Shown piece after piece: positions 1 through 64,000 of a stretch of DNA of 64,000 nt. The notes under the pieces are model-generated. The model was not told the DNA's origin and ran no database searches. It saw nothing but the letters and a program-made list of their open reading frames with translations. Within the stretch, counting starts at the first letter, position 1, and each line of letters begins with the position of its first letter. Both the position numbers and the translations under genes were made by a program. This DNA comes from Desulfovibrio desulfuricans DSM 642 (GTDB lineage: Bacteria; Desulfobacterota; Desulfovibrionia; Desulfovibrionales; Desulfovibrionaceae): the NCBI RefSeq assembly GCF_000420465.1, contig NZ_ATUZ01000013.1:248001-312000 (forward strand), read 5' to 3'.

Positions 1-1177
1 CTTTACCATCCAGCTTGGCCAGTGGAGCGAACCTGCCCAGCACGACTTTGTCGTGAAGGCCGATGGCCGCACCGAAAAGGGCGTGCTCCGCGCCAAGCTC
101 ATGCAGCTTTCTGACGATGCGGAAGAATTCAAGCTTTACATCTCGGGCATTGCTGGCCGTTGCGGTTTTATCGCCCCGGCTGAAGCCGCCGCGCAGATTG
201 ACTTCACCAAGCACATCACGGCCAACGATATTGGTCTGGTCGCCTATCTGCACGGCATTATTGATACCGACACCGTGTGCGAACTGGTGGACTTTCACAG
301 CGCATGGCTCTGGAACACCATTGAGTCGCTTATCAAGGCCAATGCGGACTGGGATCTGTTCTACATGCATTCCCACCCCATTGACTGGTTCTATCACGGC
401 TGGCTCAGCGAGCTGGACAGCACGGACGATGCGGTTCGTACCAAGGCCGAAAAGATGGAACGCTACATCTACGAAGTGGAAGACCGTCTGCTTGGACGTC
501 TCATGGACATCATGGGCGATGAAACCGTCATGTGCGTATGCTCCGACCACGGTGCAACACCCCTTGGCCCCATCCTCAACACGGCCCACGCCCTCAAGGA
601 AGCGGGTCTGTGCTCTTACGAACCCAAGAAGTCCGAGAACTACTGGGATATCTACGAGGAAACCGAAGGCTTCAACTACGTGCTTGATGTGAGCAAGTCG
701 CTTGCCGTGCCGCAGCGCTACATGTTCGTGTACGTGAACCTGAAGGGCCGTTACCCCGGCGGCATTGTTGAGCAGGAAGACTACGAAAACGTGCGCGATC
801 GCATCATCAACGCCCTGCTGGACTACAAGCATCCCGACACGGGCGACCGCCCCGTGCTGCTGGCAGTGCGCAAGGAAGACGCTCACGTGTTTGGCATGGG
901 CGGCGCGCAGGCTGGCGATGTGGTGTACGTGCTCAAACCCGAATACATGGCCGAACACGGTTACGGTCTTCCCACCGGCGAATCCGGCTGCGGCAGCCTC
1001 AAGAACCTGCTCATGTTCCGCGGCCCCAACATCCGCAAGGGCTATCGTTATACCCGCCCGCGCTGGCTGGCCGACATTGTGCCCACCTTCTGCTACATCA
1101 CGGGCAATCCTGTGCCCGCCGATGCCGAAGGCGCGCCCATTTACCAGATCATGGAAAACCCCAATCTGGTTGATTAA
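1..1177 (+). CDS. Alkaline-phosphatase-superfamily phosphodiesterase, 5' end cut off
   Basis: The reading frame is open from base 2, so the true start lies upstream of the window and about 392 residues are visible. Family signs are a metal-ligand type SDHG motif (near the codons at 541-555) followed by a GP and 'ADIVPTF' segment near the C-terminus, as in the type I phosphodiesterase/nucleotide pyrophosphatase branch, where the last helix region reads D-I-x-PT. The protein ends with IYQIMENPN, a short tail that recurs in the next gene. Metal-dependent hydrolysis of a phosphate or phosphonate ester is the family activity; the substrate cannot be read from the sequence. The gene is followed by a hairpin and then by a small gene in the same orientation, suggesting cotranscription. 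Confidence 0.75.
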   Translation, partial: FTIQLGQWSEPAQHDFVVKADGRTEKGVLRAKLMQLSDDAEEFKLYISGIAGRCGFIAPAEAAAQIDFTKHITANDIGLVAYLHGIIDTDTVCELVDFHSAWLWNTIESLIKANADWDLFYMHSHPIDWFYHGWLSELDSTDDAVRTKAEKMERYIYEVEDRLLGRLMDIMGDETVMCVCSDHGATPLGPILNTAHALKEAGLCSYEPKKSENYWDIYEETEGFNYVLDVSKSLAVPQRYMFVYVNLKGRYPGGIVEQEDYENVRDRIINALLDYKHPDTGDRPVLLAVRKEDAHVFGMGGAQAGDVVYVLKPEYMAEHGYGLPTGESGCGSLKNLLMFRGPNIRKGYRYTRPRWLADIVPTFCYITGNPVPADAEGAPIYQIMENPNLVD

Positions 1178-1186
1178 TTCACCATA

Positions 1187-1248
1187 CCGGGGCAAGGGCA
1201 CGGCTTTTGCCCCGGCACGATAAAACACAAAGCCCCGCGTCAGCGGGG
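1187..1248 (+). other. Two intergenic RNA hairpins between the phosphatase and the small gene
   Basis: A perfect 9-bp stem CCGGGGCAA/TTGCCCCGG (1187-1215, 11-nt loop) is followed by CCCCGC/GCGGGG (1233-1248). Neither is followed by a T-run, so they are more likely mRNA processing or stability hairpins than terminators. Confidence 0.45.
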
Positions 1249-1268
1249 TGGACGACAAGGATAAGATC

Positions 1269-1817
1269 ATGGCTGAAAAGAAAGCGATTCTCCTGATGCT
1301 GCCTTCCGTTGCGCTCAGCGGCGCATCCGAAGCGCTGGACAAGCTGAAGAAAAAGGCCGTCCTGCTGGCCAATGCCGACAGCGCTGGTCTGGAAGCTCTG
1401 GGCCTGGAACTTGGCGGCAAAAAAGTTGAAGCTGCCGCCCTTAAAGGCGCGGAAGACGCGCTGCTGGTGGTGCAGGGTGACGAGGCCGCTCTGGCTGCTG
1501 CTCTGGAAGCCGCCGACCGCCGCACCCTGGTGGTGGTTGCCGCCGCTGACGGTGTGGCCTTCTATGGTCTGGCTGTGGACAGCAAGGCCGGTGCCGTTGC
1601 CCGCGCCGTTAACGCGCAGGACATAGCCGTTACCATTGCCACCATTGCGGATCTGCCCGTCAGCGCCCAGTGCACCGGCGGCATCATTTATCAGGCAATG
1701 AAAAATCCCAACCTCAAGCTTGATGAAATCAGAAAGCTCAAGGAAGCCCTGGTGCGCATGGAATCGGTTATCCAGCGCGATAACCGCGAGCCATGGGACA
1801 AGCACGACTGCGCCTAA
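1269..1817 (+). CDS. Small protein resembling the C-terminal tail of the upstream phosphatase
   Basis: The protein has 182 residues. The ATG at 1269 is preferred over the GTG at 1248 because AAGG lies 8 bases upstream. The first ~110 residues are rich in Ala, Leu, Val and Gly and predict an alternating beta/alpha fold; I recognise no catalytic motif. Residues ~120-150 line up with the last ~31 residues of the preceding phosphatase (DI..T....P..A..G..IYQ.M.NPN), followed by a charged C-terminal helix. I infer a non-catalytic partner or a derived paralogue of that C-terminal region. The function is unknown. Confidence 0.75.
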   Translation: MAEKKAILLMLPSVALSGASEALDKLKKKAVLLANADSAGLEALGLELGGKKVEAAALKGAEDALLVVQGDEAALAAALEAADRRTLVVVAAADGVAFYGLAVDSKAGAVARAVNAQDIAVTIATIADLPVSAQCTGGIIYQAMKNPNLKLDEIRKLKEALVRMESVIQRDNREPWDKHDCA

Positions 1818-1920
1818 TTTTCTTGCCGCTGTGACCGCGCCTGCCGTGTGGGGGCATGGCTTGCGCGGTTATCTGGAACCGCAGCCGTGCTGCGGTTCCG
1901 ACCCATACCTTCCTCCAATC

Positions 1921-1969
1921 GCCTGCGGGGATTGAACTTCATGTTCAGTCTCCGCAGGCTGTTATTTTA
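1921..1969 (+). terminator. Rho-independent terminator
   Basis: GCCTGCGGGGA pairs with TCTCCGCAGGC (one G-U), and an inner TGAAC/GTTCA stem extends the hairpin. TGTTATTTTAT follows. It closes the phosphatase/small-protein unit. Confidence 0.75.
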
Positions 1970-2422
1970 TCTGTATGCAAGCAGTTTAATCCTGTTTAAC
2001 ACGGTTTGGCTGATGAAAAAGCCTGCGATAACTGCTGATTGAGGTTTTTTCTGTATTTATTAAATATGGTTATGATGTATATGGCAATAGTTAGCATTCT
2101 TATATTTTTATAACTGTTTGTTGCGGCATAACTATTTGTATTAAGTGCTGAAATGTTGTCTCTGCACTTGTTATTCTCTGATAAATTTGGAATTGTTAAA
2201 ATTAAGTAATCAATAGTGCTTTTGGCAGTATGCCTATTTTGTTTTGATAATAGTCAGCATTTGTCATTAAAACTGAATATGTAAATAATAAATGGAGAAG
2301 TATTAGTATTATTGATGGTGGCGTGCAAAACACGTTAGGCTGAGTATACTGCGAATGTTTGCCAAGTTTGAATGCAAGGTAGTGTGCGATTGTACATTTA
2401 AGTTTGACAATTGGGGGGATAC
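1970..2422. other. AT-rich intergenic stretch, no gene seen
   Basis: About 450 bases, markedly more AT-rich than the flanking genes. There is no open frame with a ribosome binding site. It probably holds the promoter of the PilZ gene, but no clear -35/-10 pair stands out. Confidence 0.4.
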
Positions 2423-3403
2423 ATGAAGTTTCTCAGAACAATTGTTGACTTTTTCTGGAGGGCATCGCTCCGGTTTCGATCCGTTCAGCCCGGTAAAATC
2501 TTTGTGGCCGCACAAAGGCACTATCTGTTGTTGCGGCTCTTTTTTGTAGACAGACAACGCCAGCTTGAAAACGTTGCCTGTGATGTTCTGTATATTTCTC
2601 CACAAAAAATATTGCTTAAATCAAACAAACGTTTTTTGCCTGATATTCTTAAAGGCGAGCGTTGTAGCCTGTATGTAAAAGTACCTCATGCAATTGCAGA
2701 AAAATATCTTGGAATTTCATATCCTGCTATCAGGCATGGTTTTATTTTTAAAACACGGATTATCGCAAATCATATAGATACTGAGTCAAAGCAATGCATT
2801 GTTGAGATTGCCATGCCACAACAATATGTGCAGCGTGATCTGCAGCGGCATGAGCGCGTTGGACTCACGCCGCTGATGCTCAAAAAAATTTCTCTGTGGA
2901 TTTGCAACAATCGGTTGCCAAAATCTGTGAATGATATGGATAAGGCGACAGTTAGCTATGTTGATGAAAGTATATGTTCTTCGATACGGGTGGTGAATAT
3001 GTCGTCAGGCGGATTAAGAGTGCAACTTGATAGCTTTAAGGGTTTTGAAAATCCACGAAGGGAATTGAACAAGCCTATCATACTGAATATTGTGTTGTAC
3101 AAGACGTTACGCAAAGAACTGTCACTATGGACAGTATGCTCTTGCGTCAAAGTCCATTTCAGCCCGCAATTAAAGATACTGACCCTGTTTTTAAAATTTG
3201 TGCGCGTATGGGATGACCCCAATGAAGGAGGTACTGGCTGGCGCGTTATTGACCGCGAGGGCATAGCGGCCATTGAGGCCTGGGTGGACAATGACTATTG
3301 CATGCTGCTTGATAAAAACCGCATGGTTTCTGATGAATTATGCCGCTGCTTTGGTCTTGATCCTGTCAATGCGCATAAAAAAAATCCCGCACGCCGTTCG
3401 TGA
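2423..3403 (+). CDS. PilZ-domain protein, probable c-di-GMP effector
   Basis: The protein has 326 residues. The ATG at 2423 has a GGGGGG ribosome binding site; an in-frame TTG at 2411 overlaps that site and was rejected. The PilZ signature is visible: RDLQR (residues 138-142, the RxxxR element) and NMSSGG (192-197, the [D/N]xSxxG element), which in this family wrap c-di-GMP. The ~130 residues before it resemble a YcgR-type N-terminal barrel. There is no transmembrane segment or signal peptide, so it should be cytoplasmic. The gene is more AT-rich than its neighbours and stands alone, with a minus-strand terminator overlapping its 3' end. A role in c-di-GMP control of motility or surface behaviour is inferred from the family only. 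Confidence 0.75.
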   Translation: MKFLRTIVDFFWRASLRFRSVQPGKIFVAAQRHYLLLRLFFVDRQRQLENVACDVLYISPQKILLKSNKRFLPDILKGERCSLYVKVPHAIAEKYLGISYPAIRHGFIFKTRIIANHIDTESKQCIVEIAMPQQYVQRDLQRHERVGLTPLMLKKISLWICNNRLPKSVNDMDKATVSYVDESICSSIRVVNMSSGGLRVQLDSFKGFENPRRELNKPIILNIVLYKTLRKELSLWTVCSCVKVHFSPQLKILTLFLKFVRVWDDPNEGGTGWRVIDREGIAAIEAWVDNDYCMLLDKNRMVSDELCRCFGLDPVNAHKKNPARRS

Positions 3404-3417
3404 CAGGCATGCGGGAT
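3377..3417 (-). terminator. Rho-independent terminator of the sigma-54 activator gene
   Basis: Read on the minus strand, ATCCCGCA/TGCGGGAT forms a stem followed by eight T residues. It lies inside the last codons of the convergent PilZ gene. Confidence 0.75.
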
Positions 3418-3455
3418 AAGATAAAAAGCTATCCAGTATTGCAGATAATTGTCTT

Positions 3456-4874
3456 CTAGCCTTGCAGTTTTTCACTCCCCCCGGACATTCTGCGCATTTT
3501 GCGTTGCAGGGTGCGCAGGTTCAGCCCCAGTTCTTCCGCGGCTTTGCCCCTGTGCCAGCGGCACTTTTCAAGCGCCTGCCGGATCATGCGTTCTTCAAGT
3601 TGCAGTACGGCCTGATCAAGGCTGATGCCCTGGGGCGTGTTGAGCAGCAGGTCGGCCCGCCCGGCATCCCCCAGCGAAAGAAGCGCCTCGTCGCCAAAGG
3701 CAAGGTACCGGTCAAGAAAGTTGTGCAGCTCACGCACGTTGCCGGGCCAGTCGTACTGCTCCACAGCCAGCCGCACATGGGGCGGCAGAATAAGGTTCAG
3801 GGCGCGCTTTTCAAGCCACGCCTCCACCAGCAGGGCAATGTCGCCGTGGCGTTCGCGCAGGGGCGGCAGGGTGATGGAAAGCACGTTGACGCGGTAATAA
3901 AAATCGGAGCGCATGGTTTTTTCGCGCACCATTTTTGAGAGATCCTGATTGGTTGCGGCAATGAGGCGGAAGGAGGATTCCTTGGGCGTATTGCCGCCCA
4001 CGGGGGTGTACATTTTGTTTTCAATGGCCCTGAGCAGCTTGACCTGAAGGTGCAGCGGCAGTTCGCCTATTTCGTCCAGAAACAGCGTACCGCCGTTGGC
4101 CGCGCCTATGTAGCCCTCTTTATTGGCATGCGCGCCGGAGAACGCCCCCTTCACATGCCCGAAAAATTCGCTCTCCAGCAGTTGCTCGGGGATTGCGCCG
4201 CAGTTTACCGGCACATAGCGGCCCTTGCGCCCGCTGTATTCATGAATACTCTTGGCGGCAAGGTCTTTGCCGCAGCCGGTTTCACCGTAAATGATGACGT
4301 TTGAATCTGTTTCTGCCGCCTTGAGAATCTGGCTGTATACGCGGCGCATGGGCTCGCTTTTGCCCACAATGTTGCCCAGGCCGTAAAGATTGATAACAGA
4401 GGTACGCAGCTCTCGATTTTCTTCGCGCAGGGCCATTTCCTGAAATTTCTGCTCACTCACGTCCATGATCAGGCCTTCAAGATATCGCAGAACGCCCGAA
4501 TCATCGTACACGCCTTCCCCTTGATCCCACAGCCACTTGACGCGCCCTGAGGGCAGCAAAAGCCGGTACATGACCTGATACGGCTCGTGGGCGACAATAC
4601 TGTCGCGGATGGCTTTGCGGCTGGGGCCGAGGTCATCGGGGTGGGTCATCAGTTCAATGGTGTTGTGGTGGTCAAGCACCATGTCTTCGGCTGGCACCCC
4701 CAGCAACTCGTAGCTGCCACGGCTTACAAACTCCAGTTCATACTGGAGATAATCACTTTCCGGCGCGTCGATATTGAGAACGCGGCAGCGATAGGCCATG
4801 CCGGGCAGGTGATTGAGCAAGCGGCGATAGCTTTTTTCCACGTTAATGGGGGGAACTGGGGGCGATGAAAGCAT
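3456..4874 (-). CDS. Sigma-54 activator with PAS sensor domain
   Basis: The protein has 472 residues from the ATG at 4874. The frame stays open to 4964, but a longer start would put the regulator's own inverted-repeat site inside the gene. The order is PAS-like domain (~15-150), AAA+ domain (~165-400) with Walker A GETGCGK (197-203), the sigma-54 contact loop as GAFSGA (243-248, Thr replaced by Ser), Walker B LFLDEI, and a Fis-type helix-turn-helix (~440-465). There is no response-regulator receiver domain, so the signal is probably sensed by the PAS domain itself. It is divergent from the OsmC/lpdA/gcvH operon, which has a -24/-12 promoter and an activator-type palindrome in the shared intergenic region. 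A second operon at 9186 carries the same sites. The ligand is unknown. Confidence 0.9.
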   Translation of the reverse strand: MLSSPPVPPINVEKSYRRLLNHLPGMAYRCRVLNIDAPESDYLQYELEFVSRGSYELLGVPAEDMVLDHHNTIELMTHPDDLGPSRKAIRDSIVAHEPYQVMYRLLLPSGRVKWLWDQGEGVYDDSGVLRYLEGLIMDVSEQKFQEMALREENRELRTSVINLYGLGNIVGKSEPMRRVYSQILKAAETDSNVIIYGETGCGKDLAAKSIHEYSGRKGRYVPVNCGAIPEQLLESEFFGHVKGAFSGAHANKEGYIGAANGGTLFLDEIGELPLHLQVKLLRAIENKMYTPVGGNTPKESSFRLIAATNQDLSKMVREKTMRSDFYYRVNVLSITLPPLRERHGDIALLVEAWLEKRALNLILPPHVRLAVEQYDWPGNVRELHNFLDRYLAFGDEALLSLGDAGRADLLLNTPQGISLDQAVLQLEERMIRQALEKCRWHRGKAAEELGLNLRTLQRKMRRMSGGSEKLQG

Positions 4875-4907
4875 GTGGCGGCAACCTTGCAAAAAATGTC
4901 GTTTGTC

Positions 4908-4923
4908 GCGACACAAATGTCGC
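4908..4923. promoter_or_regulatory. Inverted-repeat activator site GCGAC-N6-GTCGC (site 1)
   Basis: GCGACACAAATGTCGC is a 16-bp inverted repeat 34 bases upstream of the activator start and about 77 bases upstream of the -24/-12 promoter at 5000. It overlaps the palindrome TGTCGCGACA (4904-4913). Near copies occur at 8764 and 8911. Binding by the adjacent activator is inferred. Confidence 0.65.
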
Positions 4924-4999
4924 TTCCGGGCCGGGATACTAGCGGCATGTGCCATAAAACACAAGCGCGGATGGAGTTATGAAGCCAAGGGCAATCTGA

Positions 5000-5015
5000 T
5001 GGCACTATTAGTGCA
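5000..5015 (+). promoter_or_regulatory. Sigma-54 (-24/-12) promoter of the OsmC/lpdA/gcvH operon
   Basis: TGGCACTATTAGTGCA matches the consensus TGGCAC-N5-TTGC except for one base. The GG and GC are separated by exactly 10 bases as the family requires. Expected transcription start is near 5026, 54 bases before the first gene. Confidence 0.75.
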
Positions 5016-5079
5016 ATAGACAGGCCAAATCGCGCGAGAGCAGGGTGCCCTTGCGTTTTTTCAGCCTGGAGGCTTTGAA

Positions 5080-5517
5080 ATGTCACATGAACTCAGTGTT
5101 TCTCTCTGCCGCCGCGGCGGCAAGGTGGATCTGGATATGGAGAGCGGCGCGTTTGGCGTGCTCACCATAGACGGCGAAAAGATTCCGCCCGAAGAACGTT
5201 CCGGCACGGCCAAAAAGCTCCTGGCCGCCTCAGCCCTGTACTGCTATTGCGCCGCTTTGGACAAGGCCCTGGATACGCGCAATGCCAAGTACGACAAAAT
5301 CGAGGCCAGGGCCACGCTGCACACCGGCACCGATGATCTGGGCCGGGGCAGGGTAACGGGCATTGATATCGATGTTACCGTGCATCTGGATGAAGAGTAC
5401 GAATTTATTTTTGACCGGGTGGAAAAGATCATGCGTCAAGGCTGCCTGGTCACGGGCTCGCTGGAGGCCGCCTTCCCCGTGAAGTACAACCTCAGGCTCG
5501 CCGACGACGAAGATTAG
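5080..5517 (+). CDS. OsmC-family protein
   Basis: The protein has 145 residues. The N-terminal beta strands are followed by a long helix with two cysteines (SALYCYC, ~75-81) and a later RQGCLVTGSL segment (~119-128), at the position where OsmC/Ohr proteins carry the second redox cysteine. The family reduces organic hydroperoxides or acts as a thiol-reactive fold. In Ohr/OsmC proteins, electrons can come from dihydrolipoamide, which fits the lipoamide dehydrogenase and lipoyl carrier encoded next door. It is the first gene of the sigma-54 operon; lpdA starts 8 bases after its stop. The exact substrate is not deducible. Confidence 0.75.
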   Translation: MSHELSVSLCRRGGKVDLDMESGAFGVLTIDGEKIPPEERSGTAKKLLAASALYCYCAALDKALDTRNAKYDKIEARATLHTGTDDLGRGRVTGIDIDVTVHLDEEYEFIFDRVEKIMRQGCLVTGSLEAAFPVKYNLRLADDED

Positions 5518-5525
5518 GAGCCCGC

Positions 5526-6953
5526 ATGTCCGACCAGAAAAAAAGCATGATCGTTGTGGGCGGCGGCCCTGGCGGTTACACGGCGGCTTTTGCGGCCGCC
5601 AAGGCCGGAATGGCCGTAACCCTCGTGGAGTGCGCCGAACTTGGCGGCACCTGCCTCAACAATGGTTGCATACCCACCAAGACTATCAAGTCGTCTGCGG
5701 AAGCGCTGGAGATTGCCCAGCAGGCGGTGCAGTTCGGCGTCAAGATTGAAGGCGGCGTCAGCATTGACCCGCAGGCCGTCTACGAGCGCAAGGAGCGCGT
5801 TTGCGCCACCCTGCGTTCGGGCCTTGAAAAGACCTGCGCCGCCCTGGGCGTAACCCTGGTGCGCGGCAAGGGGCGTCTGCTTTGCGGCGGCGCGGTGGAG
5901 GTGACCGGCAACGGCGCAAGCTCCAGTCTTTCAGCGGATTACGTCATATTGGCAACGGGTTCGCATCCTGTGAACCTGCCGGGCCTGACAGCCGACCACA
6001 AGCGCATTCTCACCAGCGACGATGCTCTCAAGCTCACGCATGTGCCTGCCTCCATCATCATTGTGGGTGGCGGCGTCATTGGCTGCGAGCTGGCCTGCAT
6101 CTATCGGGCTTTTGGCTCCGCTGTCACAGTGATTGAAGGGCAGGACAGGATATTGCCCCTGCCTTCGGTGGATGCCGACATCAGCACCTTGCTCCAGCGC
6201 GAGATGAAAAAGCGCCGCATTGCCTGCGAACTCGGGCAAACGCTCACCCATGTGCGCGTGGATGAAAACGGCGTCAGCGGCGTGCTTGCGCCATCGCCCT
6301 TTGTGAGCGGCGCGCCCGCGAGGCCCGAACGCCCCATCAGCGCCGAGATGGTGCTTGTTTCTGTGGGCCGCGCCTCCATGACCGCCGGGCTTGGCCTCAA
6401 GGAAGCCGGTGTTGCCACGGACGAACGCGGCTGGATACGCGCTGATGAATACATGCGCACATCCCTGCCCGGCGTGTATGCCATTGGCGATGCCCTTGGC
6501 CCTGCGCGCGTCATGCTGGCCCATGTGGCGGCCGCCGAGGCTCTTTGCGCCGTTAACGACTGCCTGACCGGCGGCAAGGGCGCTCCCATGGATTACCGTT
6601 TTGTACCTTCGGCCATCTTCACCTCGCCGGAAATCGGCTGCGTGGGTATGAGCGAGCAGCAGGCGCGCGATGCGGGCTATGAGGTTAAAACCTCAGTTGT
6701 GCAGGTGCGCGAACTTGGCAAGGCTCAGGCAATGGGCGCGCTGCCCGGCTTCTGCAAGCTGGTGGCGGATGCCAGCGACGGCACCCTGCTGGGCGCGCAC
6801 ATGGCTGGCGCGCACGCCACCGACCTTATTGCCGAAACAACTCTGGCTTTGCGCATGGGCGCTTCCATCAACGACATAGCCACCACCATTCACGCCCACC
6901 CCACGCTGGCCGAAGCCATTGGCGACGCTGCCCTGCGTATGGAAGAGGAGTAG
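5526..6953 (+). CDS. lpdA: Dihydrolipoyl dehydrogenase
   Basis: The protein has 475 residues, full length for the family. AGGAG precedes the ATG. The FAD-binding GGGPGG motif is near the N-terminus, the redox-active disulfide is GGTCLNNGCIPTK, a second NAD-binding GGGVIGCE motif lies near residue 180, and the C-terminal HAHPT element supplies the catalytic His of the dimer interface. The enzyme reoxidises dihydrolipoamide on a carrier protein with NAD. The carrier is most likely the GcvH encoded 4 bases downstream, because no 2-oxoacid dehydrogenase or glycine decarboxylase subunits are in the window. Confidence 0.95.
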   Translation: MSDQKKSMIVVGGGPGGYTAAFAAAKAGMAVTLVECAELGGTCLNNGCIPTKTIKSSAEALEIAQQAVQFGVKIEGGVSIDPQAVYERKERVCATLRSGLEKTCAALGVTLVRGKGRLLCGGAVEVTGNGASSSLSADYVILATGSHPVNLPGLTADHKRILTSDDALKLTHVPASIIIVGGGVIGCELACIYRAFGSAVTVIEGQDRILPLPSVDADISTLLQREMKKRRIACELGQTLTHVRVDENGVSGVLAPSPFVSGAPARPERPISAEMVLVSVGRASMTAGLGLKEAGVATDERGWIRADEYMRTSLPGVYAIGDALGPARVMLAHVAAAEALCAVNDCLTGGKGAPMDYRFVPSAIFTSPEIGCVGMSEQQARDAGYEVKTSVVQVRELGKAQAMGALPGFCKLVADASDGTLLGAHMAGAHATDLIAETTLALRMGASINDIATTIHAHPTLAEAIGDAALRMEEE

Positions 6954-6957
6954 TATC

Positions 6958-7359
6958 ATGAAAGATCTTGACCAATTGGCTTTGCCCGAAAACCTGCGCT
7001 ATACCGACGAACACGTGTGGCTGTGCGTGGAAGGCGAAACCGCCACCGTAGGCATCAGCGACTTTGCCCAGGATCAGCTTGGCGAGATCGCTTTTGTTGA
7101 TCTGCCCGCCGTGGGTACAACATACAAAAACGGTCAGGAATTCGGCACCGTTGAATCGCTGAAGTCCGTCAACGCCCTGTTCATGCCTGTTGCCGGGTCA
7201 GTGCTTGAAGTGAATGAAACGCTGGAAAGCACGCCCACCCTCGTCAATGCCAAGCCCTACAACGAAGGCTGGATGCTGCGCATCCGTATGGACGACCCTG
7301 CCGAGGCTGCAACTCTGGCCGACAGCGCCGCCTACCTCAACCTTTTGCGCAAGGGCTAA
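6958..7359 (+). CDS. gcvH: Glycine cleavage H-like lipoyl carrier protein
   Basis: The protein has 133 residues. The ribosome binding site GAAGAGGAG overlaps the lpdA stop. The H-protein fold is clear: the N-terminal YTDEHVW segment, GISDFAQDQLGEI, and the lipoylated lysine in ESLKSV. Canonical H protein shuttles the aminomethyl group between GcvP, GcvT and Lpd. Here gcvT and gcvP are absent, while an OsmC-like gene and an importer are coregulated. It may therefore be a free-standing lipoyl carrier rather than part of a standard glycine operon. The rest of the glycine system could be elsewhere in the genome. Confidence 0.9.
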   Translation: MKDLDQLALPENLRYTDEHVWLCVEGETATVGISDFAQDQLGEIAFVDLPAVGTTYKNGQEFGTVESLKSVNALFMPVAGSVLEVNETLESTPTLVNAKPYNEGWMLRIRMDDPAEAATLADSAAYLNLLRKG

Positions 7360-7370
7360 GAGGCAAAGCG

Positions 7371-8435
7371 GTGAAAGGCCCTTCCGGCAACGGCCCGAAA
7401 AGCGACAGGGGCGCGTGTAGCACCTCTGCGCGGGATGCGGCATATGTACGCAAGGGGCTTTTTCTCGCTGCGCTGACCGGGGTAATTTTCAGTCTTGATG
7501 GCCCTATTCTGAAGCAGGGGCTGGTGAAAGAGCCGTTCAGCATACCTGAATTCTGGCTGTTGGCCCCCCTGTTTGCCGCAGGCTGTCACGACATTAGCGC
7601 GGCCTGTCTTTCTCTTGTTCTCAATGTGGCCCAGGGCAAAGGGCGGGAGGTGTTCCGCACCTTTTGCAGCAAGCCCGGCAAGTTTTGTATAATGGGCGCT
7701 TTTATGGGCGCTCCCCTCGGCATGGGGGGGTACCTGATGGGCATTTCGCTGGCAGGGCCAGCCTATGCCTTGCCCATTTCCACCCTGTATCCGGCAATTG
7801 CGGCGGTTCTGGCGCGCTTTTTTCTGAAAGAGCGCATTTCCGCAAGGGCCATGTGCGGCCTTGCGCTTTGCGTGGCGGGCGCGTTTACCGTGGGCTGGTC
7901 TGCACCGCAGGGCGGGGTGGGCGGTCAGGCCTTTTATCTGGGGCTGGGGTTCGCCTTTCTGGCCGCCTTTGGCTGGGCATCGGAAGGCGTGTGCGTAACG
8001 GCGGGCATGGATTTTATCGAGCCCGTCGTGGCTCTGAACGTCTATCAGATCGTTTCCAGCCTGCTGTATGTGCTGGTGATCGTGCCTGCGGCCTTTGTGC
8101 TGCTGGAGCGCACCCGGCCCGGTCTGAACGCGGCTGACCTGCTGCTGCAGGCCCTTGCCAGCCCCGGTTTGCCCTTTTGCATAGCCGCTGGCCTGGTGGG
8201 CTGCGTTTCGTACCGCTGCTGGTACACGGCCATGAACATGACCGGCGTATGCCGGGCCATGGCCCTGAACGTGACCTATGCCCTCTGGGGCATACTATTC
8301 AGCGCCCTTTTTACCAACGTTACCGTTACCCGTAATCTTGTGGCGGGCGCGGTGGTGATAGTGGCGGGCATTGTGCTGGTTGTCATGCAGGGCAAGAGCG
8401 GAACCGCCTTGCGCCTTGCTCGGGAGCGGCGGTGA
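7371..8435 (+). CDS. DMT/EamA-family membrane transporter
   Basis: The protein has 354 residues and starts with GTG at 7371, with AAGAGG 7 bases before it. About ten hydrophobic segments in two repeats follow an N-terminal cytoplasmic stretch of ~30 residues, as in EamA-type drug/metabolite transporters. The segment GPAYALPISTLYPAIAAVLA is typical of the first repeat's end. Members export or import small metabolites. It follows gcvH by 11 bases, so it probably belongs to the same operon and may move a product or precursor of that pathway. Direction and substrate are not readable. Confidence 0.85.
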   Translation: MKGPSGNGPKSDRGACSTSARDAAYVRKGLFLAALTGVIFSLDGPILKQGLVKEPFSIPEFWLLAPLFAAGCHDISAACLSLVLNVAQGKGREVFRTFCSKPGKFCIMGAFMGAPLGMGGYLMGISLAGPAYALPISTLYPAIAAVLARFFLKERISARAMCGLALCVAGAFTVGWSAPQGGVGGQAFYLGLGFAFLAAFGWASEGVCVTAGMDFIEPVVALNVYQIVSSLLYVLVIVPAAFVLLERTRPGLNAADLLLQALASPGLPFCIAAGLVGCVSYRCWYTAMNMTGVCRAMALNVTYALWGILFSALFTNVTVTRNLVAGAVVIVAGIVLVVMQGKSGTALRLARERR

Positions 8436-8689
8436 TGCGTATCCGGCTGCCTTTGCGGTTGGCTGTGGGCAGATTGCTGCTGGACGGCATCCCCCGCATG
8501 GCCAGTGAGGTGTGCGTGGCCCTGGAACCAGAATACGCGGGCGAAAGGCAGATCAATGCGGCGAACATTGAAGCCCAGCTGCAAGCCCTCAAGGGTGTGG
8601 GTATTGTGATCGTTTGCAATGAATCCGATCAGGGCGTTGCGTACGGAATCACCCCTGATGGCAGGCAGCGTGTTTTGCGCAATATCTAG
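8435..8689 (+). CDS. Small winged-helix-like protein
   Basis: The protein has 84 residues. The ATG overlaps the stop of the transporter gene (TGATG), suggesting translational coupling. The second half (LQALKGVGIVIV...YGITPDGRQRV) has the spacing of a recognition helix followed by a beta wing as in PadR/MarR-like winged helices, but the N-terminal helices are short. It may be a small DNA-binding protein or an adaptor. I see no other recognisable motif. Confidence 0.55.
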   Translation: MRIRLPLRLAVGRLLLDGIPRMASEVCVALEPEYAGERQINAANIEAQLQALKGVGIVIVCNESDQGVAYGITPDGRQRVLRNI

Positions 8690-8763
8690 CGCAGGGCAGG
8701 CCGCGCAAAACGGCAAGCCCGATCAAAACCGGAAAGATCAAACCATCCCCTGCGGAGGAAAGT

Positions 8764-8779
8764 GCGACGTAATTGTCGC
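8764..8779. promoter_or_regulatory. Inverted-repeat activator site (site 2)
   Basis: GCGACGTAATTGTCGC keeps the GCGAC-N6-GTCGC arms exactly and shares 13 of 16 bases with site 1. It lies 254 bases upstream of the -24/-12 promoter at 9033. Confidence 0.6.
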
Positions 8780-8910
8780 CTCCCTTGTGCGGAGAGATGG
8801 GGGGGACGAGGGCATCCCGGCAGGGGTTGTTCTTTTATTCCCTAGCGTGGCCTGGAAAAATCGGGTACAGCGGCCCGCGCAAGCCCCAAATATGCGCGTC
8901 AATAGCGGGT

Positions 8911-8926
8911 GCGTCACATGTGTCGC
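8911..8926. promoter_or_regulatory. Inverted-repeat activator site (site 3) with extra half-site
   Basis: GCGTCACATGTGTCGC shares 13 of 16 bases with site 1. A second TGTCGCAA half-site follows at 8941-8948, 20 bases (two helical turns) after the one at 8921-8928. The site is about 107 bases upstream of the -24/-12 promoter. Confidence 0.6.
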
Positions 8927-9032
8927 AAAATGCGCGTTCGTGTCGCAACCAGTGCCGCAACAAGAGCATGTTGAGTAAAAAATATCCTGTAATAGCTGAT
9001 GATAAGCGGTTTTTTGCAGGAGTTGTGAAAAA

Positions 9033-9048
9033 TGGTATATATTATGCA
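9033..9048 (+). promoter_or_regulatory. Sigma-54 (-24/-12) promoter of the importer operon
   Basis: TGGTATATATTATGCA has the invariant GG and GC at the required 10-base spacing. The expected start is near 9059, leaving a ~125-base leader before the GTG at 9186. Sites 2 and 3 upstream support activator control. The rest of the 8690-9185 gap holds no gene. Confidence 0.65.
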
Positions 9049-9185
9049 AAATGACTCACAAAGAATTTCGAAGCACGCGCAACTATCCCGGCAGCCCATT
9101 GGCAGCTTTCAGGGGCGTTTGGCTTCTTTTGCGCACCCGGACGGCAGACCGGGACATTTAACAACTCTCACCAAGGAGTGCAGCC

Positions 9186-9950
9186 GTGCAGCAAACCGAT
9201 GACTGTGCCTGTTCCGACGCTAAAATAGCAGTCAGGGATCTAACGAAAATGTATGGGGATCTTACCGTTCTGGATAAGGTCAACTTTACCATCAAGCGCG
9301 GAGAGCTGGTTTGCATAGTCGGGCCTACGGGATGCGGCAAGACAACCTTTCTCAACTGCATGTCCAAACTTACGGAAACCACCTCCGGCAACATCTACAT
9401 TGATGGTGAAGTGGCAAATCCGCGCAAGCATAACCTGGCCTTTGTGTTTCAGGAACCAACGGCCTTGCCGTGGCTTACCGTGGAAGAAAACGTGGCCTAT
9501 GGCATGCGCATAAAAAAGGTTCCGCCCAAGCAGCTCAGGGAACGCCTTGATATGATCCTGGAGATGGTGGGTCTGGAAGATACGGCCAAGCTGTATCCCA
9601 ACCAGGTTTCGGCCAGCATGATGCAGCGTATCGCCGTGGCGCGCGCCTTTGCCGTGAACCCTGATCTGCTGCTCATGGATGAGCCCTACGGCCAGCTTGA
9701 CGTGAAGCTGCGCTTCTACCTTGAAGACGAGCTTGTGAAGCTGTGGCAGACCCTCAAGAGCACCGTGCTTTTTGTTACGCACAATATAGAAGAAGCCGTG
9801 TATGTGGCTGACCGCATCCTGGTGCTGAGCCCCAAGCCCACCAAGGTGAGGGCGGAAGTGGTTGTTGACCTGCCGCGCCCGAGGGATTTCAGGGATCCGC
9901 GTTTTGTCGAACTTCGCCGCCAGGTCACAGACCTCATCCGCTGGTGGTAG
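9186..9950 (+). CDS. NitT/TauT-type ABC ATPase with degenerate signature motif
   Basis: The protein has 254 residues, with GTG start and AAGGAG ribosome binding site. Walker A GPTGCGKT (46-53), Q-loop Q89, Walker B LLLMDEP (E166) and the switch His H199 are all intact, but the ABC signature normally LSGGM/Q reads VSASM (141-145). It pairs with the second ATPase at 11675, which has an intact signature but an altered Walker A and a missing switch His. In a head-to-tail heterodimer this subunit would contribute the working Walker side of the one canonical site. It is first in the five-gene importer operon. Confidence 0.9.
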   Translation: MQQTDDCACSDAKIAVRDLTKMYGDLTVLDKVNFTIKRGELVCIVGPTGCGKTTFLNCMSKLTETTSGNIYIDGEVANPRKHNLAFVFQEPTALPWLTVEENVAYGMRIKKVPPKQLRERLDMILEMVGLEDTAKLYPNQVSASMMQRIAVARAFAVNPDLLLMDEPYGQLDVKLRFYLEDELVKLWQTLKSTVLFVTHNIEEAVYVADRILVLSPKPTKVRAEVVVDLPRPRDFRDPRFVELRRQVTDLIRWW

Positions 9951-9966
9951 GAAAAAGGGACAGCTT

Positions 9967-10779
9967 ATGCAATGCAATGAAAAAGTAACCTACCGCAAGC
10001 CCATGCGGCTTCGCATCCTGCCGGTTCTGAGCGTTTGTATTTTCCTTGGCGTGTGGCAGATGTGCGTTGGCCCGGCTGACAGCAACGACTGGCGCATTCC
10101 CGGCACGCTGCTCAGCTCGCCCTACGACATTCTGAGCCTCATGTTCGACAAGCTCACCAATCCCGCGCCTGACGGCGCAGTGCTGCTGGACCACGCCTGG
10201 ACAAGTATGCAGGAAGCCTTTTTGGGCTACGTGCTGGCCCTGATTGTGGGCCTGCCCCTGGGCCTTGCAATGGGCTGGTTCACCACGGTGCGCGGCCTTG
10301 TGCGCCCCATATTTGAAATCATCCGGCCCATTCCGCCGGTTGCCTGGATCCCGCTGACCATTTTCTGGTTTGGCATCGGTCTGCCCGGCAAGGTATTTAT
10401 CATCTGGCTTTCGGGCATCGTGCCGTGCGTCATCAATACATATACCGGCGTGCGCATGACCAACCCCGTACATATTCAGATGGCCAGAACCTATGGCGCT
10501 TCCGACTGGCAGATATTTACCTCCATCTGCGTTCCTTCCGCGCTGCCCATGGTGTTTGGCGCATTGCAGATCGCCCTGGCCTACTGCTGGGTGACACTGG
10601 TTGCCGCCGAACTGCTGGCCGCAGACAAGGGCCTTGGCTACCTCATCACCATCGGCCGCATGCTTGGCCGTACCGACCTTGTGATGGTGGGCATGGTGAG
10701 CGTGGGTATAGCCGGCGCAATCATCGGTTTCATCATTGACAAGATCGAATCCCGGCTGCTGGCCGGCATCAGGAGATAG
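9967..10779 (+). CDS. NitT/TauT-type ABC permease, subunit 1
   Basis: The protein has 270 residues. The ATG at 9967 has AAGGGA 6 bases upstream. There are six hydrophobic segments. The BPD_transp_1 coupling region (EAA-like loop) reads ...TYGASDWQIFTSICVPSALPMVFGALQ. The segment PIPPVAWIPLTIFWFGIG is characteristic of SsuC/TauC-type permeases. The next gene encodes a second, different permease, so the channel is probably a heterodimer. It is in the inner membrane and in an operon with two ATPases and one binding protein. Confidence 0.9.
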   Translation: MQCNEKVTYRKPMRLRILPVLSVCIFLGVWQMCVGPADSNDWRIPGTLLSSPYDILSLMFDKLTNPAPDGAVLLDHAWTSMQEAFLGYVLALIVGLPLGLAMGWFTTVRGLVRPIFEIIRPIPPVAWIPLTIFWFGIGLPGKVFIIWLSGIVPCVINTYTGVRMTNPVHIQMARTYGASDWQIFTSICVPSALPMVFGALQIALAYCWVTLVAAELLAADKGLGYLITIGRMLGRTDLVMVGMVSVGIAGAIIGFIIDKIESRLLAGIRR

Positions 10780-10783
10780 CGCC

Positions 10784-11656
10784 ATGCAGTCTTCCTCGGC
10801 GTCCAACGGGCAGACCCAGAGCGTCTGCAATGAAACCATCAAGAACACGAAAAAATACGAGTTTTCGCTGATACGTGCCCTCAAGAGCGAATACTTCTTG
10901 TACATCGTTTCACTGGTGAGCTTTTTCGGCCTGTGGCAGTGGGCTGCCACGTCCAACGTGTTCGGGTACAGCAGCGCCCTGGCCACGCCCTTTCAGGTGG
11001 TTGAAAGCCTGCACGACCTGAGCGTCAACAAGCTTTCCGGCCTTGGCCTGCTCGAACATCTGTGGATCAGCACGCGCCGCGTTATCATCGGCTTTTTGAT
11101 TGCCGCTGGCTTTGGCATCCCGCTGGGTCTGTTCATGGCTTTCAACGAAACGTTCCGCGCCGTTGTGAAACCCATTTTCGATATGTTCAAGCCAATGCCG
11201 CCCCTGGCCTGGATTTCTGTGGCCATCCTGTGGTTCGGCATTGGCGAAGCGCCCAAGATTTTCATCATCGTCATTGGCTCCTTTGTGCCGGTGGTGCTCA
11301 ACTCTTACAGCTGCCTGCAACTCATCGAACCCGAATTTTTCGATGTGGTGCGCATCATCGGCGGCAAACGCTGGGACGAAATCCGCCTTGTGTGCATTCC
11401 CGGCGCGCTGCCCGCCATTACGGCAGGTTTGCAGATCGCCATGTCCAGCGCCTGGACGTGCGTTGTGGCTGCGGAGCTTGTGAATTCCCGTTCCGGCCTT
11501 GGCTACATCATTGTGCAGGGTATGAAACTGTCCGACCCCGGCATGATTATCGGCGGCATGCTCATTATTACCGCCGTTTCGCTGGTGTTCACCCTGGGGA
11601 TGGATCTGCTGACCCGCAAGCTGTGCCCCTGGCAGCGTGAAATCGAGAATCTTTAG
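10784..11656 (+). CDS. NitT/TauT-type ABC permease, subunit 2
   Basis: The protein has 290 residues. The ATG at 10784 has AGGAG 8 bases upstream, overlapping the end of subunit 1. An N-terminal cytoplasmic segment of ~40 residues precedes six hydrophobic segments. PMPPLAWISVAILWFGIG and an EAA-like loop (IIGGKRWDEIRLVCIPGALPAI) match the family. It is clearly homologous to subunit 1 but diverged, as expected for the partner of a heterodimeric channel. Confidence 0.9.
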   Translation: MQSSSASNGQTQSVCNETIKNTKKYEFSLIRALKSEYFLYIVSLVSFFGLWQWAATSNVFGYSSALATPFQVVESLHDLSVNKLSGLGLLEHLWISTRRVIIGFLIAAGFGIPLGLFMAFNETFRAVVKPIFDMFKPMPPLAWISVAILWFGIGEAPKIFIIVIGSFVPVVLNSYSCLQLIEPEFFDVVRIIGGKRWDEIRLVCIPGALPAITAGLQIAMSSAWTCVVAAELVNSRSGLGYIIVQGMKLSDPGMIIGGMLIITAVSLVFTLGMDLLTRKLCPWQREIENL

Positions 11657-11674
11657 AGAGCCAAGGAGCTGAAC

Positions 11675-12442
11675 GTGAAAGACACGCAGCCAAAAATTGT
11701 CTGTGACAATATATGCAAAACCTTCATCCAGAAGGGAACCCAGGTGGTTCCGGTTCTGGAGAACATCTCCCTTGAGGTGCGCGATCAGGAGTTTCTGGTC
11801 ATCCTCGGGCCGGGGCAGTGCGGCAAGACAACCTTGCTGCGCATTCTCGCCGGGCTTGAAGCGCCTTCGTCCGGCGCGGCTTATCTGGACGGCAAGCAGA
11901 TTGTGGCCCCCGGCCCGCAGATCGGTCTGGTGTTTCAGAGCTACAAGCTCTTTCCGTGGAAGACCGTGCGCCAGAACGTGGAAATCGGCCTTGAGGTGCG
12001 TGGGCTTGAGCCTGCGAAGATCCGTGAGATTTCCAATCACTATCTTGGCATGGTGGGTCTGCAAGGCTTTGAGGATTACTATCCTCACCAGCTTTCGGGC
12101 GGCATGAAGCAGCGTGTGGGCATTGCCCGCGCCTATGCTCTCAACCCCGAGGTGCTGCTGCTTGATGAACCCTTTGGCCAGCTTGACGCCCAGACCCGCT
12201 TTTTCATGGAGCAGGAAACCGAGCGTATCTGGCACATGGACAAGCGCACCATGATTTTTGTGACCAACAACATCGATGAAGCCCTGTTCCTCGCCGACCG
12301 CATCGTCACCATGGAAGACAAGCTGCCGGGGCATGTACACACCTCGTATGACGTGCCGCTGCCGCGCCCGCGCGACACCATGGATCCCGCGTTCCTCGAA
12401 CTGCGGGCCAGAATTACGGAAGAACAGAAGCTTACGCTCTAG
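11675..12442 (+). CDS. NitT/TauT-type ABC ATPase lacking the switch histidine
   Basis: The protein has 255 residues. GTG start with AAGGAG. The signature LSGGM (140-144) and Walker B LLLDEP (E165) are intact. Walker A reads GPGQCGKT (45-52), with Gln where the family usually has Gly, and the switch histidine is Asn (VTNN, N198). These changes would fall in the same composite ATP site as the broken signature of the first ATPase. The gene is followed by a hairpin and the binding-protein gene. Confidence 0.9.
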   Translation: MKDTQPKIVCDNICKTFIQKGTQVVPVLENISLEVRDQEFLVILGPGQCGKTTLLRILAGLEAPSSGAAYLDGKQIVAPGPQIGLVFQSYKLFPWKTVRQNVEIGLEVRGLEPAKIREISNHYLGMVGLQGFEDYYPHQLSGGMKQRVGIARAYALNPEVLLLDEPFGQLDAQTRFFMEQETERIWHMDKRTMIFVTNNIDEALFLADRIVTMEDKLPGHVHTSYDVPLPRPRDTMDPAFLELRARITEEQKLTL

Positions 12443-12456
12443 CATTGCGCACATTA

Positions 12457-12556
12457 GCAAGGGCCGCGCCGCACTGGGTGCGCCTGCCAACGGTACGGCC
12501 CTTGCCGCGCATGCGGCAGCTTAAATTTCTCGGCAAACCTGTATGCACTTGCCGAG
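12457..12556 (+). other. Two hairpins between the ATPase and binding-protein genes
   Basis: GCAAGGGCCG/CGGCCCTTGC (12457-12505, 29-nt loop) and CTCGGCAA/TTGCCGAG (12529-12556) lie in the 203-base gap. Without T-runs they look like mRNA-processing or stabilising hairpins that could raise binding-protein expression relative to the membrane genes. Confidence 0.45.
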
Positions 12557-12645
12557 GTTGCTCAAGTGGTTTGTTTGAAGGTTCAAGCAGTTGAAAGGTT
12601 TTTCGTCAAAAGCGGATCTGTCCACTAACCAATTAGGAGTCATGC

Positions 12646-13734
12646 ATGAGAAAACTGCTTCTGGTCGCGCTTCTGCTGTGCATGGGCGCTGTCATCTGCG
12701 GCGGTCCCGTCGCCACTCTGGCAGCCGACAAGCCCGTTGAAATTTCCACCTGCTGGATGGACGAATCCCCGGGCTTCAACATCTGGTACGCCAAGAAAAT
12801 GGGTTGGGACAAGGAAGAAGGCCTGGACATCAAGATGTTGCTGTTCAACAGCGGCCCTGCCCAGATGGAAGCCCTGCCCGCCAAGGAATGGGTGCTCGGT
12901 TCCACGGGCGTTGGCGGTCAGCTGATCGGCGGCATCCGTTACAATATTTACTCCGTGGCCCCCATCATCAGCGAAGGCGAAGTGCACGTGCTTTACCTGC
13001 GCCCCGACAGCCCCGCCGCCAAGGTCAAGGGCTACAACCCCAAGTATCCCAACGTGTACGGCAGCCCTGAAACCGTCAAGGGCATGAAGATCCTGTACAC
13101 CTCCCAGACCACCGTTCACTACATGATCGGCAAGTGGCTGAGCATCCTTGGCCTTACCGAAGCCGACGTGACCCTGGTGAACATGGAACAGCCCTCTGCC
13201 GTGCCTGCTTTTGAAAAGGGCATTGGCGACGCAGTGTGCCTGTGGGCGCCCTTTACCTTTGTGGCTGATTCCCGCAAGTGGCAGCGCGCAGGCTCCATGA
13301 CCGACATGGACTGCATCACCGTGTCTTCGCTCGTGGGCGACAAAAAATGGTGCGATGAAAATCCCGAACTGGTTGCCAAGTTCCTGCGCGTGTACCTGCG
13401 CGGTTCCAACATGCTGCGCGAAGAAGGCCCCAGCCCCCGCATCATCAAGGAATACCGTCAGTACATGAACGAATTCGCCGGCATCCGCATGACTGACGAA
13501 GAAGCCAAGCTCGACATCCAGATCCACCCCCGCTGGTCTTACGAAGAAACCATGGCTCTGCTCGACAGGTCCAAGGGCGAATCGCAGGCCGACAAGTGGC
13601 AGAATTCTGTGGCCGACTTCTTTGGCAGCATCAAGCGCTTCTCGCCTGCTGAAATCAAGAAGTTCAAGGACGCCCAGATCAATACCGACAAGTTCCTGAA
13701 GCAGGTTCAGCTGCCCATTGCCAGCTGGAAGTAG
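12646..13734 (+). CDS. Periplasmic substrate-binding protein, NMT1/SsuA-like
   Basis: The protein has 362 residues. GGAG precedes the ATG. A signal peptide occupies about residues 1-27 (hydrophobic core, AxA-type cut at TLAA-DKP); there is no lipobox. The mature part has the two-lobed fold of NitT/TauT-type binding proteins: an early GFNIWYAKKMGW helix, a MEALPAKEWVLGSTGVGG loop, and a FEKGIGDAVCLWAPF element. Related proteins bind sulfonates, nitrate, pyrimidines or aromatic acids. The ligand-pocket residues do not allow a choice here. It is last in the sigma-54-controlled importer operon. Confidence 0.9.
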   Translation: MRKLLLVALLLCMGAVICGGPVATLAADKPVEISTCWMDESPGFNIWYAKKMGWDKEEGLDIKMLLFNSGPAQMEALPAKEWVLGSTGVGGQLIGGIRYNIYSVAPIISEGEVHVLYLRPDSPAAKVKGYNPKYPNVYGSPETVKGMKILYTSQTTVHYMIGKWLSILGLTEADVTLVNMEQPSAVPAFEKGIGDAVCLWAPFTFVADSRKWQRAGSMTDMDCITVSSLVGDKKWCDENPELVAKFLRVYLRGSNMLREEGPSPRIIKEYRQYMNEFAGIRMTDEEAKLDIQIHPRWSYEETMALLDRSKGESQADKWQNSVADFFGSIKRFSPAEIKKFKDAQINTDKFLKQVQLPIASWK

Positions 13735-13778
13735 CTCCTCCCCCACGGACACGCGCCGGATGTAAATCCGGCAGTACA

Positions 13779-13826
13779 GGGCCTGTTCTTTGCCTATTGC
13801 CGGGCAAGAACAGGCCCCTTTTTTTA
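13779..13826 (+). terminator. Strong rho-independent terminator of the importer operon
   Basis: GGGCCTGTTCTT pairs with AAGAACAGGCCC and is followed by CTTTTTTT. About 175 bases after it (to 14002) hold no gene. Confidence 0.9.
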
Positions 13827-14002
13827 TGGCAGGGCAGGGGATGAAAGGAAATGACAGCGGATGAAAGTGAAAGGCCGTGCGCGGGGGCAGGGCGGGGGAG
13901 ACCTTGCCCCCCGTAAAGCTCGTGGAGGATTGCTGCGGGGGTAGTCTGTGCGGGAATATCGCGGGTATCCGGCCTGCAATCAGCAATTGGTCTGACCGCT
14001 GA

Positions 14003-14434
14003 TTATTTGCCTTTATCTTCAGCTCCATCATCCGGCACAGAGGTGGTCACAAGGCCCACGTCCTTGATGCCAGCGCCGCGCACCCTGTCCATCACGCTCA
14101 TGACAAGGCCGTAGGGAACATCCTTGTCGGCCCGAACAAAGAGCTGCCGCCCGCTGTCCTTTACCAGCGCGCCCAGGGCATCCGGAAGATTGTCCATGTC
14201 TGTTTCCTGCTCGTTGAGAAACAGCGCTCCGCCTGTTTTGACCGTCAGGATAACGTGGTCGTCATCCGTGGGCAGCACTTCGGAGGTTTCCACCTTGGGC
14301 AGGGCTACATCAAGCCCTTCGGTCATCATGGGGGCTGTGACCATAAAGATGATCAGCAAGACCAGCATCACATCCACAAAGGGCGTGACGTTGATATCGG
14401 CAACAAAATCGTCGTCGGCGGAAGATGCGGCCAT
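14003..14434 (-). CDS. exbD: ExbD/TolR-type proton-channel subunit
   Basis: The protein has 143 residues: a short cytoplasmic N-terminus, one transmembrane helix starting at the conserved INVTPFVDVMLVLLIIFMV segment, whose Asp is the proton-path residue of the family, and a periplasmic domain. GAGGAG lies 9 bases before the ATG. It starts 2 bases after exbB stops and is the last gene of the TonB/Yej locus. With ExbB it would power the TonB domain fused to YejF. Confidence 0.9.
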   Translation of the reverse strand: MAASSADDDFVADINVTPFVDVMLVLLIIFMVTAPMMTEGLDVALPKVETSEVLPTDDDHVILTVKTGGALFLNEQETDMDNLPDALGALVKDSGRQLFVRADKDVPYGLVMSVMDRVRGAGIKDVGLVTTSVPDDGAEDKGK

Positions 14435-14436
14435 GA

Positions 14437-15126
14437 CTAGCGCTCCTCTGAAAAGGCTATGCCGTCAGCGTGTTGCGGTGCTTCGTGTTGCAGGCGGTTG
14501 AGCATCTGCCCTGCAAAGTTGATGCATACGCCCTCAATATGGGCCAGTTTGGCGCGGAACACGTTGTAACCACACACAGCAGGTATGGCCACAAACAGGC
14601 CGACAGCGGTGGCGATGAGCGCCTCGGCAATGCCGGGCGCGACGGTTGCCAGCGAAACGCTCTTCATCTGGGCAATGGCGGTGAAGGAATGCATGATGCC
14701 CCACACCGTGCCGAACAGGCCAATAAAGGGGGCCGTGTTGGCTGCGGTGGCAAGCAGGGCCAGGGATGATTTGAGAACGGCGAGTTCTTCCGCAACGGCA
14801 AAGTGCAGGGCCCTGCGTACATTGTCGTTCAACAGGCGGTCAACATCACCCGTGCGGGAAATACGGTTGAATTCGCGGATGGCGCGGCGCGCAATGCCAA
14901 AAAGGGGGGAGTGCTTGTCATTTGCCAGCACAGGCAGCGCCCGGCTCAGCTCCCCGGCCTCGTCAAACGCCGCCAGCCCCGCCTGCGTGCGCTGCTGGGC
15001 TGTGCGCAGCAACAGCCATTTGCTGCACATATAGGCCCAGCTTGCCACAGACATGCACAAGAGCAGCGCCAGCACGCACTTGGAAACAAATGTTGCCTGC
15101 AACACCGCCTGAATCATGGAATCCAT
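14437..15126 (-). CDS. exbB: ExbB/TolQ-type proton-channel subunit
   Basis: The protein has 229 residues. The ATG at 15126 is chosen because GGGGG sits just upstream; a TTG four codons earlier overlaps that site. There are three transmembrane helices, with the family core GLFGTVWGIMHSF and IAEALIATAVGLFVAIPAV between helices 2 and 3. It forms the inner-membrane pentamer around ExbD. A 117-base gap containing a Fur-like box separates it from the YejF-TonB gene, so it may have its own iron-responsive promoter in addition to read-through. Confidence 0.9.
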   Translation of the reverse strand: MDSMIQAVLQATFVSKCVLALLLCMSVASWAYMCSKWLLLRTAQQRTQAGLAAFDEAGELSRALPVLANDKHSPLFGIARRAIREFNRISRTGDVDRLLNDNVRRALHFAVAEELAVLKSSLALLATAANTAPFIGLFGTVWGIMHSFTAIAQMKSVSLATVAPGIAEALIATAVGLFVAIPAVCGYNVFRAKLAHIEGVCINFAGQMLNRLQHEAPQHADGIAFSEER

Positions 15127-15144
15127 TATATCCCCCAAAGAATA

Positions 15145-15198
15145 TGAAATTGAAATTCAAAGCTATTGTGTGGTAGTACGCTCCGCAAGCTTTGTCAA
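15145..15198 (-). promoter_or_regulatory. Fur-like box and promoter upstream of exbB
   Basis: On the minus strand TTGACA (15193-15198) is followed after 17 bases by TACCAC (15170-15175) and, 10 bases later, by the box TGAATTTCAATTTCA (15145-15159). The box matches 12 of 15 positions of the Fur motif reported for Desulfovibrio (TGAAAATnATTTTCA). The same layout occurs upstream of the M16 peptidase gene. Confidence 0.5.
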
Positions 15199-15243
15199 CC
15201 AGACAGCGATAAATTCAAGTAAAACCGTATAATGTTGAGCATG

Positions 15244-17817
15244 TTACCTGTTGATGCTGAAGTCGACAGGAAATTCCACTACGCACATCACAGGTTTGCC
15301 GCCCACCTTGCCGGGGGCAAAGCGCCAGCGCTGCACGGCTTCAAGGGTTTCTTCCATGAAGTGCTGCGTTTCCTTGCCTGGCAGAACCACGGCGCGCACC
15401 ACCTTGCCCTGGGCGTCAATGACGGCCCTTACAATAACGGTGGTTTCCTTGCCCGTGCGTTTTGCCGCAGGCGGGTAGTTGGGCTTGACCCGGTGGATTG
15501 CCACTGGCGACTGATCCCACTGGTTGAAGCCGTATACCGAGCCAGCTCCCTGCCCACGCCCCTGATGCATGCCAAGCCCGCCGCCGCTGCCGCCGCCCTG
15601 TCCGCCATCGTTTCTGCCGCTGCCCTGAGCTTCGGCGGCGCTGCCAGCGGATTCGGCATCCGGCCCCTGCCGGGTATCACTGCCCAGCGAGGGCGGCGGT
15701 GTTTCCATGGGGGGGCGGTCTTCTGTTTTGGCCGTGGGCCTTTTTTGCTGATGTTCCTTTTTGGGCGGGCGCTTTGGTTCGCACTTCTTTTTGAGTATCA
15801 GATCCGGCTGTTCAACCGGCGGCTCGGCCTGTGGCGTTTTTTTGTCCTTGGGCTGTTCTTTTTCCTCAACCGGAGCGTTGCGCTCCTCCCTGGCTGTGGC
15901 GTTGGGATCAGTGCCGTTGGTGGCCGAGGCATGGCTTGCGCCTTGCGTGGCGGTGCCCATGCCCATGCCCACGAGTGAGACCCGCATGGACGATTCGCCG
16001 CCGCCAGAGGCCTGCAAGGGAATGCCCCACAGGCATACGAGCAGCCCGGCGTGTACGCCCAGCGAGAACAGCAGGCCTCTTTTGTGCGTTTTGCGGGATG
16101 TGGCGGAAGCAGCGCCCAGTTTCTGCGGATTGATGCGCCGCAGGGTGGGGCGCGCCGCTACAGGGCCAGCGGCGGGCAGATGCTGGCCTTCGCTCTGGGC
16201 GGAAGCCTTGAGCAGCTCGCGCAATTTGGCTGACTGCGGCTGGCAAAAGGCCTTTCGCACTGGCCCCTGTTCCACGCATTTGCCATTGTCCAGCACGAGC
16301 ACACGCTGGCAAAAGCCTTTTACCAGGGTGAGATCGTGGCTGATAAAGATCAGCGACATGCCAAAGCGCTGCTGCAAGCCGCGCAGCAACTCAATAATCT
16401 GGAATTGCAGCGCCCTGTCCAGTGATGAAGTGGGTTCGTCAAGCAGCAGTACGCGGGGCCGCAGCACAAGGGCGCGCGCAATGGCTACGCGCTGGCGTTC
16501 GCCGCCGGAAAGTTCGTGCGGGAAACGGCTGGCATATGCCGGGGAAAGTCCCACATCCCGCAGTGCCTCAAGAACGCGCTGCGGCCTGTCTTGCGCTCGT
16601 GGGGCGTGCACGCGCAGGCCCTCATCAATGAGATCATGCACGCACATGCGCGGATTGAGCGAAAGATAGGGGTTTTGAAAGACCACCTGAATGCTGGCGC
16701 GCAGGGGCGCCATTTGCGCATGGGTCAGGCTCTGGATTTCTTTGCCCATAAAGCGGATTCCGCCACGGCTGGCCACAAGCCGCAGCACTGCCAGGGCCAG
16801 GCTTGATTTGCCAGATCCGCTCTCGCCCACAATACCCAGGCATTCGCCCTGGTGCAGGGCAAAGCTCACGTTGTCCAGCGCGGTAAAGGGGGGCTGCGCC
16901 CGCTGGAAAAGCCGCGTTTTCGGGCGGCAAAAATCCACGCTCAGACCTTGCGCCTTCAGAATGGGGCTGCCGCCATGCCGGGGAACATCCTCGGCCCACT
17001 GGCGGCTGCCTGTGTGGAGCAGGGCACGGGTGTATTCGTGCTGCGGGTCAGCAAAAAGCGAAGAGGACGACTCCACAATTTCGCCGTGGCGCATCACGTG
17101 AACGGTATTCGCAAAGCGCCGTACCATGCCCAGATCATGGCTCACCAGCAGCAGGCCCATGCCCAGTTCCGCACGCATGTCGCGCAAAAGCTCCAGAATG
17201 GCCTGCTGCACGGTGGCGTCCAGAGCTGTTGTGGGTTCGTCAGCAATGAGCAGGTCGGGCTTGTTGGCCACGGCCAGCGCAAGCATGATGCGCTGCCTTT
17301 GTCCGCCGGAAAGCTGGTGCGGGTAAGCCCTGTAGCGTTCCGCAGCATGGTCGAGCCGCACGAGGTCAAAGAGATCCAGCACACGCGAGCGCACCTGCTC
17401 CTCACTCAGGCTTTCGTGCGCGCGCAGGCATTCGGCCACCTGATCGCCCACGCGGTGCAGGGGATTGAGCGCTGCCAGCGGATCCTGAAAAACCATGCCG
17501 ATTTTGCGTCCGCGCAGGGCCATGACGGACTTTTCCGGCAGGTTGAGCACATCCTCGCCTTTAAACAGAATGCGCCCCTGCGTTACGCGCGCCCCGCCGG
17601 GGAGCAGACGCACGATGGAACGGGAGGTGAGGGTTTTGCCCGCGCCGCTCTCGCCCACAAGGGCAACGCACTGGCCCTTTTCCACACTGAACGAAACATC
17701 GCGCACTACCGTGCGCGTAGTCGTGCTAAGGTCTGCTGGGGCGGATATGCCTCTTCCGGTTTTGGCATCAGCTCTGGCAAAGGCCACATGCAGGTGTTGA
17801 ACGTCAAGAAGGCTCAT
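15244..17817 (-). CDS. yejF-tonB: YejF-like double ABC ATPase fused in frame to TonB
   Basis: The protein has 857 residues. The ATG at 17817 overlaps the yejE stop (ATGA) with GGAGGGAG upstream. Residues ~5-260 are a first ATPase (Walker A GESGAGKT 55-62, signature LSGGQ 169-173, LLIADEP). Residues ~285-540 are a second (GESGSGKS, LSGGE, LLLDEP). Both are complete, as in peptide-importer ATPase YejF. Instead of ending there, the frame continues through a basic linker, one transmembrane helix (~581-600), a Pro/Lys/Glu-rich periplasmic stretch (~645-705), a Gly-rich stretch, and a TonB C-terminal domain (~768-857, with NYPPAAKR and AVQRWRFAPG). No ATG or GTG codon occurs between the ATPase end and the transmembrane helix, so a separately started TonB is unlikely. 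The topology (N-inside) fits both halves. Confidence 0.9.
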   Translation of the reverse strand: MSLLDVQHLHVAFARADAKTGRGISAPADLSTTTRTVVRDVSFSVEKGQCVALVGESGAGKTLTSRSIVRLLPGGARVTQGRILFKGEDVLNLPEKSVMALRGRKIGMVFQDPLAALNPLHRVGDQVAECLRAHESLSEEQVRSRVLDLFDLVRLDHAAERYRAYPHQLSGGQRQRIMLALAVANKPDLLIADEPTTALDATVQQAILELLRDMRAELGMGLLLVSHDLGMVRRFANTVHVMRHGEIVESSSSLFADPQHEYTRALLHTGSRQWAEDVPRHGGSPILKAQGLSVDFCRPKTRLFQRAQPPFTALDNVSFALHQGECLGIVGESGSGKSSLALAVLRLVASRGGIRFMGKEIQSLTHAQMAPLRASIQVVFQNPYLSLNPRMCVHDLIDEGLRVHAPRAQDRPQRVLEALRDVGLSPAYASRFPHELSGGERQRVAIARALVLRPRVLLLDEPTSSLDRALQFQIIELLRGLQQRFGMSLIFISHDLTLVKGFCQRVLVLDNGKCVEQGPVRKAFCQPQSAKLRELLKASAQSEGQHLPAAGPVAARPTLRRINPQKLGAASATSRKTHKRGLLFSLGVHAGLLVCLWGIPLQASGGGESSMRVSLVGMGMGTATQGASHASATNGTDPNATAREERNAPVEEKEQPKDKKTPQAEPPVEQPDLILKKKCEPKRPPKKEHQQKRPTAKTEDRPPMETPPPSLGSDTRQGPDAESAGSAAEAQGSGRNDGGQGGGSGGGLGMHQGRGQGAGSVYGFNQWDQSPVAIHRVKPNYPPAAKRTGKETTVIVRAVIDAQGKVVRAVVLPGKETQHFMEETLEAVQRWRFAPGKVGGKPVMCVVEFPVDFSINR

Positions 17818-18884
17818 GCCTGCTCCCTCCATGTGTTTTGCGGGGTTTCCGCGTCTGCCGCACTGCCGCTCAAGAATACGCCGGGGTCAAAGGCATCGCG
17901 CAGGCCCTCGCCAATAAAAACGAGGCAGATCAGCATGCCCGCAAGGGTAAAAAAGGCGGCAAGGCCTATCCACGGGGCAAAAAGGTTGTTTTTGCCCTGC
18001 ACCACCAGTTCACCCAGCGAGGGGTATTCCGGCGGCAGCCCGAAACCCAGAAAGTCCAGTGACGTGAGGGTGACGATGGAGGCATTGACCAGGAAGGGCA
18101 GAATGGAAATCAGGGCCACAACGGCGTTGGGCAGCACATGGCGCAGCATGATGCTTTTATCCGGCACGCCCAGCGCACGGGCCGCCCGCACGTATTCCAT
18201 GTTGCGCGCCCGCAGGCTCTCGGCCCGCACCACGCCCACCACGCGCATCCAGCTAAAGGCCAGCATGAGGGCAAGCAGCGCCCAGAATCCCATGGTCATG
18301 ACGCTGGAAATAATGATGATGAGGTACAGAACGGGAATCCCGCCCCACACCTCCATAAAGCGCTGAAACAGCAGGTCTGGCAGCCCGCCGTAATAGCCCT
18401 GCGCAACGCCCGCAGCCATGCCCACGGCGCAGCCGAAAAACGAAAGGCACAAGCCGAACAGCACGGATATGCGGAATCCATAGAGCAGACGCGCCAGAAT
18501 GTCCCGCCCCTGATCGTCCGTGCCCAGCCAGTTGCCGTGCCCTGGCGGCGCGGGAAAGGTCGTGCCTTCCTGCCGCGAAATGGTGTTGAAAGAATAGCGC
18601 ACCGGGGGCCACAAGGCCCAGCCGCGCTCCGCAATGGCGGTCTGGATGAATGGGTCTGCAAAGTCGGCGGCAATGGGCAGGTCGCCCCCGAAAACGCGCT
18701 CGTCCAGAGTGTGAAACATGGGAAAGTAGAGCCGGTGTTCATAGCTCACCACCAGGGGGCGGTCATTGGCCAGAAACTCGGAGCACAGGCTGGCGGCAAA
18801 GCACAGGCAGAACAGGCACAGGCTGGCGAATGCCCGGCGGTTGCTGCGGAATGTCTGCCATCTGCGGCGTGTGATGGGGTTCAT
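17814..18884 (-). CDS. yejE: Peptide ABC importer permease YejE
   Basis: The protein has 356 residues. The start overlaps the yejB stop (ATGA). After the first membrane helix comes the ~70-residue periplasmic insert typical of YejE (NDRPLVVSYEHRLYFPMF..., GGDLPIAADFADPFI, GWALWPPVRYSFNT), then WLGTDDQGRDILARLLYG and five more helices with an EAA loop (ARALGVPDKSIMLRHVLPNA). In E. coli, YejABEF imports microcin C and short peptides. It pairs with YejB in the inner membrane. Confidence 0.93.
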   Translation of the reverse strand: MNPITRRRWQTFRSNRRAFASLCLFCLCFAASLCSEFLANDRPLVVSYEHRLYFPMFHTLDERVFGGDLPIAADFADPFIQTAIAERGWALWPPVRYSFNTISRQEGTTFPAPPGHGNWLGTDDQGRDILARLLYGFRISVLFGLCLSFFGCAVGMAAGVAQGYYGGLPDLLFQRFMEVWGGIPVLYLIIIISSVMTMGFWALLALMLAFSWMRVVGVVRAESLRARNMEYVRAARALGVPDKSIMLRHVLPNAVVALISILPFLVNASIVTLTSLDFLGFGLPPEYPSLGELVVQGKNNLFAPWIGLAAFFTLAGMLICLVFIGEGLRDAFDPGVFLSGSAADAETPQNTWREQA

Positions 18885-19978
18885 GCCTTGCTCCTCCCGC
18901 CGAAGTCGATGCGGGGATCAACCTTTGTCATGGTCAGATCCCCAATGATGGACGTCACAAGGCCGATGAGCGTGAAGATATAGAGAGTGGCGAACATGAC
19001 GGGATAATCCCGCTGCATGGCGGCCTCAAACCCCAGTAGCCCCAGCCCGTTGAGCGAGAATATGGTCTCTATAAGCAGCGACCCGGCAAAAAACATGCGT
19101 ACAAACGCGCCGGGCAGCCCGGCAATGATGATCAGCATGGCGTTGCGGAACACATGCCCGTACAGCACGGTTCTTTCGCTCAGGCCCTTGGCGCGCGCTG
19201 TTTCAACATACTGCTTGCTCAGCTCGTCCAGAAAGGAATTGCGGGTCAGCATGGTGAGCCCGGCAAAACCGCCGACGGTCATGGAAAGCACGGGCAGGGC
19301 CATGTGGTGCAGATGGTCCAGCGCCTGCCGCCAGAAGGGCAGGCTTTCGTAACCCAGGGAGTGCAGGCCCCGTAGCGGGAATATCTGCCAGTAGGAACCG
19401 CCCGCAAACAGCACGATCAGCAGCACGGCAAACAGAAAACCGGGGATGGCGCTGGCCGCCACCATGACGGCCCCGGTGGCGAAGTCAAAGGTGCTGCCCC
19501 GGCGTACGGCCCGGCCTATGCCTACGGGTATGGACACAAGGTAAATGAGCAGGGTGCTCCACACGCCGATGCTTATGGAAACTGGCAGGGCGTTCACAAG
19601 CAGCCCGGCTACGCTATCTGCCTTGAAGAGGCTTTTGCCGAAATCAAACATGGCAAAGTCGCGCAGCATTTCCACATAGCGGGTGAGGATGGGCTTGTCG
19701 AAACCATAGAGTTTGCGGATGGCGTCCAGCGTCTGCGGGTTAAGCCCGCGCGCGCCGGAATAGGCGCTTTCCGCTGCATCGGCCATGCCTGCTGAGGGCA
19801 GGTCGGCTCCGGCGCTGCCCACCCGTTCCATATAGGCGCTGCCGCTGCCTTCCAGCATGGCGATGAACTGCTCCACGGGCCCGCCGGGCGCTGTCTGCAC
19901 AATAAAAAAGTTTATGGTCAGGATGCCCAGCAGAGTGGGGAATATCAGCAACAGACGGCGAAGAGTGTAACGCAGCAT
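18881..19978 (-). CDS. yejB: Peptide ABC importer permease YejB
   Basis: The protein has 365 residues. The start overlaps the yejA stop (TGATG). It begins MLRYTLRRLLLIFPTLLGI, has the long periplasmic loop after helix 1 characteristic of YejB/DppB (GGPVEQFIAMLEG..., LTRYVEMLRDF), and five further helices with an EAA loop (ARAKGLSERTVLYGHVFRNA). It is part of the same transporter as YejE and the ATPase domains of the fusion protein. Confidence 0.93.
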   Translation of the reverse strand: MLRYTLRRLLLIFPTLLGILTINFFIVQTAPGGPVEQFIAMLEGSGSAYMERVGSAGADLPSAGMADAAESAYSGARGLNPQTLDAIRKLYGFDKPILTRYVEMLRDFAMFDFGKSLFKADSVAGLLVNALPVSISIGVWSTLLIYLVSIPVGIGRAVRRGSTFDFATGAVMVAASAIPGFLFAVLLIVLFAGGSYWQIFPLRGLHSLGYESLPFWRQALDHLHHMALPVLSMTVGGFAGLTMLTRNSFLDELSKQYVETARAKGLSERTVLYGHVFRNAMLIIIAGLPGAFVRMFFAGSLLIETIFSLNGLGLLGFEAAMQRDYPVMFATLYIFTLIGLVTSIIGDLTMTKVDPRIDFGGRSKA

Positions 19979-21912
19979 CAGCGCGCCTCCCTGTCAGTTT
20001 GCACAGCGGCGGCGGGAACCGCCTGCGCGGGCGGCGTAGCCCCGGTTGCCGGAATATGCCATGCCATGATGTCCACACCCTCATTGTCTTGCTCTGCCGG
20101 CGGGGTGATGCGGTCTTTCCACCATGCAATGCGCATGCTGCCGCTGTACCATGCGGGGATGACGTAGCAGCCTTGTTGCAGCAGCCTGTCCAGCAGTGCG
20201 GCGCGGGTGTGCAGGTCCTCGCGGGTGGGGGCCGCCACCAGTTCGTCCACCAGCGTATCGATCACAGCATCGCGTATGCCCGCATAATTGCGCGAACCGC
20301 GCGCCCCCGCAGCAGTGGAAGACCAGTAGTTGCGCTGCTCGTTGCCGGGATTGGACGACTGCCGCACCGTGGCCTGAATAAGGTCAAAGTCGAATGCCCG
20401 TACGCGGCTGACGTACTGGGTCTGGTCCACCAGCCGCACGTTGAGCGTGATGCCCAGCCTTTTGAGCGTATTGCGAAAGGGCGTGTACACGCGCTGCATG
20501 GAGGGCGAACTGGTCAGGATGGTCAGGCTGAGGGGCTGGCCCTGAGCGTTGAGCATCTCGCCGTTTTGTATGCGCCATCCGGCTTTGTCCAGCAGGTGCA
20601 GGGCGGCGCGCATTCTTTGGCGTTCGGTATCGCGCCCTCCGGTGGCCTGCTCGGGCAGCGGGCCGAAAACTGCGGGATCAAGTCTGTCGCGCCAGCGCTC
20701 CATGAGTTCAAGCTCTCCGGCGGATGGCTGGGGCTGCGCCGCAAAGGGGGAGCCAGTGAAAAAACTGCTGTAGCGCATGTAGGCATTGTAAAAGAAGGCG
20801 CTGTTCATCCAGTCAAAGTCAAACAGCAGGTTCAGCGCTTGGCGCACGCGCCTGTCCGCCAGTGCCGGGCGGCGGGTGTTCATGAAAATGCCGCCCATGC
20901 CCACAGGACTGGTATACTTATGGAGCTGCCGGGTAATGCGTCCATCGCGCACGGCGGGCACGTTGTAGGCATTGGTCCAGTCCTTGATATTGCTTTCGCT
21001 GTAAAAATCCGCTTCTCCGGCAAAAAAGGCCTCGCGCGCAACGGAAACATCACGGTAATAATCCACCTGAACCGTTTCAAAATTGTAGCGACCCTGATTG
21101 ACGGGCAGATTTTGCCCCCACCAGTCTTTGCGGCGCTCGTAAATGAGGCGCGAGCCCATAACGCTGCCCGCAAGACGGTAGGGGCCGCTGCCGGGCATGA
21201 TGTCCGTCTGCGGGTCGCCCAGATTGCGGCCCTGCCACCAGTGGGCGGGCAGCACGGGCATCTGGCAGACAATGAGCGGCAGTTCGCGGTTGGTGCCGGA
21301 GGAAAGCTTGAAGATCACCTCATGTTCACCAACAATTTCTACACCTTGTACCTGTTCGTAATAGGAGCGGTAGACGGGCGAGGCCTGCTTGATGAGTGCG
21401 GTGAACGTAAAGGCCACATCCTGCGCTGTAACAGGGGTTCCGTCAGAAAACCTGGCCTGCGGGCGCAGGCGCACACGCAAGGTTGTGCGGTCAGGAGAGA
21501 GATCAAAGCTTTCGGCCAGCAGCCCGCGCATGATGAACTCCTGCGTGCCGCGCTGGCTTACGCCAAGCGTTTCGCAGGTCAGGCCAAGCTGCGCCGCGCT
21601 GACGCCGCGGGGGCTGAAGGGATTGAAGCTGTCGAATGTGCCAATGGCGCTCAGGCGGAGCCTCCCGCCCTTGGGCGCGTCCGGGTTGACGTGGGTAAAT
21701 GGCGGGAGTGATTCGCTTTGCAGCGCATCCTCCCACAGGCCCAGAACTTCATGGGGCGCGCCCAGGGCGGGTGAAACTGTTACGGTGGCCAGCAGCGCCG
21801 CGCACATGCCAGCCATGAGCGCAGCCAGAATACCGCGCAGCGGCCCGTAAGGCGCGCGATTCATTGCTGGATGACGTGGGGTGGCGGCTGCCGCTGCCGT
21901 TTCAGCATGCAT
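19978..21912 (-). CDS. yejA: Periplasmic oligopeptide-binding protein YejA-like
   Basis: The protein has 644 residues. The ATG at 21912 has GGAG 10 bases upstream; a second ATG at 21864 would give 628 residues and a more usual signal peptide. A hydrophobic signal segment (~28-50) is followed by an SBP_bac_5 domain: LSAIGTFDSFNPF near the N-terminus, RFSDGTPVTAQDVAFTF, PGSGPYRL, and VRQALNLLFDFDWMN. These are YejA-type features for capturing peptides. It stands between the TonB receptor and the Yej permeases, so it probably receives the receptor's cargo in the periplasm. Confidence 0.92.
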   Translation of the reverse strand: MHAETAAAAATPRHPAMNRAPYGPLRGILAALMAGMCAALLATVTVSPALGAPHEVLGLWEDALQSESLPPFTHVNPDAPKGGRLRLSAIGTFDSFNPFSPRGVSAAQLGLTCETLGVSQRGTQEFIMRGLLAESFDLSPDRTTLRVRLRPQARFSDGTPVTAQDVAFTFTALIKQASPVYRSYYEQVQGVEIVGEHEVIFKLSSGTNRELPLIVCQMPVLPAHWWQGRNLGDPQTDIMPGSGPYRLAGSVMGSRLIYERRKDWWGQNLPVNQGRYNFETVQVDYYRDVSVAREAFFAGEADFYSESNIKDWTNAYNVPAVRDGRITRQLHKYTSPVGMGGIFMNTRRPALADRRVRQALNLLFDFDWMNSAFFYNAYMRYSSFFTGSPFAAQPQPSAGELELMERWRDRLDPAVFGPLPEQATGGRDTERQRMRAALHLLDKAGWRIQNGEMLNAQGQPLSLTILTSSPSMQRVYTPFRNTLKRLGITLNVRLVDQTQYVSRVRAFDFDLIQATVRQSSNPGNEQRNYWSSTAAGARGSRNYAGIRDAVIDTLVDELVAAPTREDLHTRAALLDRLLQQGCYVIPAWYSGSMRIAWWKDRITPPAEQDNEGVDIMAWHIPATGATPPAQAVPAAAVQTDREAR

Positions 21913-21933
21913 GACGTGTTGGCTCCAGATGCG

Positions 21934-24537
21934 TTAAAAGGTGTATTTTACGCCAAAGTAAAACTGGCGGCCCAGAGCGTAAGTGCCCTGCGATGTGGCG
22001 CTGGTGCTGAGGTTGGACAGGTTTTTTCTGTCCAGCAGGTTGAGCGCTTCCACTTCCAGCGTAAGGGTCTGATCTTTGTACTTGATGGCGTCAAAGCTCA
22101 GCTTGGCGTCCACGTTGAGGCTGTCTTCCTGATAGGCCGTTCTGTAGGACGAAAGGATAAGGCCGGAAGGCCCGACCACACTGGTGGAGCCGGAATCGTT
22201 GTAAAGGCGTTTTCCGCCCTGTTCCCAGCGCAACTGGCCCATGAGGCGCAGGCGGTCTTCCCAGAACTGGGCGCTGTGGGTATAGGCGATAACCCAGGGA
22301 GAGTTGAAGTTGCTGGCAGGCATGTCGCCTTTTGGCGTGACCACGCCGTTGAGCAGCACAAAGTTTGGATCGCGGATGGTGGAATCCGTTTCATTGTAGG
22401 AATCGTTTGTCCAGTCCGTATAGTTGCCTTCGGTTTTGGACCATGTGGCGGAAAGCTCGCCCGTGTGCTTGCCCCAGTCGCCAAAATCAAAGGTGCGCTC
22501 GGCAGAAAGCGTGATGCCCTTGTAGTCGGTTTTGCCGTCGTTGGAATACTGGGAGTAGCTGATGCCGTTTTCCTTGACCATTGCACCCTTGAGCTGATTG
22601 CGGTAGTCGCGTTTGACGTAGGTGGCCTTGAACAGCGTATCCCACACGTCAGCCGAGGCGCCAAACGTGTATTCATCGTTGTACGGCGTTTTGAGGGACC
22701 CAAGACGGAACGCTCCGGGGGGCGCTTTGGGGCCTGCAACCCAGGGGGAGTTCCAGTTCGGACGCGTGAAGGTTTGATAATATGAGCTGCCGCGCAAGGC
22801 CCGTTCCATTACCTGAGTTCCGTAATAGCGGTTGTAACCGCCGAAAACATTAAAGCGGTTGTCGTTGAGCAGGTCGATATTGACAAAAAAGCGCGGAGCC
22901 ACATCGGTGTTTTCGGTCAGCGAATCGTAGGAAACGCGCGCACCGGGGCGGAGAGTCACCCGTTCAACCTTGATGGTGTCCTGTAAATAAAATGCCGGGG
23001 CAAACACGCTCTCGCGGCGCTCAAGGTCGTTGTAAACCTGCTTTGTCTTGGCATACTGCTCGCCAGTTATGACGCCGTTGCCGTACGATCCTGATGCCCC
23101 GCTGGCCAGTGCGGCGTTGGTAAAAATCGTGTACCCGCCGCGTTCGCTCTCCAGCATGATCTTTTTGAGTTCAAAACCCGTTTCCAGCTGATGGGTGAAG
23201 TACTTGGGACCAAAGGCCTTGAAGTCCATGCTGCTGGCCCAGCTCAGGGTAGTTTGCTGCTGGGTGTAGTTGCCGTAGCCGCCTTCCGTTGCCAGATTGT
23301 TGTTATAGGCCCAATTTTTGGTGGAAGGACTTATTTTCCATACATAATTGACATCTTTGCTATTTTTTCTGTCAAGATTGTTCTTGCTGTAGGTGATGTC
23401 GTTGCTCCAGCGCCCGATGGGAAAGTCGTAGTGGCTGTTGAGCATCATATCAACGCCGCCGCCGTTTACGCTGTATTCGCCGCCGTCCTTGAAATTGGCG
23501 TTGAAGAGTGTGGCTTTGTAGGGCGCGTAAATGGTGGTAAGGCTCAGATACAGCGGGCTGCTCTCCGGCGTGTTGATCTTGAAGAGGTAATTTTCATTCA
23601 GGCGGCGTTCGGTCACGGAGCCATCGCCAGCCTTGAGCTTGAGCGGTATGATGGATGTGGTGTTGGCATAGGCCATCATGACGCCGGGGCCGTTCTGCCA
23701 CAGGGGGCCTTCCAGACGCAGTGAAGGATAATATTTGTAAAATTCCGGCTGGTAATTGTTGCCCGCGAGGGGCTGAACGTTGCTGTCGCTGCTGGTGTAG
23801 TGAAATTGCGTCAGGTTGCTGTCCGTATAGCGAAGGGCCGCCATGCCGCGCCACCTGTCGGAGGCAGCGTCGCGCAGCTTGGCGTCAATCACGCCGCCAA
23901 GAAAGTCGCCGTACTTGGCGGGCACGTTTTCCGTGTAAACCTTCACGGTGTCCAGCATGTCGGTGCTGATCATGATGGACTGCGAATCGCCGGTGGGGAT
24001 GCCGCTATTGGCAGTGTGTTCATACCCGCCGGGATTGATGAGGTTGTTGTTGCCCAGACCATTGATGATGAAGTTGTTTTCGTAGTGTTTCGCGCCGCGG
24101 ATGGAGATCTTGGGCGGTGTGATCTCGCCGCCGAGCATGCCGCTGCGTGAGGACGAGTCAAACTGCACGTTGGACTGCCCGCGCAACAGGTCATTGATGC
24201 TGTTGGTGGCTGAGGGGGTCATGTCCATGGTGCGGCGGTCGATCAAAATTTCGCCGGGCTGTTCTGTCTGGCCGCGAACCTGCACCCCTTCCAGCCGGTG
24301 TACTTTTCCGGCTGATTCCTCCGCAGCTGCGCCTTCCGCCGGTTTGCCCTGCTGAGCTGGGGCGGGTGCGCCATTGCGGCGCAGGGCCTCCTCAATGGCG
24401 GCGTCATCAGGCGATTCCGATTCCACAGCCAGCGCCATGCGCGCAGAGGGGAGTTGCGCCAGCGGCGCCGCAGCCAGCAGAATAAGCTGCACGCAGAGCG
24501 CTTTTTTCTTAAAAAAAGAATGCAATTTCCTTTTCAT
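21934..24537 (-). CDS. TonB-dependent outer-membrane receptor
   Basis: The protein has 867 residues. The ATG at 24537 is chosen because a classic signal peptide follows (basic MKRKLHSFFKKK, hydrophobic core, ARMALA); the frame extends further upstream without a credible start. An acidic/Ala-rich N-terminal segment leads to a plug domain (INDLLRGQSNVQFD, ISIRGAKHYENNFIINGLG), then a beta-barrel of alternating aromatic strands ending in F (FYFGVKYTF). There is no STN signalling domain. A TonB-box candidate is EGVQVRG before the plug. It would import a scarce ligand across the outer membrane, powered by the TonB domain of the YejF fusion. The gene is 106 bases downstream of the DUF4857-like gene, with no clear own promoter. 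Confidence 0.93.
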   Translation of the reverse strand: MKRKLHSFFKKKALCVQLILLAAAPLAQLPSARMALAVESESPDDAAIEEALRRNGAPAPAQQGKPAEGAAAEESAGKVHRLEGVQVRGQTEQPGEILIDRRTMDMTPSATNSINDLLRGQSNVQFDSSSRSGMLGGEITPPKISIRGAKHYENNFIINGLGNNNLINPGGYEHTANSGIPTGDSQSIMISTDMLDTVKVYTENVPAKYGDFLGGVIDAKLRDAASDRWRGMAALRYTDSNLTQFHYTSSDSNVQPLAGNNYQPEFYKYYPSLRLEGPLWQNGPGVMMAYANTTSIIPLKLKAGDGSVTERRLNENYLFKINTPESSPLYLSLTTIYAPYKATLFNANFKDGGEYSVNGGGVDMMLNSHYDFPIGRWSNDITYSKNNLDRKNSKDVNYVWKISPSTKNWAYNNNLATEGGYGNYTQQQTTLSWASSMDFKAFGPKYFTHQLETGFELKKIMLESERGGYTIFTNAALASGASGSYGNGVITGEQYAKTKQVYNDLERRESVFAPAFYLQDTIKVERVTLRPGARVSYDSLTENTDVAPRFFVNIDLLNDNRFNVFGGYNRYYGTQVMERALRGSSYYQTFTRPNWNSPWVAGPKAPPGAFRLGSLKTPYNDEYTFGASADVWDTLFKATYVKRDYRNQLKGAMVKENGISYSQYSNDGKTDYKGITLSAERTFDFGDWGKHTGELSATWSKTEGNYTDWTNDSYNETDSTIRDPNFVLLNGVVTPKGDMPASNFNSPWVIAYTHSAQFWEDRLRLMGQLRWEQGGKRLYNDSGSTSVVGPSGLILSSYRTAYQEDSLNVDAKLSFDAIKYKDQTLTLEVEALNLLDRKNLSNLSTSATSQGTYALGRQFYFGVKYTF

Positions 24538-24643
24538 CTTTAAGGCTACCTTTCTTCCTGTGACAGACAAACCGAAAGCCCGTGCACTATATTGCAGACG
24601 CACTGCCTTTCGCGCGCGTGAGCGCAGCATCAACCCGTGTATG

Positions 24644-25957
24644 TTAAGCGGCGCTGCCGCAATTACAGCCCTGGGGCAGCATTCGTGCCAGAGGGCCTGC
24701 AACCAGAAGCGTCAGCAGGGCAGGCAGACCAAAAACAAGTACAAGCAGGATTTCGGGTGCGCAGGTGCGCAGCAGCGTACCGGATTCCATGCGTCTGTTG
24801 TCCTGCCGCTTCCGTACAGCGAGAAGCAGGATCAGGCTCAGCAGATTTCCGCCTGCGGCCCAGAGGGGATATTCCGGCAGGGCGATTTTCAGGCTGGTTC
24901 CGGCAATATGCGGTTCAAACTGCACCACAGTCAGCGGGCAGAGGAATGAAAGGCAGCGCTGCTGGTTCATTTGCCGTTCAACAACCGTTGCGGGGGGGCT
25001 GAGCAGCAGGTTGCGGATGATTTTAAGGTTGCCGTCGGCGGCGATCACAAGCACATCCTGCGCCAGGCGCGAGCCAAGAGTGCTCACGTTAAAGGTCGCG
25101 TCCAGCGGGGTGGCCCACACCGAAACATTCTGCACATCAGGCAGATACTGCAAAGGCAGGCGCATGGGGGCCTGACTGCGCCTGTTGATGTACAGACCGG
25201 TTTCTGTGGCGATGGTGCCCAGCAGGTCGCTGTATTTGTTTTCGCGCACATCCACGCGCAGCGTTTTGCCGGGGATGAGATGCCCGGTGTTGCGGCATTC
25301 GGGCTTGCCGCGCACCATGAGCAACTGGAAGAGCATACCCTTTGCATCCACGAAAAAGAGGCCTTCATCCATGCTTTTGAAGGGGTCGGCATTGCTGCCC
25401 GCAGCCTGAAGGGGAAACTGCGCCCCGGCGGTGAGCACTGCGGCGGTAAAGGCGGTTCCCTTGCCGGTGTTTTCCTTGCCGTCGGCGCAATTCACAAAGC
25501 GCAGGCGGGTGTCGTCCAGCAGCAGGATGTCTGGCGGCAGGGAAAAGGACGCGGTTTCAGGCGCGGATTCCATAAGAACAAGAACGCGGGACTGCGGGAG
25601 CATGACCTCGCGCGGGGTTGCCCGCAGGCGGACACCTTCCTGCGCATCCCTGAAGGTGACGGAGCGCCCGTTAATGCTCATGGGGAACCCGCCCCATTTT
25701 TCCACATCGCGCGAAAACATGTAGGGCAGGGTCATGCGGCCATCGCGCTGGCTGATGCGGTTGCCTTCCTCGTCCCTGAACTGGAACACCGAAGGCCCGG
25801 TTTCAAAAATGATAAAGTTATTTTTTACTGAACTGTACACAGCGCTTAGCTGAAGATAATCCGCCCGTGTGGCCCGCAGGTACAGTTGCGGAACAAACCA
25901 GGCCAGAACAAAAATACCCAGAAACACCGGGGCAAGGCGCAGCCAGTAAATACGCAT
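24644..25957 (-). CDS. DUF4857-like membrane-anchored protein
   Basis: The protein has 437 residues. The ATG overlaps the stop of the preceding permease (TAATG) and has AAGGAGGGAG. One N-terminal membrane helix, a ~330-residue periplasmic-type region with repeated beta elements (VYSSVKNNFIIFETG, RISQRDGRMTLPYMFSRDVEKWGGFPMSINGRSVTF), then two or three C-terminal hydrophobic helices. I believe it belongs to the DUF4857 family, found beside ABC-2 transporters with the same kind of ATPase as here. That assignment is from memory and moderate. The role is unknown; it is probably part of an efflux or membrane-remodelling complex. Confidence 0.7.
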   Translation of the reverse strand: MRIYWLRLAPVFLGIFVLAWFVPQLYLRATRADYLQLSAVYSSVKNNFIIFETGPSVFQFRDEEGNRISQRDGRMTLPYMFSRDVEKWGGFPMSINGRSVTFRDAQEGVRLRATPREVMLPQSRVLVLMESAPETASFSLPPDILLLDDTRLRFVNCADGKENTGKGTAFTAAVLTAGAQFPLQAAGSNADPFKSMDEGLFFVDAKGMLFQLLMVRGKPECRNTGHLIPGKTLRVDVRENKYSDLLGTIATETGLYINRRSQAPMRLPLQYLPDVQNVSVWATPLDATFNVSTLGSRLAQDVLVIAADGNLKIIRNLLLSPPATVVERQMNQQRCLSFLCPLTVVQFEPHIAGTSLKIALPEYPLWAAGGNLLSLILLLAVRKRQDNRRMESGTLLRTCAPEILLVLVFGLPALLTLLVAGPLARMLPQGCNCGSAA

Positions 25958-26625
25958 TATTCTCCCTCCTTGACCCGCAGGGCGGCAGCGGCCACAGCCG
26001 GAATCCAGGGCAGACAGGCGGCGGCGTAAAGCCATATGCTGTTGCTCATGGACGCAAAGCCTCGCCCACCAGTCAGCATGGTTACATAGGCGAATCCCGC
26101 CAAGGCAAAGCATATCTTGCGTTTGAACGAAGGGTCGGCAATGGCGGCGGCAGTGGCGCACCAGCTTGTGAGGCCAGCCATTCCCCAGGGCAAAAGGGTT
26201 TTGAACATGGGTACGGAAAGCTCCGGCGGCAGGCCGTGGTGATTGTTTATCAGGGCAAAGCCTGCGGATGCGGCGCAGAATACAAGCGCCATCAGGCCCA
26301 GACCGGTGACGGCCTGAACAGCAAGAGCAGGAATGGCGTTGACCGGGAGGTGGAAGAGCAGGCGCAGTCTTTTGCCCACGCATTCAGGGGCCATCTGCAC
26401 CGAGGCAAGCCAGATGCCGCCAAGAATAAAGGCCCACTGGAGAGAGCCAAAATAGATGCTCTCCTTGAATATCAGCCCGTTCCATGTGTCCACGGCTCCG
26501 TGCATGGAAAGCACGCCCTTGAACGTCAGGTGGTAATCCGCAAGGGCCGCGCCAGCGAAAATAAAGGGGATGCACCAGAAGTAGCGCAGTTTGATCCATT
26601 CCTTAAAAAACAGTGCCTTGATCAT
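25957..26625 (-). CDS. ABC-2 type membrane subunit
   Basis: The protein has 222 residues with six hydrophobic segments: an N-terminal cytoplasmic amphipathic helix (MIKALFFKEWIKLRYFW), then membrane spans without the EAA loop of importers. This is the layout of small ABC-2 exporter permeases. It lies directly between the ABC ATPase gene and the DUF4857-like gene, and is translationally coupled to the latter, so the three probably make one complex. Confidence 0.8.
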   Translation of the reverse strand: MIKALFFKEWIKLRYFWCIPFIFAGAALADYHLTFKGVLSMHGAVDTWNGLIFKESIYFGSLQWAFILGGIWLASVQMAPECVGKRLRLLFHLPVNAIPALAVQAVTGLGLMALVFCAASAGFALINNHHGLPPELSVPMFKTLLPWGMAGLTSWCATAAAIADPSFKRKICFALAGFAYVTMLTGGRGFASMSNSIWLYAAACLPWIPAVAAAALRVKEGE

Positions 26626-26690
26626 GTCCTTCCTGCTTTGCTCTATGCCGTGTTGCTGCGCCGTTCAGGGCAGATTGCCGCTGAAGATGC

Positions 26691-27587
26691 CTAGTATCTG
26701 CCCGTCAGACCCACAAAAGCGTCCTCAAAGGTCATGGGCACGGGTTGGGGCGCGCCATCCGGGCAAGCTACCCCTCGTGCTTCAAGAAAAGCTCGCATTT
26801 CATCCGGCTGGGCCCGGCTGAACAGCATCATCCGGTCTGCGCCGCGCTCGACCCGCAGCAGGGGGCCATCGTTGTTGCGCAATTCGTCTGCGGCAGTGCA
26901 AAGCGGCAGATCATAGCGCAAAAATGAACGCATGAAATCCGCCTGACGTTCTTTGGCCAAAACTGTTCCTTTGTGGATAACCACCAGTGAATCAAGCAGG
27001 TTTTCCAGCTCCTGCACCACGTGCGAGGTCAGCAATACCGTGGTGCCGTAGCGGCGCACGTGATCCCGCAAAAAGTCGAGAAACAGCCGGCGGTAGCCCA
27101 CATCAAGGCCTAGGGAATAATCGTCAAGGATCATCAGTTCGGCCCGTTGCGCCAAGATGAGGCCCAAGGTGACCTGCGAGCGCTGCCCGCAGGAAAGTCT
27201 GGTGATGCGCCGGGTGAAAGGTATGTCCATGCGGCCCACCACATCATAATAGATGCCCCTGTCCCACTGTGGATAAAAGCTGGAATAGAAGCGTTCAATC
27301 TCGCCGATGGTCATGAAATTGTACTGGATGAAGCCCTCGTGCAGCAGACCGATACGTGCGCGCACCTGCGGCGGTATGGCGTGGCTTGGATGCCCCATGA
27401 CCATGCACCGGCCCGAATCCGGCTGCATGAAGCCCATCAGGATGTTGATGCTGGTGCTTTTCCCCGCGCCGTTTTTACCCAGCAAGCCCACAATCTCGCC
27501 TCGCGACACGCTGAAATCAACACCGTGCAGCACCTCTGTGCCGTGGTAGCTGTGGCGAAGAGCCTTGCATGAAATAAGCTCTTCCAT
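26691..27587 (-). CDS. ABC-2 type ATPase with unusual Walker B
   Basis: The protein has 298 residues. The ATG at 27587 overlaps the peptidase stop (TGATG) and has AAGGAGGG. Walker A GKNGAGKS is intact. The signature is LSCGQ, and the segment after Walker B reads LDDYSLGLD, with Asp where the catalytic Glu normally stands. I recall this LDDYSLGLD form as typical of ATPases next to DUF4857 proteins. The switch His is present (LTSHVV). It works with the adjacent membrane subunit; export or membrane assembly is inferred from the ABC-2 type. Confidence 0.88.
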   Translation of the reverse strand: MEELISCKALRHSYHGTEVLHGVDFSVSRGEIVGLLGKNGAGKSTSINILMGFMQPDSGRCMVMGHPSHAIPPQVRARIGLLHEGFIQYNFMTIGEIERFYSSFYPQWDRGIYYDVVGRMDIPFTRRITRLSCGQRSQVTLGLILAQRAELMILDDYSLGLDVGYRRLFLDFLRDHVRRYGTTVLLTSHVVQELENLLDSLVVIHKGTVLAKERQADFMRSFLRYDLPLCTAADELRNNDGPLLRVERGADRMMLFSRAQPDEMRAFLEARGVACPDGAPQPVPMTFEDAFVGLTGRY

Positions 27588-30529
27588 CACTTGCCCTCCT
27601 TGGCTGTATTGGCCTTGCTGGGGCTGGGCCTGGCGATATTGCCCTGGTCGGCACTGGGCTGGGAATGCGCCGCAACTGTCCATATGGCGGAGGGAGCTGC
27701 CAGAAGGTCTTTCAGAGCTTCCGCTACAGCTTCTTTTGTGCAGTTTTGCAGGTTGCTCTCTGTTGTTTTGCTCCATTCAAGATAGGGGTAGCCTGTAGCC
27801 AGTTCTGTCAGCAGCATGCGCTGCCAGTACTGGGTGTTGCTGCGGCTGGTCTGAACCTGGGTGAGCATGGGCAGGCGCAGTCGGTCCAGCTCCTGCTGGC
27901 TCACCTTCCAGGGGGCGAGAGTCCCCAGATATTCCGTAACCTGACCCATCTGCTCCCTTTTGGTGTGCACATCGACCTGGAGCAGGGAATACCCGTCTTC
28001 ATTGGACATGGTGCGATAAAATGCGCTGGGGCTGTAGCTTGCGCCCATGCGCTCCCGCAGATCGCGGCGCAGTTTGTCGCGCAGCAGCGCTGCCGCAAGC
28101 TGCCGGGCAGCCAGAACCTCCCTGTTGCCCTGCGGCGCGAAGTCAAGACGCCATGCCTTGCGGATAACGGCCTGATCTACAGAATCCGGAACCAGAATGC
28201 TTGCGGATTTGCCAGCAGGAAATTCCAGCGGGGCTGTTTTTTCTTCCGCAGCCGCAGTCTGGGTTGTGATGTGACCGAAGTAGCGTTTTGCCAGTGAAAT
28301 TGCCGCATTGGGGTCAATATCTCCGCTGATGATCACACGCACAGGCTCTTTTTTACGGCTGGCGGCGATAAAGCTGCGCACATCGTCAATGCCAAGGCTG
28401 GCTGCCTCCTCGGGCCTGAGGGGCTGATATCTGCGGGCATTGCTGTAAAAAAATGTCTGCCCGGCTATTTTTGAAACTTCTTCAACTGTTTCAGTCTGTT
28501 TGCGGTTCTGAGCCTCAAGTTTGCGCAGGGCGCGCTGGAGGTCGGCACCCTCTGGCTGCGGGTCGCTGAATTGCGTCCACACCGCCTGCACCAGTAGCTC
28601 AAGCTGGCGGGAGTCGCCTTCAACACTGATGATGGCATTGTTGGGGCCGTGCACCTCGCCGACCCTGCCGCCCATGCGCTCCGACAGTTTTTGCGTTTCA
28701 AGGCGCGAGAGCGCGCCGAGGCCGCTTTCTGCCAGGGTTGCGCTGGCTGTTTGGGCAAGGGCTATGACGTTGTCGGGCAAGTTGGCGTATCCCTTGCCGA
28801 AGAGAAGCTGCACCGAGGCCTTGTTGGGCTCAAAATTAAGCGGAAGCACGTAGCATTCAACGGCATCGCTCAGACGGGTCTGGAGGAGGGTTACGGCTGG
28901 GCTGCCTGGCTGGGAGAGATCGCGGCTGGCTATGGGCGCATCTGTGGGGGCCGCAGTTGCCGATGCTGCCGGCGGAAGTTCAAGGTAGGGGAAGGCAATG
29001 GATTTTGTCTGCACCCTGGGCGCTGGCTGCGCAGCAAGGCCCTCTTGCCATGCGGCGAGGATGGCGGCTGCATCGGGCGGCGTGGCGCTGCCCACAGCAA
29101 GGAAAACATCGTCCATTGCCAGCATGGAGCGAAGCGCTGCATTGACCGCATCTTCGGTGATGGCGGGCCGCAACTGCTGGAAGAGGTCCAGATCAAAGGC
29201 GGGGGCGGTTTGAACGTAGTCCGCATTGGCGGTGCGTACAAACTGGTCTGCCACATCGGCATTGCTCATGCCAGCGCGCTGCTCCTTGAAGCGGGAAATT
29301 CTTTTTTCTGCAAAATCAAGCGCCTGTGCTATCTCCTGCCGGGTGAAGCCGTGCGTTACCGCCGCCCTTATTTCTTGCGCCAGGGCAGGCAGCGCCTGTT
29401 GCCAGCCGCCGGAGTGCGTTGTCAGGCCGATAGCGGCAGAAGGGGTAAGGCCCTGCCGCCAGTTACTGGCAAAGCGGGCGTTGTTCCAGAGATTGTCGTG
29501 CTGGTCGCGCTCCAGCAGGCGTCGTTGCATACAGTAACCGAGTACTGAATCCACAAGCTGGTTTTGCTGATTCAGACGCGTGTCGCGCTGGTGCATGCGC
29601 GGAAAGCGCATGATCACGGAAATTTCCTCGCCGCTGATGGCGCGTTGCTCCCCTTGCGCATGGATGCCGCCAAGCCTCGCCTCGCCCCATGACGAGGGGA
29701 AGGGCACCGGGCCGGGGTTCGTCATGTCTGCAAAGCTGTTTTTCACAAGCGGGCTGATCTGATCGGCAGTGACGGAGCCTGCGATAACCAGAATCATGCG
29801 TTCCGGATGGTACCATTTGCGGTAAAAGGCCTTCAGGCGCTCGGAGGTAGCCCCACGGATGCAATCCTCCGTACCGATGGGCTGGTTCACAAAGGCTGTG
29901 CCTTCATAGAGCAGGGCCGTACGCTGGCGTTTGCTTGCCATGGCTTCGCTGTCGCGCACATTTTTTTCTGCCAGAATAACGCCCAGCTCCTTGGCAACCT
30001 CTTCTGGGGCAAACTGGATGCCATCCGCAAAGTCGCGCAGGATTTTCATCCCCATGGCAAGAGTGCTGGTGTCGCAGGATGTCAGGTTGAGCTTGAAGAT
30101 GGTTTCTGCCCAGGCGGTATGGGCATTGGTGTCGCCCCCAAAGCTCATGCCGTGGCGCTGGAAAAAGGGAATGAGCGATCCTGGCGCAAAATTGCGTGTT
30201 CCGTTGAAAGCCATATGTTCAATGTAGTGGGCGTAGCCTAACTCGCTGGGCGTTTCCATCAGCGAACCGGCCTGAACATCCAGATACATGGAAACGCGGC
30301 CTGCTGGCTTGGCGTTGGGGATGATCGCATAACGGAAACCGTTTGGCAGACGCCCAAAGGTGATGGCAGGGTCTGGCGGCAGGTCAGAATGCTCGTGCGC
30401 CCATTTGCCATCGTACCAAAAAGCTTCCGAGGGGCTGTTTGCAAAAATATTTTTTGCAAATGATGTGGAAGTTAAGAATGTTAACACAATGCACAGGGCA
30501 AGGATTGATTCTGTCAAAAATAAGGGCAT
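27587..30529 (-). CDS. Periplasmic M16 zinc peptidase
   Basis: The protein has 980 residues. A signal peptide spans about residues 1-25 (TSTSFA-K). The inverted zinc motif HYIEH (101-105) and the third ligand Glu in AEKNVRD (E188) mark an active M16 half. A second, inactive M16 half follows (~560-900), as in pitrilysin and insulinase relatives of this length. Such enzymes cut peptides held in a closed chamber. Being first in the TonB receptor/Yej locus, it may trim peptides or a peptidic carrier in the periplasm. A Fur-like box and promoter precede it. Confidence 0.92.
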   Translation of the reverse strand: MPLFLTESILALCIVLTFLTSTSFAKNIFANSPSEAFWYDGKWAHEHSDLPPDPAITFGRLPNGFRYAIIPNAKPAGRVSMYLDVQAGSLMETPSELGYAHYIEHMAFNGTRNFAPGSLIPFFQRHGMSFGGDTNAHTAWAETIFKLNLTSCDTSTLAMGMKILRDFADGIQFAPEEVAKELGVILAEKNVRDSEAMASKRQRTALLYEGTAFVNQPIGTEDCIRGATSERLKAFYRKWYHPERMILVIAGSVTADQISPLVKNSFADMTNPGPVPFPSSWGEARLGGIHAQGEQRAISGEEISVIMRFPRMHQRDTRLNQQNQLVDSVLGYCMQRRLLERDQHDNLWNNARFASNWRQGLTPSAAIGLTTHSGGWQQALPALAQEIRAAVTHGFTRQEIAQALDFAEKRISRFKEQRAGMSNADVADQFVRTANADYVQTAPAFDLDLFQQLRPAITEDAVNAALRSMLAMDDVFLAVGSATPPDAAAILAAWQEGLAAQPAPRVQTKSIAFPYLELPPAASATAAPTDAPIASRDLSQPGSPAVTLLQTRLSDAVECYVLPLNFEPNKASVQLLFGKGYANLPDNVIALAQTASATLAESGLGALSRLETQKLSERMGGRVGEVHGPNNAIISVEGDSRQLELLVQAVWTQFSDPQPEGADLQRALRKLEAQNRKQTETVEEVSKIAGQTFFYSNARRYQPLRPEEAASLGIDDVRSFIAASRKKEPVRVIISGDIDPNAAISLAKRYFGHITTQTAAAEEKTAPLEFPAGKSASILVPDSVDQAVIRKAWRLDFAPQGNREVLAARQLAAALLRDKLRRDLRERMGASYSPSAFYRTMSNEDGYSLLQVDVHTKREQMGQVTEYLGTLAPWKVSQQELDRLRLPMLTQVQTSRSNTQYWQRMLLTELATGYPYLEWSKTTESNLQNCTKEAVAEALKDLLAAPSAIWTVAAHSQPSADQGNIARPSPSKANTAKEGK

Positions 30530-30584
30530 GTCTTCATATCCGCATGTTTGAGTGCTTGGAGTAATGAAAGTCGCTATCTGGAAA

Positions 30585-30639
30585 TGAAATTGAATTTCTT
30601 TTGACTTAGCTAAGTAGCCAGAAACTTGGATAGTGTCAA
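30585..30639 (-). promoter_or_regulatory. Fur-like box and promoter of the M16/TonB/Yej locus
   Basis: On the minus strand TTGACA (30634-30639), 17 bases, TACTTA (30611-30616), 11 bases, then AGAAATTCAATTTCA (30585-30599). The box shares GAAWTTCAATTTCAT with the one before exbB and matches 12 of 15 positions of the Desulfovibrio-type Fur motif. The match is imperfect, so Fur itself is an inference. Confidence 0.5.
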
Positions 30640-31216
30640 TTATAATGATGAGTTATTTGTAAGGCGTTATGATTGAATAAAAAATATCAGAAAATCTGCA
30701 CAGAGGCCTGTAGCTGAAGCGTTTATATAACCGGCTAAATTAAAATAGTTTTTATAAAATGTTGACTGTAGATTGCAATTGAAAAAGGAATATCCTTTGA
30801 AAGGCGGCGAGGAATGAAAGTGTGGCGGTTGCCGTTGAGAGAGGGGGGAAGCAGGTTGCTGCTAGGGCGGTGTCAGGGATTTTTTTCTATGGCGGATTTT
30901 CAGTGGCTGCAATTAGTTGCGGGTGCGTAAAAAAAGAAGGAGGAGTTGTGTTCCTCCTCCTTGCCTGTGGTGGCTGAATGGCTGCTGAGCGTTTTCCCGG
31001 CATCAGTCCTGAAGCTGCGGGGACGCAATCCTGCTGAGATTCGCTGAAAATGTATCTGATCTGCCAGAATATGCTGCGCGAAGCCGCAACTAGCTAATAA
31101 GTCTGCATTAATGAGGTAATGGTATGATAATCAAAGGCACTCAGGGCATCATGCATACTTCTGTTTATTGTTCTGTTCTTTGCAGACTCCAACAAAAATG
31201 GCAGCACTACTGATTA
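30640..31216. other. AT-rich intergenic region
   Basis: Holds a minus-strand terminator (30931-30962) and no convincing gene. The AT content is clearly above that of the flanking operon. Confidence 0.4.
30931..30962 (-). terminator. Rho-independent terminator (minus strand)
   Basis: AAGGAGGAG/CTCCTCCTT stem, with TTCTTTTTT following on the minus strand. It probably ends transcription from the Lar-like gene. Confidence 0.7.
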
Positions 31217-31411
31217 TCAGGATGCAACGTATGAATTCCATAGCCTGATGGCAGCCGATTCGCTGACAGACCACTGCAAAGGGCAGTTTCCGCATTCGCA
31301 GACAAGCCGATATATGTCGTTAACTCTGCCTTCAGGTCTGGATACTTCAACCTTGGGGGCTTTTCCACATTTGATACAGGGATGAATGACAGGGAGATTT
31401 TCTTTGTTCAT
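31217..31411 (-). CDS. Lar-like zinc-ribbon small protein
   Basis: The protein has 64 residues. Cysteines at 12, 15, 38, 40 and 43 form a CxxC...CxCxxC zinc-ribbon pattern, followed by ESAAIRLWNSY, matching the 'eAi..WN' ending of Lar restriction-alleviation proteins. Lar-family genes usually come from phages or defective prophages and soften host restriction. The ribosome binding site is weak (AGAAG 13 bases upstream). The low complexity of such ribbons makes the family call moderate. Confidence 0.6.
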   Translation of the reverse strand: MNKENLPVIHPCIKCGKAPKVEVSRPEGRVNDIYRLVCECGNCPLQWSVSESAAIRLWNSYVAS

Positions 31412-31581
31412 GCGGGCAACATAATCTTCTTGTTGCCAGTAGTCAAAAGGGATTAACCACGAAAGCCTGCCATGCGTTTGAGTGGAGACATAGACCTGGA
31501 TGGCATGAAAGTGGACATCTCAGAGTATCTTTTTGTTTCCCTGCTAGCTCATAGGTTAGTTTGACCGGTATTTGGGACTTT

Positions 31582-31595
31582 CTGTTTGCAAACAG
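31582..31595. promoter_or_regulatory. Perfect 14-bp palindrome
   Basis: CTGTTTGCAAACAG lies in the AT-rich gap between the Lar-like gene and the first of the paralogous small genes. It may be an operator; no regulator is evident. The rest of 31412-31857 shows no gene. Confidence 0.3.
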
Positions 31596-31818
31596 GGATA
31601 AAAGGAACGATGAAAATAATAATAATATATAATTATTAAATATGGTTAAGCGCACTTCGCCCGAAAATTTGTGAAAAGAGATTTCAGTGTCTGCCAATGC
31701 GTACAGTTAAGTGACAATAAGGTTAATTGTATGTGTAACTGGTGTAGTTTTATTGTTGATGCTCGTTATTGTTAGTTTTTTTAATTATAGTGATTTTAGA
31801 GACACTGTTAATTTGTTG

Positions 31819-31834
31819 TGGTACTCTGCAAGCA
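31819..31834 (+). promoter_or_regulatory. Possible -24/-12-like element before the first paralogous small gene
   Basis: TGGTACTCTGCAAGCA has GG and GC 10 bases apart, 39 bases before the start codon. A related TGGTA element sits 41 bases before the paralogue at 33442. The -12 part deviates from TTGC, so this is tentative. Confidence 0.3.
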
Positions 31835-31857
31835 GGTATTGATTGATGGGAGTAGCT

Positions 31858-32145
31858 ATGGAATATCCGCTTGATCTTGTTTCTGTGGCTCTCAAAAGCA
31901 ATGGTGGAAAAAGATTCACCCTTGCAGATGGTCACGAAATGAAAATATTGCCAGTGGGCGATGGTAAGATAATGGACATCATCATCGATGATGGTGCTTC
32001 ATATAAGACAAAAGGAGCTGCAGATTTTGTAAAAAAAATTGAGCAGATATTAGAAGGTAGAGGCATTGCCGGATGGGATGAAACTCGGGAAGGGCAAGAC
32101 AGTATTGATCAGGTGCTTTCCATGTACAAAAATAATCTTGAATGA
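31858..32145 (+). CDS. Small protein, paralogue 1 of an unknown family
   Basis: The protein has 95 residues; GGGAG lies 5 bases before the ATG. It shares 33 of the first 69 positions without gaps with the protein at 33442, including MxYxLxLV, PVGDGK and YKTKGA, and both end in (I/V)LSMY plus a few residues. There are no cysteines, signal peptide or membrane helix. The predicted pattern is beta strands then a helix. It is probably a small cytoplasmic domain; the function is unknown. Confidence 0.75.
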   Translation: MEYPLDLVSVALKSNGGKRFTLADGHEMKILPVGDGKIMDIIIDDGASYKTKGAADFVKKIEQILEGRGIAGWDETREGQDSIDQVLSMYKNNLE

Positions 32146-32308
32146 CGCTTCCTGAACCGTTTTGTGGTGGTGTATGATGCTGCGAGCATTACACAGGGAT
32201 GACTTATTCTACAATCAATCCGCACTTGCTTTTATTTTACAATGGGCAACGATTATTTGCCTGTGTGAGGAGGTACAATTTTTTTGAACATGAACAGGAG
32301 AATGAATT

Positions 32309-32521
32309 ATGCAAATTAACTCAAAACAACGTGCTGAAATAGAGCGAATTTTATCTAATTGGAAAAGATATCTAGAAAGTCTTCCGCCAGCATCAGATGA
32401 TTTGAAATTACATAAATGGCTCGGTATGAATACATCGTTGGTGAAAAAAGATAATTTTAGTAGTCAATTGCGGTTTGTAGCAAATGAACTGAGAACGCGT
32501 CTTGACGCAACGTCATTATAA
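32309..32521 (+). CDS. Small helical hypothetical protein
   Basis: The protein has 70 residues; AGGAG 8 bases before the ATG supports translation. It is mostly charged helix (KQRAEIERILSNWKRYLESLP) with no membrane segment or known motif. It lies between the two paralogous small genes and just before a large inverted repeat. Function unknown. Confidence 0.6.
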   Translation: MQINSKQRAEIERILSNWKRYLESLPPASDDLKLHKWLGMNTSLVKKDNFSSQLRFVANELRTRLDATSL

Positions 32522-32537
32522 AGCTGGGTAATAAATA

Positions 32538-32638
32538 AAAAGGGTGTGATGGACTGTCCCCATAGGAGGCAACGCTAAAAAGTCCACGGGCTGAGCGTTG
32601 TTGTGCCTTGTTGGGGGGAAAATACTTCACACCCTTTT
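32538..32638. ncRNA. Large foldable element, possible structured RNA
   Basis: A 12-bp outer stem AAAAGGGTGTGA/TCACACCCTTTT encloses CAACGCT/AGCGTTG and CCCC/GGGG pairings, plus a competing TGGACT/AGTCCA pair (32550-32555 with 32581-32586). On the minus strand the outer stem runs into TTTTTATTT. It may be a small RNA or a two-state terminator. No known RNA family was recognised. The rest of 32522-32817 shows no gene. Confidence 0.4.
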
Positions 32639-32817
32639 GGTTGGATGGTGGTTGCTTGAGGGATTCACCCCCGTGCGTTGTAGCCGGTCGGATAATCTGA
32701 TTGCTTTTTGAGGCAAACTGCTGTGCCCGTTCAGGCCGAATTGTTGGTACAAATTGGCTGATACTTTTCAGGAATGTTTGAAGTTTTCTGTACGCAGGGC
32801 TTTTGGCTATTTCAGAT

Positions 32818-32846
32818 AAAAAAAAGGCCGTGAAAATCACGGCCTT
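32818..32846 (-). terminator. Rho-independent terminator of the RRM gene
   Basis: AAGGCCGTGA/TCACGGCCTT stem followed by a T-run on the minus strand. Confidence 0.85.
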
Positions 32847-32871
32847 CCTGCATTTTAAATGCGTACTGGAC

Positions 32872-33138
32872 TTACCAGCGACGGGCGGCGGGCTTTTTGG
32901 GCTCAGCCTTGTTCACGCGCAGGGCGCGGCCGTCAACTTCTTTGCCGTCAAGAGCGGAAATAGCGTTGATGGCGCTGCTTTCGTCCATTTCAACAAAACC
33001 GAAGCCACGGGCGCGGCCGGTTTCGCGATCAGAGATCAGATTCACGGAAAGAACATCGCCGTAGGGCTTGAAGAGAGCTTCAACGCCGTCCTGAGTGGCA
33101 GACCAGGACAAATTACCGACATAAATAGAAGTAGCCAT
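32872..33138 (-). CDS. RRM-type RNA-binding protein
   Basis: The protein has 88 residues; GGAG precedes the ATG at 33138. The RNP2 (IYVGNL) and RNP1 (RGFGFVEM) motifs of an RNA recognition motif are both present, with a short basic tail (PKKPAARRW). Such glycine-poor RRM proteins in proteobacteria and cyanobacteria are single-domain RNA binders, often cold- or stress-linked. It is a monocistronic unit with its own terminator. Confidence 0.9.
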   Translation of the reverse strand: MATSIYVGNLSWSATQDGVEALFKPYGDVLSVNLISDRETGRARGFGFVEMDESSAINAISALDGKEVDGRALRVNKAEPKKPAARRW

Positions 33139-33441
33139 GTGAGACTCCAAGGGGTTAAGGGAGGTAGACTTTCTGCTTGAAGCCTTACCCATGTAAAGTC
33201 TCTGGCGAAAAATTTACTATACCCAATCAATGATGAGAAAATATAGGGCGAGGCTTGAAAAATGTCAATGAATGTTCTTGGTGGGGAAGAGATATTACAG
33301 CTTGAATTTACATTTTTTATAAAACTATCATCAGTCTGGGCAGTGAGATAGCATCTAAAAAATTATTTTTTATTATTATTTAGACACCGTAATTTTATGT
33401 TGGTATGATTGTTGATTGAAATAGAAAAAATTGGAGTATGT
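33139..33441. other. AT-rich intergenic region with TGGTA element
   Basis: This gap holds the upstream regions of the divergent RRM gene and of paralogue 2. TGGTATGATTGTTGAT (33401-33416) resembles a -24/-12 element with a mismatch at -12 and parallels the element at 31819. Confidence 0.3.
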
Positions 33442-33738
33442 ATGAATTATAAACTACGGCTTGTCGCAAATATTCTTACAAGCAAGGAAGAAAAAGTTTT
33501 TACCTTTCATGATGGGCAGAAAATGTCGATTGAACCCGTGGGCGATGGAAAAACAGTTAATATCTCGCTTGGGGAAGATGAGACGTACAAGACTAAAGGT
33601 GCCGACGCCTTTTTGAAAAGGGCGGAAAAGATACTCAAGCAGCGGGCACAGGGCGAAGCTGATGAGTCCTCTCAGAATCATGACGATATATTCAAGATTC
33701 TTTCCATGTACGAGGGATGTGGCCAGCGCCGTAGGTGA
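33442..33738 (+). CDS. Small protein, paralogue 2 of an unknown family
   Basis: The protein has 98 residues; TGGAG lies 5 bases before the ATG. It is the paralogue of the protein at 31858 (33 of 69 aligned positions identical), with the shared PVGDGK and YKTKGA motifs and the same LSMY ending. The upstream regions are also similar (TTTAGA...CAC.GT.AATTT...TTGGTA), so the whole unit including its promoter appears duplicated. Function unknown. Confidence 0.75.
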   Translation: MNYKLRLVANILTSKEEKVFTFHDGQKMSIEPVGDGKTVNISLGEDETYKTKGADAFLKRAEKILKQRAQGEADESSQNHDDIFKILSMYEGCGQRRR

Positions 33739-33786
33739 TAGCGGCTGAAAATGGCGCACGGTGCAGAGTATTGTTTGATTTCTTTT

Positions 33787-33825
33787 ATGGACGAAAACTT
33801 CCCTAAGCGGGGAGTTTTCGTCCAT
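33787..33825. other. Perfect 13-bp stem hairpin
   Basis: ATGGACGAAAACT pairs with AGTTTTCGTCCAT around a 13-base loop. There is no T-run on either side, so it may protect the 3' end of the paralogue 2 transcript. Confidence 0.45.
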
Positions 33826-33827
33826 CA

Positions 33828-33861
33828 TAAAAAAGGGGTTACTGTTTTCCAGTAACCCCTT
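33828..33861 (-). terminator. Rho-independent terminator of tRNA-Ser
   Basis: AAGGGGTTACTG/CAGTAACCCCTT followed by TTTTTTATG on the minus strand, 6 bases after the tRNA CCA end. Confidence 0.85.
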
Positions 33862-33867
33862 GAAATC

Positions 33868-33959
33868 TGGCGGAGAGGGGGAGATTCGAACTCCCGGTAC
33901 GCTATTAACGTACACACGATTTCCAATCGTGCTCCTTAGACCAGCTCGGACACCTCTCC
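33868..33959 (-). tRNA. tRNA-Ser(GGA)
   Basis: The transcript folds with acceptor stem GGAGAGG/CCTCTCC, discriminator G and an encoded CCA. The anticodon arm CACGA-TTGGAAA-TCGTG gives anticodon GGA (codons UCC/UCU). The T-arm reads GGGAG-TTCGAAT-CTCCC. The long variable arm is typical of a class II serine tRNA. Length is 92 nt. Confidence 0.95.
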
Positions 33960-34175
33960 ATTCGGTGTTGTGCACCGCTCAAAGCCGAATACCTATATAG
34001 CAGGCATTTGGGAATTGCAAGAGAAAAAAATGAATCAGGGCAGTTTGTTGCAAAAAAAGTTGTCGTAAGGGTATCAACCGCCCCAATGCAGCGCCCCTTT
34101 CCTATTCGCCGCACAGAGCATCGGGCTTGGCGAAGCCCTACAGCGCAGCAAAGTCCCACAGCGCCCCCCCAAGAG

Positions 34176-34209
34176 GCAAGGCCCACCCGGAATCCCGGAC
34201 GGGCCTTGC
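34176..34209. other. Hairpin downstream of the 46-aa gene
   Basis: GCAAGGCCC/GGGCCTTGC with a 16-base loop that contains CCGG/CCGG. No strong T-run, so it may be a weak terminator for the minus-strand small gene. The gap 33960-34247 otherwise shows no gene. Confidence 0.4.
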
Positions 34210-34247
34210 ATAATATATCAACAGGGGCTGCACGCGATCGGCCTTGG

Positions 34248-34388
34248 CTAATCGTCTTTGCGGTCCTTGTTTTTGGTCTCGTCATCTTTGCGCTTTTTCT
34301 TGGTGATCTGCGCGGCGCGATAAAAAGCCCACAGGCCAAAGACCGCCATAACGGTAATGCCTACAGCGTTGAGTGTCAGGACGTCCAT
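34248..34388 (-). CDS. 46-residue single-span membrane protein
   Basis: AAGGA lies 7 bases before the ATG at 34388. One hydrophobic helix (ITVMAVFGLWAFYRAA) is followed by a highly charged Lys/Asp tail (KKKRKDDETKNKDRKDD). This is the layout of small membrane adaptor proteins with the charged end in the cytoplasm. It sits between fabI and tRNA-Ser in the fabI orientation, about 80 bases past the fabI start-to-stop unit's opposite end. Function unknown. Confidence 0.65.
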   Translation of the reverse strand: MDVLTLNAVGITVMAVFGLWAFYRAAQITKKKRKDDETKNKDRKDD

Positions 34389-34469
34389 GCTCTGATCCTT
34401 CTGACGGCATCAGGCTGCTGAGGCCGCGCCATTGCGCAAGCGCGCGTTCTTGTTCTTGGCCGCAGGGGG

Positions 34470-35240
34470 TTAGCCCATCACGCCTATGGTGCTGAAGCCG
34501 CTGTCCACATAGATGACCTGGCCCGTCACAGCGTGGGCAAGGTCAGAGGCGAGGTACAGGGCCGTGCCGCCCACGTCGCCAGTGGTGACGTTGCGGTGCA
34601 GCGGGGCGTTGCGGTCAACAATGTTGCACAGATCCTTCATGCTGGAAACAGCAGAAGCGGCAAGGGTTTTAATGGGGCCAGCGCTGATGGCGTTGACGCG
34701 GATGCCCTTGGTGCCGAAGTCGCAGGCGAGGTAACGCACGGAGGCCTCAAGAGCGGCCTTGGCAACACCCATGACGTTGTAGCCGGGAATGACCTTGGTT
34801 GAACCGTGATAGGTCATGGTCATGATGGAAGAACCCTCGTGCAGCAGGGGTTCAAATGCGCGACAGACGCCGGTGAGCGAGTAGGCGGAAACGTCCAGGG
34901 CAAGGCGAAAGCCCTCGCGGGAGGTGTCCACAAAGCGGCCACCCAGGTCTTCGCGATTGGCAAAGGCCACGGAATGCACAAGAATGTCCAGATCGCCCCA
35001 CTTCTCTTTGACCAGATCTGCGGCGGCCTGAATCTGCGCGTCATCGCACACATCGCACTGGAAGGTGAATTCACCGCCAAGCTCTTCGCTCAGGGGGTCA
35101 ACGCGTTTTTTGATGGCATCTCCCACATAGTTGAACGCCAGACGGGCACCCTGTTCCTTGAGGGCATTGGCAATGCCGTAAGCGATACTTCTATTATTGG
35201 CCAAACCCAGTATAAGAGCTTTCTTTCCTTGCAGCAGCAT
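34470..35240 (-). CDS. fabI: Enoyl-ACP reductase (NADH)
   Basis: The protein has 256 residues, normal for FabI. The ATG at 35240 has AGGAGG upstream. The nucleotide-binding region is GLANNRSIAYGIA, and the catalytic pair is in YNVMGVAKAALE (Tyr-x6-Lys). The substrate-loop IKTLAAS is present. It catalyses the last reduction of fatty-acid elongation in the cytoplasm. It is preceded by a 219-base gap after purC, so it may have its own promoter. Confidence 0.95.
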   Translation of the reverse strand: MLLQGKKALILGLANNRSIAYGIANALKEQGARLAFNYVGDAIKKRVDPLSEELGGEFTFQCDVCDDAQIQAAADLVKEKWGDLDILVHSVAFANREDLGGRFVDTSREGFRLALDVSAYSLTGVCRAFEPLLHEGSSIMTMTYHGSTKVIPGYNVMGVAKAALEASVRYLACDFGTKGIRVNAISAGPIKTLAASAVSSMKDLCNIVDRNAPLHRNVTTGDVGGTALYLASDLAHAVTGQVIYVDSGFSTIGVMG

Positions 35241-35420
35241 GGATCCTCCTGAAAAAAACAATGCGAGCCGAACGAGTCGGCACTAAAGTGTATCAGAACA
35301 GCGGCAGCGCGCCTGGGCGAAAAAGCTGCACAATATACGGCGCTGTCGGACAGTGGACGGCAGGTCGATGGTACAGCCCGGCGCTTTTGTGAAAAAAGTG
35401 CCTAGGCTCCCACGCCAAAG

Positions 35421-35450
35421 GCGCGCCCGGCACTGTTGTACCGGACGCGC
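35421..35450. other. GC-rich hairpin after purC
   Basis: GCGCGCCCGG/CCGGACGCGC (one mismatch). Only a TTT follows on the minus strand. A weak terminator for the hisD-purC unit is possible. Confidence 0.4.
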
Positions 35451-35459
35451 TCAATTTTT

Positions 35460-36341
35460 TTACTTTGTAAGGATGTCGTAAGCTTCCTGGTAGCGGTTCG
35501 CCGTGGCCTTAATGATTTCTTCCGGCAGGGCGGGCGGCGGGGGCTGCTTGTTCCAGGGCTGCTTTTCCAGCCAGTCGCGCAGGTACTGCTTGTCAAAGCT
35601 GGGCTGGCCCTGACCGGGCTGATACTGGTCAGCGGGCCAGAAGCGGGAAGAATCGGGCGTGAGCACTTCATCAATGAGGTGCAGCTTGTCGTCAATAAAG
35701 CCGAATTCAAACTTGGTGTCCGCCACGATGATGCCGCGCCCGGCGGCGTAGGTGCGCCCGGCCTCGTAAATGGCAAGCGTGGTGCGTTCAACCTGGGCGG
35801 CGGTTTCCGCGCCGAGCAGTTCCCCAGCCTGAGCCACGCTGATGTTTTCATCGTGCTGGCCCAGTTCGGCCTTGGTGGAGGGCGTAAACAGCGCAGGTTC
35901 CAGCTTGTCGGATTCGCGCAGGTTGGCGGGCAGCTTGTAGCCGCACAGGGTGCCGGTGGCCTTGTAATCTTTCCAGCCGGAGCCGGTGATGTAGCCGCGC
36001 ACAATGCATTCCACGGGCAGGGGCTTGGCCTTGCGCACGATGACGGCGCGGCCTTCAAGCTCGTCCTTCCAAGGGGCCAGAGCGGCGGGGAAGCGGTTCA
36101 CATCGCTTTCAATCAAGTGATTGGGGATGATATCCTTGAACTTTTCCATCCAGAACAGGGTGATCTGGTTAAGAATCACGCCCTTGTAGGGGATGGGTTC
36201 GTTCATGATCACGTCAAAGGCCGACATGCGGTCAGTGGTGACAATGAGCAGTGTTTTTTCGTCCACATCATAGATGTCGCGCACTTTCCCGCGAGAAAGA
36301 AGGGGATAGGCGCTGATCTCGGTTTTTACCACGACTTTCAT
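35460..36341 (-). CDS. purC: Phosphoribosylaminoimidazole-succinocarboxamide synthase
   Basis: The protein has 293 residues. SAICAR synthetase features are visible: [10 protein letters not shown] near the N-terminus, [25 protein letters not shown], and [29 protein letters not shown]. It condenses CAIR with aspartate in purine synthesis. It starts 27 bases after hisD stops, so the two are probably cotranscribed. Confidence 0.96.
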
Positions 36342-36368
36342 GATGGCTCCTGATTCCTCTGGCTCTTG

Positions 36369-37673
36369 CTATTTCTTCCCGCGCGCTTCAACGGAGCGGG
36401 CGTGGGCTTCCAGGCCTTCCAGCCGGGCAAGGGCGGCTATGGACTGCATGTTCTGCTGTAAAAAGGTTGAAGAAGCGGCCACGATGCTGGTCTTTTTGCA
36501 GAAGGTCTGCACCGAAAGAGCCGATGAAAAACGCGCCGTTCCCAGTGTGGGCAGCACATGGTTGGGCCCGGCAAAATAGTCGCCCACAGGTTCGGGGCTG
36601 TGCTGGCCCATGAACACGGCCCCGGCATGGCGAATAAAGGGCAATACGGCCCAGGGGTCGCGGGTGCACAGCTCAAGGTGCTCCGGGGCCACCATGTTGG
36701 CAACTGCCACAGCTACGGAAAGATTGGGCGTAACCACAATGGCGCTCCAGTCTTCCAGCGCGCGGGCGGCGGTGGTGGCTCTGGGCAGGGCGGCGCACTG
36801 CTTTTTCAGCTCCTGCTGGAGGGTATCGGCCAGACGGGCATCGTCAGTGATGCAGATGGCCGAGGCCAGGGCATCGTGTTCCGCCTGCGAAAGCATATCC
36901 GCAGCAAGCCATGCGGGGTTGGCGGAAGAATCGGCCAGCACGAGCACTTCGCTCGGCCCGGCGATCATATCAATGCCCACAATGCCCTGCACAAAGCGCT
37001 TGGCAGTGGTGACAAAAATATTGCCCGGCCCGGCAATAACATCCACGGGGTGAATGGTCTGCGTGCCGTAGGCCATGGCCGCAATGGACCATGCCCCGCC
37101 AACGCGGTAAACTTCATCAATATCAAGCAGATGCGCTGCGGCAAGAATGTGCGGATTAACCGTGCCGTCCTTGCGGGGCGGCGTAAATACGGCCAGACGC
37201 GGCACACCGGCCACCTGGGCGGGTATGGCGCTCATGAGCAGGCTGGAAACAAGGGGCGTATTGCCGCCCTGACCGCCGGGAACATACAGGCCGCCCGCGT
37301 CAACAGATGTAACCTGCTGGCCGAGAATGCTGCCGTCCTGGCGGGTGAGAAACCACGATTTCTCAACCTGAGCTTCGTGGAAAGAACGAATATTGGCCGC
37401 AGCCTCGCCGATGATTTCGCGGCTTTCAATGGTAACGGAGGCTGCCGCCTTGGCGATTTCCTGCTCGCTCACGCGCAGGGGCGGGGCAAAGTCAGGGCAG
37501 TCAAAATTGCGCGTGTACTCCACAAGGGCATCGTCGCCCTTTTGCCGCACAGCGTTGATAATGTCGGTTACGGCGCTTTCCACCCCGTTGCCGGGATTGT
37601 GCCGCCCTTGCAGCCACTGGGCCAGCGCGGGCCATTCCTGTTCATGTTGCAGCGTCAAAATTCGGCATGTCAT
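36369..37673 (-). CDS. hisD: Histidinol dehydrogenase
   Basis: The protein has 434 residues, full length. Family features include YVPGGQGGNTPLVSSLLMSAIPAQVAGVPR, IDMIAGPSEVLVLAD and EHLELCTRDP with the zinc/active-site His and Glu. It performs the last two oxidations of histidine synthesis. It is not beside other his genes here but heads a pair with purC, two pathways linked through AICAR. The 206-base gap to divergent grpE carries promoters for both. Confidence 0.96.
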   Translation of the reverse strand: MTCRILTLQHEQEWPALAQWLQGRHNPGNGVESAVTDIINAVRQKGDDALVEYTRNFDCPDFAPPLRVSEQEIAKAAASVTIESREIIGEAAANIRSFHEAQVEKSWFLTRQDGSILGQQVTSVDAGGLYVPGGQGGNTPLVSSLLMSAIPAQVAGVPRLAVFTPPRKDGTVNPHILAAAHLLDIDEVYRVGGAWSIAAMAYGTQTIHPVDVIAGPGNIFVTTAKRFVQGIVGIDMIAGPSEVLVLADSSANPAWLAADMLSQAEHDALASAICITDDARLADTLQQELKKQCAALPRATTAARALEDWSAIVVTPNLSVAVAVANMVAPEHLELCTRDPWAVLPFIRHAGAVFMGQHSPEPVGDYFAGPNHVLPTLGTARFSSALSVQTFCKKTSIVAASSTFLQQNMQSIAALARLEGLEAHARSVEARGKK

Positions 37674-37879
37674 AGTGCTGTTCCTCTTCTGGTTCGCGCA
37701 ATATACAGAAGCCGCCGCAGAATGTCGAGGCGCAGATGTCTGTCAACTGGCGCAAGTGCTGGGGCAGTGGAGCCGGAACAAAACTTTTTGCAGTTACGGC
37801 AGCGCCTTGACAGGGTGGACAAGCATACTTACTTAACGGGAAGCATCGTGACCCCGCCGGGGTCGACTCAGGAGGAAGC

Positions 37880-38533
37880 ATGCAGCGTCATAAAATGAAC
37901 CACTCATTCGGACAGCAGGGCAGTCAGCAGGGCGGCCAGGCGGATAACCGGGCAGAATGCCAGCCCGAAAGACCGGAAGATGGTTTTCTTGAAGAAGATG
38001 GTATTCTGTTCGGTCAAAATGCGGGCAAAAACCCCGCTGCCGATTCCGTGCAGGAGTCTGATACTGCCCCGGCAGACAAGGCGGCTTCAGCCGAAAGCCT
38101 TGAAGAACGTTGCAAGGCGGAGCTGACAGAAATGCGCCTGCGCAATGCCGCAGAAATGGACAATTTCAAGAAGCGCCTCACGCGCGAGCATGAAGAGCAG
38201 ATGCGCTACGCGGCTGAAAAGGTCTTGGGCGACCTGCTGCCCACGCTCGACAATCTTGATCTGGCCCTGCGTTACGGCAGCAAGAGCGAAGCCTGCAAGG
38301 ACATGTTGCAGGGTGTGGCCATGACCCACAAGCTCCTGCTTGATGCGGTGGAAAAGCACGGCCTCAGGCCTATGGGTGAGGAAGGCGAAGAATTTGATCC
38401 CAACGTGCATGAAGCCGTGGGTTTTGAAGACCGCCCCGATTTTGCCCCCAACTCTGTGGCGCGTGTGCTGCAACGGGGTTTCAAGCTGGGCGACCGCTTG
38501 CTCCGCCCCGCCAAGGTGATGATAAAACAGTAA
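37880..38533 (+). CDS. grpE: Nucleotide exchange factor GrpE
   Basis: The protein has 217 residues. AGGAGGAAGC precedes the ATG. The N-terminal ~75 residues are acidic, Gln-rich and disordered-looking; then comes the long coiled-coil (ERCKAELTEMRLRNAAEMDNFKKRL), the four-helix part, and the beta-wing ending VARVLQRGFKLGDRLLRPAKV. It drives ADP release from DnaK. A TTGACA lies about 70 bases upstream but its -10 partner is poor; no CIRCE element was seen. dnaK is not in the following sequence, since a strong terminator ends the gene. Confidence 0.95.
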   Translation: MQRHKMNHSFGQQGSQQGGQADNRAECQPERPEDGFLEEDGILFGQNAGKNPAADSVQESDTAPADKAASAESLEERCKAELTEMRLRNAAEMDNFKKRLTREHEEQMRYAAEKVLGDLLPTLDNLDLALRYGSKSEACKDMLQGVAMTHKLLLDAVEKHGLRPMGEEGEEFDPNVHEAVGFEDRPDFAPNSVARVLQRGFKLGDRLLRPAKVMIKQ

Positions 38534-38554
38534 TTTTTTTTACGCGGTTTTTGG

Positions 38555-38590
38555 GCCCGGCGTCTTCGGATGCCGGGCTTTTCTGTTTTT
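38555..38590 (+). terminator. Rho-independent terminator of grpE
   Basis: GCCCGGCGTC-TTCG-GATGCCGGGC with a stable UUCG tetraloop, followed by TTTTCTGTTTTTT. Confidence 0.92.
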
Positions 38591-38598
38591 TGCGCTGG

Positions 38599-39579
38599 TT
38601 ATGCCGTGCCCAGAAAATGGGCAGCTTCGGCAATGATCTGCCGTAATTGTAATGTCGTATCCGGCTCGTCACCCTCATGGGCGCTGCCGTCCGTGTCGTA
38701 AGCACCACCCACTTGCAGCGCCAGGCCCAGGCGTAGTTCCAGCAGTTCCCCTTCCGCCAGCGGGCAAAAGACAACACCTCTCCGCCCAATGGCGGAAAAT
38801 GAACGCGGCAGCATTCCCATGCCATCCCCCTGGGCAATGCGGGCCAGCAGCACGTCGTGCTCTTCCGGTTCTTCCAGATATACTGGTGCAAAGCCCACAT
38901 GGGTGAAAATGCCACGCATATGGTCAAAGTACGCGGGATTGTTCTCGCGCCGAAACCAGAAAAGAGGTCTGCCGTTCAGGTCTTGCAGTTTTGCTGCGCC
39001 ATTGCCTGCAGGGGGCAGGCCTGCAAGCCATGCTGCGGGCAAAGCTGCAAGCAGAGGTTCCGCATACGGCAGGGGGCTAACATGCACGCCCGCAGCATCA
39101 AGAGGCAGAGCCACCAGCGCCGCGTTCAGCCTGCCCCGGCGAACTCCCCGCGCAAGTTGGGGCGAAGGCTGGCGCACATACCGCACCGGGCTGCCGTTGA
39201 GAGTATCAAGTCTTTTTATAAAGCCCGCAAAAATGCCCTGTTCAAAGGCTGTTGTCAGACCAATGGACAAGGGCGCTTCCGATCCATTCCTGCCATGTCC
39301 GAGCCTCCGCAAACGCAGTCCTGCGGCGTCCTGTGCTCCCAGTACCGGGCGGGCAATGCGCAGCACTTCCAGCCCTGCCTCCGTGAGTGTCAGCCCTCGG
39401 CTGTGGCGCTCAAACAGCGTGAGGCCCAGCATTTCTTCCAGATGCCGCATATGGCGGCTCAGGGGCGGCTGGGTCATATACAGCCTGTCAGCGGCGCGCC
39501 GCAGGCTGCCTTCTTCTGCAACTACAGAAAAATAGCGCAGCAGCCGCCAGTCGGGGATGTCAAAAAGATCGTTAGCCAT
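38599..39579 (-). CDS. LysR-family transcriptional regulator
   Basis: The protein has 326 residues. The N-terminal winged helix-turn-helix (LRYFSVVAEEGSLRRAADRLYMTQPPLSRHMRHLEEMLGLTLF) is canonical; a two-lobed effector domain follows. It is divergent from the small carboxymuconolactone-decarboxylase-like gene with about 105 bases between starts, the usual layout for a LysR regulator and its target. The effector is unknown. Confidence 0.92.
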   Translation of the reverse strand: MANDLFDIPDWRLLRYFSVVAEEGSLRRAADRLYMTQPPLSRHMRHLEEMLGLTLFERHSRGLTLTEAGLEVLRIARPVLGAQDAAGLRLRRLGHGRNGSEAPLSIGLTTAFEQGIFAGFIKRLDTLNGSPVRYVRQPSPQLARGVRRGRLNAALVALPLDAAGVHVSPLPYAEPLLAALPAAWLAGLPPAGNGAAKLQDLNGRPLFWFRRENNPAYFDHMRGIFTHVGFAPVYLEEPEEHDVLLARIAQGDGMGMLPRSFSAIGRRGVVFCPLAEGELLELRLGLALQVGGAYDTDGSAHEGDEPDTTLQLRQIIAEAAHFLGTA

Positions 39580-39684
39580 GCTTTAAAGGTATCACCAAAA
39601 AGGCAAGAGGCAAAGCGCGGGCATGGGCATAAAAGTCTGATCAGGGCCACGGCATTGAGCCAGGCCATTACACCGGAGAATGTC

Positions 39685-40071
39685 ATGCAGACTGATCGTT
39701 ATGCCGCAGGGCTTGCCATGCTGGAACAGGTTGATGGACGCGGCGGAGAAGAAGTGCTGGAAAGCGTGCGGGCTATTTGCCCCGATTTTGCGCGATACCT
39801 TGTGGAATTTCCGTTCGGGGATATCTATTCAAGGCCAGGGCTGGATTTGAAAAAGCGGGAGATCGCCGTTGTGGCGGCCCTGACAGCAATGGGCAACGCG
39901 GCCCCGCAACTGCGCGTGCATATTGCGGCTGCCCTGCATGTGGGCTGCACCCGCAAGGAAATACTGGAGGTCATTATGCAGATGGCCGTGTACGCGGGTT
40001 TTCCCGCCGCGTTGAACGGCCTGTTTGTCGCCAGGGATGTTTTTGACGGGCAGGATGGGCAGAAAGTGTAG
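39685..40071 (+). CDS. Carboxymuconolactone-decarboxylase-family protein
   Basis: The protein has 128 residues. The ATG at 39685 has GGAGA upstream; the open frame continues far upstream only as antisense to the LysR gene. The CMD fold is indicated by LKKREIAVVAALTAMGNAAPQLRVHIAAALHVGCTRKEILEVIMQMAVYAGFPAALNG. There is no CxxC pair, so it is not an AhpD peroxidase. It is probably a small decarboxylase or isomerase-like enzyme controlled by the divergent LysR protein. Confidence 0.88.
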   Translation: MQTDRYAAGLAMLEQVDGRGGEEVLESVRAICPDFARYLVEFPFGDIYSRPGLDLKKREIAVVAALTAMGNAAPQLRVHIAAALHVGCTRKEILEVIMQMAVYAGFPAALNGLFVARDVFDGQDGQKV

Positions 40072-40176
40072 GGCAGACAGGCGCGGCGGTTGCTGTTGGC
40101 AGCCGCTGCGTCAGAAAATGGGGAAATGCAGGGCGGAAGCAGAAGCCCGCCATTATGCGGCAAAGTTCGGGAGCAG

Positions 40177-41274
40177 CTATATGTCTGAATATTTCGCGGC
40201 GATGCTGCGGAACTGCTCCTGCATGGCCAAAAAAGCGTCCACCACTTCGGGGTCAAACTGGGTTCCGCGTCCTTCCACAATAATGCGCATGGCTGTTTCG
40301 TGCGGCATGGCGGGTTTGTAGACTCGCTTGCTGCGCAGTGCGTCATACACGTCGGCCACGCTCATAAGGCGGGCTGAAAGCGGAATGTCCTTGCCAGCAA
40401 TCCCGCGCGGGTAGCCCTTGCCGTCCCAACGCTCGTGGTGGCAGTAGGCAATGTCGCTGGCGATGCGCAGAAAGGAATTTTCTCCCAGAAACTTGTCAGC
40501 CGAGGCCAGCACCGCGCGCCCGAGCGTGGTGTGTTCCTTCATGGCTTCGTATTCCTCATCGGTGAGGGGGCCGGGCTTGTGCAGCACTGTGTCTGCAATG
40601 GCGACCTTGCCCACATCGTGCAGCGGCGCTGAAAGGTAGAGCCACGAAATGGCATCGGCGTCCAGTTCGTCCCTGTACTCGGGCAGTTGCGAAATATAGA
40701 CGGCCAGCGCCTTCACGTAGTTCTGCGTACGTTTGATGTGCGCGCCGGTTTCCGTATCGCGCCATTCCGCAAGGCTTGCCATGGCGTGAATGGTGGCTTC
40801 CTGCGTAAGGGCAAGCTGGCGTGTGCGGGCAAGCACCAGATCGTTCAGATGGTCGCGGTAGAGTTTGAATTTGAGCTGGTTGGCTACGCGGTTGCGCACC
40901 AGCGAAGAGCGGAAAGGCTTGGTTATGTAATCCTGCGCGCCCAGAGAAAGGCCCTTGGCTTCGTCAGTTTCTTCATTCTGCGCCGTAATGAACATAACCG
41001 GGATGTCGCGGGTCTGCGCATCGCCGCGCAGGCGTTTGCAGACTTCATACCCGTCCATGCCGGGCATGATGACGTCAAGGAGGATCAGGTCTGGCGGGGG
41101 GTGCCGCAGGGCCAGACGCAGGGCGTCCGTGCCGTTTTTGGCAAACATGATTGTGTATTTGTCGCGCAGGCATTCACTGAGAATGCGCAGATTTTCAGGC
41201 GCGTCATCCACAAGCAGGATGATGTTGCGCCTGTCTACCTGGGATGGATCGGCGGATTCTTCTGCCCAGCTCAT
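40177..41274 (-). CDS. Response regulator with HD-GYP c-di-GMP phosphodiesterase domain
   Basis: The protein has 365 residues. The receiver domain (~17-135) has the phospho-acceptor in LILLDVIMPGMDGYEVC. A linker helix leads to an HD-GYP domain (~165-360) with HDVGK and HHERWDGKGYPRGIAG, the full signature of active enzymes. The start overlaps the end of the pqiC-like gene by 4 bases, so it is the last gene of the Mla/Pqi operon. No histidine kinase is nearby. Coupling of envelope lipid transport to c-di-GMP signalling is inferred from the operon only. Confidence 0.93.
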   Translation of the reverse strand: MSWAEESADPSQVDRRNIILLVDDAPENLRILSECLRDKYTIMFAKNGTDALRLALRHPPPDLILLDVIMPGMDGYEVCKRLRGDAQTRDIPVMFITAQNEETDEAKGLSLGAQDYITKPFRSSLVRNRVANQLKFKLYRDHLNDLVLARTRQLALTQEATIHAMASLAEWRDTETGAHIKRTQNYVKALAVYISQLPEYRDELDADAISWLYLSAPLHDVGKVAIADTVLHKPGPLTDEEYEAMKEHTTLGRAVLASADKFLGENSFLRIASDIAYCHHERWDGKGYPRGIAGKDIPLSARLMSVADVYDALRSKRVYKPAMPHETAMRIIVEGRGTQFDPEVVDAFLAMQEQFRSIAAKYSDI

Positions 41275-41867
41275 GACTTGCCCCGTGTGAGTACGGGCAG
41301 GCGGGCGGCTAGATGTTCACCCATGCGGCGCACCATGCGGCTTTCTGCCGCTGTGAGCACATCATAGGTTTTGCCCGCCACCGGTTCAGCATCGGCATAA
41401 ATGCCTCGGGCGATGACGTCGTCGTGGCGGTTTTTGAGTGTCCAGCGCGCTTCAAGCACGGCCCTGGAGTCGAAATTGCCGTCCAGCCTCTGCAAATCCA
41501 CAAGCAGCACATAGTCGGCGCGAGTGTCGTCGCCCGGCGCCAGCACGTTCAGCCCCACAGCCAGCAAGGGCGGGGTCAGCACTTCCTGCACCACGCGGCG
41601 CACACCATGCCCCACGGGCTCCGCCCAGGCGTGGAATTGCGAAACCACAAGCTCTGTTTCGCCGTTCACGCGGCTGACAATGCTGTTGCGGTCAAGATAA
41701 TCCGGCACGGTAACCTGCGCCACGCGCAGGTTTTTGCTGGGCAGCGTGTCGGCCTTGACCGGGTCAAGGGCGCTTTCAAGCAGATAGTAGCGCGTGGGAG
41801 TGCTGCGCGCGCAGCCGCTCAAAAGTGTGAGCAGCACCAGCGAAAGAAGAAGGATTTTGCGTTGCAT
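41271..41867 (-). CDS. PqiC-like outer-membrane lipoprotein (ABC transport auxiliary)
   Basis: The protein has 198 residues. The lipobox LLSGC (~15-19) marks a lipoprotein. The RYYLLES start and the later PDYLDRNSIVSR segment are typical of the ABC-type transport auxiliary family (PqiC/YmbA). It would sit at the outer membrane as partner of the MCE protein encoded directly upstream, whose stop overlaps this start. Confidence 0.88.
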   Translation of the reverse strand: MQRKILLLSLVLLTLLSGCARSTPTRYYLLESALDPVKADTLPSKNLRVAQVTVPDYLDRNSIVSRVNGETELVVSQFHAWAEPVGHGVRRVVQEVLTPPLLAVGLNVLAPGDDTRADYVLLVDLQRLDGNFDSRAVLEARWTLKNRHDDVIARGIYADAEPVAGKTYDVLTAAESRMVRRMGEHLAARLPVLTRGKS

Positions 41868-42835
41868 CAGCGTGTTCCTTGCTTGCCCCGTAGCAGAGCT
41901 TCGGGATTACGTTCAAGCATTTCGGCCAGGGCGCGCATGGAGCGCATGGTATCGGTGCTCTCTTTGAGAAGGCGGCGCAGGTCGTTCATGGTGGGCGAAT
42001 CGCGCCCCAGAATACCCTGGGCCGAAGCTGTGACCACGCGTAACTGATCCGCCGCAACCGCCATGCTCTGCATGGCTTCGCGGAAGGAAACCAGCGTGGC
42101 CGGCAGCTCTTTTTCAACAGAGGCACTGGCCGTGCTCAGGCTTTTGAGAACCTGTTCCGTATTGGTGCGCATGGAGCCTTCGTGCAGAATGCCGTGGGCT
42201 TCCTGAAAGGTGTTGGTGAATGCCGTAAGCGCCTTGCCCAGCTTGTCGTCACTGAGGCCGAGGGCAAGGTTTTGCAGCACGGCGCTGAAAGAATTTACCA
42301 TCTGTTCCAGCGGCATCTGCGAGAGTGTGCTTTGCAGCGTATCAATGGGCGAAGGAATGGTGGGGATTTCCATATCCGGCGTAGCGGAGCGGAAGTTGGC
42401 CGCCGTGGAAGGATAAAAATCAAGCTCCACGCGGTATTGCCCGGTGATGAGGCTTTGGAGTTGCAGCCGCCCCCGCAGGCCGCGCTGCACCATGCGGCGT
42501 ATGATTTCCTGCTGGAATGACTCGGAGGGCGCGGCAGCGCCGCTGGCGCGCACGAAGCTGCGTTCGTCAATGCGGATATAGACGGGGATGGTCACGTTTG
42601 AATCCCGCGCGTTGGCAACCAGATTTATGCGCGTGACGCTGCCCATGGGCACGCCCCTGAACACAACCGGTGCGCCCGTGGAAAGCCCGCTGACCGAGCC
42701 ATCAAAGTACATCACATATTCAAGATCATTGCTGAAAAGGCGGCCACCGCCGAGCAGCATGATGCCCAGCACCAGCAGGGCCAGGCCCCCCAGCACAAAA
42801 GCGCCGACAGTTGTTTTGTATGACTGCGAGTTCAT
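41867..42835 (-). CDS. mlaD: MCE-domain protein MlaD/PqiB-like
   Basis: The protein has 322 residues: one N-terminal membrane helix (TTVGAFVLGGLALLVLGIMLL), an MCE domain (FDGSVSGLSTGAPVVFRGVPMGSVTRI), then long helices that would form a periplasmic needle. Such proteins bridge inner and outer membranes in phospholipid transport. The start overlaps the mlaF stop by 4 bases. Confidence 0.92.
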   Translation of the reverse strand: MNSQSYKTTVGAFVLGGLALLVLGIMLLGGGRLFSNDLEYVMYFDGSVSGLSTGAPVVFRGVPMGSVTRINLVANARDSNVTIPVYIRIDERSFVRASGAAAPSESFQQEIIRRMVQRGLRGRLQLQSLITGQYRVELDFYPSTAANFRSATPDMEIPTIPSPIDTLQSTLSQMPLEQMVNSFSAVLQNLALGLSDDKLGKALTAFTNTFQEAHGILHEGSMRTNTEQVLKSLSTASASVEKELPATLVSFREAMQSMAVAADQLRVVTASAQGILGRDSPTMNDLRRLLKESTDTMRSMRALAEMLERNPEALLRGKQGTR

Positions 42836-43752
42836 CGGGATTGTTCCTTGTGCGAAGTTGCAGCGTGCGAAGTTGCCGCCGTAGCGCTTTCGCCTGCGTC
42901 TTCATTCCGGTCGCGCATGCCGCCTCTGGTCAGAAAGAGCTTTGCGCTTTGGTCTGTATTGGGGTCTTTCACCAACTCGCTGGGATTGCCGCTGGCAGTG
43001 ACCGTTCTGCTTTGCGCATCCAGAAAGATGCTGTTTCTGGCTATGGTGAAAATACTCGGCAACTCGTGAGAAACAATAACAAAAGTTGTACCAAGGCTGT
43101 CGCGTAGCTCCAGTATCAGGTCGTCCAGCAGCCGGGAGCTGACAGGGTCAAGCCCTGCGGAAGGCTCGTCCAGAAAGAGAATCTGCGGATCGAGCGCCAG
43201 CGCCCGGGCAAGCCCCGCGCGTTTGCGCATGCCGCCGCTGATCTCTGAGGGGTAATAATCCTCAAATCCGGCCAGACCCGCAAGAGCCAGTTTGAGCGAG
43301 GCCTGTTCCCTGATTTCATCATCGGTGAGGTCAGTGTACTGTTGCAGGGGCAACCCCACATTTTCCGCCAGCGTCATGGAGCTCCACAGCGCACCGCCCT
43401 GAAAGAGCACGCCCGTGTTGCGCATGATGCGGCTGCGGCTTTCTTCCGTGCCAGCCCAGAAATCTTCGCCGTTATAGCAAATCTGCCCTTGCTGCGGCTC
43501 CTTGAGGCCCATGAGCACACGCAGCAGGGTGCTTTTGCCGCAGCCTGAGCCGCCCATGACCATGAAAATGTCGCCCACGCGCACGTCAAACGACACGTTG
43601 CGCATGAGCACAAAGGAGCCGAAGGCCACCGTAAGGTCGCGCACCCTGATGCGCACGTCTTCATCCGGCACGGCAGGGGCTGGGCGGGACGGAGGAGCGC
43701 TGGTCGCGTCCGTGTTTGGCAGGATAATGGAGGGCTGGGCGGCGTCAGGCAT
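42832..43752 (-). CDS. mlaF: Lipid-transport ABC ATPase MlaF-like
   Basis: The protein has 306 residues from the ATG at 43752, one base after the permease stop. A ~35-residue Pro/Ala-rich N-terminus precedes the ATPase: Walker A GGSGCGKS, signature ISGGM, Walker B LFLDEP, switch His in IVSHEL. The C-terminal extension is Thr/Ala/Ser-rich. It powers MlaE-type lipid movement at the inner membrane. Confidence 0.92.
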   Translation of the reverse strand: MPDAAQPSIILPNTDATSAPPSRPAPAVPDEDVRIRVRDLTVAFGSFVLMRNVSFDVRVGDIFMVMGGSGCGKSTLLRVLMGLKEPQQGQICYNGEDFWAGTEESRSRIMRNTGVLFQGGALWSSMTLAENVGLPLQQYTDLTDDEIREQASLKLALAGLAGFEDYYPSEISGGMRKRAGLARALALDPQILFLDEPSAGLDPVSSRLLDDLILELRDSLGTTFVIVSHELPSIFTIARNSIFLDAQSRTVTASGNPSELVKDPNTDQSAKLFLTRGGMRDRNEDAGESATAATSHAATSHKEQSR

Positions 43753-43753
43753 G

Positions 43754-44881
43754 TTACACATCCAGCACGTTGCAGATAACGGTGATGATGGCGGTCGCCA
43801 CAATAATGCCCACGATGGCCTGCACCACTGCCGTGGTGGTGGCCTGGCCTACAGCCTGGGCGCTGCGCCCGCAGCGTATGCCCTGATAGCACCCGGCCAC
43901 GGCCACAATGGCCCCAAAAACCGTGCCGTACACAAGGCCGATAATCAGATGCTTGAAGGGCACCATCTGGATGGTGGCGTTGATGTATTCCATCGGGTTC
44001 AGCCGCAGCATGGTGGTGCCCACCAGAAAACCGCCGATAATGCCCATGAGGTCGGCATACAGGGTCAGCAGGGGGATCATGGCCATGAGGGCCAGCACGC
44101 GCGGCAGCACAAGAAAATCGTGGGGAGAAATACCAAGAGTTGAGAGGGCGTCCACCTCTTCGTTGACCTGCATGGTGCCGATAAGGGCGGCGTAGGCAGC
44201 GCCCACCCGGCCCGCCATGACCACGCCTACCATGATGGCCCCCATGACTCGCAACATGCCAATGCCTACAAGGCCCGCAACGTAAATCTGCGCGCCAAAC
44301 TGGGTGAGCTGCACTGCGCCCACAAAGGCCAGAATCAGGCCAAACAGCAGGCTGGTGAGTGAAATGATGGGCAGGGCGGCCACGCCGCATTCGTGCATGG
44401 CGGCAAACAGATCCATGGGGCGCATCTTGGCCCTGCCAAGAAACAGCCGCCAGATGGAAAGCACAATCTCGCCAAGAAAATTCAGAAAGTCCGCGATCTT
44501 GGGCGGCAGGGCCAGCACACTTTCGCCCACGCGGGTCACAAAGTCCATATCGGTTTTGCTGCGTTCGGAGCCTGCCTTGGCAGGAACCGCAAAGGCCAGT
44601 TTGATAAGGCGCTCGAGGCCTTCGGGCAGTTCAGTATGAACCGGCAGATCACGGGCGCGCGCCGCCTTGACCATCTGCACCAGAAAAACCAGCAGGGTGC
44701 TGTCCCACTGGCCTAGGTCGGCGTTTTCAAGGCGTACTTCGCGGATGCGCTGGTCGGCTACCTGACTCAGGGCGGCCATGGCCTCCAGAGGCCAGGGTTC
44801 GTCCAGATTCCAGCGCCCACCAACGCTCACGCGCAGCAGCGGCCCTTGAACAGATACGGTCACTTGCGGACTTGTTTCCAT
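43754..44881 (-). CDS. mlaE: Lipid-transport permease MlaE with N-terminal STAS-like domain
   Basis: The protein has 375 residues from the ATG at 44881; no strong ribosome binding site decides the start. Residues ~1-95 look like a STAS domain (VEVRLENADLGQWDSTLLVFLVQMVKAARARDLPV-type pattern). The rest is an MlaE permease with the conserved GMLRVMGAIMVGVVMAGRVGAAYAALIGTMQVNEEVDAL region. In E. coli the STAS protein MlaB is separate; here it is fused. It is first in the operon, divergent from polA. Confidence 0.9.
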   Translation of the reverse strand: METSPQVTVSVQGPLLRVSVGGRWNLDEPWPLEAMAALSQVADQRIREVRLENADLGQWDSTLLVFLVQMVKAARARDLPVHTELPEGLERLIKLAFAVPAKAGSERSKTDMDFVTRVGESVLALPPKIADFLNFLGEIVLSIWRLFLGRAKMRPMDLFAAMHECGVAALPIISLTSLLFGLILAFVGAVQLTQFGAQIYVAGLVGIGMLRVMGAIMVGVVMAGRVGAAYAALIGTMQVNEEVDALSTLGISPHDFLVLPRVLALMAMIPLLTLYADLMGIIGGFLVGTTMLRLNPMEYINATIQMVPFKHLIIGLVYGTVFGAIVAVAGCYQGIRCGRSAQAVGQATTTAVVQAIVGIIVATAIITVICNVLDV

Positions 44882-44975
44882 CACTATACTATACGCGTAG
44901 CACAACATCTTCGCAAGCATCCTGGCCTGCGAACCGTTTTGAAACCTTTTTGAAACCCCAAACCACCGGGCTGTC

Positions 44976-47735
44976 ATGTCGCTGAAACAACGCCTCAATC
45001 TTTCTGCCGAACCTGTCTTTCTTATGGACGGCTCTGCCTTTATATATCGCGGTTTTTTTGCCAACAAGAACATGCAGCGCTCCGACGGTTTTCCCACCAA
45101 CGCGCTGGTGGTGGTAACGCGCGTGCTGCTGCGCATTCTGCGCGATGAACGGCCCGCCCATTTTCTCTTCGTCAAGGACGGCAAGGGCAAGAACTTCCGT
45201 CACGATCTGTACCCGTTGTACAAGGCCAACCGTGACGCCACACCCGAAGATCTGGTGCGGCAGATGGACCCCATTGTGCGTATGGTCAAGGCCCTTGGCA
45301 TTCCTGTTGAAATTTCCGACGGCTGCGAGGCTGACGATTGCATAGCCTCGCTGGCGGCGCGTTTTTCCGTCCAGCGGCCCGTGGTTATCGTGAGCGGAGA
45401 TAAAGACCTCAAGCAGTGCCTCGGCCCCAACGTGTACATGTGGGACCCTGCATTCAAGGAAGAAAAACTGCTCTCTGCCGCAGAATTTACGGCGGAAAGC
45501 GGCCTCAGACCCGACCAGTGGGCTGATGTGCAGGCCCTTGTGGGCGACACGAGCGATAATATCCCCGGCGTGCCGGGCATTGGCCCCAAGACAGCGCAGA
45601 AAATTTTTGAAATATGTCCAACGCTTGAAGACATCCGCGACCATTTCGCCCTGCTTGGGCCCAAGATTCAGGACAAGCTGCGCGACCACCTTGAAAACAT
45701 GTTTTTGTGGCGGCAGCTCACTTCTCTTTCGCTGGATGTGTGCACGGGGTTGACCCTTGACGACATGACCGTCAACCCGCTGGATGAAGCCCAGTGCGCC
45801 AGCATGGCGGACGAATTTGAACTGCACGCCCTGCGCCGCGACATGGCAACGCTGGCCCGTTTGCAGCGCAGCGCCCCCCCAGGTTCGGCAGCGGCTCCGG
45901 CCGAGTCTGCATCGAATGCTGGCTCAAATACTGGTGCGGATGTCGCCGCGTCTCGCTCCGCTGCCCAGGGTTCGCTGATGGCTCCTGCCGAAAAGTCTCC
46001 TTCAAAAACCCGGCCCGCAGCCGGGGCAGGCCCACAGATGAGCCTGCTGGATGTGGCCGACGAACCCGAAGCTCCGCTCCTGAGCGAAGCAGGGCAGTTG
46101 CCCCTCTGCGCAGGGCTTGAGGCCGCAATAATCTGGCCCGGCGGGCCGGGTAAACCGCCCCATGTGGCGGTGGCTGGCGGCGATGATTTTCGCTGGGGCG
46201 GCACTGTGGATGATCTTTGCACGTGGCTTGCCGGGGCGCAAAGGCTGGTGACGTCTGACCTCAAGGCCCAGCTGATAGCCGCCGCCTGCTGGCGCAAGCT
46301 GCCGTCCGAGGCCAATCCGCCGTTTTTCTTTGATCTTGGCCTTGCCGCCTACCTCATTAACCCTGAGGAAAGCGATTACGGCTGGCCCCGTCTGGCTGTG
46401 CGCTGGGGCATACCCCTGCACGAAGGGCAGGGCGGCAACGGCCCCGCCTGCATGGCTTTGCGCATGGCCGCTTCCATGGAGCAGCGGCTGGAGGCTGACG
46501 GCCTGCTCGACCTGTACCGCACGCTCGAACTGCCGCTCACGCCTGTGTTGGCCCAGATGGAGGCGCGCGGCGTCGCCATTGACGCAGCGGCCTTTCAGTC
46601 CTTTCTTTCAGACGTGCAGGGCGAGATCGACAGGCTCACGCAGGAGGTTTTTGCCGCAGCGGGAACCACGTTCAACATCCGCTCGGCCCAGCAGCTTGGT
46701 GAGGTCTTGTTCAACATGCTCAAGCTGCCCTCGCCGCGCAAAACCCGTGGCGGGCAGGCATCCACCAATCAGGAAACACTGGAAAAACTGGCCGGGCAAC
46801 ATCCTGTGGTAGAGAGCATTCTTCAGTTCCGCAAACTGGAAAAAATGCGCTCCACCTATCTGGATCCCCTGCCGCGTCTTGTGGACCCGCGCGGGCGCAT
46901 CCACACGACCTTTAACCAGAAGGCCACGGCCACGGGGCGGCTTTCGTCCAGCAATCCCAATCTTCAGAACATCCCCGTGCGCGGGCCGCTGGGCAAGCGC
47001 ATGCGCTCGTGCTTTATCGCCGGGCCGGATCATGCCCTTGTCTCCGCCGACTATTCGCAGGTTGAACTGCGCGTGCTGGCCCACATGTCGCAGGATACGG
47101 CCCTGCTTGAAGCCTTCCGCAACGGAGAGGACATCCATGCCCGCACGGCCGCGCTGGTGTACGACCTGCCGTCCAGCGAGGTCAGCCCCGACCAGCGGCG
47201 CAATGCCAAGACCATCAACTTTGGTCTTATCTACGGCATGGGCGCGCAAAAACTGGCTCAGGAACTGAAAATCACGACCAACGAGGCCAAGGAATTCATT
47301 GCGCGCTATTTTGAGCGGCTTACAGGCCTTAAGCAGTTTTATGAAGAGGTGGAGGCTGTTGCCAAGCGGCAAGGCTATGTGACCACCCTTGGCGGGCGGC
47401 GGCGCTTGCTGCCCGATATCCATTCCGCCAACGGGCAGAACTACGCGCTGGCGCGGCGACAGGCTATCAATACCGTGATTCAGGGGTCAGCGGCGGATAT
47501 CATCAAGCTCGCCATGCTGGCTGTGGCCCATGATGCGGAGTTGAAGCGGCTGGATGCCCGGTTGCTTTTGCAGGTACATGACGAACTTTTGCTGGAAGTG
47601 CCCACGGAGGCTGCGGCTGCCGCGGGTGAGCGGGTGGCGGCGCTTATGGGCGGGGTTGCGCCGGGCGGCGTGGCTTTGTCTGTACCTTTGGTTGTTGACT
47701 GGGGGCAGGGGCGTGATTGGGGTTCCGCCCACTAG
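44976..47735 (+). CDS. polA: DNA polymerase I
   Basis: The protein has 919 residues. The 5'-nuclease domain (~1-300) shows FLMDGSAFIYRGFF, DGCEADDCIASLA and SGDKDLKQ. A Pro/Ala/Ser-rich linker (~300-365) leads to a 3'-5' exonuclease-like domain in which the DxE motif is replaced (GLEAAIIWPG) and the DLKAQL segment lacks the second acidic residue, so proofreading is probably absent. The polymerase domain is intact: TGRLSSSNPNLQNIP, DYSQVELRVLAHMS, RRNAKTINFGLIYGM and QVHDELLLE. It is divergent from the mla operon. Confidence 0.96.
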   Translation: MSLKQRLNLSAEPVFLMDGSAFIYRGFFANKNMQRSDGFPTNALVVVTRVLLRILRDERPAHFLFVKDGKGKNFRHDLYPLYKANRDATPEDLVRQMDPIVRMVKALGIPVEISDGCEADDCIASLAARFSVQRPVVIVSGDKDLKQCLGPNVYMWDPAFKEEKLLSAAEFTAESGLRPDQWADVQALVGDTSDNIPGVPGIGPKTAQKIFEICPTLEDIRDHFALLGPKIQDKLRDHLENMFLWRQLTSLSLDVCTGLTLDDMTVNPLDEAQCASMADEFELHALRRDMATLARLQRSAPPGSAAAPAESASNAGSNTGADVAASRSAAQGSLMAPAEKSPSKTRPAAGAGPQMSLLDVADEPEAPLLSEAGQLPLCAGLEAAIIWPGGPGKPPHVAVAGGDDFRWGGTVDDLCTWLAGAQRLVTSDLKAQLIAAACWRKLPSEANPPFFFDLGLAAYLINPEESDYGWPRLAVRWGIPLHEGQGGNGPACMALRMAASMEQRLEADGLLDLYRTLELPLTPVLAQMEARGVAIDAAAFQSFLSDVQGEIDRLTQEVFAAAGTTFNIRSAQQLGEVLFNMLKLPSPRKTRGGQASTNQETLEKLAGQHPVVESILQFRKLEKMRSTYLDPLPRLVDPRGRIHTTFNQKATATGRLSSSNPNLQNIPVRGPLGKRMRSCFIAGPDHALVSADYSQVELRVLAHMSQDTALLEAFRNGEDIHARTAALVYDLPSSEVSPDQRRNAKTINFGLIYGMGAQKLAQELKITTNEAKEFIARYFERLTGLKQFYEEVEAVAKRQGYVTTLGGRRRLLPDIHSANGQNYALARRQAINTVIQGSAADIIKLAMLAVAHDAELKRLDARLLLQVHDELLLEVPTEAAAAAGERVAALMGGVAPGGVALSVPLVVDWGQGRDWGSAH

Positions 47736-47747
47736 GGCGCAAGCGTC

Positions 47748-47848
47748 TTTTGTTCTCAGGCTGCGTCAGACTGCGGCGGCTTTTTCGGTCGAGTGCCAAA
47801 GAGCACACTCCCTCAAAGCCGCCTTGTCTTCCTTGCCTGAGAACAAAA
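47748..47848. repeat. Large palindrome downstream of polA
   Basis: A 14-bp outer stem TTTTGTTCTCAGGC/GCCTGAGAACAAAA encloses GGCGGCTTT/AAAGCCGCC and GAGTG/CACTC. It lacks a T-run on the polA side. It may be an intergenic repeat or a structured RNA. No gene is seen in 47736-48650. Confidence 0.55.
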
Positions 47849-47955
47849 TCCATCTTGCGCCGGGAATGAACCCCGCCATGCTGGGTTGCTTTTGGGTTGA
47901 TTTGCGGTTTGGGGTGAGCCTGTCAGGCTGATTTACGCAAACCCGACTTTTTTGC

Positions 47956-48036
47956 CCTGACTGCGTTAAAATCCTGCTTTTAATGCTCACGTACTTGAGT
48001 ACGCTGCGCTTAAAAACAGGATTTTTCCTTGTCAGG
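47956..48036. repeat. Second large palindrome
   Basis: Nested pairs CCTGAC/GTCAGG, AAAATCCTG/CAGGATTTT, TTTTAA/TTAAAA and an apex GTACT-TG-AGTAC. I have a general impression of similar 'GTACTcAAGTAC' apex elements downstream of genes in GC-rich delta-proteobacteria, but cannot verify it here. Confidence 0.5.
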
Positions 48037-48557
48037 CCAGAAAAATGCGTATTTTGCAAATTCGCCCAACACCAACCATCGCCTTCGCATCCGCTTCGGC
48101 GAGTTTAAGGAAGGCAACTTCTCGACCAGCTCCTGATGGCGAATGACGGGGAAAAGGCAATGAAGGCAAAAAACAAGAAAGGCAATGGGAAGGAGAGCGG
48201 CGGATAGGTTGTAACGCGGGCTGAGGCTGTGAGGCCGATATGCGAAGTGTCAGTTCCCGATTTGGTGGTAGCTTGATGAGGCAGGGACGGCACGAATTTT
48301 TTTTCGCTGCTTCTGAAAGAATGCAAGTATACGTTTTGCGTCAGAAATCAGTCCAGAGAATTGCTTGCAACTATATAATTTATCACTGGTATTCGGCTGA
48401 AACGAAATATACTCGAAGAGAAAGCGCACTCTGGCATTTACGCGGCGCGGAGGGAGATCGCCTGAGCGAGCAAAGCGAGGGAAGGAAGCTCCCGCAGCGA
48501 TAGCCGCGTTGCCCTCGTTGCCCCGCGCCGGGGAGGCGCATAACCTTCGCCGGGAGG

Positions 48558-48650
48558 CGAAACCAAGTGCCCGAAGGGCAGAAAACTCAAAAAATTAAGT
48601 CAGCCATTCAGCTGGGGACGAAACCAAATGTCCGAAGGGCGAAAAAATTA
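48558..48650. repeat. Imperfect direct repeat beside tilS
   Basis: CGAAACCAAGTGCCCGAAGG at 48558 recurs as CGAAACCAAATGTCCGAAGG at 48619, each followed by GGC, an A-rich stretch and AAAATTA. The period is 61 bases. The second copy abuts the tilS stop. Confidence 0.55.
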
Positions 48651-49790
48651 CTAAGCGCGATTATCCCGCACCGCACAGCGATGAAAAACAACACTCCCAC
48701 CCTTAAGATACGCTTCCAGCCCGCCGGGCAACTGAAACCGCGTATTCCCTCGCCCCTTGGCAAGAGCATCATCCAGAGCCAACAAAGTGCGCGCCCGGGC
48801 CTGACCGTGAATCTGTCCCGTACTGTCAGAATCCTCAACACCACTCCCTGCCGCAGGGCGGCACAAAAAACGCACAGCCCGCACATACAGGCGTAATCGG
48901 GCAGCAGGGTGCAGCCCTGCCAGCAACTTCGCGGGCAAGGTCAGGCTGGGGCCTTCGGCAACATCTTTCATCCCAGAAATTTTCGTTGCAAGCCCCCTCA
49001 CAATCCACGGATGTTCTGCCAGAGCCGCGTCCAGCGCCGTATTCCAGTAATCCTCATCCATGCGCGCCATTTGCCACAGGTCATGCAGGGTGCGGTCAAG
49101 GGAGGGATTTTCTTCGCGCAGCAGGGGCAGCACATCCAGCCGCAGCCTGTTGCGCTTGTATTGGCGGCTCTGGTTGCTGGCATCCTCGCGCCAGTCAATG
49201 CCGCATTCGACCAACAATGCTTTCAGAGCTTGCGCGTCCGTTGCCAGTAGAGGGCGCAGCAGATGGCGCTCGTCATCGCGGGCGGCCATGCCGCCAAGGG
49301 CGGGCCAGCCTGTGCCGCGCGTGAGGCGCAGCAGCACGTCCTCGCTCACATCGCCAGCGTGGTGCCCGAGGGCGATAAAGTCGGCCCCAACGGCGCTGCG
49401 TTCCTGCTCAAGCAGGGCATAGCGCAACTGGCGGGCGGCATCTTCAATGCCAATGCCGCTGTTATCGGCGAGACCTCGCACATCGGCTTGTCGCACGATG
49501 CAGGGGATGTTCAGGATGTTGCATAACTGGAGTGTGAATATAGCGTCTTGCGCAGATTCGTCCCGCAAGCCGTGGTCAACGCTCAGGGCGTGGAGGTTCA
49601 GCCCCAGCCTTGGGGCCAGCAGGCGCAGCACGAGGGCGAGCGCTGTGGAGTCGGCCCCGCCGGAAAGGGCAAGCAGCAGCCGCGAACCTCGTGCAAGCCC
49701 AAGCCGCGTCAGGCAAAAGCGCTCCACCTCAAGGCAAAGACGGGCCGCAGCGGGCGGGATGTTTTGCAGCGTAGGCGCGTATTTGATCAT
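48651..49790 (-). CDS. tilS: tRNA(Ile)-lysidine synthase
   Basis: The protein has 379 residues from the ATG at 49790; the frame extends upstream to 49913 without a better start. The ATP pyrophosphatase loop LALSGGADSTAL, HALSVDHGLRDES and ALGHHAGDVSEDVLLRLTRGTGWPALGGM are TilS hallmarks. It converts the wobble C of tRNA-Ile(CAU) to lysidine. It follows the heme/siroheme operon by 138 bases and may be part of it. Confidence 0.95.
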   Translation of the reverse strand: MIKYAPTLQNIPPAAARLCLEVERFCLTRLGLARGSRLLLALSGGADSTALALVLRLLAPRLGLNLHALSVDHGLRDESAQDAIFTLQLCNILNIPCIVRQADVRGLADNSGIGIEDAARQLRYALLEQERSAVGADFIALGHHAGDVSEDVLLRLTRGTGWPALGGMAARDDERHLLRPLLATDAQALKALLVECGIDWREDASNQSRQYKRNRLRLDVLPLLREENPSLDRTLHDLWQMARMDEDYWNTALDAALAEHPWIVRGLATKISGMKDVAEGPSLTLPAKLLAGLHPAARLRLYVRAVRFLCRPAAGSGVEDSDSTGQIHGQARARTLLALDDALAKGRGNTRFQLPGGLEAYLKGGSVVFHRCAVRDNRA

Positions 49791-49928
49791 GGCATGCCTG
49801 CGGCAAGGATATATGGGCAGAAGATCGGCCCGGAGAGATTTGCGTCTGTAAGGCTGGGAATGACCAGTGGGGGAAGGGCTTTTGGGGGCAGTGAGCGCCG
49901 TCCCCAAAGCCATATCGAAAAGCAGCGC

Positions 49929-50267
49929 CTAGGCCGGATTGATGCCCAGTTCCACCAGCAGGTTCTCAAGCCATACGATCATGCGGTCGCGCAATTCGGG
50001 CGAGGCATAGTGCACGCACTCGCAGCGCATACGGCCACGCGCTCGCACCAGCAGTTCAAGGCGGACAAAATTTTCTTCAATTTCCAGCCCCATAACGTGG
50101 GGGCCGCAGCTTTCCTCATGCTCCTGCTGCACTGGCGAAAGCATGTCGGCGGGAACGGGCAGCCAGAAGAGGCCGTCCATGCCCGAGGTAAGCTCCATCT
50201 GGGTGAGGGTGGCACTCAGCTTTGCGGTATCTTCTTCCGTAATGTCATCAATTCCGTACCAGCGCAT
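49929..50267 (-). CDS. Hypothetical protein coupled to hemA
   Basis: The protein has 112 residues; its ATG overlaps the hemA stop (TGATG). It begins MRWYGIDDITEED and has an alternating helix/strand pattern with a central EESCGPHVMGLEIEENFVRLELLVRARGRMRCECVHYA segment; two cysteines (CEC) occur there. No membrane span and no recognised domain. Conserved linkage to hemA would suggest a role in tetrapyrrole metabolism, but that is only inferred. Confidence 0.7.
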   Translation of the reverse strand: MRWYGIDDITEEDTAKLSATLTQMELTSGMDGLFWLPVPADMLSPVQQEHEESCGPHVMGLEIEENFVRLELLVRARGRMRCECVHYASPELRDRMIVWLENLLVELGINPA

Positions 50268-51559
50268 CAATGTTCCTCCGAATAGGGGCAGCCAGTTTTA
50301 TCCAGATTGAAAATACGGCGTGCAATGCTGATGCGCGGGCCGTTTCCCTCCTGGGACATGCTGCCGCGCTTGAGAAACATGATGGGGTCGTGGTTGAGCT
50401 TGCGTACCAGCGCACCCACCAGAGCCTCAAGGGCATCGCGGGTTTCATCGTTCACCGGGCCGAGCCTTTTGAGGGTTTTGGCCAGTTCTTCCTGCCCCAT
50501 GCGCTCGCCGCGCTGGATGAGGTCAACGATGGTGGGCTGCACATCGAGGCTTGAAAGCCAGCGCGAGAACAGCAGTACTTCCTCGTTGACGATATCCGCG
50601 GCCTTGGCGGCCTCATCACGGCGGGTGGCGAGGTTTTCTTCCACCACTTCCTTGAGGTCGTCAATGTCGTACAGATACACGTTGTCGAGACCGTTGACGT
50701 CCGGGTCGATGTCGCGCGGTACGGCAATGTCGATAAAGAACATGGGCCTGTTTTTGCGGGCCTTGAGCACGGCGCGTATGTCGCGCGCGCGGATGATGGG
50801 TTCCTGCGAACCGGTGGAGGTGATAATGATGTCCACCTCTGTCAGGTGCTCTGCCATGTCCTCAAAGGGGATGGCCCGTCCCTTGAACTGCTTTGCCAGC
50901 TCCTGCCCGCGCTCAAGGGTGCGGTTGGCAACCAGAATTTCATCAATGCCCGACTGCAAAAGGTGCATGGCGGCAAGTTCGGCCATTTCGCCCGCGCCCA
51001 CCAGCATGGCCTTGTGGGTCTTCATGTCGCCAAAAATGCGTTTGGCAAGCTCCACGGCGGCATAGCTGATGGAAACCGCGCTGGAGGCCACCGCAGTTTC
51101 TGTGCGTACCCTTTTGGCTACGGAAAAAGCCTTGTGTACCAGTCTGTTAAGTATAACGCCCGTGGCGTGGCATTTGACCGCCTTGCGGTAGGCGGTTTTG
51201 AGCTGGCCCAGAATCTGCGGTTCGCCCAGCACCATGGAATCAAGGCTGGACGCCACAGAAAACAGATGGCGCACCGCTTCCAGATTTTTGTGCACGTAGA
51301 CGTAGGGCTTGAGTTCCTCGGGCTTTGCGCCGCGCGCAACGGCCCAGTTTTCAAGCACCTGTCCGGCCACGTCGCCGTTGCCGGCGGCCAGCAGCTCCAC
51401 GCGGTTACAGGTGGAAAGGATTACGCTTTCGCTCACCGCGCCAACACACGGCACGGCCCAATGCTCTTCATCGCAGTGGTTGACCAGGGCAAAGCGCTCG
51501 CGCACGTCCACGCTGGCAGTGCGATGATTCAGGCCGACAAGAAAGATATCACAGTCCAT
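50267..51559 (-). CDS. hemA: Glutamyl-tRNA reductase
   Basis: The protein has 430 residues, full length. The catalytic cysteine lies in STCNRVEL (~50). SLDSMVLGEPQILGQLKTAY, the NADPH-binding region (MLVGAGEMAELAAMHLL) and the C-terminal dimerisation helices are present. It makes glutamate-1-semialdehyde, the first step of C5 tetrapyrrole synthesis. Neighbours are siroheme and cytochrome-assembly genes, a common arrangement in sulfate reducers, which need siroheme, heme d1-like branches and c-type cytochromes. Confidence 0.96.
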   Translation of the reverse strand: MDCDIFLVGLNHRTASVDVRERFALVNHCDEEHWAVPCVGAVSESVILSTCNRVELLAAGNGDVAGQVLENWAVARGAKPEELKPYVYVHKNLEAVRHLFSVASSLDSMVLGEPQILGQLKTAYRKAVKCHATGVILNRLVHKAFSVAKRVRTETAVASSAVSISYAAVELAKRIFGDMKTHKAMLVGAGEMAELAAMHLLQSGIDEILVANRTLERGQELAKQFKGRAIPFEDMAEHLTEVDIIITSTGSQEPIIRARDIRAVLKARKNRPMFFIDIAVPRDIDPDVNGLDNVYLYDIDDLKEVVEENLATRRDEAAKAADIVNEEVLLFSRWLSSLDVQPTIVDLIQRGERMGQEELAKTLKRLGPVNDETRDALEALVGALVRKLNHDPIMFLKRGSMSQEGNGPRISIARRIFNLDKTGCPYSEEH

Positions 51560-51572
51560 GATGATAGCCCGG

Positions 51573-52400
51573 TCAGCGCCGGATGAATGCGTGGTGTGTT
51601 TCCATGAAGGTATTCACCACAATGATTGAAAAGAGGCAGAGAATAAATACAAAAACAGCCAGTTGCGCAGGCTTGCGGCCCTTCCAGCCCTTGGTGAGGC
51701 GGTTGTGGAAAAGCACGGAGTAGAACAGCCAGATCACAATGCTGATAACTTCCTTGGGGTCGCCCGTCACCGTGCCGCCAAATACCGGCTTGGCCCAGAT
51801 AAGCCCGGAAACGATGCCCAGAGTATACATGGGGAAGCCGATCATGGTCGTGATGGCGTTGATTTTATCGAGCATGGAGAGGGCGGGCATGTCGAGCCAA
51901 AAACCCTTCATGGTCAGTTTGCTCTTGATGCGCCCCTCCATGAACAGAAAGAGTGCTCCGGCGGCAAAGGCCAGCGCCAGCAGGGCAAGGCTCAAAAAGA
52001 GCGTGCCGATATGCAGGGCGTAAAATGAGGTGTTGAGCGAGGGCGGAACCTGCACCACTGACGCCAGATACGGGGCCGACATGGCAAAGAGCATAAGCCC
52101 AAGCGGCGTGGCGAATACCAGCGGAATCTCCTGCCGCAGCTTGGCCCAGGCGGCAATGCCGCAGAGCACCACAAACCAGGCCATGAGCTGAAAGTACGCG
52201 CCAGCGCTCAGGCCGCCGGGCAGGACCTTGTGAAAGCCCAGAAAGAGCATGAGCGTCTGACAGGCAAAGCCCGCCAGCGCCACGCTACAGCCTATCTTGC
52301 GCCACAGGGCGCTGCGCGCGGCAATGCCCGCAAGCCCTGCAACACTGGCAGAGCCATAGAGCAGCAGGGTTACGGCGGTGGAAAATTCAGGGGAGATCAT
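51573..52400 (-). CDS. CcsA/HemX-like cytochrome c assembly membrane protein
   Basis: The protein has 275 residues with about eight hydrophobic segments. It has the CcsA/HemX layout, including a conserved His in SFYALHIGTLFLSLALLALAFA and a later His in LFYSVLFHNRLT. Such proteins handle heme for c-type cytochrome assembly or regulate HemA. It lies 13 bases upstream of hemA and overlaps the preceding siroheme gene by 14 bases. Confidence 0.88.
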   Translation of the reverse strand: MISPEFSTAVTLLLYGSASVAGLAGIAARSALWRKIGCSVALAGFACQTLMLFLGFHKVLPGGLSAGAYFQLMAWFVVLCGIAAWAKLRQEIPLVFATPLGLMLFAMSAPYLASVVQVPPSLNTSFYALHIGTLFLSLALLALAFAAGALFLFMEGRIKSKLTMKGFWLDMPALSMLDKINAITTMIGFPMYTLGIVSGLIWAKPVFGGTVTGDPKEVISIVIWLFYSVLFHNRLTKGWKGRKPAQLAVFVFILCLFSIIVVNTFMETHHAFIRR

Positions 52401-53094
52401 GGAGCAACTCCGCTATATTGGCGTGCAGTGCGGGCGGAAGCGCCGCCTGCAAATAACGCGTACAGTTTTCATGGTCGTGTTCTTCCAGCCACTGTTGCAG
52501 AGGTGATTCTGCCAGCTTGCGGAACAATCTGGTATTCTGCCCTGTATCGTGCCCCAAGGCAAGAACCAGTGGCCGCAGCCGACCCATCAGGGTTGCCATG
52601 CGCGAACGCGGTTCAAGCCAGCGCTCAAGTTCGCCCTTCCAGCGGCGGGCCAGCGCGGGGCTTGCCCCGCCAGTGGAAAGCGCCGCCGCGAGCGGGGCGC
52701 TGCGGGCCACCGCTGGTACCTGAAAACAGCCTTCATCCGGATTGCTTACGCTGTTGCACAAAATACCCGCAGCAGCGCACAGGGCGGCAATGCGGCTGTT
52801 TTCTGCAGCGCTGCCCGTGGCGACAAATACCAGCCCGCAGCCATTGAGGTCGGCAGCCTCGCAGGCGCGGCGTTCAAAGCGTACCCTTGGGTCGCGCAGC
52901 AGTTCCGCCGCTTCCGGCGCTGATTCCGGCGCAGGCCCGGCAAGGTCGAGCACCAGCACGGATGCCGGATTGCAGGCCAGCAGGCCGGAAAGTTTGCGTT
53001 GTCCCACCTGACCAAGGCCCACCACCAGACAACGGATGCCTGAAAGCGAGATAAATATGGGGTAGAGCGGGGCGGGGGGCTGTTGTGCGCGCAT
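52387..53094 (-). CDS. Precorrin-2 dehydrogenase / siroheme-synthase N-terminal-type protein
   Basis: The protein has 235 residues from the ATG at 53094. A Rossmann fold opens with YPIFISLSGIRCLVVGLGQVGQRKLSGLL, typical of CysG-N/Met8/SirC. SNPDEGCFQVPAVARSAPLAAALSTGGASPALARRWK matches the ferrochelatase/dehydrogenase part of the family. It oxidises precorrin-2 to sirohydrochlorin for siroheme, the cofactor of dissimilatory sulfite reductase. First gene of the operon. Confidence 0.92.
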   Translation of the reverse strand: MRAQQPPAPLYPIFISLSGIRCLVVGLGQVGQRKLSGLLACNPASVLVLDLAGPAPESAPEAAELLRDPRVRFERRACEAADLNGCGLVFVATGSAAENSRIAALCAAAGILCNSVSNPDEGCFQVPAVARSAPLAAALSTGGASPALARRWKGELERWLEPRSRMATLMGRLRPLVLALGHDTGQNTRLFRKLAESPLQQWLEEHDHENCTRYLQAALPPALHANIAELLHDLP

Positions 53095-53327
53095 GTGTGA
53101 TCCAGATGGTGAAAGAAGCTTGAAGGTGAGCATACAGCAGCGCGAAATATTTTGCAAAGGGCCAGCGCTCCACCGTATTTGCGCAGCTCCGATTGTTGTG
53201 CAGCGCAGCTGCGCCGCACATTGCTTGCCTAGGTGGCCCGATTGCCTTAGATTGTGGGCAATTGGCAGTTTTACGCATGCTTGCGGCTATTGACTGACTA
53301 CTGCCATCAACAACCATACGGAACGAC

Positions 53328-54608
53328 ATGCCCAAATTTTTGGTCATACAGGCGGCACGCTTTGGCGATCTGGTGCAGACCAAGCGCCTGTTGTTGAGCC
53401 TGGCCTTGCGCGGCGAGGTTCATCTTGCCGTGGATGTCAGCCTGGTTCCGCTGGCCAGGGTGCTCTATCCCTTTGCCGAGCTGCACGCCCTGTCGGTGCA
53501 CGGCAGGCCCGAGGCAGAAGCGCTGGCGCGCAACACCGCTTTGCTGGTCCGTTGGCAGGGCTTGCCCTTTGAAGCCGTGTACAACTGCAATTTTTCCGGC
53601 ACTACTGCGGCCCTGTGCCGAGTTTTTGAGGTGGAACAGGTTCAGGGGTACCGGCCAGAGGCCGGGGGCATTTCGCGCTCGCCCTGGGCGCGTCTTGGCT
53701 TCCGCCTCAGTGAGCGGCGCGCGCTGGCAACGATGAATCTTGTGGATTTTTGGGCGCATTTTGCACCAGAGCCGGTTGAGCCCCGCAGGGTCAACCCTGC
53801 GGCGACCCCCGGCGGGCGAGGGCTCGGCGTGGTGCTGGCAGGGCGCGAATCGCGCCGCTCGTTGCCCGTGCCCGTGCTGGCCGAGGTGGTGCGCACAGCC
53901 TTTGGGGCATTGGGCGGCCCGCGCATTCTGTTGCTGGGTTCAAGGACGGAGCAGCCCGCTGCCCGTCAGCTCATGCGGCATTTGCCCGGCAAGATGCTCG
54001 ACAGGGTTGAAGATTGCAGCGGCAAAACAGACTGGCCCGCCCTTGTGGACGCCGTAGACGAGCTGGATGCGCTGATCACGCCCGATACGGGCATCATGCA
54101 CCTTGGCGCGCACCTTGGCGTGCCTGTGCTTGGTTTTTTTCTCTCTTCAGCCTGGCTGCACGAAACCGGGCCATACGGCGAGGGCCATCATGTGTGGCAG
54201 ACGGCGCGCTCCTGCGGGCCGTGTCTTGAAACCGCCCCTTGTCCCTACGATGTAGCCTGTGGTCAGCCCCTGGCGCAGGTGGAGCTTTTGCGCTCCATTG
54301 CCGCAGTACTTGCCCGTCTAAAATCGGGCGCGCCCTTTGCCGCCGCACAGGCGGAATCATGGCCGCCCCTGCCAGCGGATTTGCAGTTGTGGCGCACGGG
54401 CATGGACTCCTTGGGCACGCTGCCGCACCTGCTCGCGGGAAGTGACCCGCATGCGCAGGAGCGCAGGCGCGTGCGCGATTTTCTGGCTGCGCGCCTGCAT
54501 CTGCCCATGCCGGACGAAAGCGCCGCTCTTGCCCCGCAAGCTCCGAATCTTGACGAATGGCTTTATAACGATGCGGACTGGATGTTGCCGCCAGGGAGAT
54601 ACTGCTGA
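53328..54608 (+). CDS. Glycosyltransferase family 9 (heptosyltransferase-like)
   Basis: The protein has 426 residues. It shows the GT-B fold pattern of LPS heptosyltransferases: an opening VIQAARFGDLVQTKRLLL, an ALITPDTGIMHLGAHLGVPVLGFFLSS nucleotide-sugar segment, and a cysteine-rich CGPCLETAPCPYDVACG element often seen in this family. Its stop overlaps the next gene (TGATG), so the two act together, probably in LPS core or protein glycosylation. The acceptor is unknown. Confidence 0.88.
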   Translation: MPKFLVIQAARFGDLVQTKRLLLSLALRGEVHLAVDVSLVPLARVLYPFAELHALSVHGRPEAEALARNTALLVRWQGLPFEAVYNCNFSGTTAALCRVFEVEQVQGYRPEAGGISRSPWARLGFRLSERRALATMNLVDFWAHFAPEPVEPRRVNPAATPGGRGLGVVLAGRESRRSLPVPVLAEVVRTAFGALGGPRILLLGSRTEQPAARQLMRHLPGKMLDRVEDCSGKTDWPALVDAVDELDALITPDTGIMHLGAHLGVPVLGFFLSSAWLHETGPYGEGHHVWQTARSCGPCLETAPCPYDVACGQPLAQVELLRSIAAVLARLKSGAPFAAAQAESWPPLPADLQLWRTGMDSLGTLPHLLAGSDPHAQERRRVRDFLAARLHLPMPDESAALAPQAPNLDEWLYNDADWMLPPGRYC

Positions 54609-55894
54609 TGCCCGCCGCTCCTCTGCGAATTCTTGTGGTGCTGCCCATGTACGGCGGCTCGCTGCCCATCGGCCGCTACTGCGCCAGCGCCCTCAGCGGG
54701 CTGGGGCACAGCGTGCGCGTGTTTGAGGCTCCCTTGCTGCATCCGGCCTTTACCGGGCTGCGCGGCCTTGGGTTGGCCCCGACGCAGACTGCCCAACTGG
54801 AAAATTCTTTTTTGCAGGTGGTTTCTCAGGCCGTGTGGGCGCAGGTTCAGGCGCAGGAGCCGCATCTGGTGCTGGCCCTGGCGCAGGCTCCCATAGGGCG
54901 CAGCCTGTTGCAGCGTTTGCGCAGGTCGGGCGTGCGTACAGCCATGTGGTTTGTGGAAGATCACGAGGTTTTTGATTACTGGAAGGCCTACGCACCACTG
55001 TACGATGTTTTTGCCGTTATCCAGAAAGAGCCTTTTTTATCCATGCTCTCGGGCATCGGGCAGGGCAATGCCCTGTATCTGCCGCTGGCGGCCCAGCCGG
55101 ATTTCCACAAGCCACTGGAGCTGACCGAGCAGGAAAAGCGCGAATATGGGGCCGATATCGGCTTTCTTGGCGCGGGTTACCCCAACCGTCGGCTGGCTTT
55201 TCGTCAGCTTGTGGGGCGTGATTTTAAAATCTGGGGGTCGGACTGGGACGGCGAGAGCCTGCTTGCGCCCCACGTGCAGCGCGGCGGCGCGCGCATTGAT
55301 GCGGATGAGAGCGTCAAAATCTACAATGCCACGCGCGTCAACCTGAATCTGCACTCGAGCCTTGGCACTGCGGAGCTTGTGAGCAAGGGTGATTTTGTCA
55401 ATCCGCGCACTTTTGAACTGGCGTGCATGGGGGCCTTTCAGCTTGTGGACAGGCGGGCGCTCATGCCCGAGCTGTTTGCGCAGGATGAACTGGCAACCTT
55501 TGGCACGCTGGAAGAATTTTACGCGGGCATTGAGTATTTTCTGGCCCATCCGGACGAACGTCATGCCTTTGCCGCCTGCGCACGGGAGCGGGTGTTGCGC
55601 GATCATACGTATGAGCAACGCATGGCCGCGCTGCTCGACTTTGTGGAGCAGCGCCTCGGCCCCTGGCCGGTGGAGCTGGGTTCTTCCGGCGGCATGCCGT
55701 CCGATGTTGAGGCCGTGCTTTCGCCCGAGATTCGCAGGGACATGGCGGCGATGTTGCAGGGGCTTGGCCTTGGCCCCAATGCCGGATTTGACGATGTCAT
55801 CAATGCCTTGCGCGCCCGTAGCGGCGTGTTGACAGAAACCGAGGCTGCCCTGCTGTTTCTCGATGAATGGCGCAGGCAGTACGGCAAAAAATAA
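54608..55894 (+). CDS. CgeB-like glycosyltransferase
   Basis: The protein has 428 residues. An N-terminal DUF3880-like half (GRYCASALSGLGHSVRVFEAPLLHPAF) is followed by a GT1-like half with FVNPRTFELACMGAFQLVDRR and HPDERHAFAACARERVLRDHTYEQRM, the pattern of CgeB/spore-maturation-type glycosyltransferases common near polysaccharide and flagellin glycosylation genes. It is translationally coupled to the GT9 gene. Confidence 0.85.
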   Translation: MPAAPLRILVVLPMYGGSLPIGRYCASALSGLGHSVRVFEAPLLHPAFTGLRGLGLAPTQTAQLENSFLQVVSQAVWAQVQAQEPHLVLALAQAPIGRSLLQRLRRSGVRTAMWFVEDHEVFDYWKAYAPLYDVFAVIQKEPFLSMLSGIGQGNALYLPLAAQPDFHKPLELTEQEKREYGADIGFLGAGYPNRRLAFRQLVGRDFKIWGSDWDGESLLAPHVQRGGARIDADESVKIYNATRVNLNLHSSLGTAELVSKGDFVNPRTFELACMGAFQLVDRRALMPELFAQDELATFGTLEEFYAGIEYFLAHPDERHAFAACARERVLRDHTYEQRMAALLDFVEQRLGPWPVELGSSGGMPSDVEAVLSPEIRRDMAAMLQGLGLGPNAGFDDVINALRARSGVLTETEAALLFLDEWRRQYGKK

Positions 55895-55960
55895 CTTTTC
55901 AATATCGTTGCATAATTCCTTGTGCGCCATGCCCGGTTTTGCCAGCAGCGCGCAGATACG

Positions 55961-55989
55961 AAAAACCCCGCCGTGGAGGCGGGGTTTTT
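55961..55989. terminator. Bidirectional rho-independent terminator
   Basis: AAAAACCCCGCC-GTGGA-GGCGGGGTTTTT serves both the glycosyltransferase pair and the convergent membrane-protein gene. Confidence 0.93.
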
Positions 55990-56016
55990 ACGTCATATCC
56001 ATGCGGCAATTAGCCG

Positions 56017-57036
56017 CTATTGCACAATATCGGTCATGGATGGGGGCAGGGTGATTTCCGTCATGTTGAGGTAGAAGGGCAGCATGATGGCAACTGCCAG
56101 CACCAGCGCGGCCAGCAGGGTGATCTTGTGGCGCATGGGGGTGGCGCTGCGGGCCACGAATGTCCAGAGCAGGGCCGGAACAAGCCAGAGCAGCAGCTCT
56201 GCGCTTTCCATAATGGCGTCAGTGGCGGTAAACGTGTCGTTTTGCCAGGCGTTCTGCACGTCAAACACCGAGGATGCCAGCAAAATAACCCAGAAAACAG
56301 CCCAGGCGTTGCGCGCCCATGTGGCGCACCAGGGGAGCATGGTATTGTAGTGGTCGCGGCCAAAGTCGTCATATTTGCGGCGCAGCACAAGCCAGAAAGC
56401 GCCCATGCCGCCAGCCACGGCCAGCATCAGGGGCAGCGACCAGAAAAGGGCGCACCAGAAGGGGGTTCCAAAACCGGGAACATAAATGTGCCCAAGGGTC
56501 AGCAAGTCCGCATCGGGGCGGGCCAGTGCCGTGAGCAGGCGAGCCGCAGCCAGGGACGCCACGGTGGCGATGATGCCCTGAATGCCGCTGACCACGCCCA
56601 TGCCCACATGCAGCATGGGCAGCTTGAGCAAGAATTTCCACAAGGCAAAATACATGCTGTTGATAAGCACGGCCAGACCGAGCATGATCCAGCTCATTTC
56701 AACCATGAAGTCGGAGATGGAGTCGGGCGTATAGGAGCTTTGCGTAAAGAAGAGCCAGACCCTGCCGCAGATGAGCAGCGCCCAGCCAAGCAGCAATGAG
56801 AGCAAGGCCAGCTGGCGCGCGCATTTTTCATAGGAGGCGCGCTTGCGCGTAACCGCCAGCGCCCGTGCGGTGGCAGACATGAAACCCAGGCCCGCAAAGG
56901 CCAGCAGGGCCGCGAGCGGTAGGGCTATGCTCAGGGCGTCAAGGCCCATGCGCGCCATGGGAAAGGACTGTCCAAGATGCCGCAACGCGTCCATCCAAGT
57001 TGTCAGGGCCGCTGCCATTTCCTGGAAAAAATTCAT
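56017..57036 (-). CDS. Unknown polytopic membrane protein
   Basis: The protein has 339 residues from the ATG at 57036 (GGAGGC 9 bases upstream). About nine hydrophobic segments, with Trp- and Phe-rich loops (RVWLFFTQSSYTPDSISDFMVEMSW) between them. No cysteines or quinone/heme motif pattern that I recognise. It resembles no transporter family strongly. It stands alone between the glycosyltransferase pair and the cpoB-like gene. Confidence 0.7.
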   Translation of the reverse strand: MNFFQEMAAALTTWMDALRHLGQSFPMARMGLDALSIALPLAALLAFAGLGFMSATARALAVTRKRASYEKCARQLALLSLLLGWALLICGRVWLFFTQSSYTPDSISDFMVEMSWIMLGLAVLINSMYFALWKFLLKLPMLHVGMGVVSGIQGIIATVASLAAARLLTALARPDADLLTLGHIYVPGFGTPFWCALFWSLPLMLAVAGGMGAFWLVLRRKYDDFGRDHYNTMLPWCATWARNAWAVFWVILLASSVFDVQNAWQNDTFTATDAIMESAELLLWLVPALLWTFVARSATPMRHKITLLAALVLAVAIMLPFYLNMTEITLPPSMTDIVQ

Positions 57037-57495
57037 CTGGCTTCGCCTCCGGTCTGGCTTGATGCCGGATAGGAACTGTTCATGCGGATTATTGCCGCCT
57101 TTTGCCTGCCGTGTTTCGGGTGAGCCACCTGTGCACGTGCGAATGAAGGCAAAATCCCGTTTGCAGCCGGGCGCAGGGCACACCAAAAGCTGCGGAACAG
57201 ACTTTTTGATGCTGCGATGCTCCGGTTGTCCGTATCTGTTATGTAGTACGAGCGTGAGCAAGCCTGTTCTTGCCTGAAAAACGCTGCCGCTGCAAGAGTT
57301 CTTGAAATATGGCCGGGGTTGAGGCACAAGAAAGGTTGGCAGGTTGATGGGCTTGTGCGTTTGCAGTTCTGGCGGCTTTAGCAGCCGGGCAAGCGACAAG
57401 ACCGGGCCGAAATTTTTTTGATGGGCGTCTGTTGCGGGCTTTTGATGCATTGAGCGATATTTCAACGCAAGAATGCTCTTGTGCTGGAGACCGGG
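57037..57495. other. Intergenic region between divergent membrane-protein and cpoB-like genes
   Basis: About 460 bases without a convincing gene. It contains the promoters of both divergent genes, but no clear consensus pair could be fixed. Confidence 0.35.
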
Positions 57496-58809
57496 ATGAA
57501 AACACTGATTGTTGTGCCGTTGGCCTGCGTTGCGCTGGTTGCTGGCTGCGCTTCTTCTGACAAAATGCGTCAGGTGGAATCGACCAGCGAAACCAACCAG
57601 AAGCTGCTGCGCGAGACCGACCAGCGATTGCGTACGCTGGAGCAAAGCGTAAACACGCTTGATAGCCAGGTTGCCCAGCTCAATAACAGGGTTTACGAAG
57701 TGCGCACCCGTGGCGGACAAAAAACCGGCATGACCGTGGTGCCCATTATTCCGCCGCAGCCCCACAAAAGCGCTGTGGTTGCGCCTGCCCAGCCGGAAAG
57801 CGCCCAGCTTTCCGCACATGGCCCGGTTGCGGCAAGCTCTGAGCGCCCCCAAAGCCAGCCCGCAACCAACGCCGCATCGGCAAATTCCGCAACGCCCAAC
57901 GCCCGTGCTATTGATCCCGCCGCCACAATCAGGCCCATTCCCGCTGCCGCCCCGCGTGAGACCGCCAGGGCCGAAGCCGAGGCCATGCCCAAAACTCCTG
58001 CGGCAAAGACCGCTGCACAGCAAAGCCCCGCAGAAAAGCCGCAAGCTGCCGCCAAGGGCGCGGCGGGGTCTGCGGCTGGCGGATCCGCTGCATCTTTTGC
58101 TCTGCCGCCCGAGTCGGCTTTGCCCCCTGCGGCTTCTGCCGCAAGCGGAAAGGGGGCGGTTCAGCCCATGCTGCCTCCCGTTGCCGCAGCCGGGGGCAAT
58201 CCTGATGTTCCCGTGCCTTCTGTGCCGGTCTCTGATCTTGCTCTGCCGCCCGAGCACCCGGGGCTGGGCCTGCCGCCCCTGCCTGGGGATGCCGCCGCCA
58301 AAAACGGCGCAAAGGGCAAAGCTGCCAAAGCCGCTGCCTCACCTGCTCCTGCTTCGGCCCCTGCTTCTGCGGCAAGCGCTGCCGCCACGCCTGCTGTTTC
58401 GGCGCAAACCCAGCCCGCAGCCTTGCCCAAGAGCGGCAAGGGCGAGGAGGCCGCATACAAGGCAGCCCTGCAGCCTGCCATGTCTGGCCGGGCCGCAGAC
58501 AGCATTGGACGTTTTCAGACATTTTTGCAGGAATATCCGCAGGGCCGTTTTGCCGCCAATGCGGAATACTGGATTGGCGAGGGATACTACGCCCAGGGAA
58601 AGTACAAGGATGCGCTGGCGCAGTTTGAAAAGGTCAACAGTCAGTGGCCGCGCCATCATAAGAATGCTGATGCCCTGCTGAAAACCGGCATGACCCTGAG
58701 CCGTATGGGCGACAAGGAAGGCGCCGCGCAGGCGTACAAAAAGCTGCTGTCGCAGTTTCCCAACTCAGAAGCGGCGGGGCTTGCCCGGTCGCGTGGTCTG
58801 GCCCGGTAA
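57496..58809 (+). CDS. cpoB: CpoB/YbgF-like lipoprotein with TPR domain
   Basis: The protein has 437 residues from the ATG at 57496, chosen because GGAG lies 6 bases upstream and a lipobox signal (VALVAGC) follows; a GTG at 57481 is also in frame. A coiled-coil (LRTLEQSVNTLDSQVAQLNNRV) is followed by ~250 residues of Ala/Pro-rich low complexity, then TPR-like repeats (EYPQGRFAANAEYWIGEGYYAQGKYKDALAQFEKV). YbgF/CpoB proteins link peptidoglycan synthesis to outer-membrane constriction. The long linker and lipobox are unlike E. coli CpoB. tol-pal genes are not beside it. Confidence 0.82.
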   Translation: MKTLIVVPLACVALVAGCASSDKMRQVESTSETNQKLLRETDQRLRTLEQSVNTLDSQVAQLNNRVYEVRTRGGQKTGMTVVPIIPPQPHKSAVVAPAQPESAQLSAHGPVAASSERPQSQPATNAASANSATPNARAIDPAATIRPIPAAAPRETARAEAEAMPKTPAAKTAAQQSPAEKPQAAAKGAAGSAAGGSAASFALPPESALPPAASAASGKGAVQPMLPPVAAAGGNPDVPVPSVPVSDLALPPEHPGLGLPPLPGDAAAKNGAKGKAAKAAASPAPASAPASAASAAATPAVSAQTQPAALPKSGKGEEAAYKAALQPAMSGRAADSIGRFQTFLQEYPQGRFAANAEYWIGEGYYAQGKYKDALAQFEKVNSQWPRHHKNADALLKTGMTLSRMGDKEGAAQAYKKLLSQFPNSEAAGLARSRGLAR

Positions 58810-58851
58810 AATGGGCTGCACAGCGGCGCTGGGCCATACAGCGGTGGCGGC

Positions 58852-60249
58852 ATGAGCCAGCCGTGTAAAACTCTGGCTGCAATGGACGAGGCCGCCCGCA
58901 AGGAATACTGGGCCAGCCTTGCCTTGCGGCACTGCCGTGGGCTGGGCGCGCGTTCTGCCGCACGCCTTGCACGGCACTTTGGCTCGGCCTACGCCGCCGT
59001 GCAGGCGCGCGAACTCTGGCCTGAGGCGGGCGTCAACAAGGGGCAGGCCGCCGAACTGGCTACGGGGTCGTGGCGTGTCACTGCCAGAGAAGAATGGGAT
59101 CGCGCCCGCGATCTTGCCGCATCCATAGTCCTGTGGACAGACCCTGAATACCCCGTGCTGCTGCGCCCGGTTATTGACGCGCCCCTGCTGCTCTATTGCC
59201 GGGGTGATCTTTCCCTGCTGCAATCGCCGGGTTTTGCGGTGGTTGGCTCGCGTAAGGCCACCAAACATGGCAGGTCTGTGGCCGAATACATGGCGCGCTG
59301 CCTTTCGGCCTGCGGTATTGCCATTGTTTCCGGCATGGCGCTGGGCATAGACAGGGTTGCTCATGAGGCCGCGCTTGAGCGCGTTGGTCGCAGTATCGGC
59401 GTGTTGGGAACGGGCATTGATATGCTCTATCCCATTGGCAACATGACTGTTTTTGATGAAATGGAGCGCCGGGGCCTGCTGATCTCTGAATTTGCACCCG
59501 GCATGCTGCCGCATGCGGGCAATTTCCCCATCCGCAACCGCATTATTAGCGGGCTTTCGCTGGGAGTGCTGGTGGTGGAGGCCGCCCAGCGGTCGGGCAG
59601 TCTTATCACGGCGCGGCTGGCGCTGGAGCAAAACCGCGAAGTGTACGCCGTGCCGGGGCCAGCGCTGGATGCCCATTGCCTTGGCTGTCAGGATTTGGTG
59701 CGTCAGGGCGCGCATGCCGTATTCAGCGCGGAGGACGTGTTGCGCGATCTGGCGGAGCAGTTGCGGCCCTTTGGCATCAGCGAGGGCAGTGTTCCCGGTG
59801 AAGAGGAAGAACTGCTGGAGGATGTGCCTGCGCCGGAATCATCCAAGGCGGCAGGCACGCCCAGAGCGTCAGCACCCAGCGCAGCGGGCCGGGGCACCGC
59901 AGACAAGGGCGCGGCGGCTGGCAAACCCGGCAAGGCCAATGGGCAGGATGCCCCAACCGGGGAGCATGCCAGCGAAAATGCACCTATTATAGATGATGCC
60001 AGCAGCAATGCATGCAGCACAGTGCAGCCCCTCAATGAGGGCGAGCGCGCCGCTGCGGAAAACGCCGCTGCCGCTGATGGCAACGCTGGTCTGCTTGCGT
60101 ATCTGCGTCAGCATGGCCCCACCCATGCCGATGTCCTGGCTGATGCCACAGGGTTGAGCGCTGCGGCAGCCAATGCCGCGCTTGTGGGGCTTGAGATGCT
60201 GGGCAAGGTGCGGCGTCTGCCCGGCGCGCGCTATGAGGTAACGGCATGA
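58852..60249 (+). CDS. dprA: DNA-processing protein DprA
   Basis: The protein has 465 residues. The Rossmann-like core shows GFAVVGSRKATKHGRSVAEYMA, IVSGMALGIDRVAHEAALE, GVLGTGIDMLYP and GNFPIRNRIISGLSLGVLVVEAAQRSGSLITA. An ~80-residue Ala/Gly-rich linker (~310-395) precedes a C-terminal winged helix (LAYLRQHGPTHADVLADATGLSAAAANAAL). It loads RecA on incoming single-stranded DNA during transformation. The stop overlaps xerC (ATGA). Confidence 0.95.
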   Translation: MSQPCKTLAAMDEAARKEYWASLALRHCRGLGARSAARLARHFGSAYAAVQARELWPEAGVNKGQAAELATGSWRVTAREEWDRARDLAASIVLWTDPEYPVLLRPVIDAPLLLYCRGDLSLLQSPGFAVVGSRKATKHGRSVAEYMARCLSACGIAIVSGMALGIDRVAHEAALERVGRSIGVLGTGIDMLYPIGNMTVFDEMERRGLLISEFAPGMLPHAGNFPIRNRIISGLSLGVLVVEAAQRSGSLITARLALEQNREVYAVPGPALDAHCLGCQDLVRQGAHAVFSAEDVLRDLAEQLRPFGISEGSVPGEEEELLEDVPAPESSKAAGTPRASAPSAAGRGTADKGAAAGKPGKANGQDAPTGEHASENAPIIDDASSNACSTVQPLNEGERAAAENAAAADGNAGLLAYLRQHGPTHADVLADATGLSAAAANAALVGLEMLGKVRRLPGARYEVTA

Positions 60250-61367
60250 GCAGGGCGCAGGGCGGGCAAAAAGGCCCGGTCGGCGCGACCGCCAGCCAAA
60301 AGGCCGGGGGCGGTGCTGCTGCGGCCAAAACAACAGCGCGCAAAAAAACTGCGGGCAAGCAAACGCAAGGCTCGTTGACCGAGGCAGCCACGCCAAACAC
60401 GCAGGAACAGGCCGCTGGCGGGCAACGCAAACCCGGCCCCGACCGGGCAAAGCTCTTTGTTGATACCTTTCTGGCCTGGATGGAAGTGCAGAAGGGCGCT
60501 TCGCCCGCCACGCTCAAAGCCTACGGCAGCGATCTTGCGCAACTCATCGAATTTTTGCGCGGGCAGGATGCTGACCTCGGAAGGCCTGAATCCGTCACCC
60601 GGCGGCACGTGCAGGCCTATCTGGCCTGGCTGTTCCGTCAGGGCGAGGCCAAAAGCTCCATGGCCAGAAAACTGGCGGCTGTGCGTTCATTCTTCCGTTT
60701 TCAACAGCGCAATGGTGTGGTAACAGAAAATGTGGCCGCACAGGTGCGCAATCCCCGGCAGGAAAAACGCCACCCCCGCGCTCTGAATGTGGACGAAACC
60801 TTTGCCTTGCTGGATGCGGAGCATGGGCAGGCCGGGACAGAGAGCGCCGAATCCGCGCGCCTGCTGTGCCGCGATCTTGCCCTGGCGGAACTTCTCTACG
60901 GTTCTGGCCTGCGCATTTCGGAGGCGCTTGGCCTCGATATTGATGATGTGCAGCTTTCATCGCGCGTGTTGCGCGTTATGGGCAAAGGCTCGCGCGAGCG
61001 GCTTGCGCCGCTTTCCGACACATCGTGCGAGAGCCTCAAGGCATGGCTTGACGAACGCCCGCTTCTGGCCCTGCCGGAAGAGCAGGCCCTGTTTGTGGGC
61101 TCGCGCGGTTCGCGCCTGAACCGCAGGGAGGCCGCGCGCATTGTGGAGCGCCTGTGCCGCCGGGCCGGGCTGGATTTTACAGTGTCGCCGCACAGCCTGC
61201 GCCATTCGTTTGCCACGCACCTGCTTTCGGCAGGGGCCGATCTGCGCAGTGTGCAGGAGCTGTTGGGGCACCGCAGATTGACCACCACCCAGCGCTACAC
61301 GCAGGTAAGCCTTGAGCATTTGATGGAAGCCTACGACAAGGCCCATCCCAAGGCGACGAAAAAATAA
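60246..61367 (+). CDS. xerC: Tyrosine recombinase XerC/XerD
   Basis: The protein has 373 residues. About 70 N-terminal residues are Ala/Lys/Gly-rich and not part of the core. The core-binding domain follows (FLAWMEVQKGASPATLKAYGSDL), then the catalytic domain with Arg in YGSGLRISEAL, Lys in GKGSRER, HSLRHSFATHL, LGHRRLTTTQRYTQV with the nucleophile Tyr. All catalytic residues are present, so it should be an active dimer-resolution recombinase. Whether it is XerC or XerD cannot be settled from one gene. Its coupling to dprA is a common arrangement. Confidence 0.92.
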   Translation: MSRAQGGQKGPVGATASQKAGGGAAAAKTTARKKTAGKQTQGSLTEAATPNTQEQAAGGQRKPGPDRAKLFVDTFLAWMEVQKGASPATLKAYGSDLAQLIEFLRGQDADLGRPESVTRRHVQAYLAWLFRQGEAKSSMARKLAAVRSFFRFQQRNGVVTENVAAQVRNPRQEKRHPRALNVDETFALLDAEHGQAGTESAESARLLCRDLALAELLYGSGLRISEALGLDIDDVQLSSRVLRVMGKGSRERLAPLSDTSCESLKAWLDERPLLALPEEQALFVGSRGSRLNRREAARIVERLCRRAGLDFTVSPHSLRHSFATHLLSAGADLRSVQELLGHRRLTTTQRYTQVSLEHLMEAYDKAHPKATKK

Positions 61368-61465
61368 AAAAATCACTAAGTCAAAATATTGTTTATTTTC
61401 ATATAGATGTGTTTTGTGGGGTAGAGTGTTCACTAATCTGTTTCGGGTTTTTTTGTGCGAAGACC

Positions 61466-61494
61466 TTGGCATGGACAGGACTTTGTGCTAAAGA
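61466..61494 (+). promoter_or_regulatory. Sigma-70 type promoter of ppaC
   Basis: TTGGCA (61466-61471), 17-base spacer ending in TGC, then TAAAGA (61489-61494), an extended -10 arrangement. It lies about 60 bases before the start codon. Confidence 0.5.
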
Positions 61495-61551
61495 GAACAA
61501 AGCGGTCGTACTGAACCGCATACCCGAACAATACCGGAAGGAGAGACTGTC

Positions 61552-62469
61552 ATGTCCGCATTAGTTATTGGTCACATGAATCCTGATACCGACAGCATCA
61601 TTTCTGCCATTGCCGCCGCCGACCTGTACAGCAAGCGCGGTCTGGACGTTACCCCTGCCGCCCAGGGCGCGCCCACTCCTGAAACCGAATTCGTGCTCAA
61701 GAAGTTCGGTCTCACCGCTCCCCAGGTTGTTGCCGATGTGGCTGGCAAAAATCTGTATCTGGTGGACTATTCCGATCTGGCTCAGGCCCCCAAGGGAATG
61801 GATTCCGCCTGTGTGCTCGGTATCGCTGATCACCACAAGCTTGGTGATGTGACCACCTCCGCGCCCCTGGAAGCCTGGATCTGGCCCGTGGGCTGCACCT
61901 GCACCGTGCTGAAGAACATGTTTGACTTCTACGGCGTGGAAATTTCCAAGGGCATCGCTGGCGGCATGCTGTGCGCCATCCTCTCCGATACCGTTATCTT
62001 CAAGTCCCCCACCTGCACCCCCGCCGACAAGAAGGCCGTTGAAGAACTGGCCAAGATCGCGGGCGTGAGCGACGTGATGACTCTGGGCATGGAAATGTTC
62101 AAGGTCAAGAGCGCCGTTGAAGGCACCTCCATGAAGGACCTGGTCTTCCGTGACTACAAGGACTTCGACATGGGCGGCAAGAAAGTTGGCATCGGCCAGC
62201 TCGAAGTGGTCGACCTTTCCATTCTGGAACCCGTCAAGGCCGGCCTTCAGGCCGAAATCGCCCGCGTGAAGGGCGAAGGCCGTCACAGCGTGTTCCTGCT
62301 GCTCACCGACATCATGAAGGAAGGCTCTGAAATGCTGATCGTTTCTGACGATCCTTCCGTGGTGGAAAAAGCTTTTGGCGTGAAGGCCGAAGGCAAATCC
62401 GTGTGGCTGCCCGGCGTGATGAGCCGCAAAAAGCAGGTCGTGCCCAACTTTGAAAAGGCTTTCAAGTAA
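61552..62469 (+). CDS. ppaC: Manganese-dependent inorganic pyrophosphatase
   Basis: The protein has 305 residues. AAGGAGAG precedes the ATG. Metal-binding motifs of DHH family II pyrophosphatase are visible: GHMNPDTDSI near the N-terminus and DHHKLGD (~97), then a C-terminal DHHA2 domain with the basic SRKKQV ending that binds pyrophosphate. It removes the pyrophosphate released by ATP sulfurylase, an essential step of sulfate reduction. Codon use is strongly biased, consistent with high expression. Confidence 0.96.
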   Translation: MSALVIGHMNPDTDSIISAIAAADLYSKRGLDVTPAAQGAPTPETEFVLKKFGLTAPQVVADVAGKNLYLVDYSDLAQAPKGMDSACVLGIADHHKLGDVTTSAPLEAWIWPVGCTCTVLKNMFDFYGVEISKGIAGGMLCAILSDTVIFKSPTCTPADKKAVEELAKIAGVSDVMTLGMEMFKVKSAVEGTSMKDLVFRDYKDFDMGGKKVGIGQLEVVDLSILEPVKAGLQAEIARVKGEGRHSVFLLLTDIMKEGSEMLIVSDDPSVVEKAFGVKAEGKSVWLPGVMSRKKQVVPNFEKAFK

Positions 62470-62497
62470 GCTTTAGCTAAGCTTGAAATGATTTTGC

Positions 62498-62557
62498 CCC
62501 GCCGGGGCAGGGAAGCAGGTTTTTGCGAACCGAACCCCTGCCTTGGCGGGTTTTTTT
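62498..62557 (+). terminator. Rho-independent terminator of ppaC
   Basis: CCCGCC..GGCAGG pairs with CCTGCC..GGCGGG and is followed by TTTTTTT. A smaller TTCAAG/CTTGAA hairpin overlaps the stop codon region (62461-62487). The rest of 62560-62853 shows no convincing gene. Confidence 0.85.
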
Positions 62558-62853
62558 ATTGCGGCAGCCTTTGGCGCTCTGAGCGGCAGGGGCTGCCTTT
62601 TGCTTTGTGGGTGGGCGGGGGGCATAATAGTCCGCACAGGGAGCGATTTGTGCCATTGCGGCTTGTGGTGATACTGCTGAACAATGCCGCACTGTTCCGT
62701 TACCCCTTGGCGGCATTTGCCATGCAGGGGCGCGCAACTTGCGGCAAAATCGGGGGGATAGCAGCTCTGTGCTGGTCTATTCGGGGCCAGTACATGTATT
62801 GCTGACACGCAACCCAGTTGGGAGCTGGACGACGCTACTTGGTGCTCGGATGC

Positions 62854-62888
62854 AAAAAGGCTGTCAGTTCTGTGCGAACCGACAGCCT
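62854..62888 (-). terminator. Rho-independent terminator of the lipoprotein gene
   Basis: AGGCTGTC/GACAGCCT stem followed by TTTTT on the minus strand. Confidence 0.85.
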
Positions 62889-62925
62889 CTGATTCTTATA
62901 CTGCAGGGTTGGACGAGTGTGCGGC

Positions 62926-63648
62926 CTAGAGGCTGCGCTCTTCCAGACCTTCGCCGCTCTTTTGTTTGGCCTTGTCGGGCGGGGTAGTGACAGGCTGCAA
63001 GCCGGGCACCACGTCATGCACTTCCGTAGGCGGCAAGAGCGGATCGGCGGCATCGCGCTGAATGACCTTGCTGTCGCGCACGTACAGCGTGCAGGAAAGT
63101 CCAAAGCATTCATATACGGCAGCAACGGTGCCCTTGAGTTTTTCCTGATCATTGAGCGGCGGCGGAACAAGCACATAATAAATGCGGGTGCGCCCGCCCC
63201 TCTTGGGTTCTACAAAGCAGGAAACTATCCATTCATCCTGCCCGTCCCCGTTCCAGTCCGCAATGCCGACCATATTGACTTTAAGCTTCTGCGTGGCATG
63301 ATTGATGCTGAAACCGTTAGGGAAACGCTGCACGCGGCTGTCGGGCAGGATGGTGGCGGAAAATGTCTCGCCAAGATACACATCGTGCGCCGTATCGTTT
63401 TGCAGCATAAATGAGGGCGAAAGGCGGGTGAAGAGTATGTCGCCGTAGTCTTTCAAGCCCTTGAACGACATGGGGGCCGTGTAGGAGCCGTCCTTGTCCA
63501 GCAGGTCTCGGGCCTGGAGTTCCTTGGGCATGTTATGCGCCATTTTCATGAATTCGTCTTTTTCCACCACAACTACAGGGCGGGTGGTACCGCAGCCGGC
63601 AAGCAGACAGCCCAGGCAAAGCAGGGCGCAGATTCGCGATAAGACCAT
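62926..63648 (-). CDS. Hypothetical lipoprotein
   Basis: The protein has 240 residues from the ATG at 63648; the frame continues upstream but lacks a signal peptide there. A lipobox (CLLAGC) follows the hydrophobic signal. The mature part is beta-rich with NWNGDGQDEWIV, an EF-hand-like or FG-GAP-like calcium loop pattern (IADWNGDGQDEWI). The C-terminus is Lys/Glu-rich. It is probably an outer-membrane lipoprotein. Function unknown. Divergent from the HlyD-family gene. Confidence 0.78.
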   Translation of the reverse strand: MVLSRICALLCLGCLLAGCGTTRPVVVVEKDEFMKMAHNMPKELQARDLLDKDGSYTAPMSFKGLKDYGDILFTRLSPSFMLQNDTAHDVYLGETFSATILPDSRVQRFPNGFSINHATQKLKVNMVGIADWNGDGQDEWIVSCFVEPKRGGRTRIYYVLVPPPLNDQEKLKGTVAAVYECFGLSCTLYVRDSKVIQRDAADPLLPPTEVHDVVPGLQPVTTPPDKAKQKSGEGLEERSL

Positions 63649-63823
63649 GATATGTGTCGACTCCCCTGGCGGAGATTTGACGGCAAAAAGCCGCTTCTCC
63701 GTGAATGCAGCTTTTGTAAGCGTCTGCGCGCGGCTTGTAAAGAGCATTGCGGGCAGTATGGTACGGTATCTGCATGTTTTTATGATAATGTCATGAAAAT
63801 GCTCCAACCCCACAGGACACGAC

Positions 63824-64000
63824 ATGCCCGAACCAATATATTTGCAAATGCCCGAACCCAGACTGAAAAAGCATGGCCGCATGTTTTTGCGCCTGCTGCC
63901 CCTGTGGGTGATAGGCTGTCTGGTTGCCGCCGGGTGGTGGTGGATTGAATCTGGCCGTGTAACCAGCACCTGGGCCATGCTCGACGGCATGGTGTATGCC
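63824..64000 (+). CDS. HlyD/EmrA-family membrane fusion protein, 3' end cut off
   Basis: Fifty-nine residues are visible from the ATG at 63824, which has AGGA 6 bases upstream. A short cytoplasmic segment leads to one membrane helix (LLPLWVIGCLVAAGWWWI) and then VTSTWAMLDGMVYA, the start of the family's first beta element ('ts.na.vdG.vy'). The remainder lies beyond the window, so the family call rests on this short stretch. Confidence 0.65.
   Translation, partial: MPEPIYLQMPEPRLKKHGRMFLRLLPLWVIGCLVAAGWWWIESGRVTSTWAMLDGMVYA

Follow-up and report, generated by a model that had tools for sequence, protein, structure and literature searches.

A probable one-component sigma-54 regulon joining transport, hydrolase and OsmC–lipoyl genes around a divergent activator in Desulfovibrio desulfuricans DSM 642

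The activator gene at 3456-4874 is very probably the centre of a one-component sigma-54 regulon, a reading that we base on sequence comparison. Positions are those of the window, the whole 64,000-nucleotide stretch analysed (contig NZ_ATUZ01000013.1, positions 248,001 to 312,000); features beyond its left edge are given on the contig itself (C13 of genome G000). In the proposed mechanism the activator, as an oligomer, would bind RCGACA-N4-TGTCGY palindromes and, by DNA looping from these operators, remodel the sigma-54 RNA polymerase poised on -24/-12 promoters. Four units would be controlled in this way: a porin-like gene, a hydrolase-p189 unit, an osmC-lpd-gcvH-EamA-p85 operon and an ABC importer. 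The motif and the promoters, their conservation, the near-exclusivity of the motif to this locus and its co-occurrence with the activator are direct observations. We infer that the activator is itself the protein that binds the palindromes and that it switches on the target units.

Results

Operators, promoters and the activator gene

A sequence-only reading of this DNA had proposed three GCGAC-N6-GTCGC sites and two -24/-12 promoters around two operons. A coordinate check placed all five quoted sequences where they had been reported, with GCGACGTAATTGTCGC and GCGTCACATGTGTCGC each matching GCGACACAAATGTCGC at 13 of 16 positions (at least 13 had been claimed) and with the claimed GG-N10-GC spacing exact in both TGGCACTATTAGTGCA and TGGTATATATTATGCA. 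The three sites therefore stand, but a further exact copy, GCGACAATACTGTCGC, had been overlooked. The central features are as follows.

3456-4874, minus strand: activator (bEBP) with PAS_3, Sigma54_activat, AAA lid and Fis-type HTH_8 domains (Pfam)
4591-4606: exact operator GCGACAATACTGTCGC, within the activator gene
4908-4923: operator GCGACACAAATGTCGC, between activator and osmC; 34 bp 5' of the activator start codon and 92 bp 5' of the -24 box start
5000-5015, plus strand: -24/-12 promoter TGGCACTATTAGTGCA of the osmC operon, a conserved island in L170-L174
5080-5517, plus strand: OsmC-family protein with cysteines C55 and C122 (PF02566; alignment)
5526-6953, plus strand: Lpd, dihydrolipoyl dehydrogenase (TIGR01350, above cut-off)
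6958-7359, plus strand: GcvH-type lipoyl carrier with an ESLKSV lysine motif (PF01597, TIGR00527)
7371-8435, plus strand: EamA-family exporter (PF00892)
8432-8689, plus strand: 85-aa protein (p85) of unknown family, conserved with EamA in relatives

The domains and orientation of the activator agree with the earlier description of a PAS/AAA+ protein with a GAFSGA loop, divergent from the first operon. Both the AAA+ sigma-54 interaction domain (PF00158, E = 4e-63) and the Fis-type C-terminal HTH (PF02954) are present. The loop is conserved as G(A/S)FSGA across seven aligned orthologs, and GAFSGA is counted among the variants compatible with activation by Kazakov et al. (2015, PMC4641369). The genome contains rpoN once (a single PF04552 match). 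Activator orthologs were found in 66 of 288 family genomes, the genus-mate G040 being among those without one; a profile search of genome contigs based on the activator alignment found no orthologs, all the activators that it yielded being at most 48% identical. A second activator copy with 53% identity is found in G083 (L196, G083:C1:360000-379900), with no operator or target genes nearby, and is a paralog with other targets. Between p189 (see below) and the activator, the window also contains a 330-aa gene of unknown family (2411-3403) that is absent from this place in the relatives compared.

Genome-wide distribution of the motif

The exact motif occurs four times in the genome of 3,388,669 bases, compared with 12 copies of the reversed control pattern. 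The copies lie at 4591, 4908 and 8764 and within the leuD coding sequence, so that three of the four fall inside 4.2 kb, with a chance probability of about 2e-5 for random placement. Random genome-wide frequency, named beforehand as the outcome that would tell against the regulon, is thus not the pattern found. Relaxed forms of the motif are uninformative on their own, since at up to two mismatches the 64-kb window holds 41 copies against 44.6 expected from shuffles, which is no excess. At up to one mismatch the whole genome holds 38 copies against 49 of the reversed control; the motif is not enriched, and position alone is therefore informative at that stringency. Six of the 38 lie within a 9.9-kb stretch at the locus, where 0.11 would be expected. 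Of other -24/-12 promoters with the motif nearby, a check suggested in the sequence-only reading, those of the hydrolase and porin-like genes lie left of 4908-9048; elsewhere the one-mismatch copies lie within long open frames, except for a single intergenic copy that has no -24/-12 box. The signal resides in the strict motif together with its position and conservation.

Comparison of relatives, the 66 activator-bearing family genomes, refined the consensus to RCGACA-N4-TGTCGY. Across the 130 distinct sites near promoters the arms are nearly invariant and the four central bases free, a table that partly mirrors the search because sites were gathered at up to one mismatch. In a 59-genome sample, all 24 exact copies in the seven activator-bearing genomes adjoin the activator gene, and the other 52 genomes contain scattered background copies only. 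Within the same genus, genomes with the activator hold a mean of 3.08 copies and those without it 1.13 (Mann-Whitney p = 1.8e-7; p-values here and below serve as guides, because related genomes are not independent). The reversed control pattern showed no difference between these two groups.

Operators lie mostly 80-185 bp 5' of conserved sigma-54 boxes (osmC operon, BCCT transporter and EamA exporter). Among 30 BCCT upstream regions, 28 have the motif, 26 a -24/-12 box and 25 both, while for lpd and gcvH, which are internal operon genes, the motif is absent and no locus has both upstream. Helical phasing of operator distances is marginal when all targets are pooled (p ~0.04).

A motif by itself names no protein, and the palindromes could instead be bound by a different regulator, such as a repressor whose gene lies elsewhere, with the boxes being coincidental or served by another activator. 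A few members of the genus without a detected activator ortholog (G077, G118, G119 and G129) do contain four to five exact copies. We nevertheless consider this explanation very improbable, given that copy number follows the activator within one genus, that every exact copy in the seven activator genomes of the sample adjoins it, and that the distances from operator to -24 box are constrained. In G077 two exact copies are 113 bp apart (G077:C53), and the activator was possibly missed, or is divergent, in these four genomes.

The osmC operon

Upstream of osmC, the promoter TGGCACTATTAGTGCA scores well. Amid diverged intergenic DNA in close relatives, the palindrome and TGGCAC...TGCA persist as conserved islands. 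Among osmC upstream regions from 40 loci, the motif is found in 26, a -24/-12 box in 27 and both in 24. Motif or promoter is absent from the scanned region of about one-third of the osmC-like genes in relatives, mostly cases in which another gene leads the operon or the OsmC is a distant copy. Upstream of the -24 box the operators lie at distances of ~90, 101, 111, 120, 132, 154, 173 or 183 bp, which places most of them on the same face of the helix (period ~10.5; p ~0.003 on clustered values). In several relatives EamA has an operator and promoter of its own.

The importer operon

The second target claimed in the sequence-only reading was an importer operon preceded by the shared operator and a -24/-12 promoter; here a conserved architecture that tracks the activator bears the claim out.

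8764-8779: operator GCGACGTAATTGTCGC, 269 bp 5' of the importer -24 box; retained in L170-L173, with the core exact in L172 and L173
8911-8926: operator GCGTCACATGTGTCGC, 122 bp 5' of the importer -24 box; retained at 111-123 bp in L170-L173
9033-9048, plus strand: -24/-12 promoter TGGTATATATTATGCA of the importer operon, TGGTATATAAAATGCA in L172 and L173
9186-13734, plus strand: ABC importer operon (Pfam, NCBIfam)
9186-9950 and 11675-12442, plus strand: importer ATPases
9967-10779 and 10784-11656, plus strand: importer permeases
12646-13734, plus strand: NMT1/SsuA-type binding protein

The promoter TGGTATATATTATGCA is weak on consensus, because boxes of similar score recur every 1-2 kb. It is retained as TGGTATATAAAATGCA in L172 and L173 despite divergence of the surrounding intergenic DNA, and the operator pair lies ~111-123 and 255-269 bp from the box, in these two loci as well. 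No BCCT gene was found at the locus in this genome. Together with the operator at the ABC importer, this suggests that the importer may have replaced the BCCT transporter under the same control.

The hydrolase, p189 and porin-like genes

The proposal of a closed regulon comprising activator, osmC operon and importer held for those units, but a hydrolase operon and a porin-like gene are also included.

C13:245061-246632, leftward: porin-like gene, 524 aa, divergent from the hydrolase gene
C13:247019-247034 and 247105-247120, outside the window: hydrolase operators
C13:247217-247232, outside the window: hydrolase promoter box TGGCATGCAAATTGAA
C13:247291-249177, plus strand: type I phosphodiesterase-like (PDE) hydrolase gene, 628 aa (PF01663); its 3' part is window 1-1177
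1269-1817, plus strand: p189, 3' of the hydrolase gene in most relatives examined (alignment)

The start of the hydrolase gene lies 710 bases beyond the left edge of the window. Its operators, ACGACACATTTGTCGT and GCGGCAGAGTTGTCGT, lie 112 and 198 bp from TGGCATGCAAATTGAA, and spacings of ~112 and ~200 bp recur across relatives. The hydrolase and the divergent porin-like gene have the same operator pair 5' of conserved promoters, the porin gene box TGGCACACAGGATGCA being present or substituted by a similar box in four relatives. The porin-like call rests on sequence character, with no Pfam match. In most relatives the gene divergent from the hydrolase encodes a BCCT transporter, and in several the porin then follows. 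A hydrolase with at least 60% identity was found in 62 genomes, 60 of which also have the activator; six genomes have the activator only and two the hydrolase only (Fisher p ~3e-52).

The -12 GC is absent from the hydrolase promoter in all aligned relatives, which have TTGA, TTGG or TTGT for TTGC. Among hydrolase loci that match the loose pattern TGGYMY-N5-NTG (n = 24), TTG is followed by A, G or T, and the single C after TTG among hydrolase loci belongs to a different box, in L188. With the same loose pattern, C follows TTG in 27 of 28 matches in osmC regions. PMC4641369 reports nine operons that have activator sites and no recognised sigma-54 promoter.

Profile searches against the PDB weakly placed the hydrolase with phosphonoacetate hydrolase and NPP phosphodiesterases, and by sequence the protein is of the alkaline-phosphatase superfamily type. 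The C-terminal part of p189 has a segment related to the hydrolase C-terminus (iYQ.m.NPNL and the stretch before it), which raises the possibility that p189 is a free-standing cap, or a decoy, of the hydrolase fold. Structure prediction from single sequences gave models of p189 (pLDDT 49.5) and of the 85-aa protein (pLDDT 57.7) that were too poor for searching.

An operator inside the activator gene

At the 4591 site, codon identity at unchanged residues is 0.84, the third highest rank among 466 windows, compared with 0.51 gene-wide. In several relatives the GACA/TGTC arms persist through S to K and I to V residue changes. This conservation at synonymous positions supports a putative function at the DNA level. 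According to PMC4641369, enhancers within coding regions are not predictable computationally; the synonymous-site signal touches on that open point.

Both the operator close to the activator start codon (34 bp) and the intragenic one may tune the level of the activator. Carried further, sites 4908 and 4591 might serve mainly for activator autorepression, with the osmC operon and importer activated from elsewhere, as their placement near and within the activator gene would allow; in 39 of 49 loci, moreover, the motif is found in the 450 bp that precede the activator. The same sites, however, are also found, at distances typical of enhancers, in front of BCCT, PDE, EamA and importer genes that are remote from the activator start, and we give autorepression as the main role scant credence. 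Under the activation model, we hold it conceivable but rather doubtful that two devices, the conserved intragenic enhancer and a conserved class of sigma-54 promoters without the -12 C at the hydrolase (TGGCAY-N5-TTGA/G/T), would allow a single activator to grade its outputs in a new pathway of uptake and hydrolysis that is coupled to a lipoyl-OsmC relay.

Discussion

Relation to known systems

The class of mechanism proposed here is well known. In the one-component bEBP regulons of D. vulgaris Hildenborough described by Kazakov et al., an activator with a Fis-type HTH adjoins, and is often divergent from, its sigma-54 promoters, palindromic sites lie mostly within ~100 bp, and a regulon comprises one to four operons; the regulon described here resembles these in such respects. 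None of the activators listed there has the targets described here, a comparison made by targets rather than operator logos. DVU2827, a one-component GAFSGA member, controls pyruvate-formate-lyase-type genes according to the same text. The half sites and spacing here are CGACA-N4-TGTCG. Literature text searches that paired OsmC with GcvH/Lpd, or combined it with BCCT and Desulfovibrio, found nothing, and no description of the regulon was found in text searches, which covered neither subscription papers, supplements nor regulon databases. The present comparison defines an operator and likely targets for a sigma-54 activator of 66 of 288 family genomes, missing from the published D. vulgaris regulome, and an uptake, hydrolase and redox pathway is therefore testable as one unit.

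The redox genes and a possible pathway

OsmC is a remote member of its family (Pfam 29.8 bits, NCBIfam below cut-off). C55 is found in six of six aligned sequences and C122 in five of six, L037 having lost C122. According to PMC5962072, lipoylated proteins and lipoamide dehydrogenase reduce Ohr, a member of the OsmC superfamily, which makes an NADH-Lpd-lipoyl-GcvH-OsmC relay the most parsimonious interpretation. We propose tentatively, at somewhat less than an even chance, that OsmC, Lpd and lipoyl-GcvH form such an NADH-lipoyl-thiol relay by analogy. Both the Ohr of Xylella fastidiosa (PMC5962072, citing Cussiol et al. 2010) and the protein described here are two-cysteine members of the superfamily; Ohr receives its electrons from a lipoyl protein and Lpd, and here the three genes belong to a single operon. 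Unlike Ohr, the OsmC protein here is a remote relative within a transport and hydrolase regulon, and a peroxidase role is putative.

GcvH and Lpd are also components of glycine cleavage, and both score above their family cut-offs, so the three proteins might instead serve glycine cleavage or general one-carbon metabolism without a dedicated relay. However, gcvP lies elsewhere, adjoining another gcvH on contig C16, and the trio is therefore probably not the main system for glycine cleavage. Neither gcvP nor gcvT is among the genes shared at the locus, where the set of gcvH, gcvP and gcvT is thus incomplete. With the reduction of Ohr by lipoylated proteins as a precedent for a relay, the glycine-cleavage reading seems unlikely.

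Returning to the relay, our guess is that the units form one pathway. The porin and an inner-membrane importer (BCCT in most relatives, the NMT1/SsuA-type ABC system here) would take up a small compound, the cytosolic hydrolase would cleave it, and the EamA protein would export a product, with Lpd, lipoyl-GcvH and OsmC acting as the putative relay.

Further left of the window (L058:3853-9537, that is G000:C13:237852-243536) lies a gene for a glycyl-radical enzyme whose sequence resembles choline TMA-lyase CutC; next to it are genes for its activase, for an aldehyde dehydrogenase and for a protein like those of microcompartment shells. Glycyl-radical enzymes also adjoin the locus in G003 and, in G001, a related activator.
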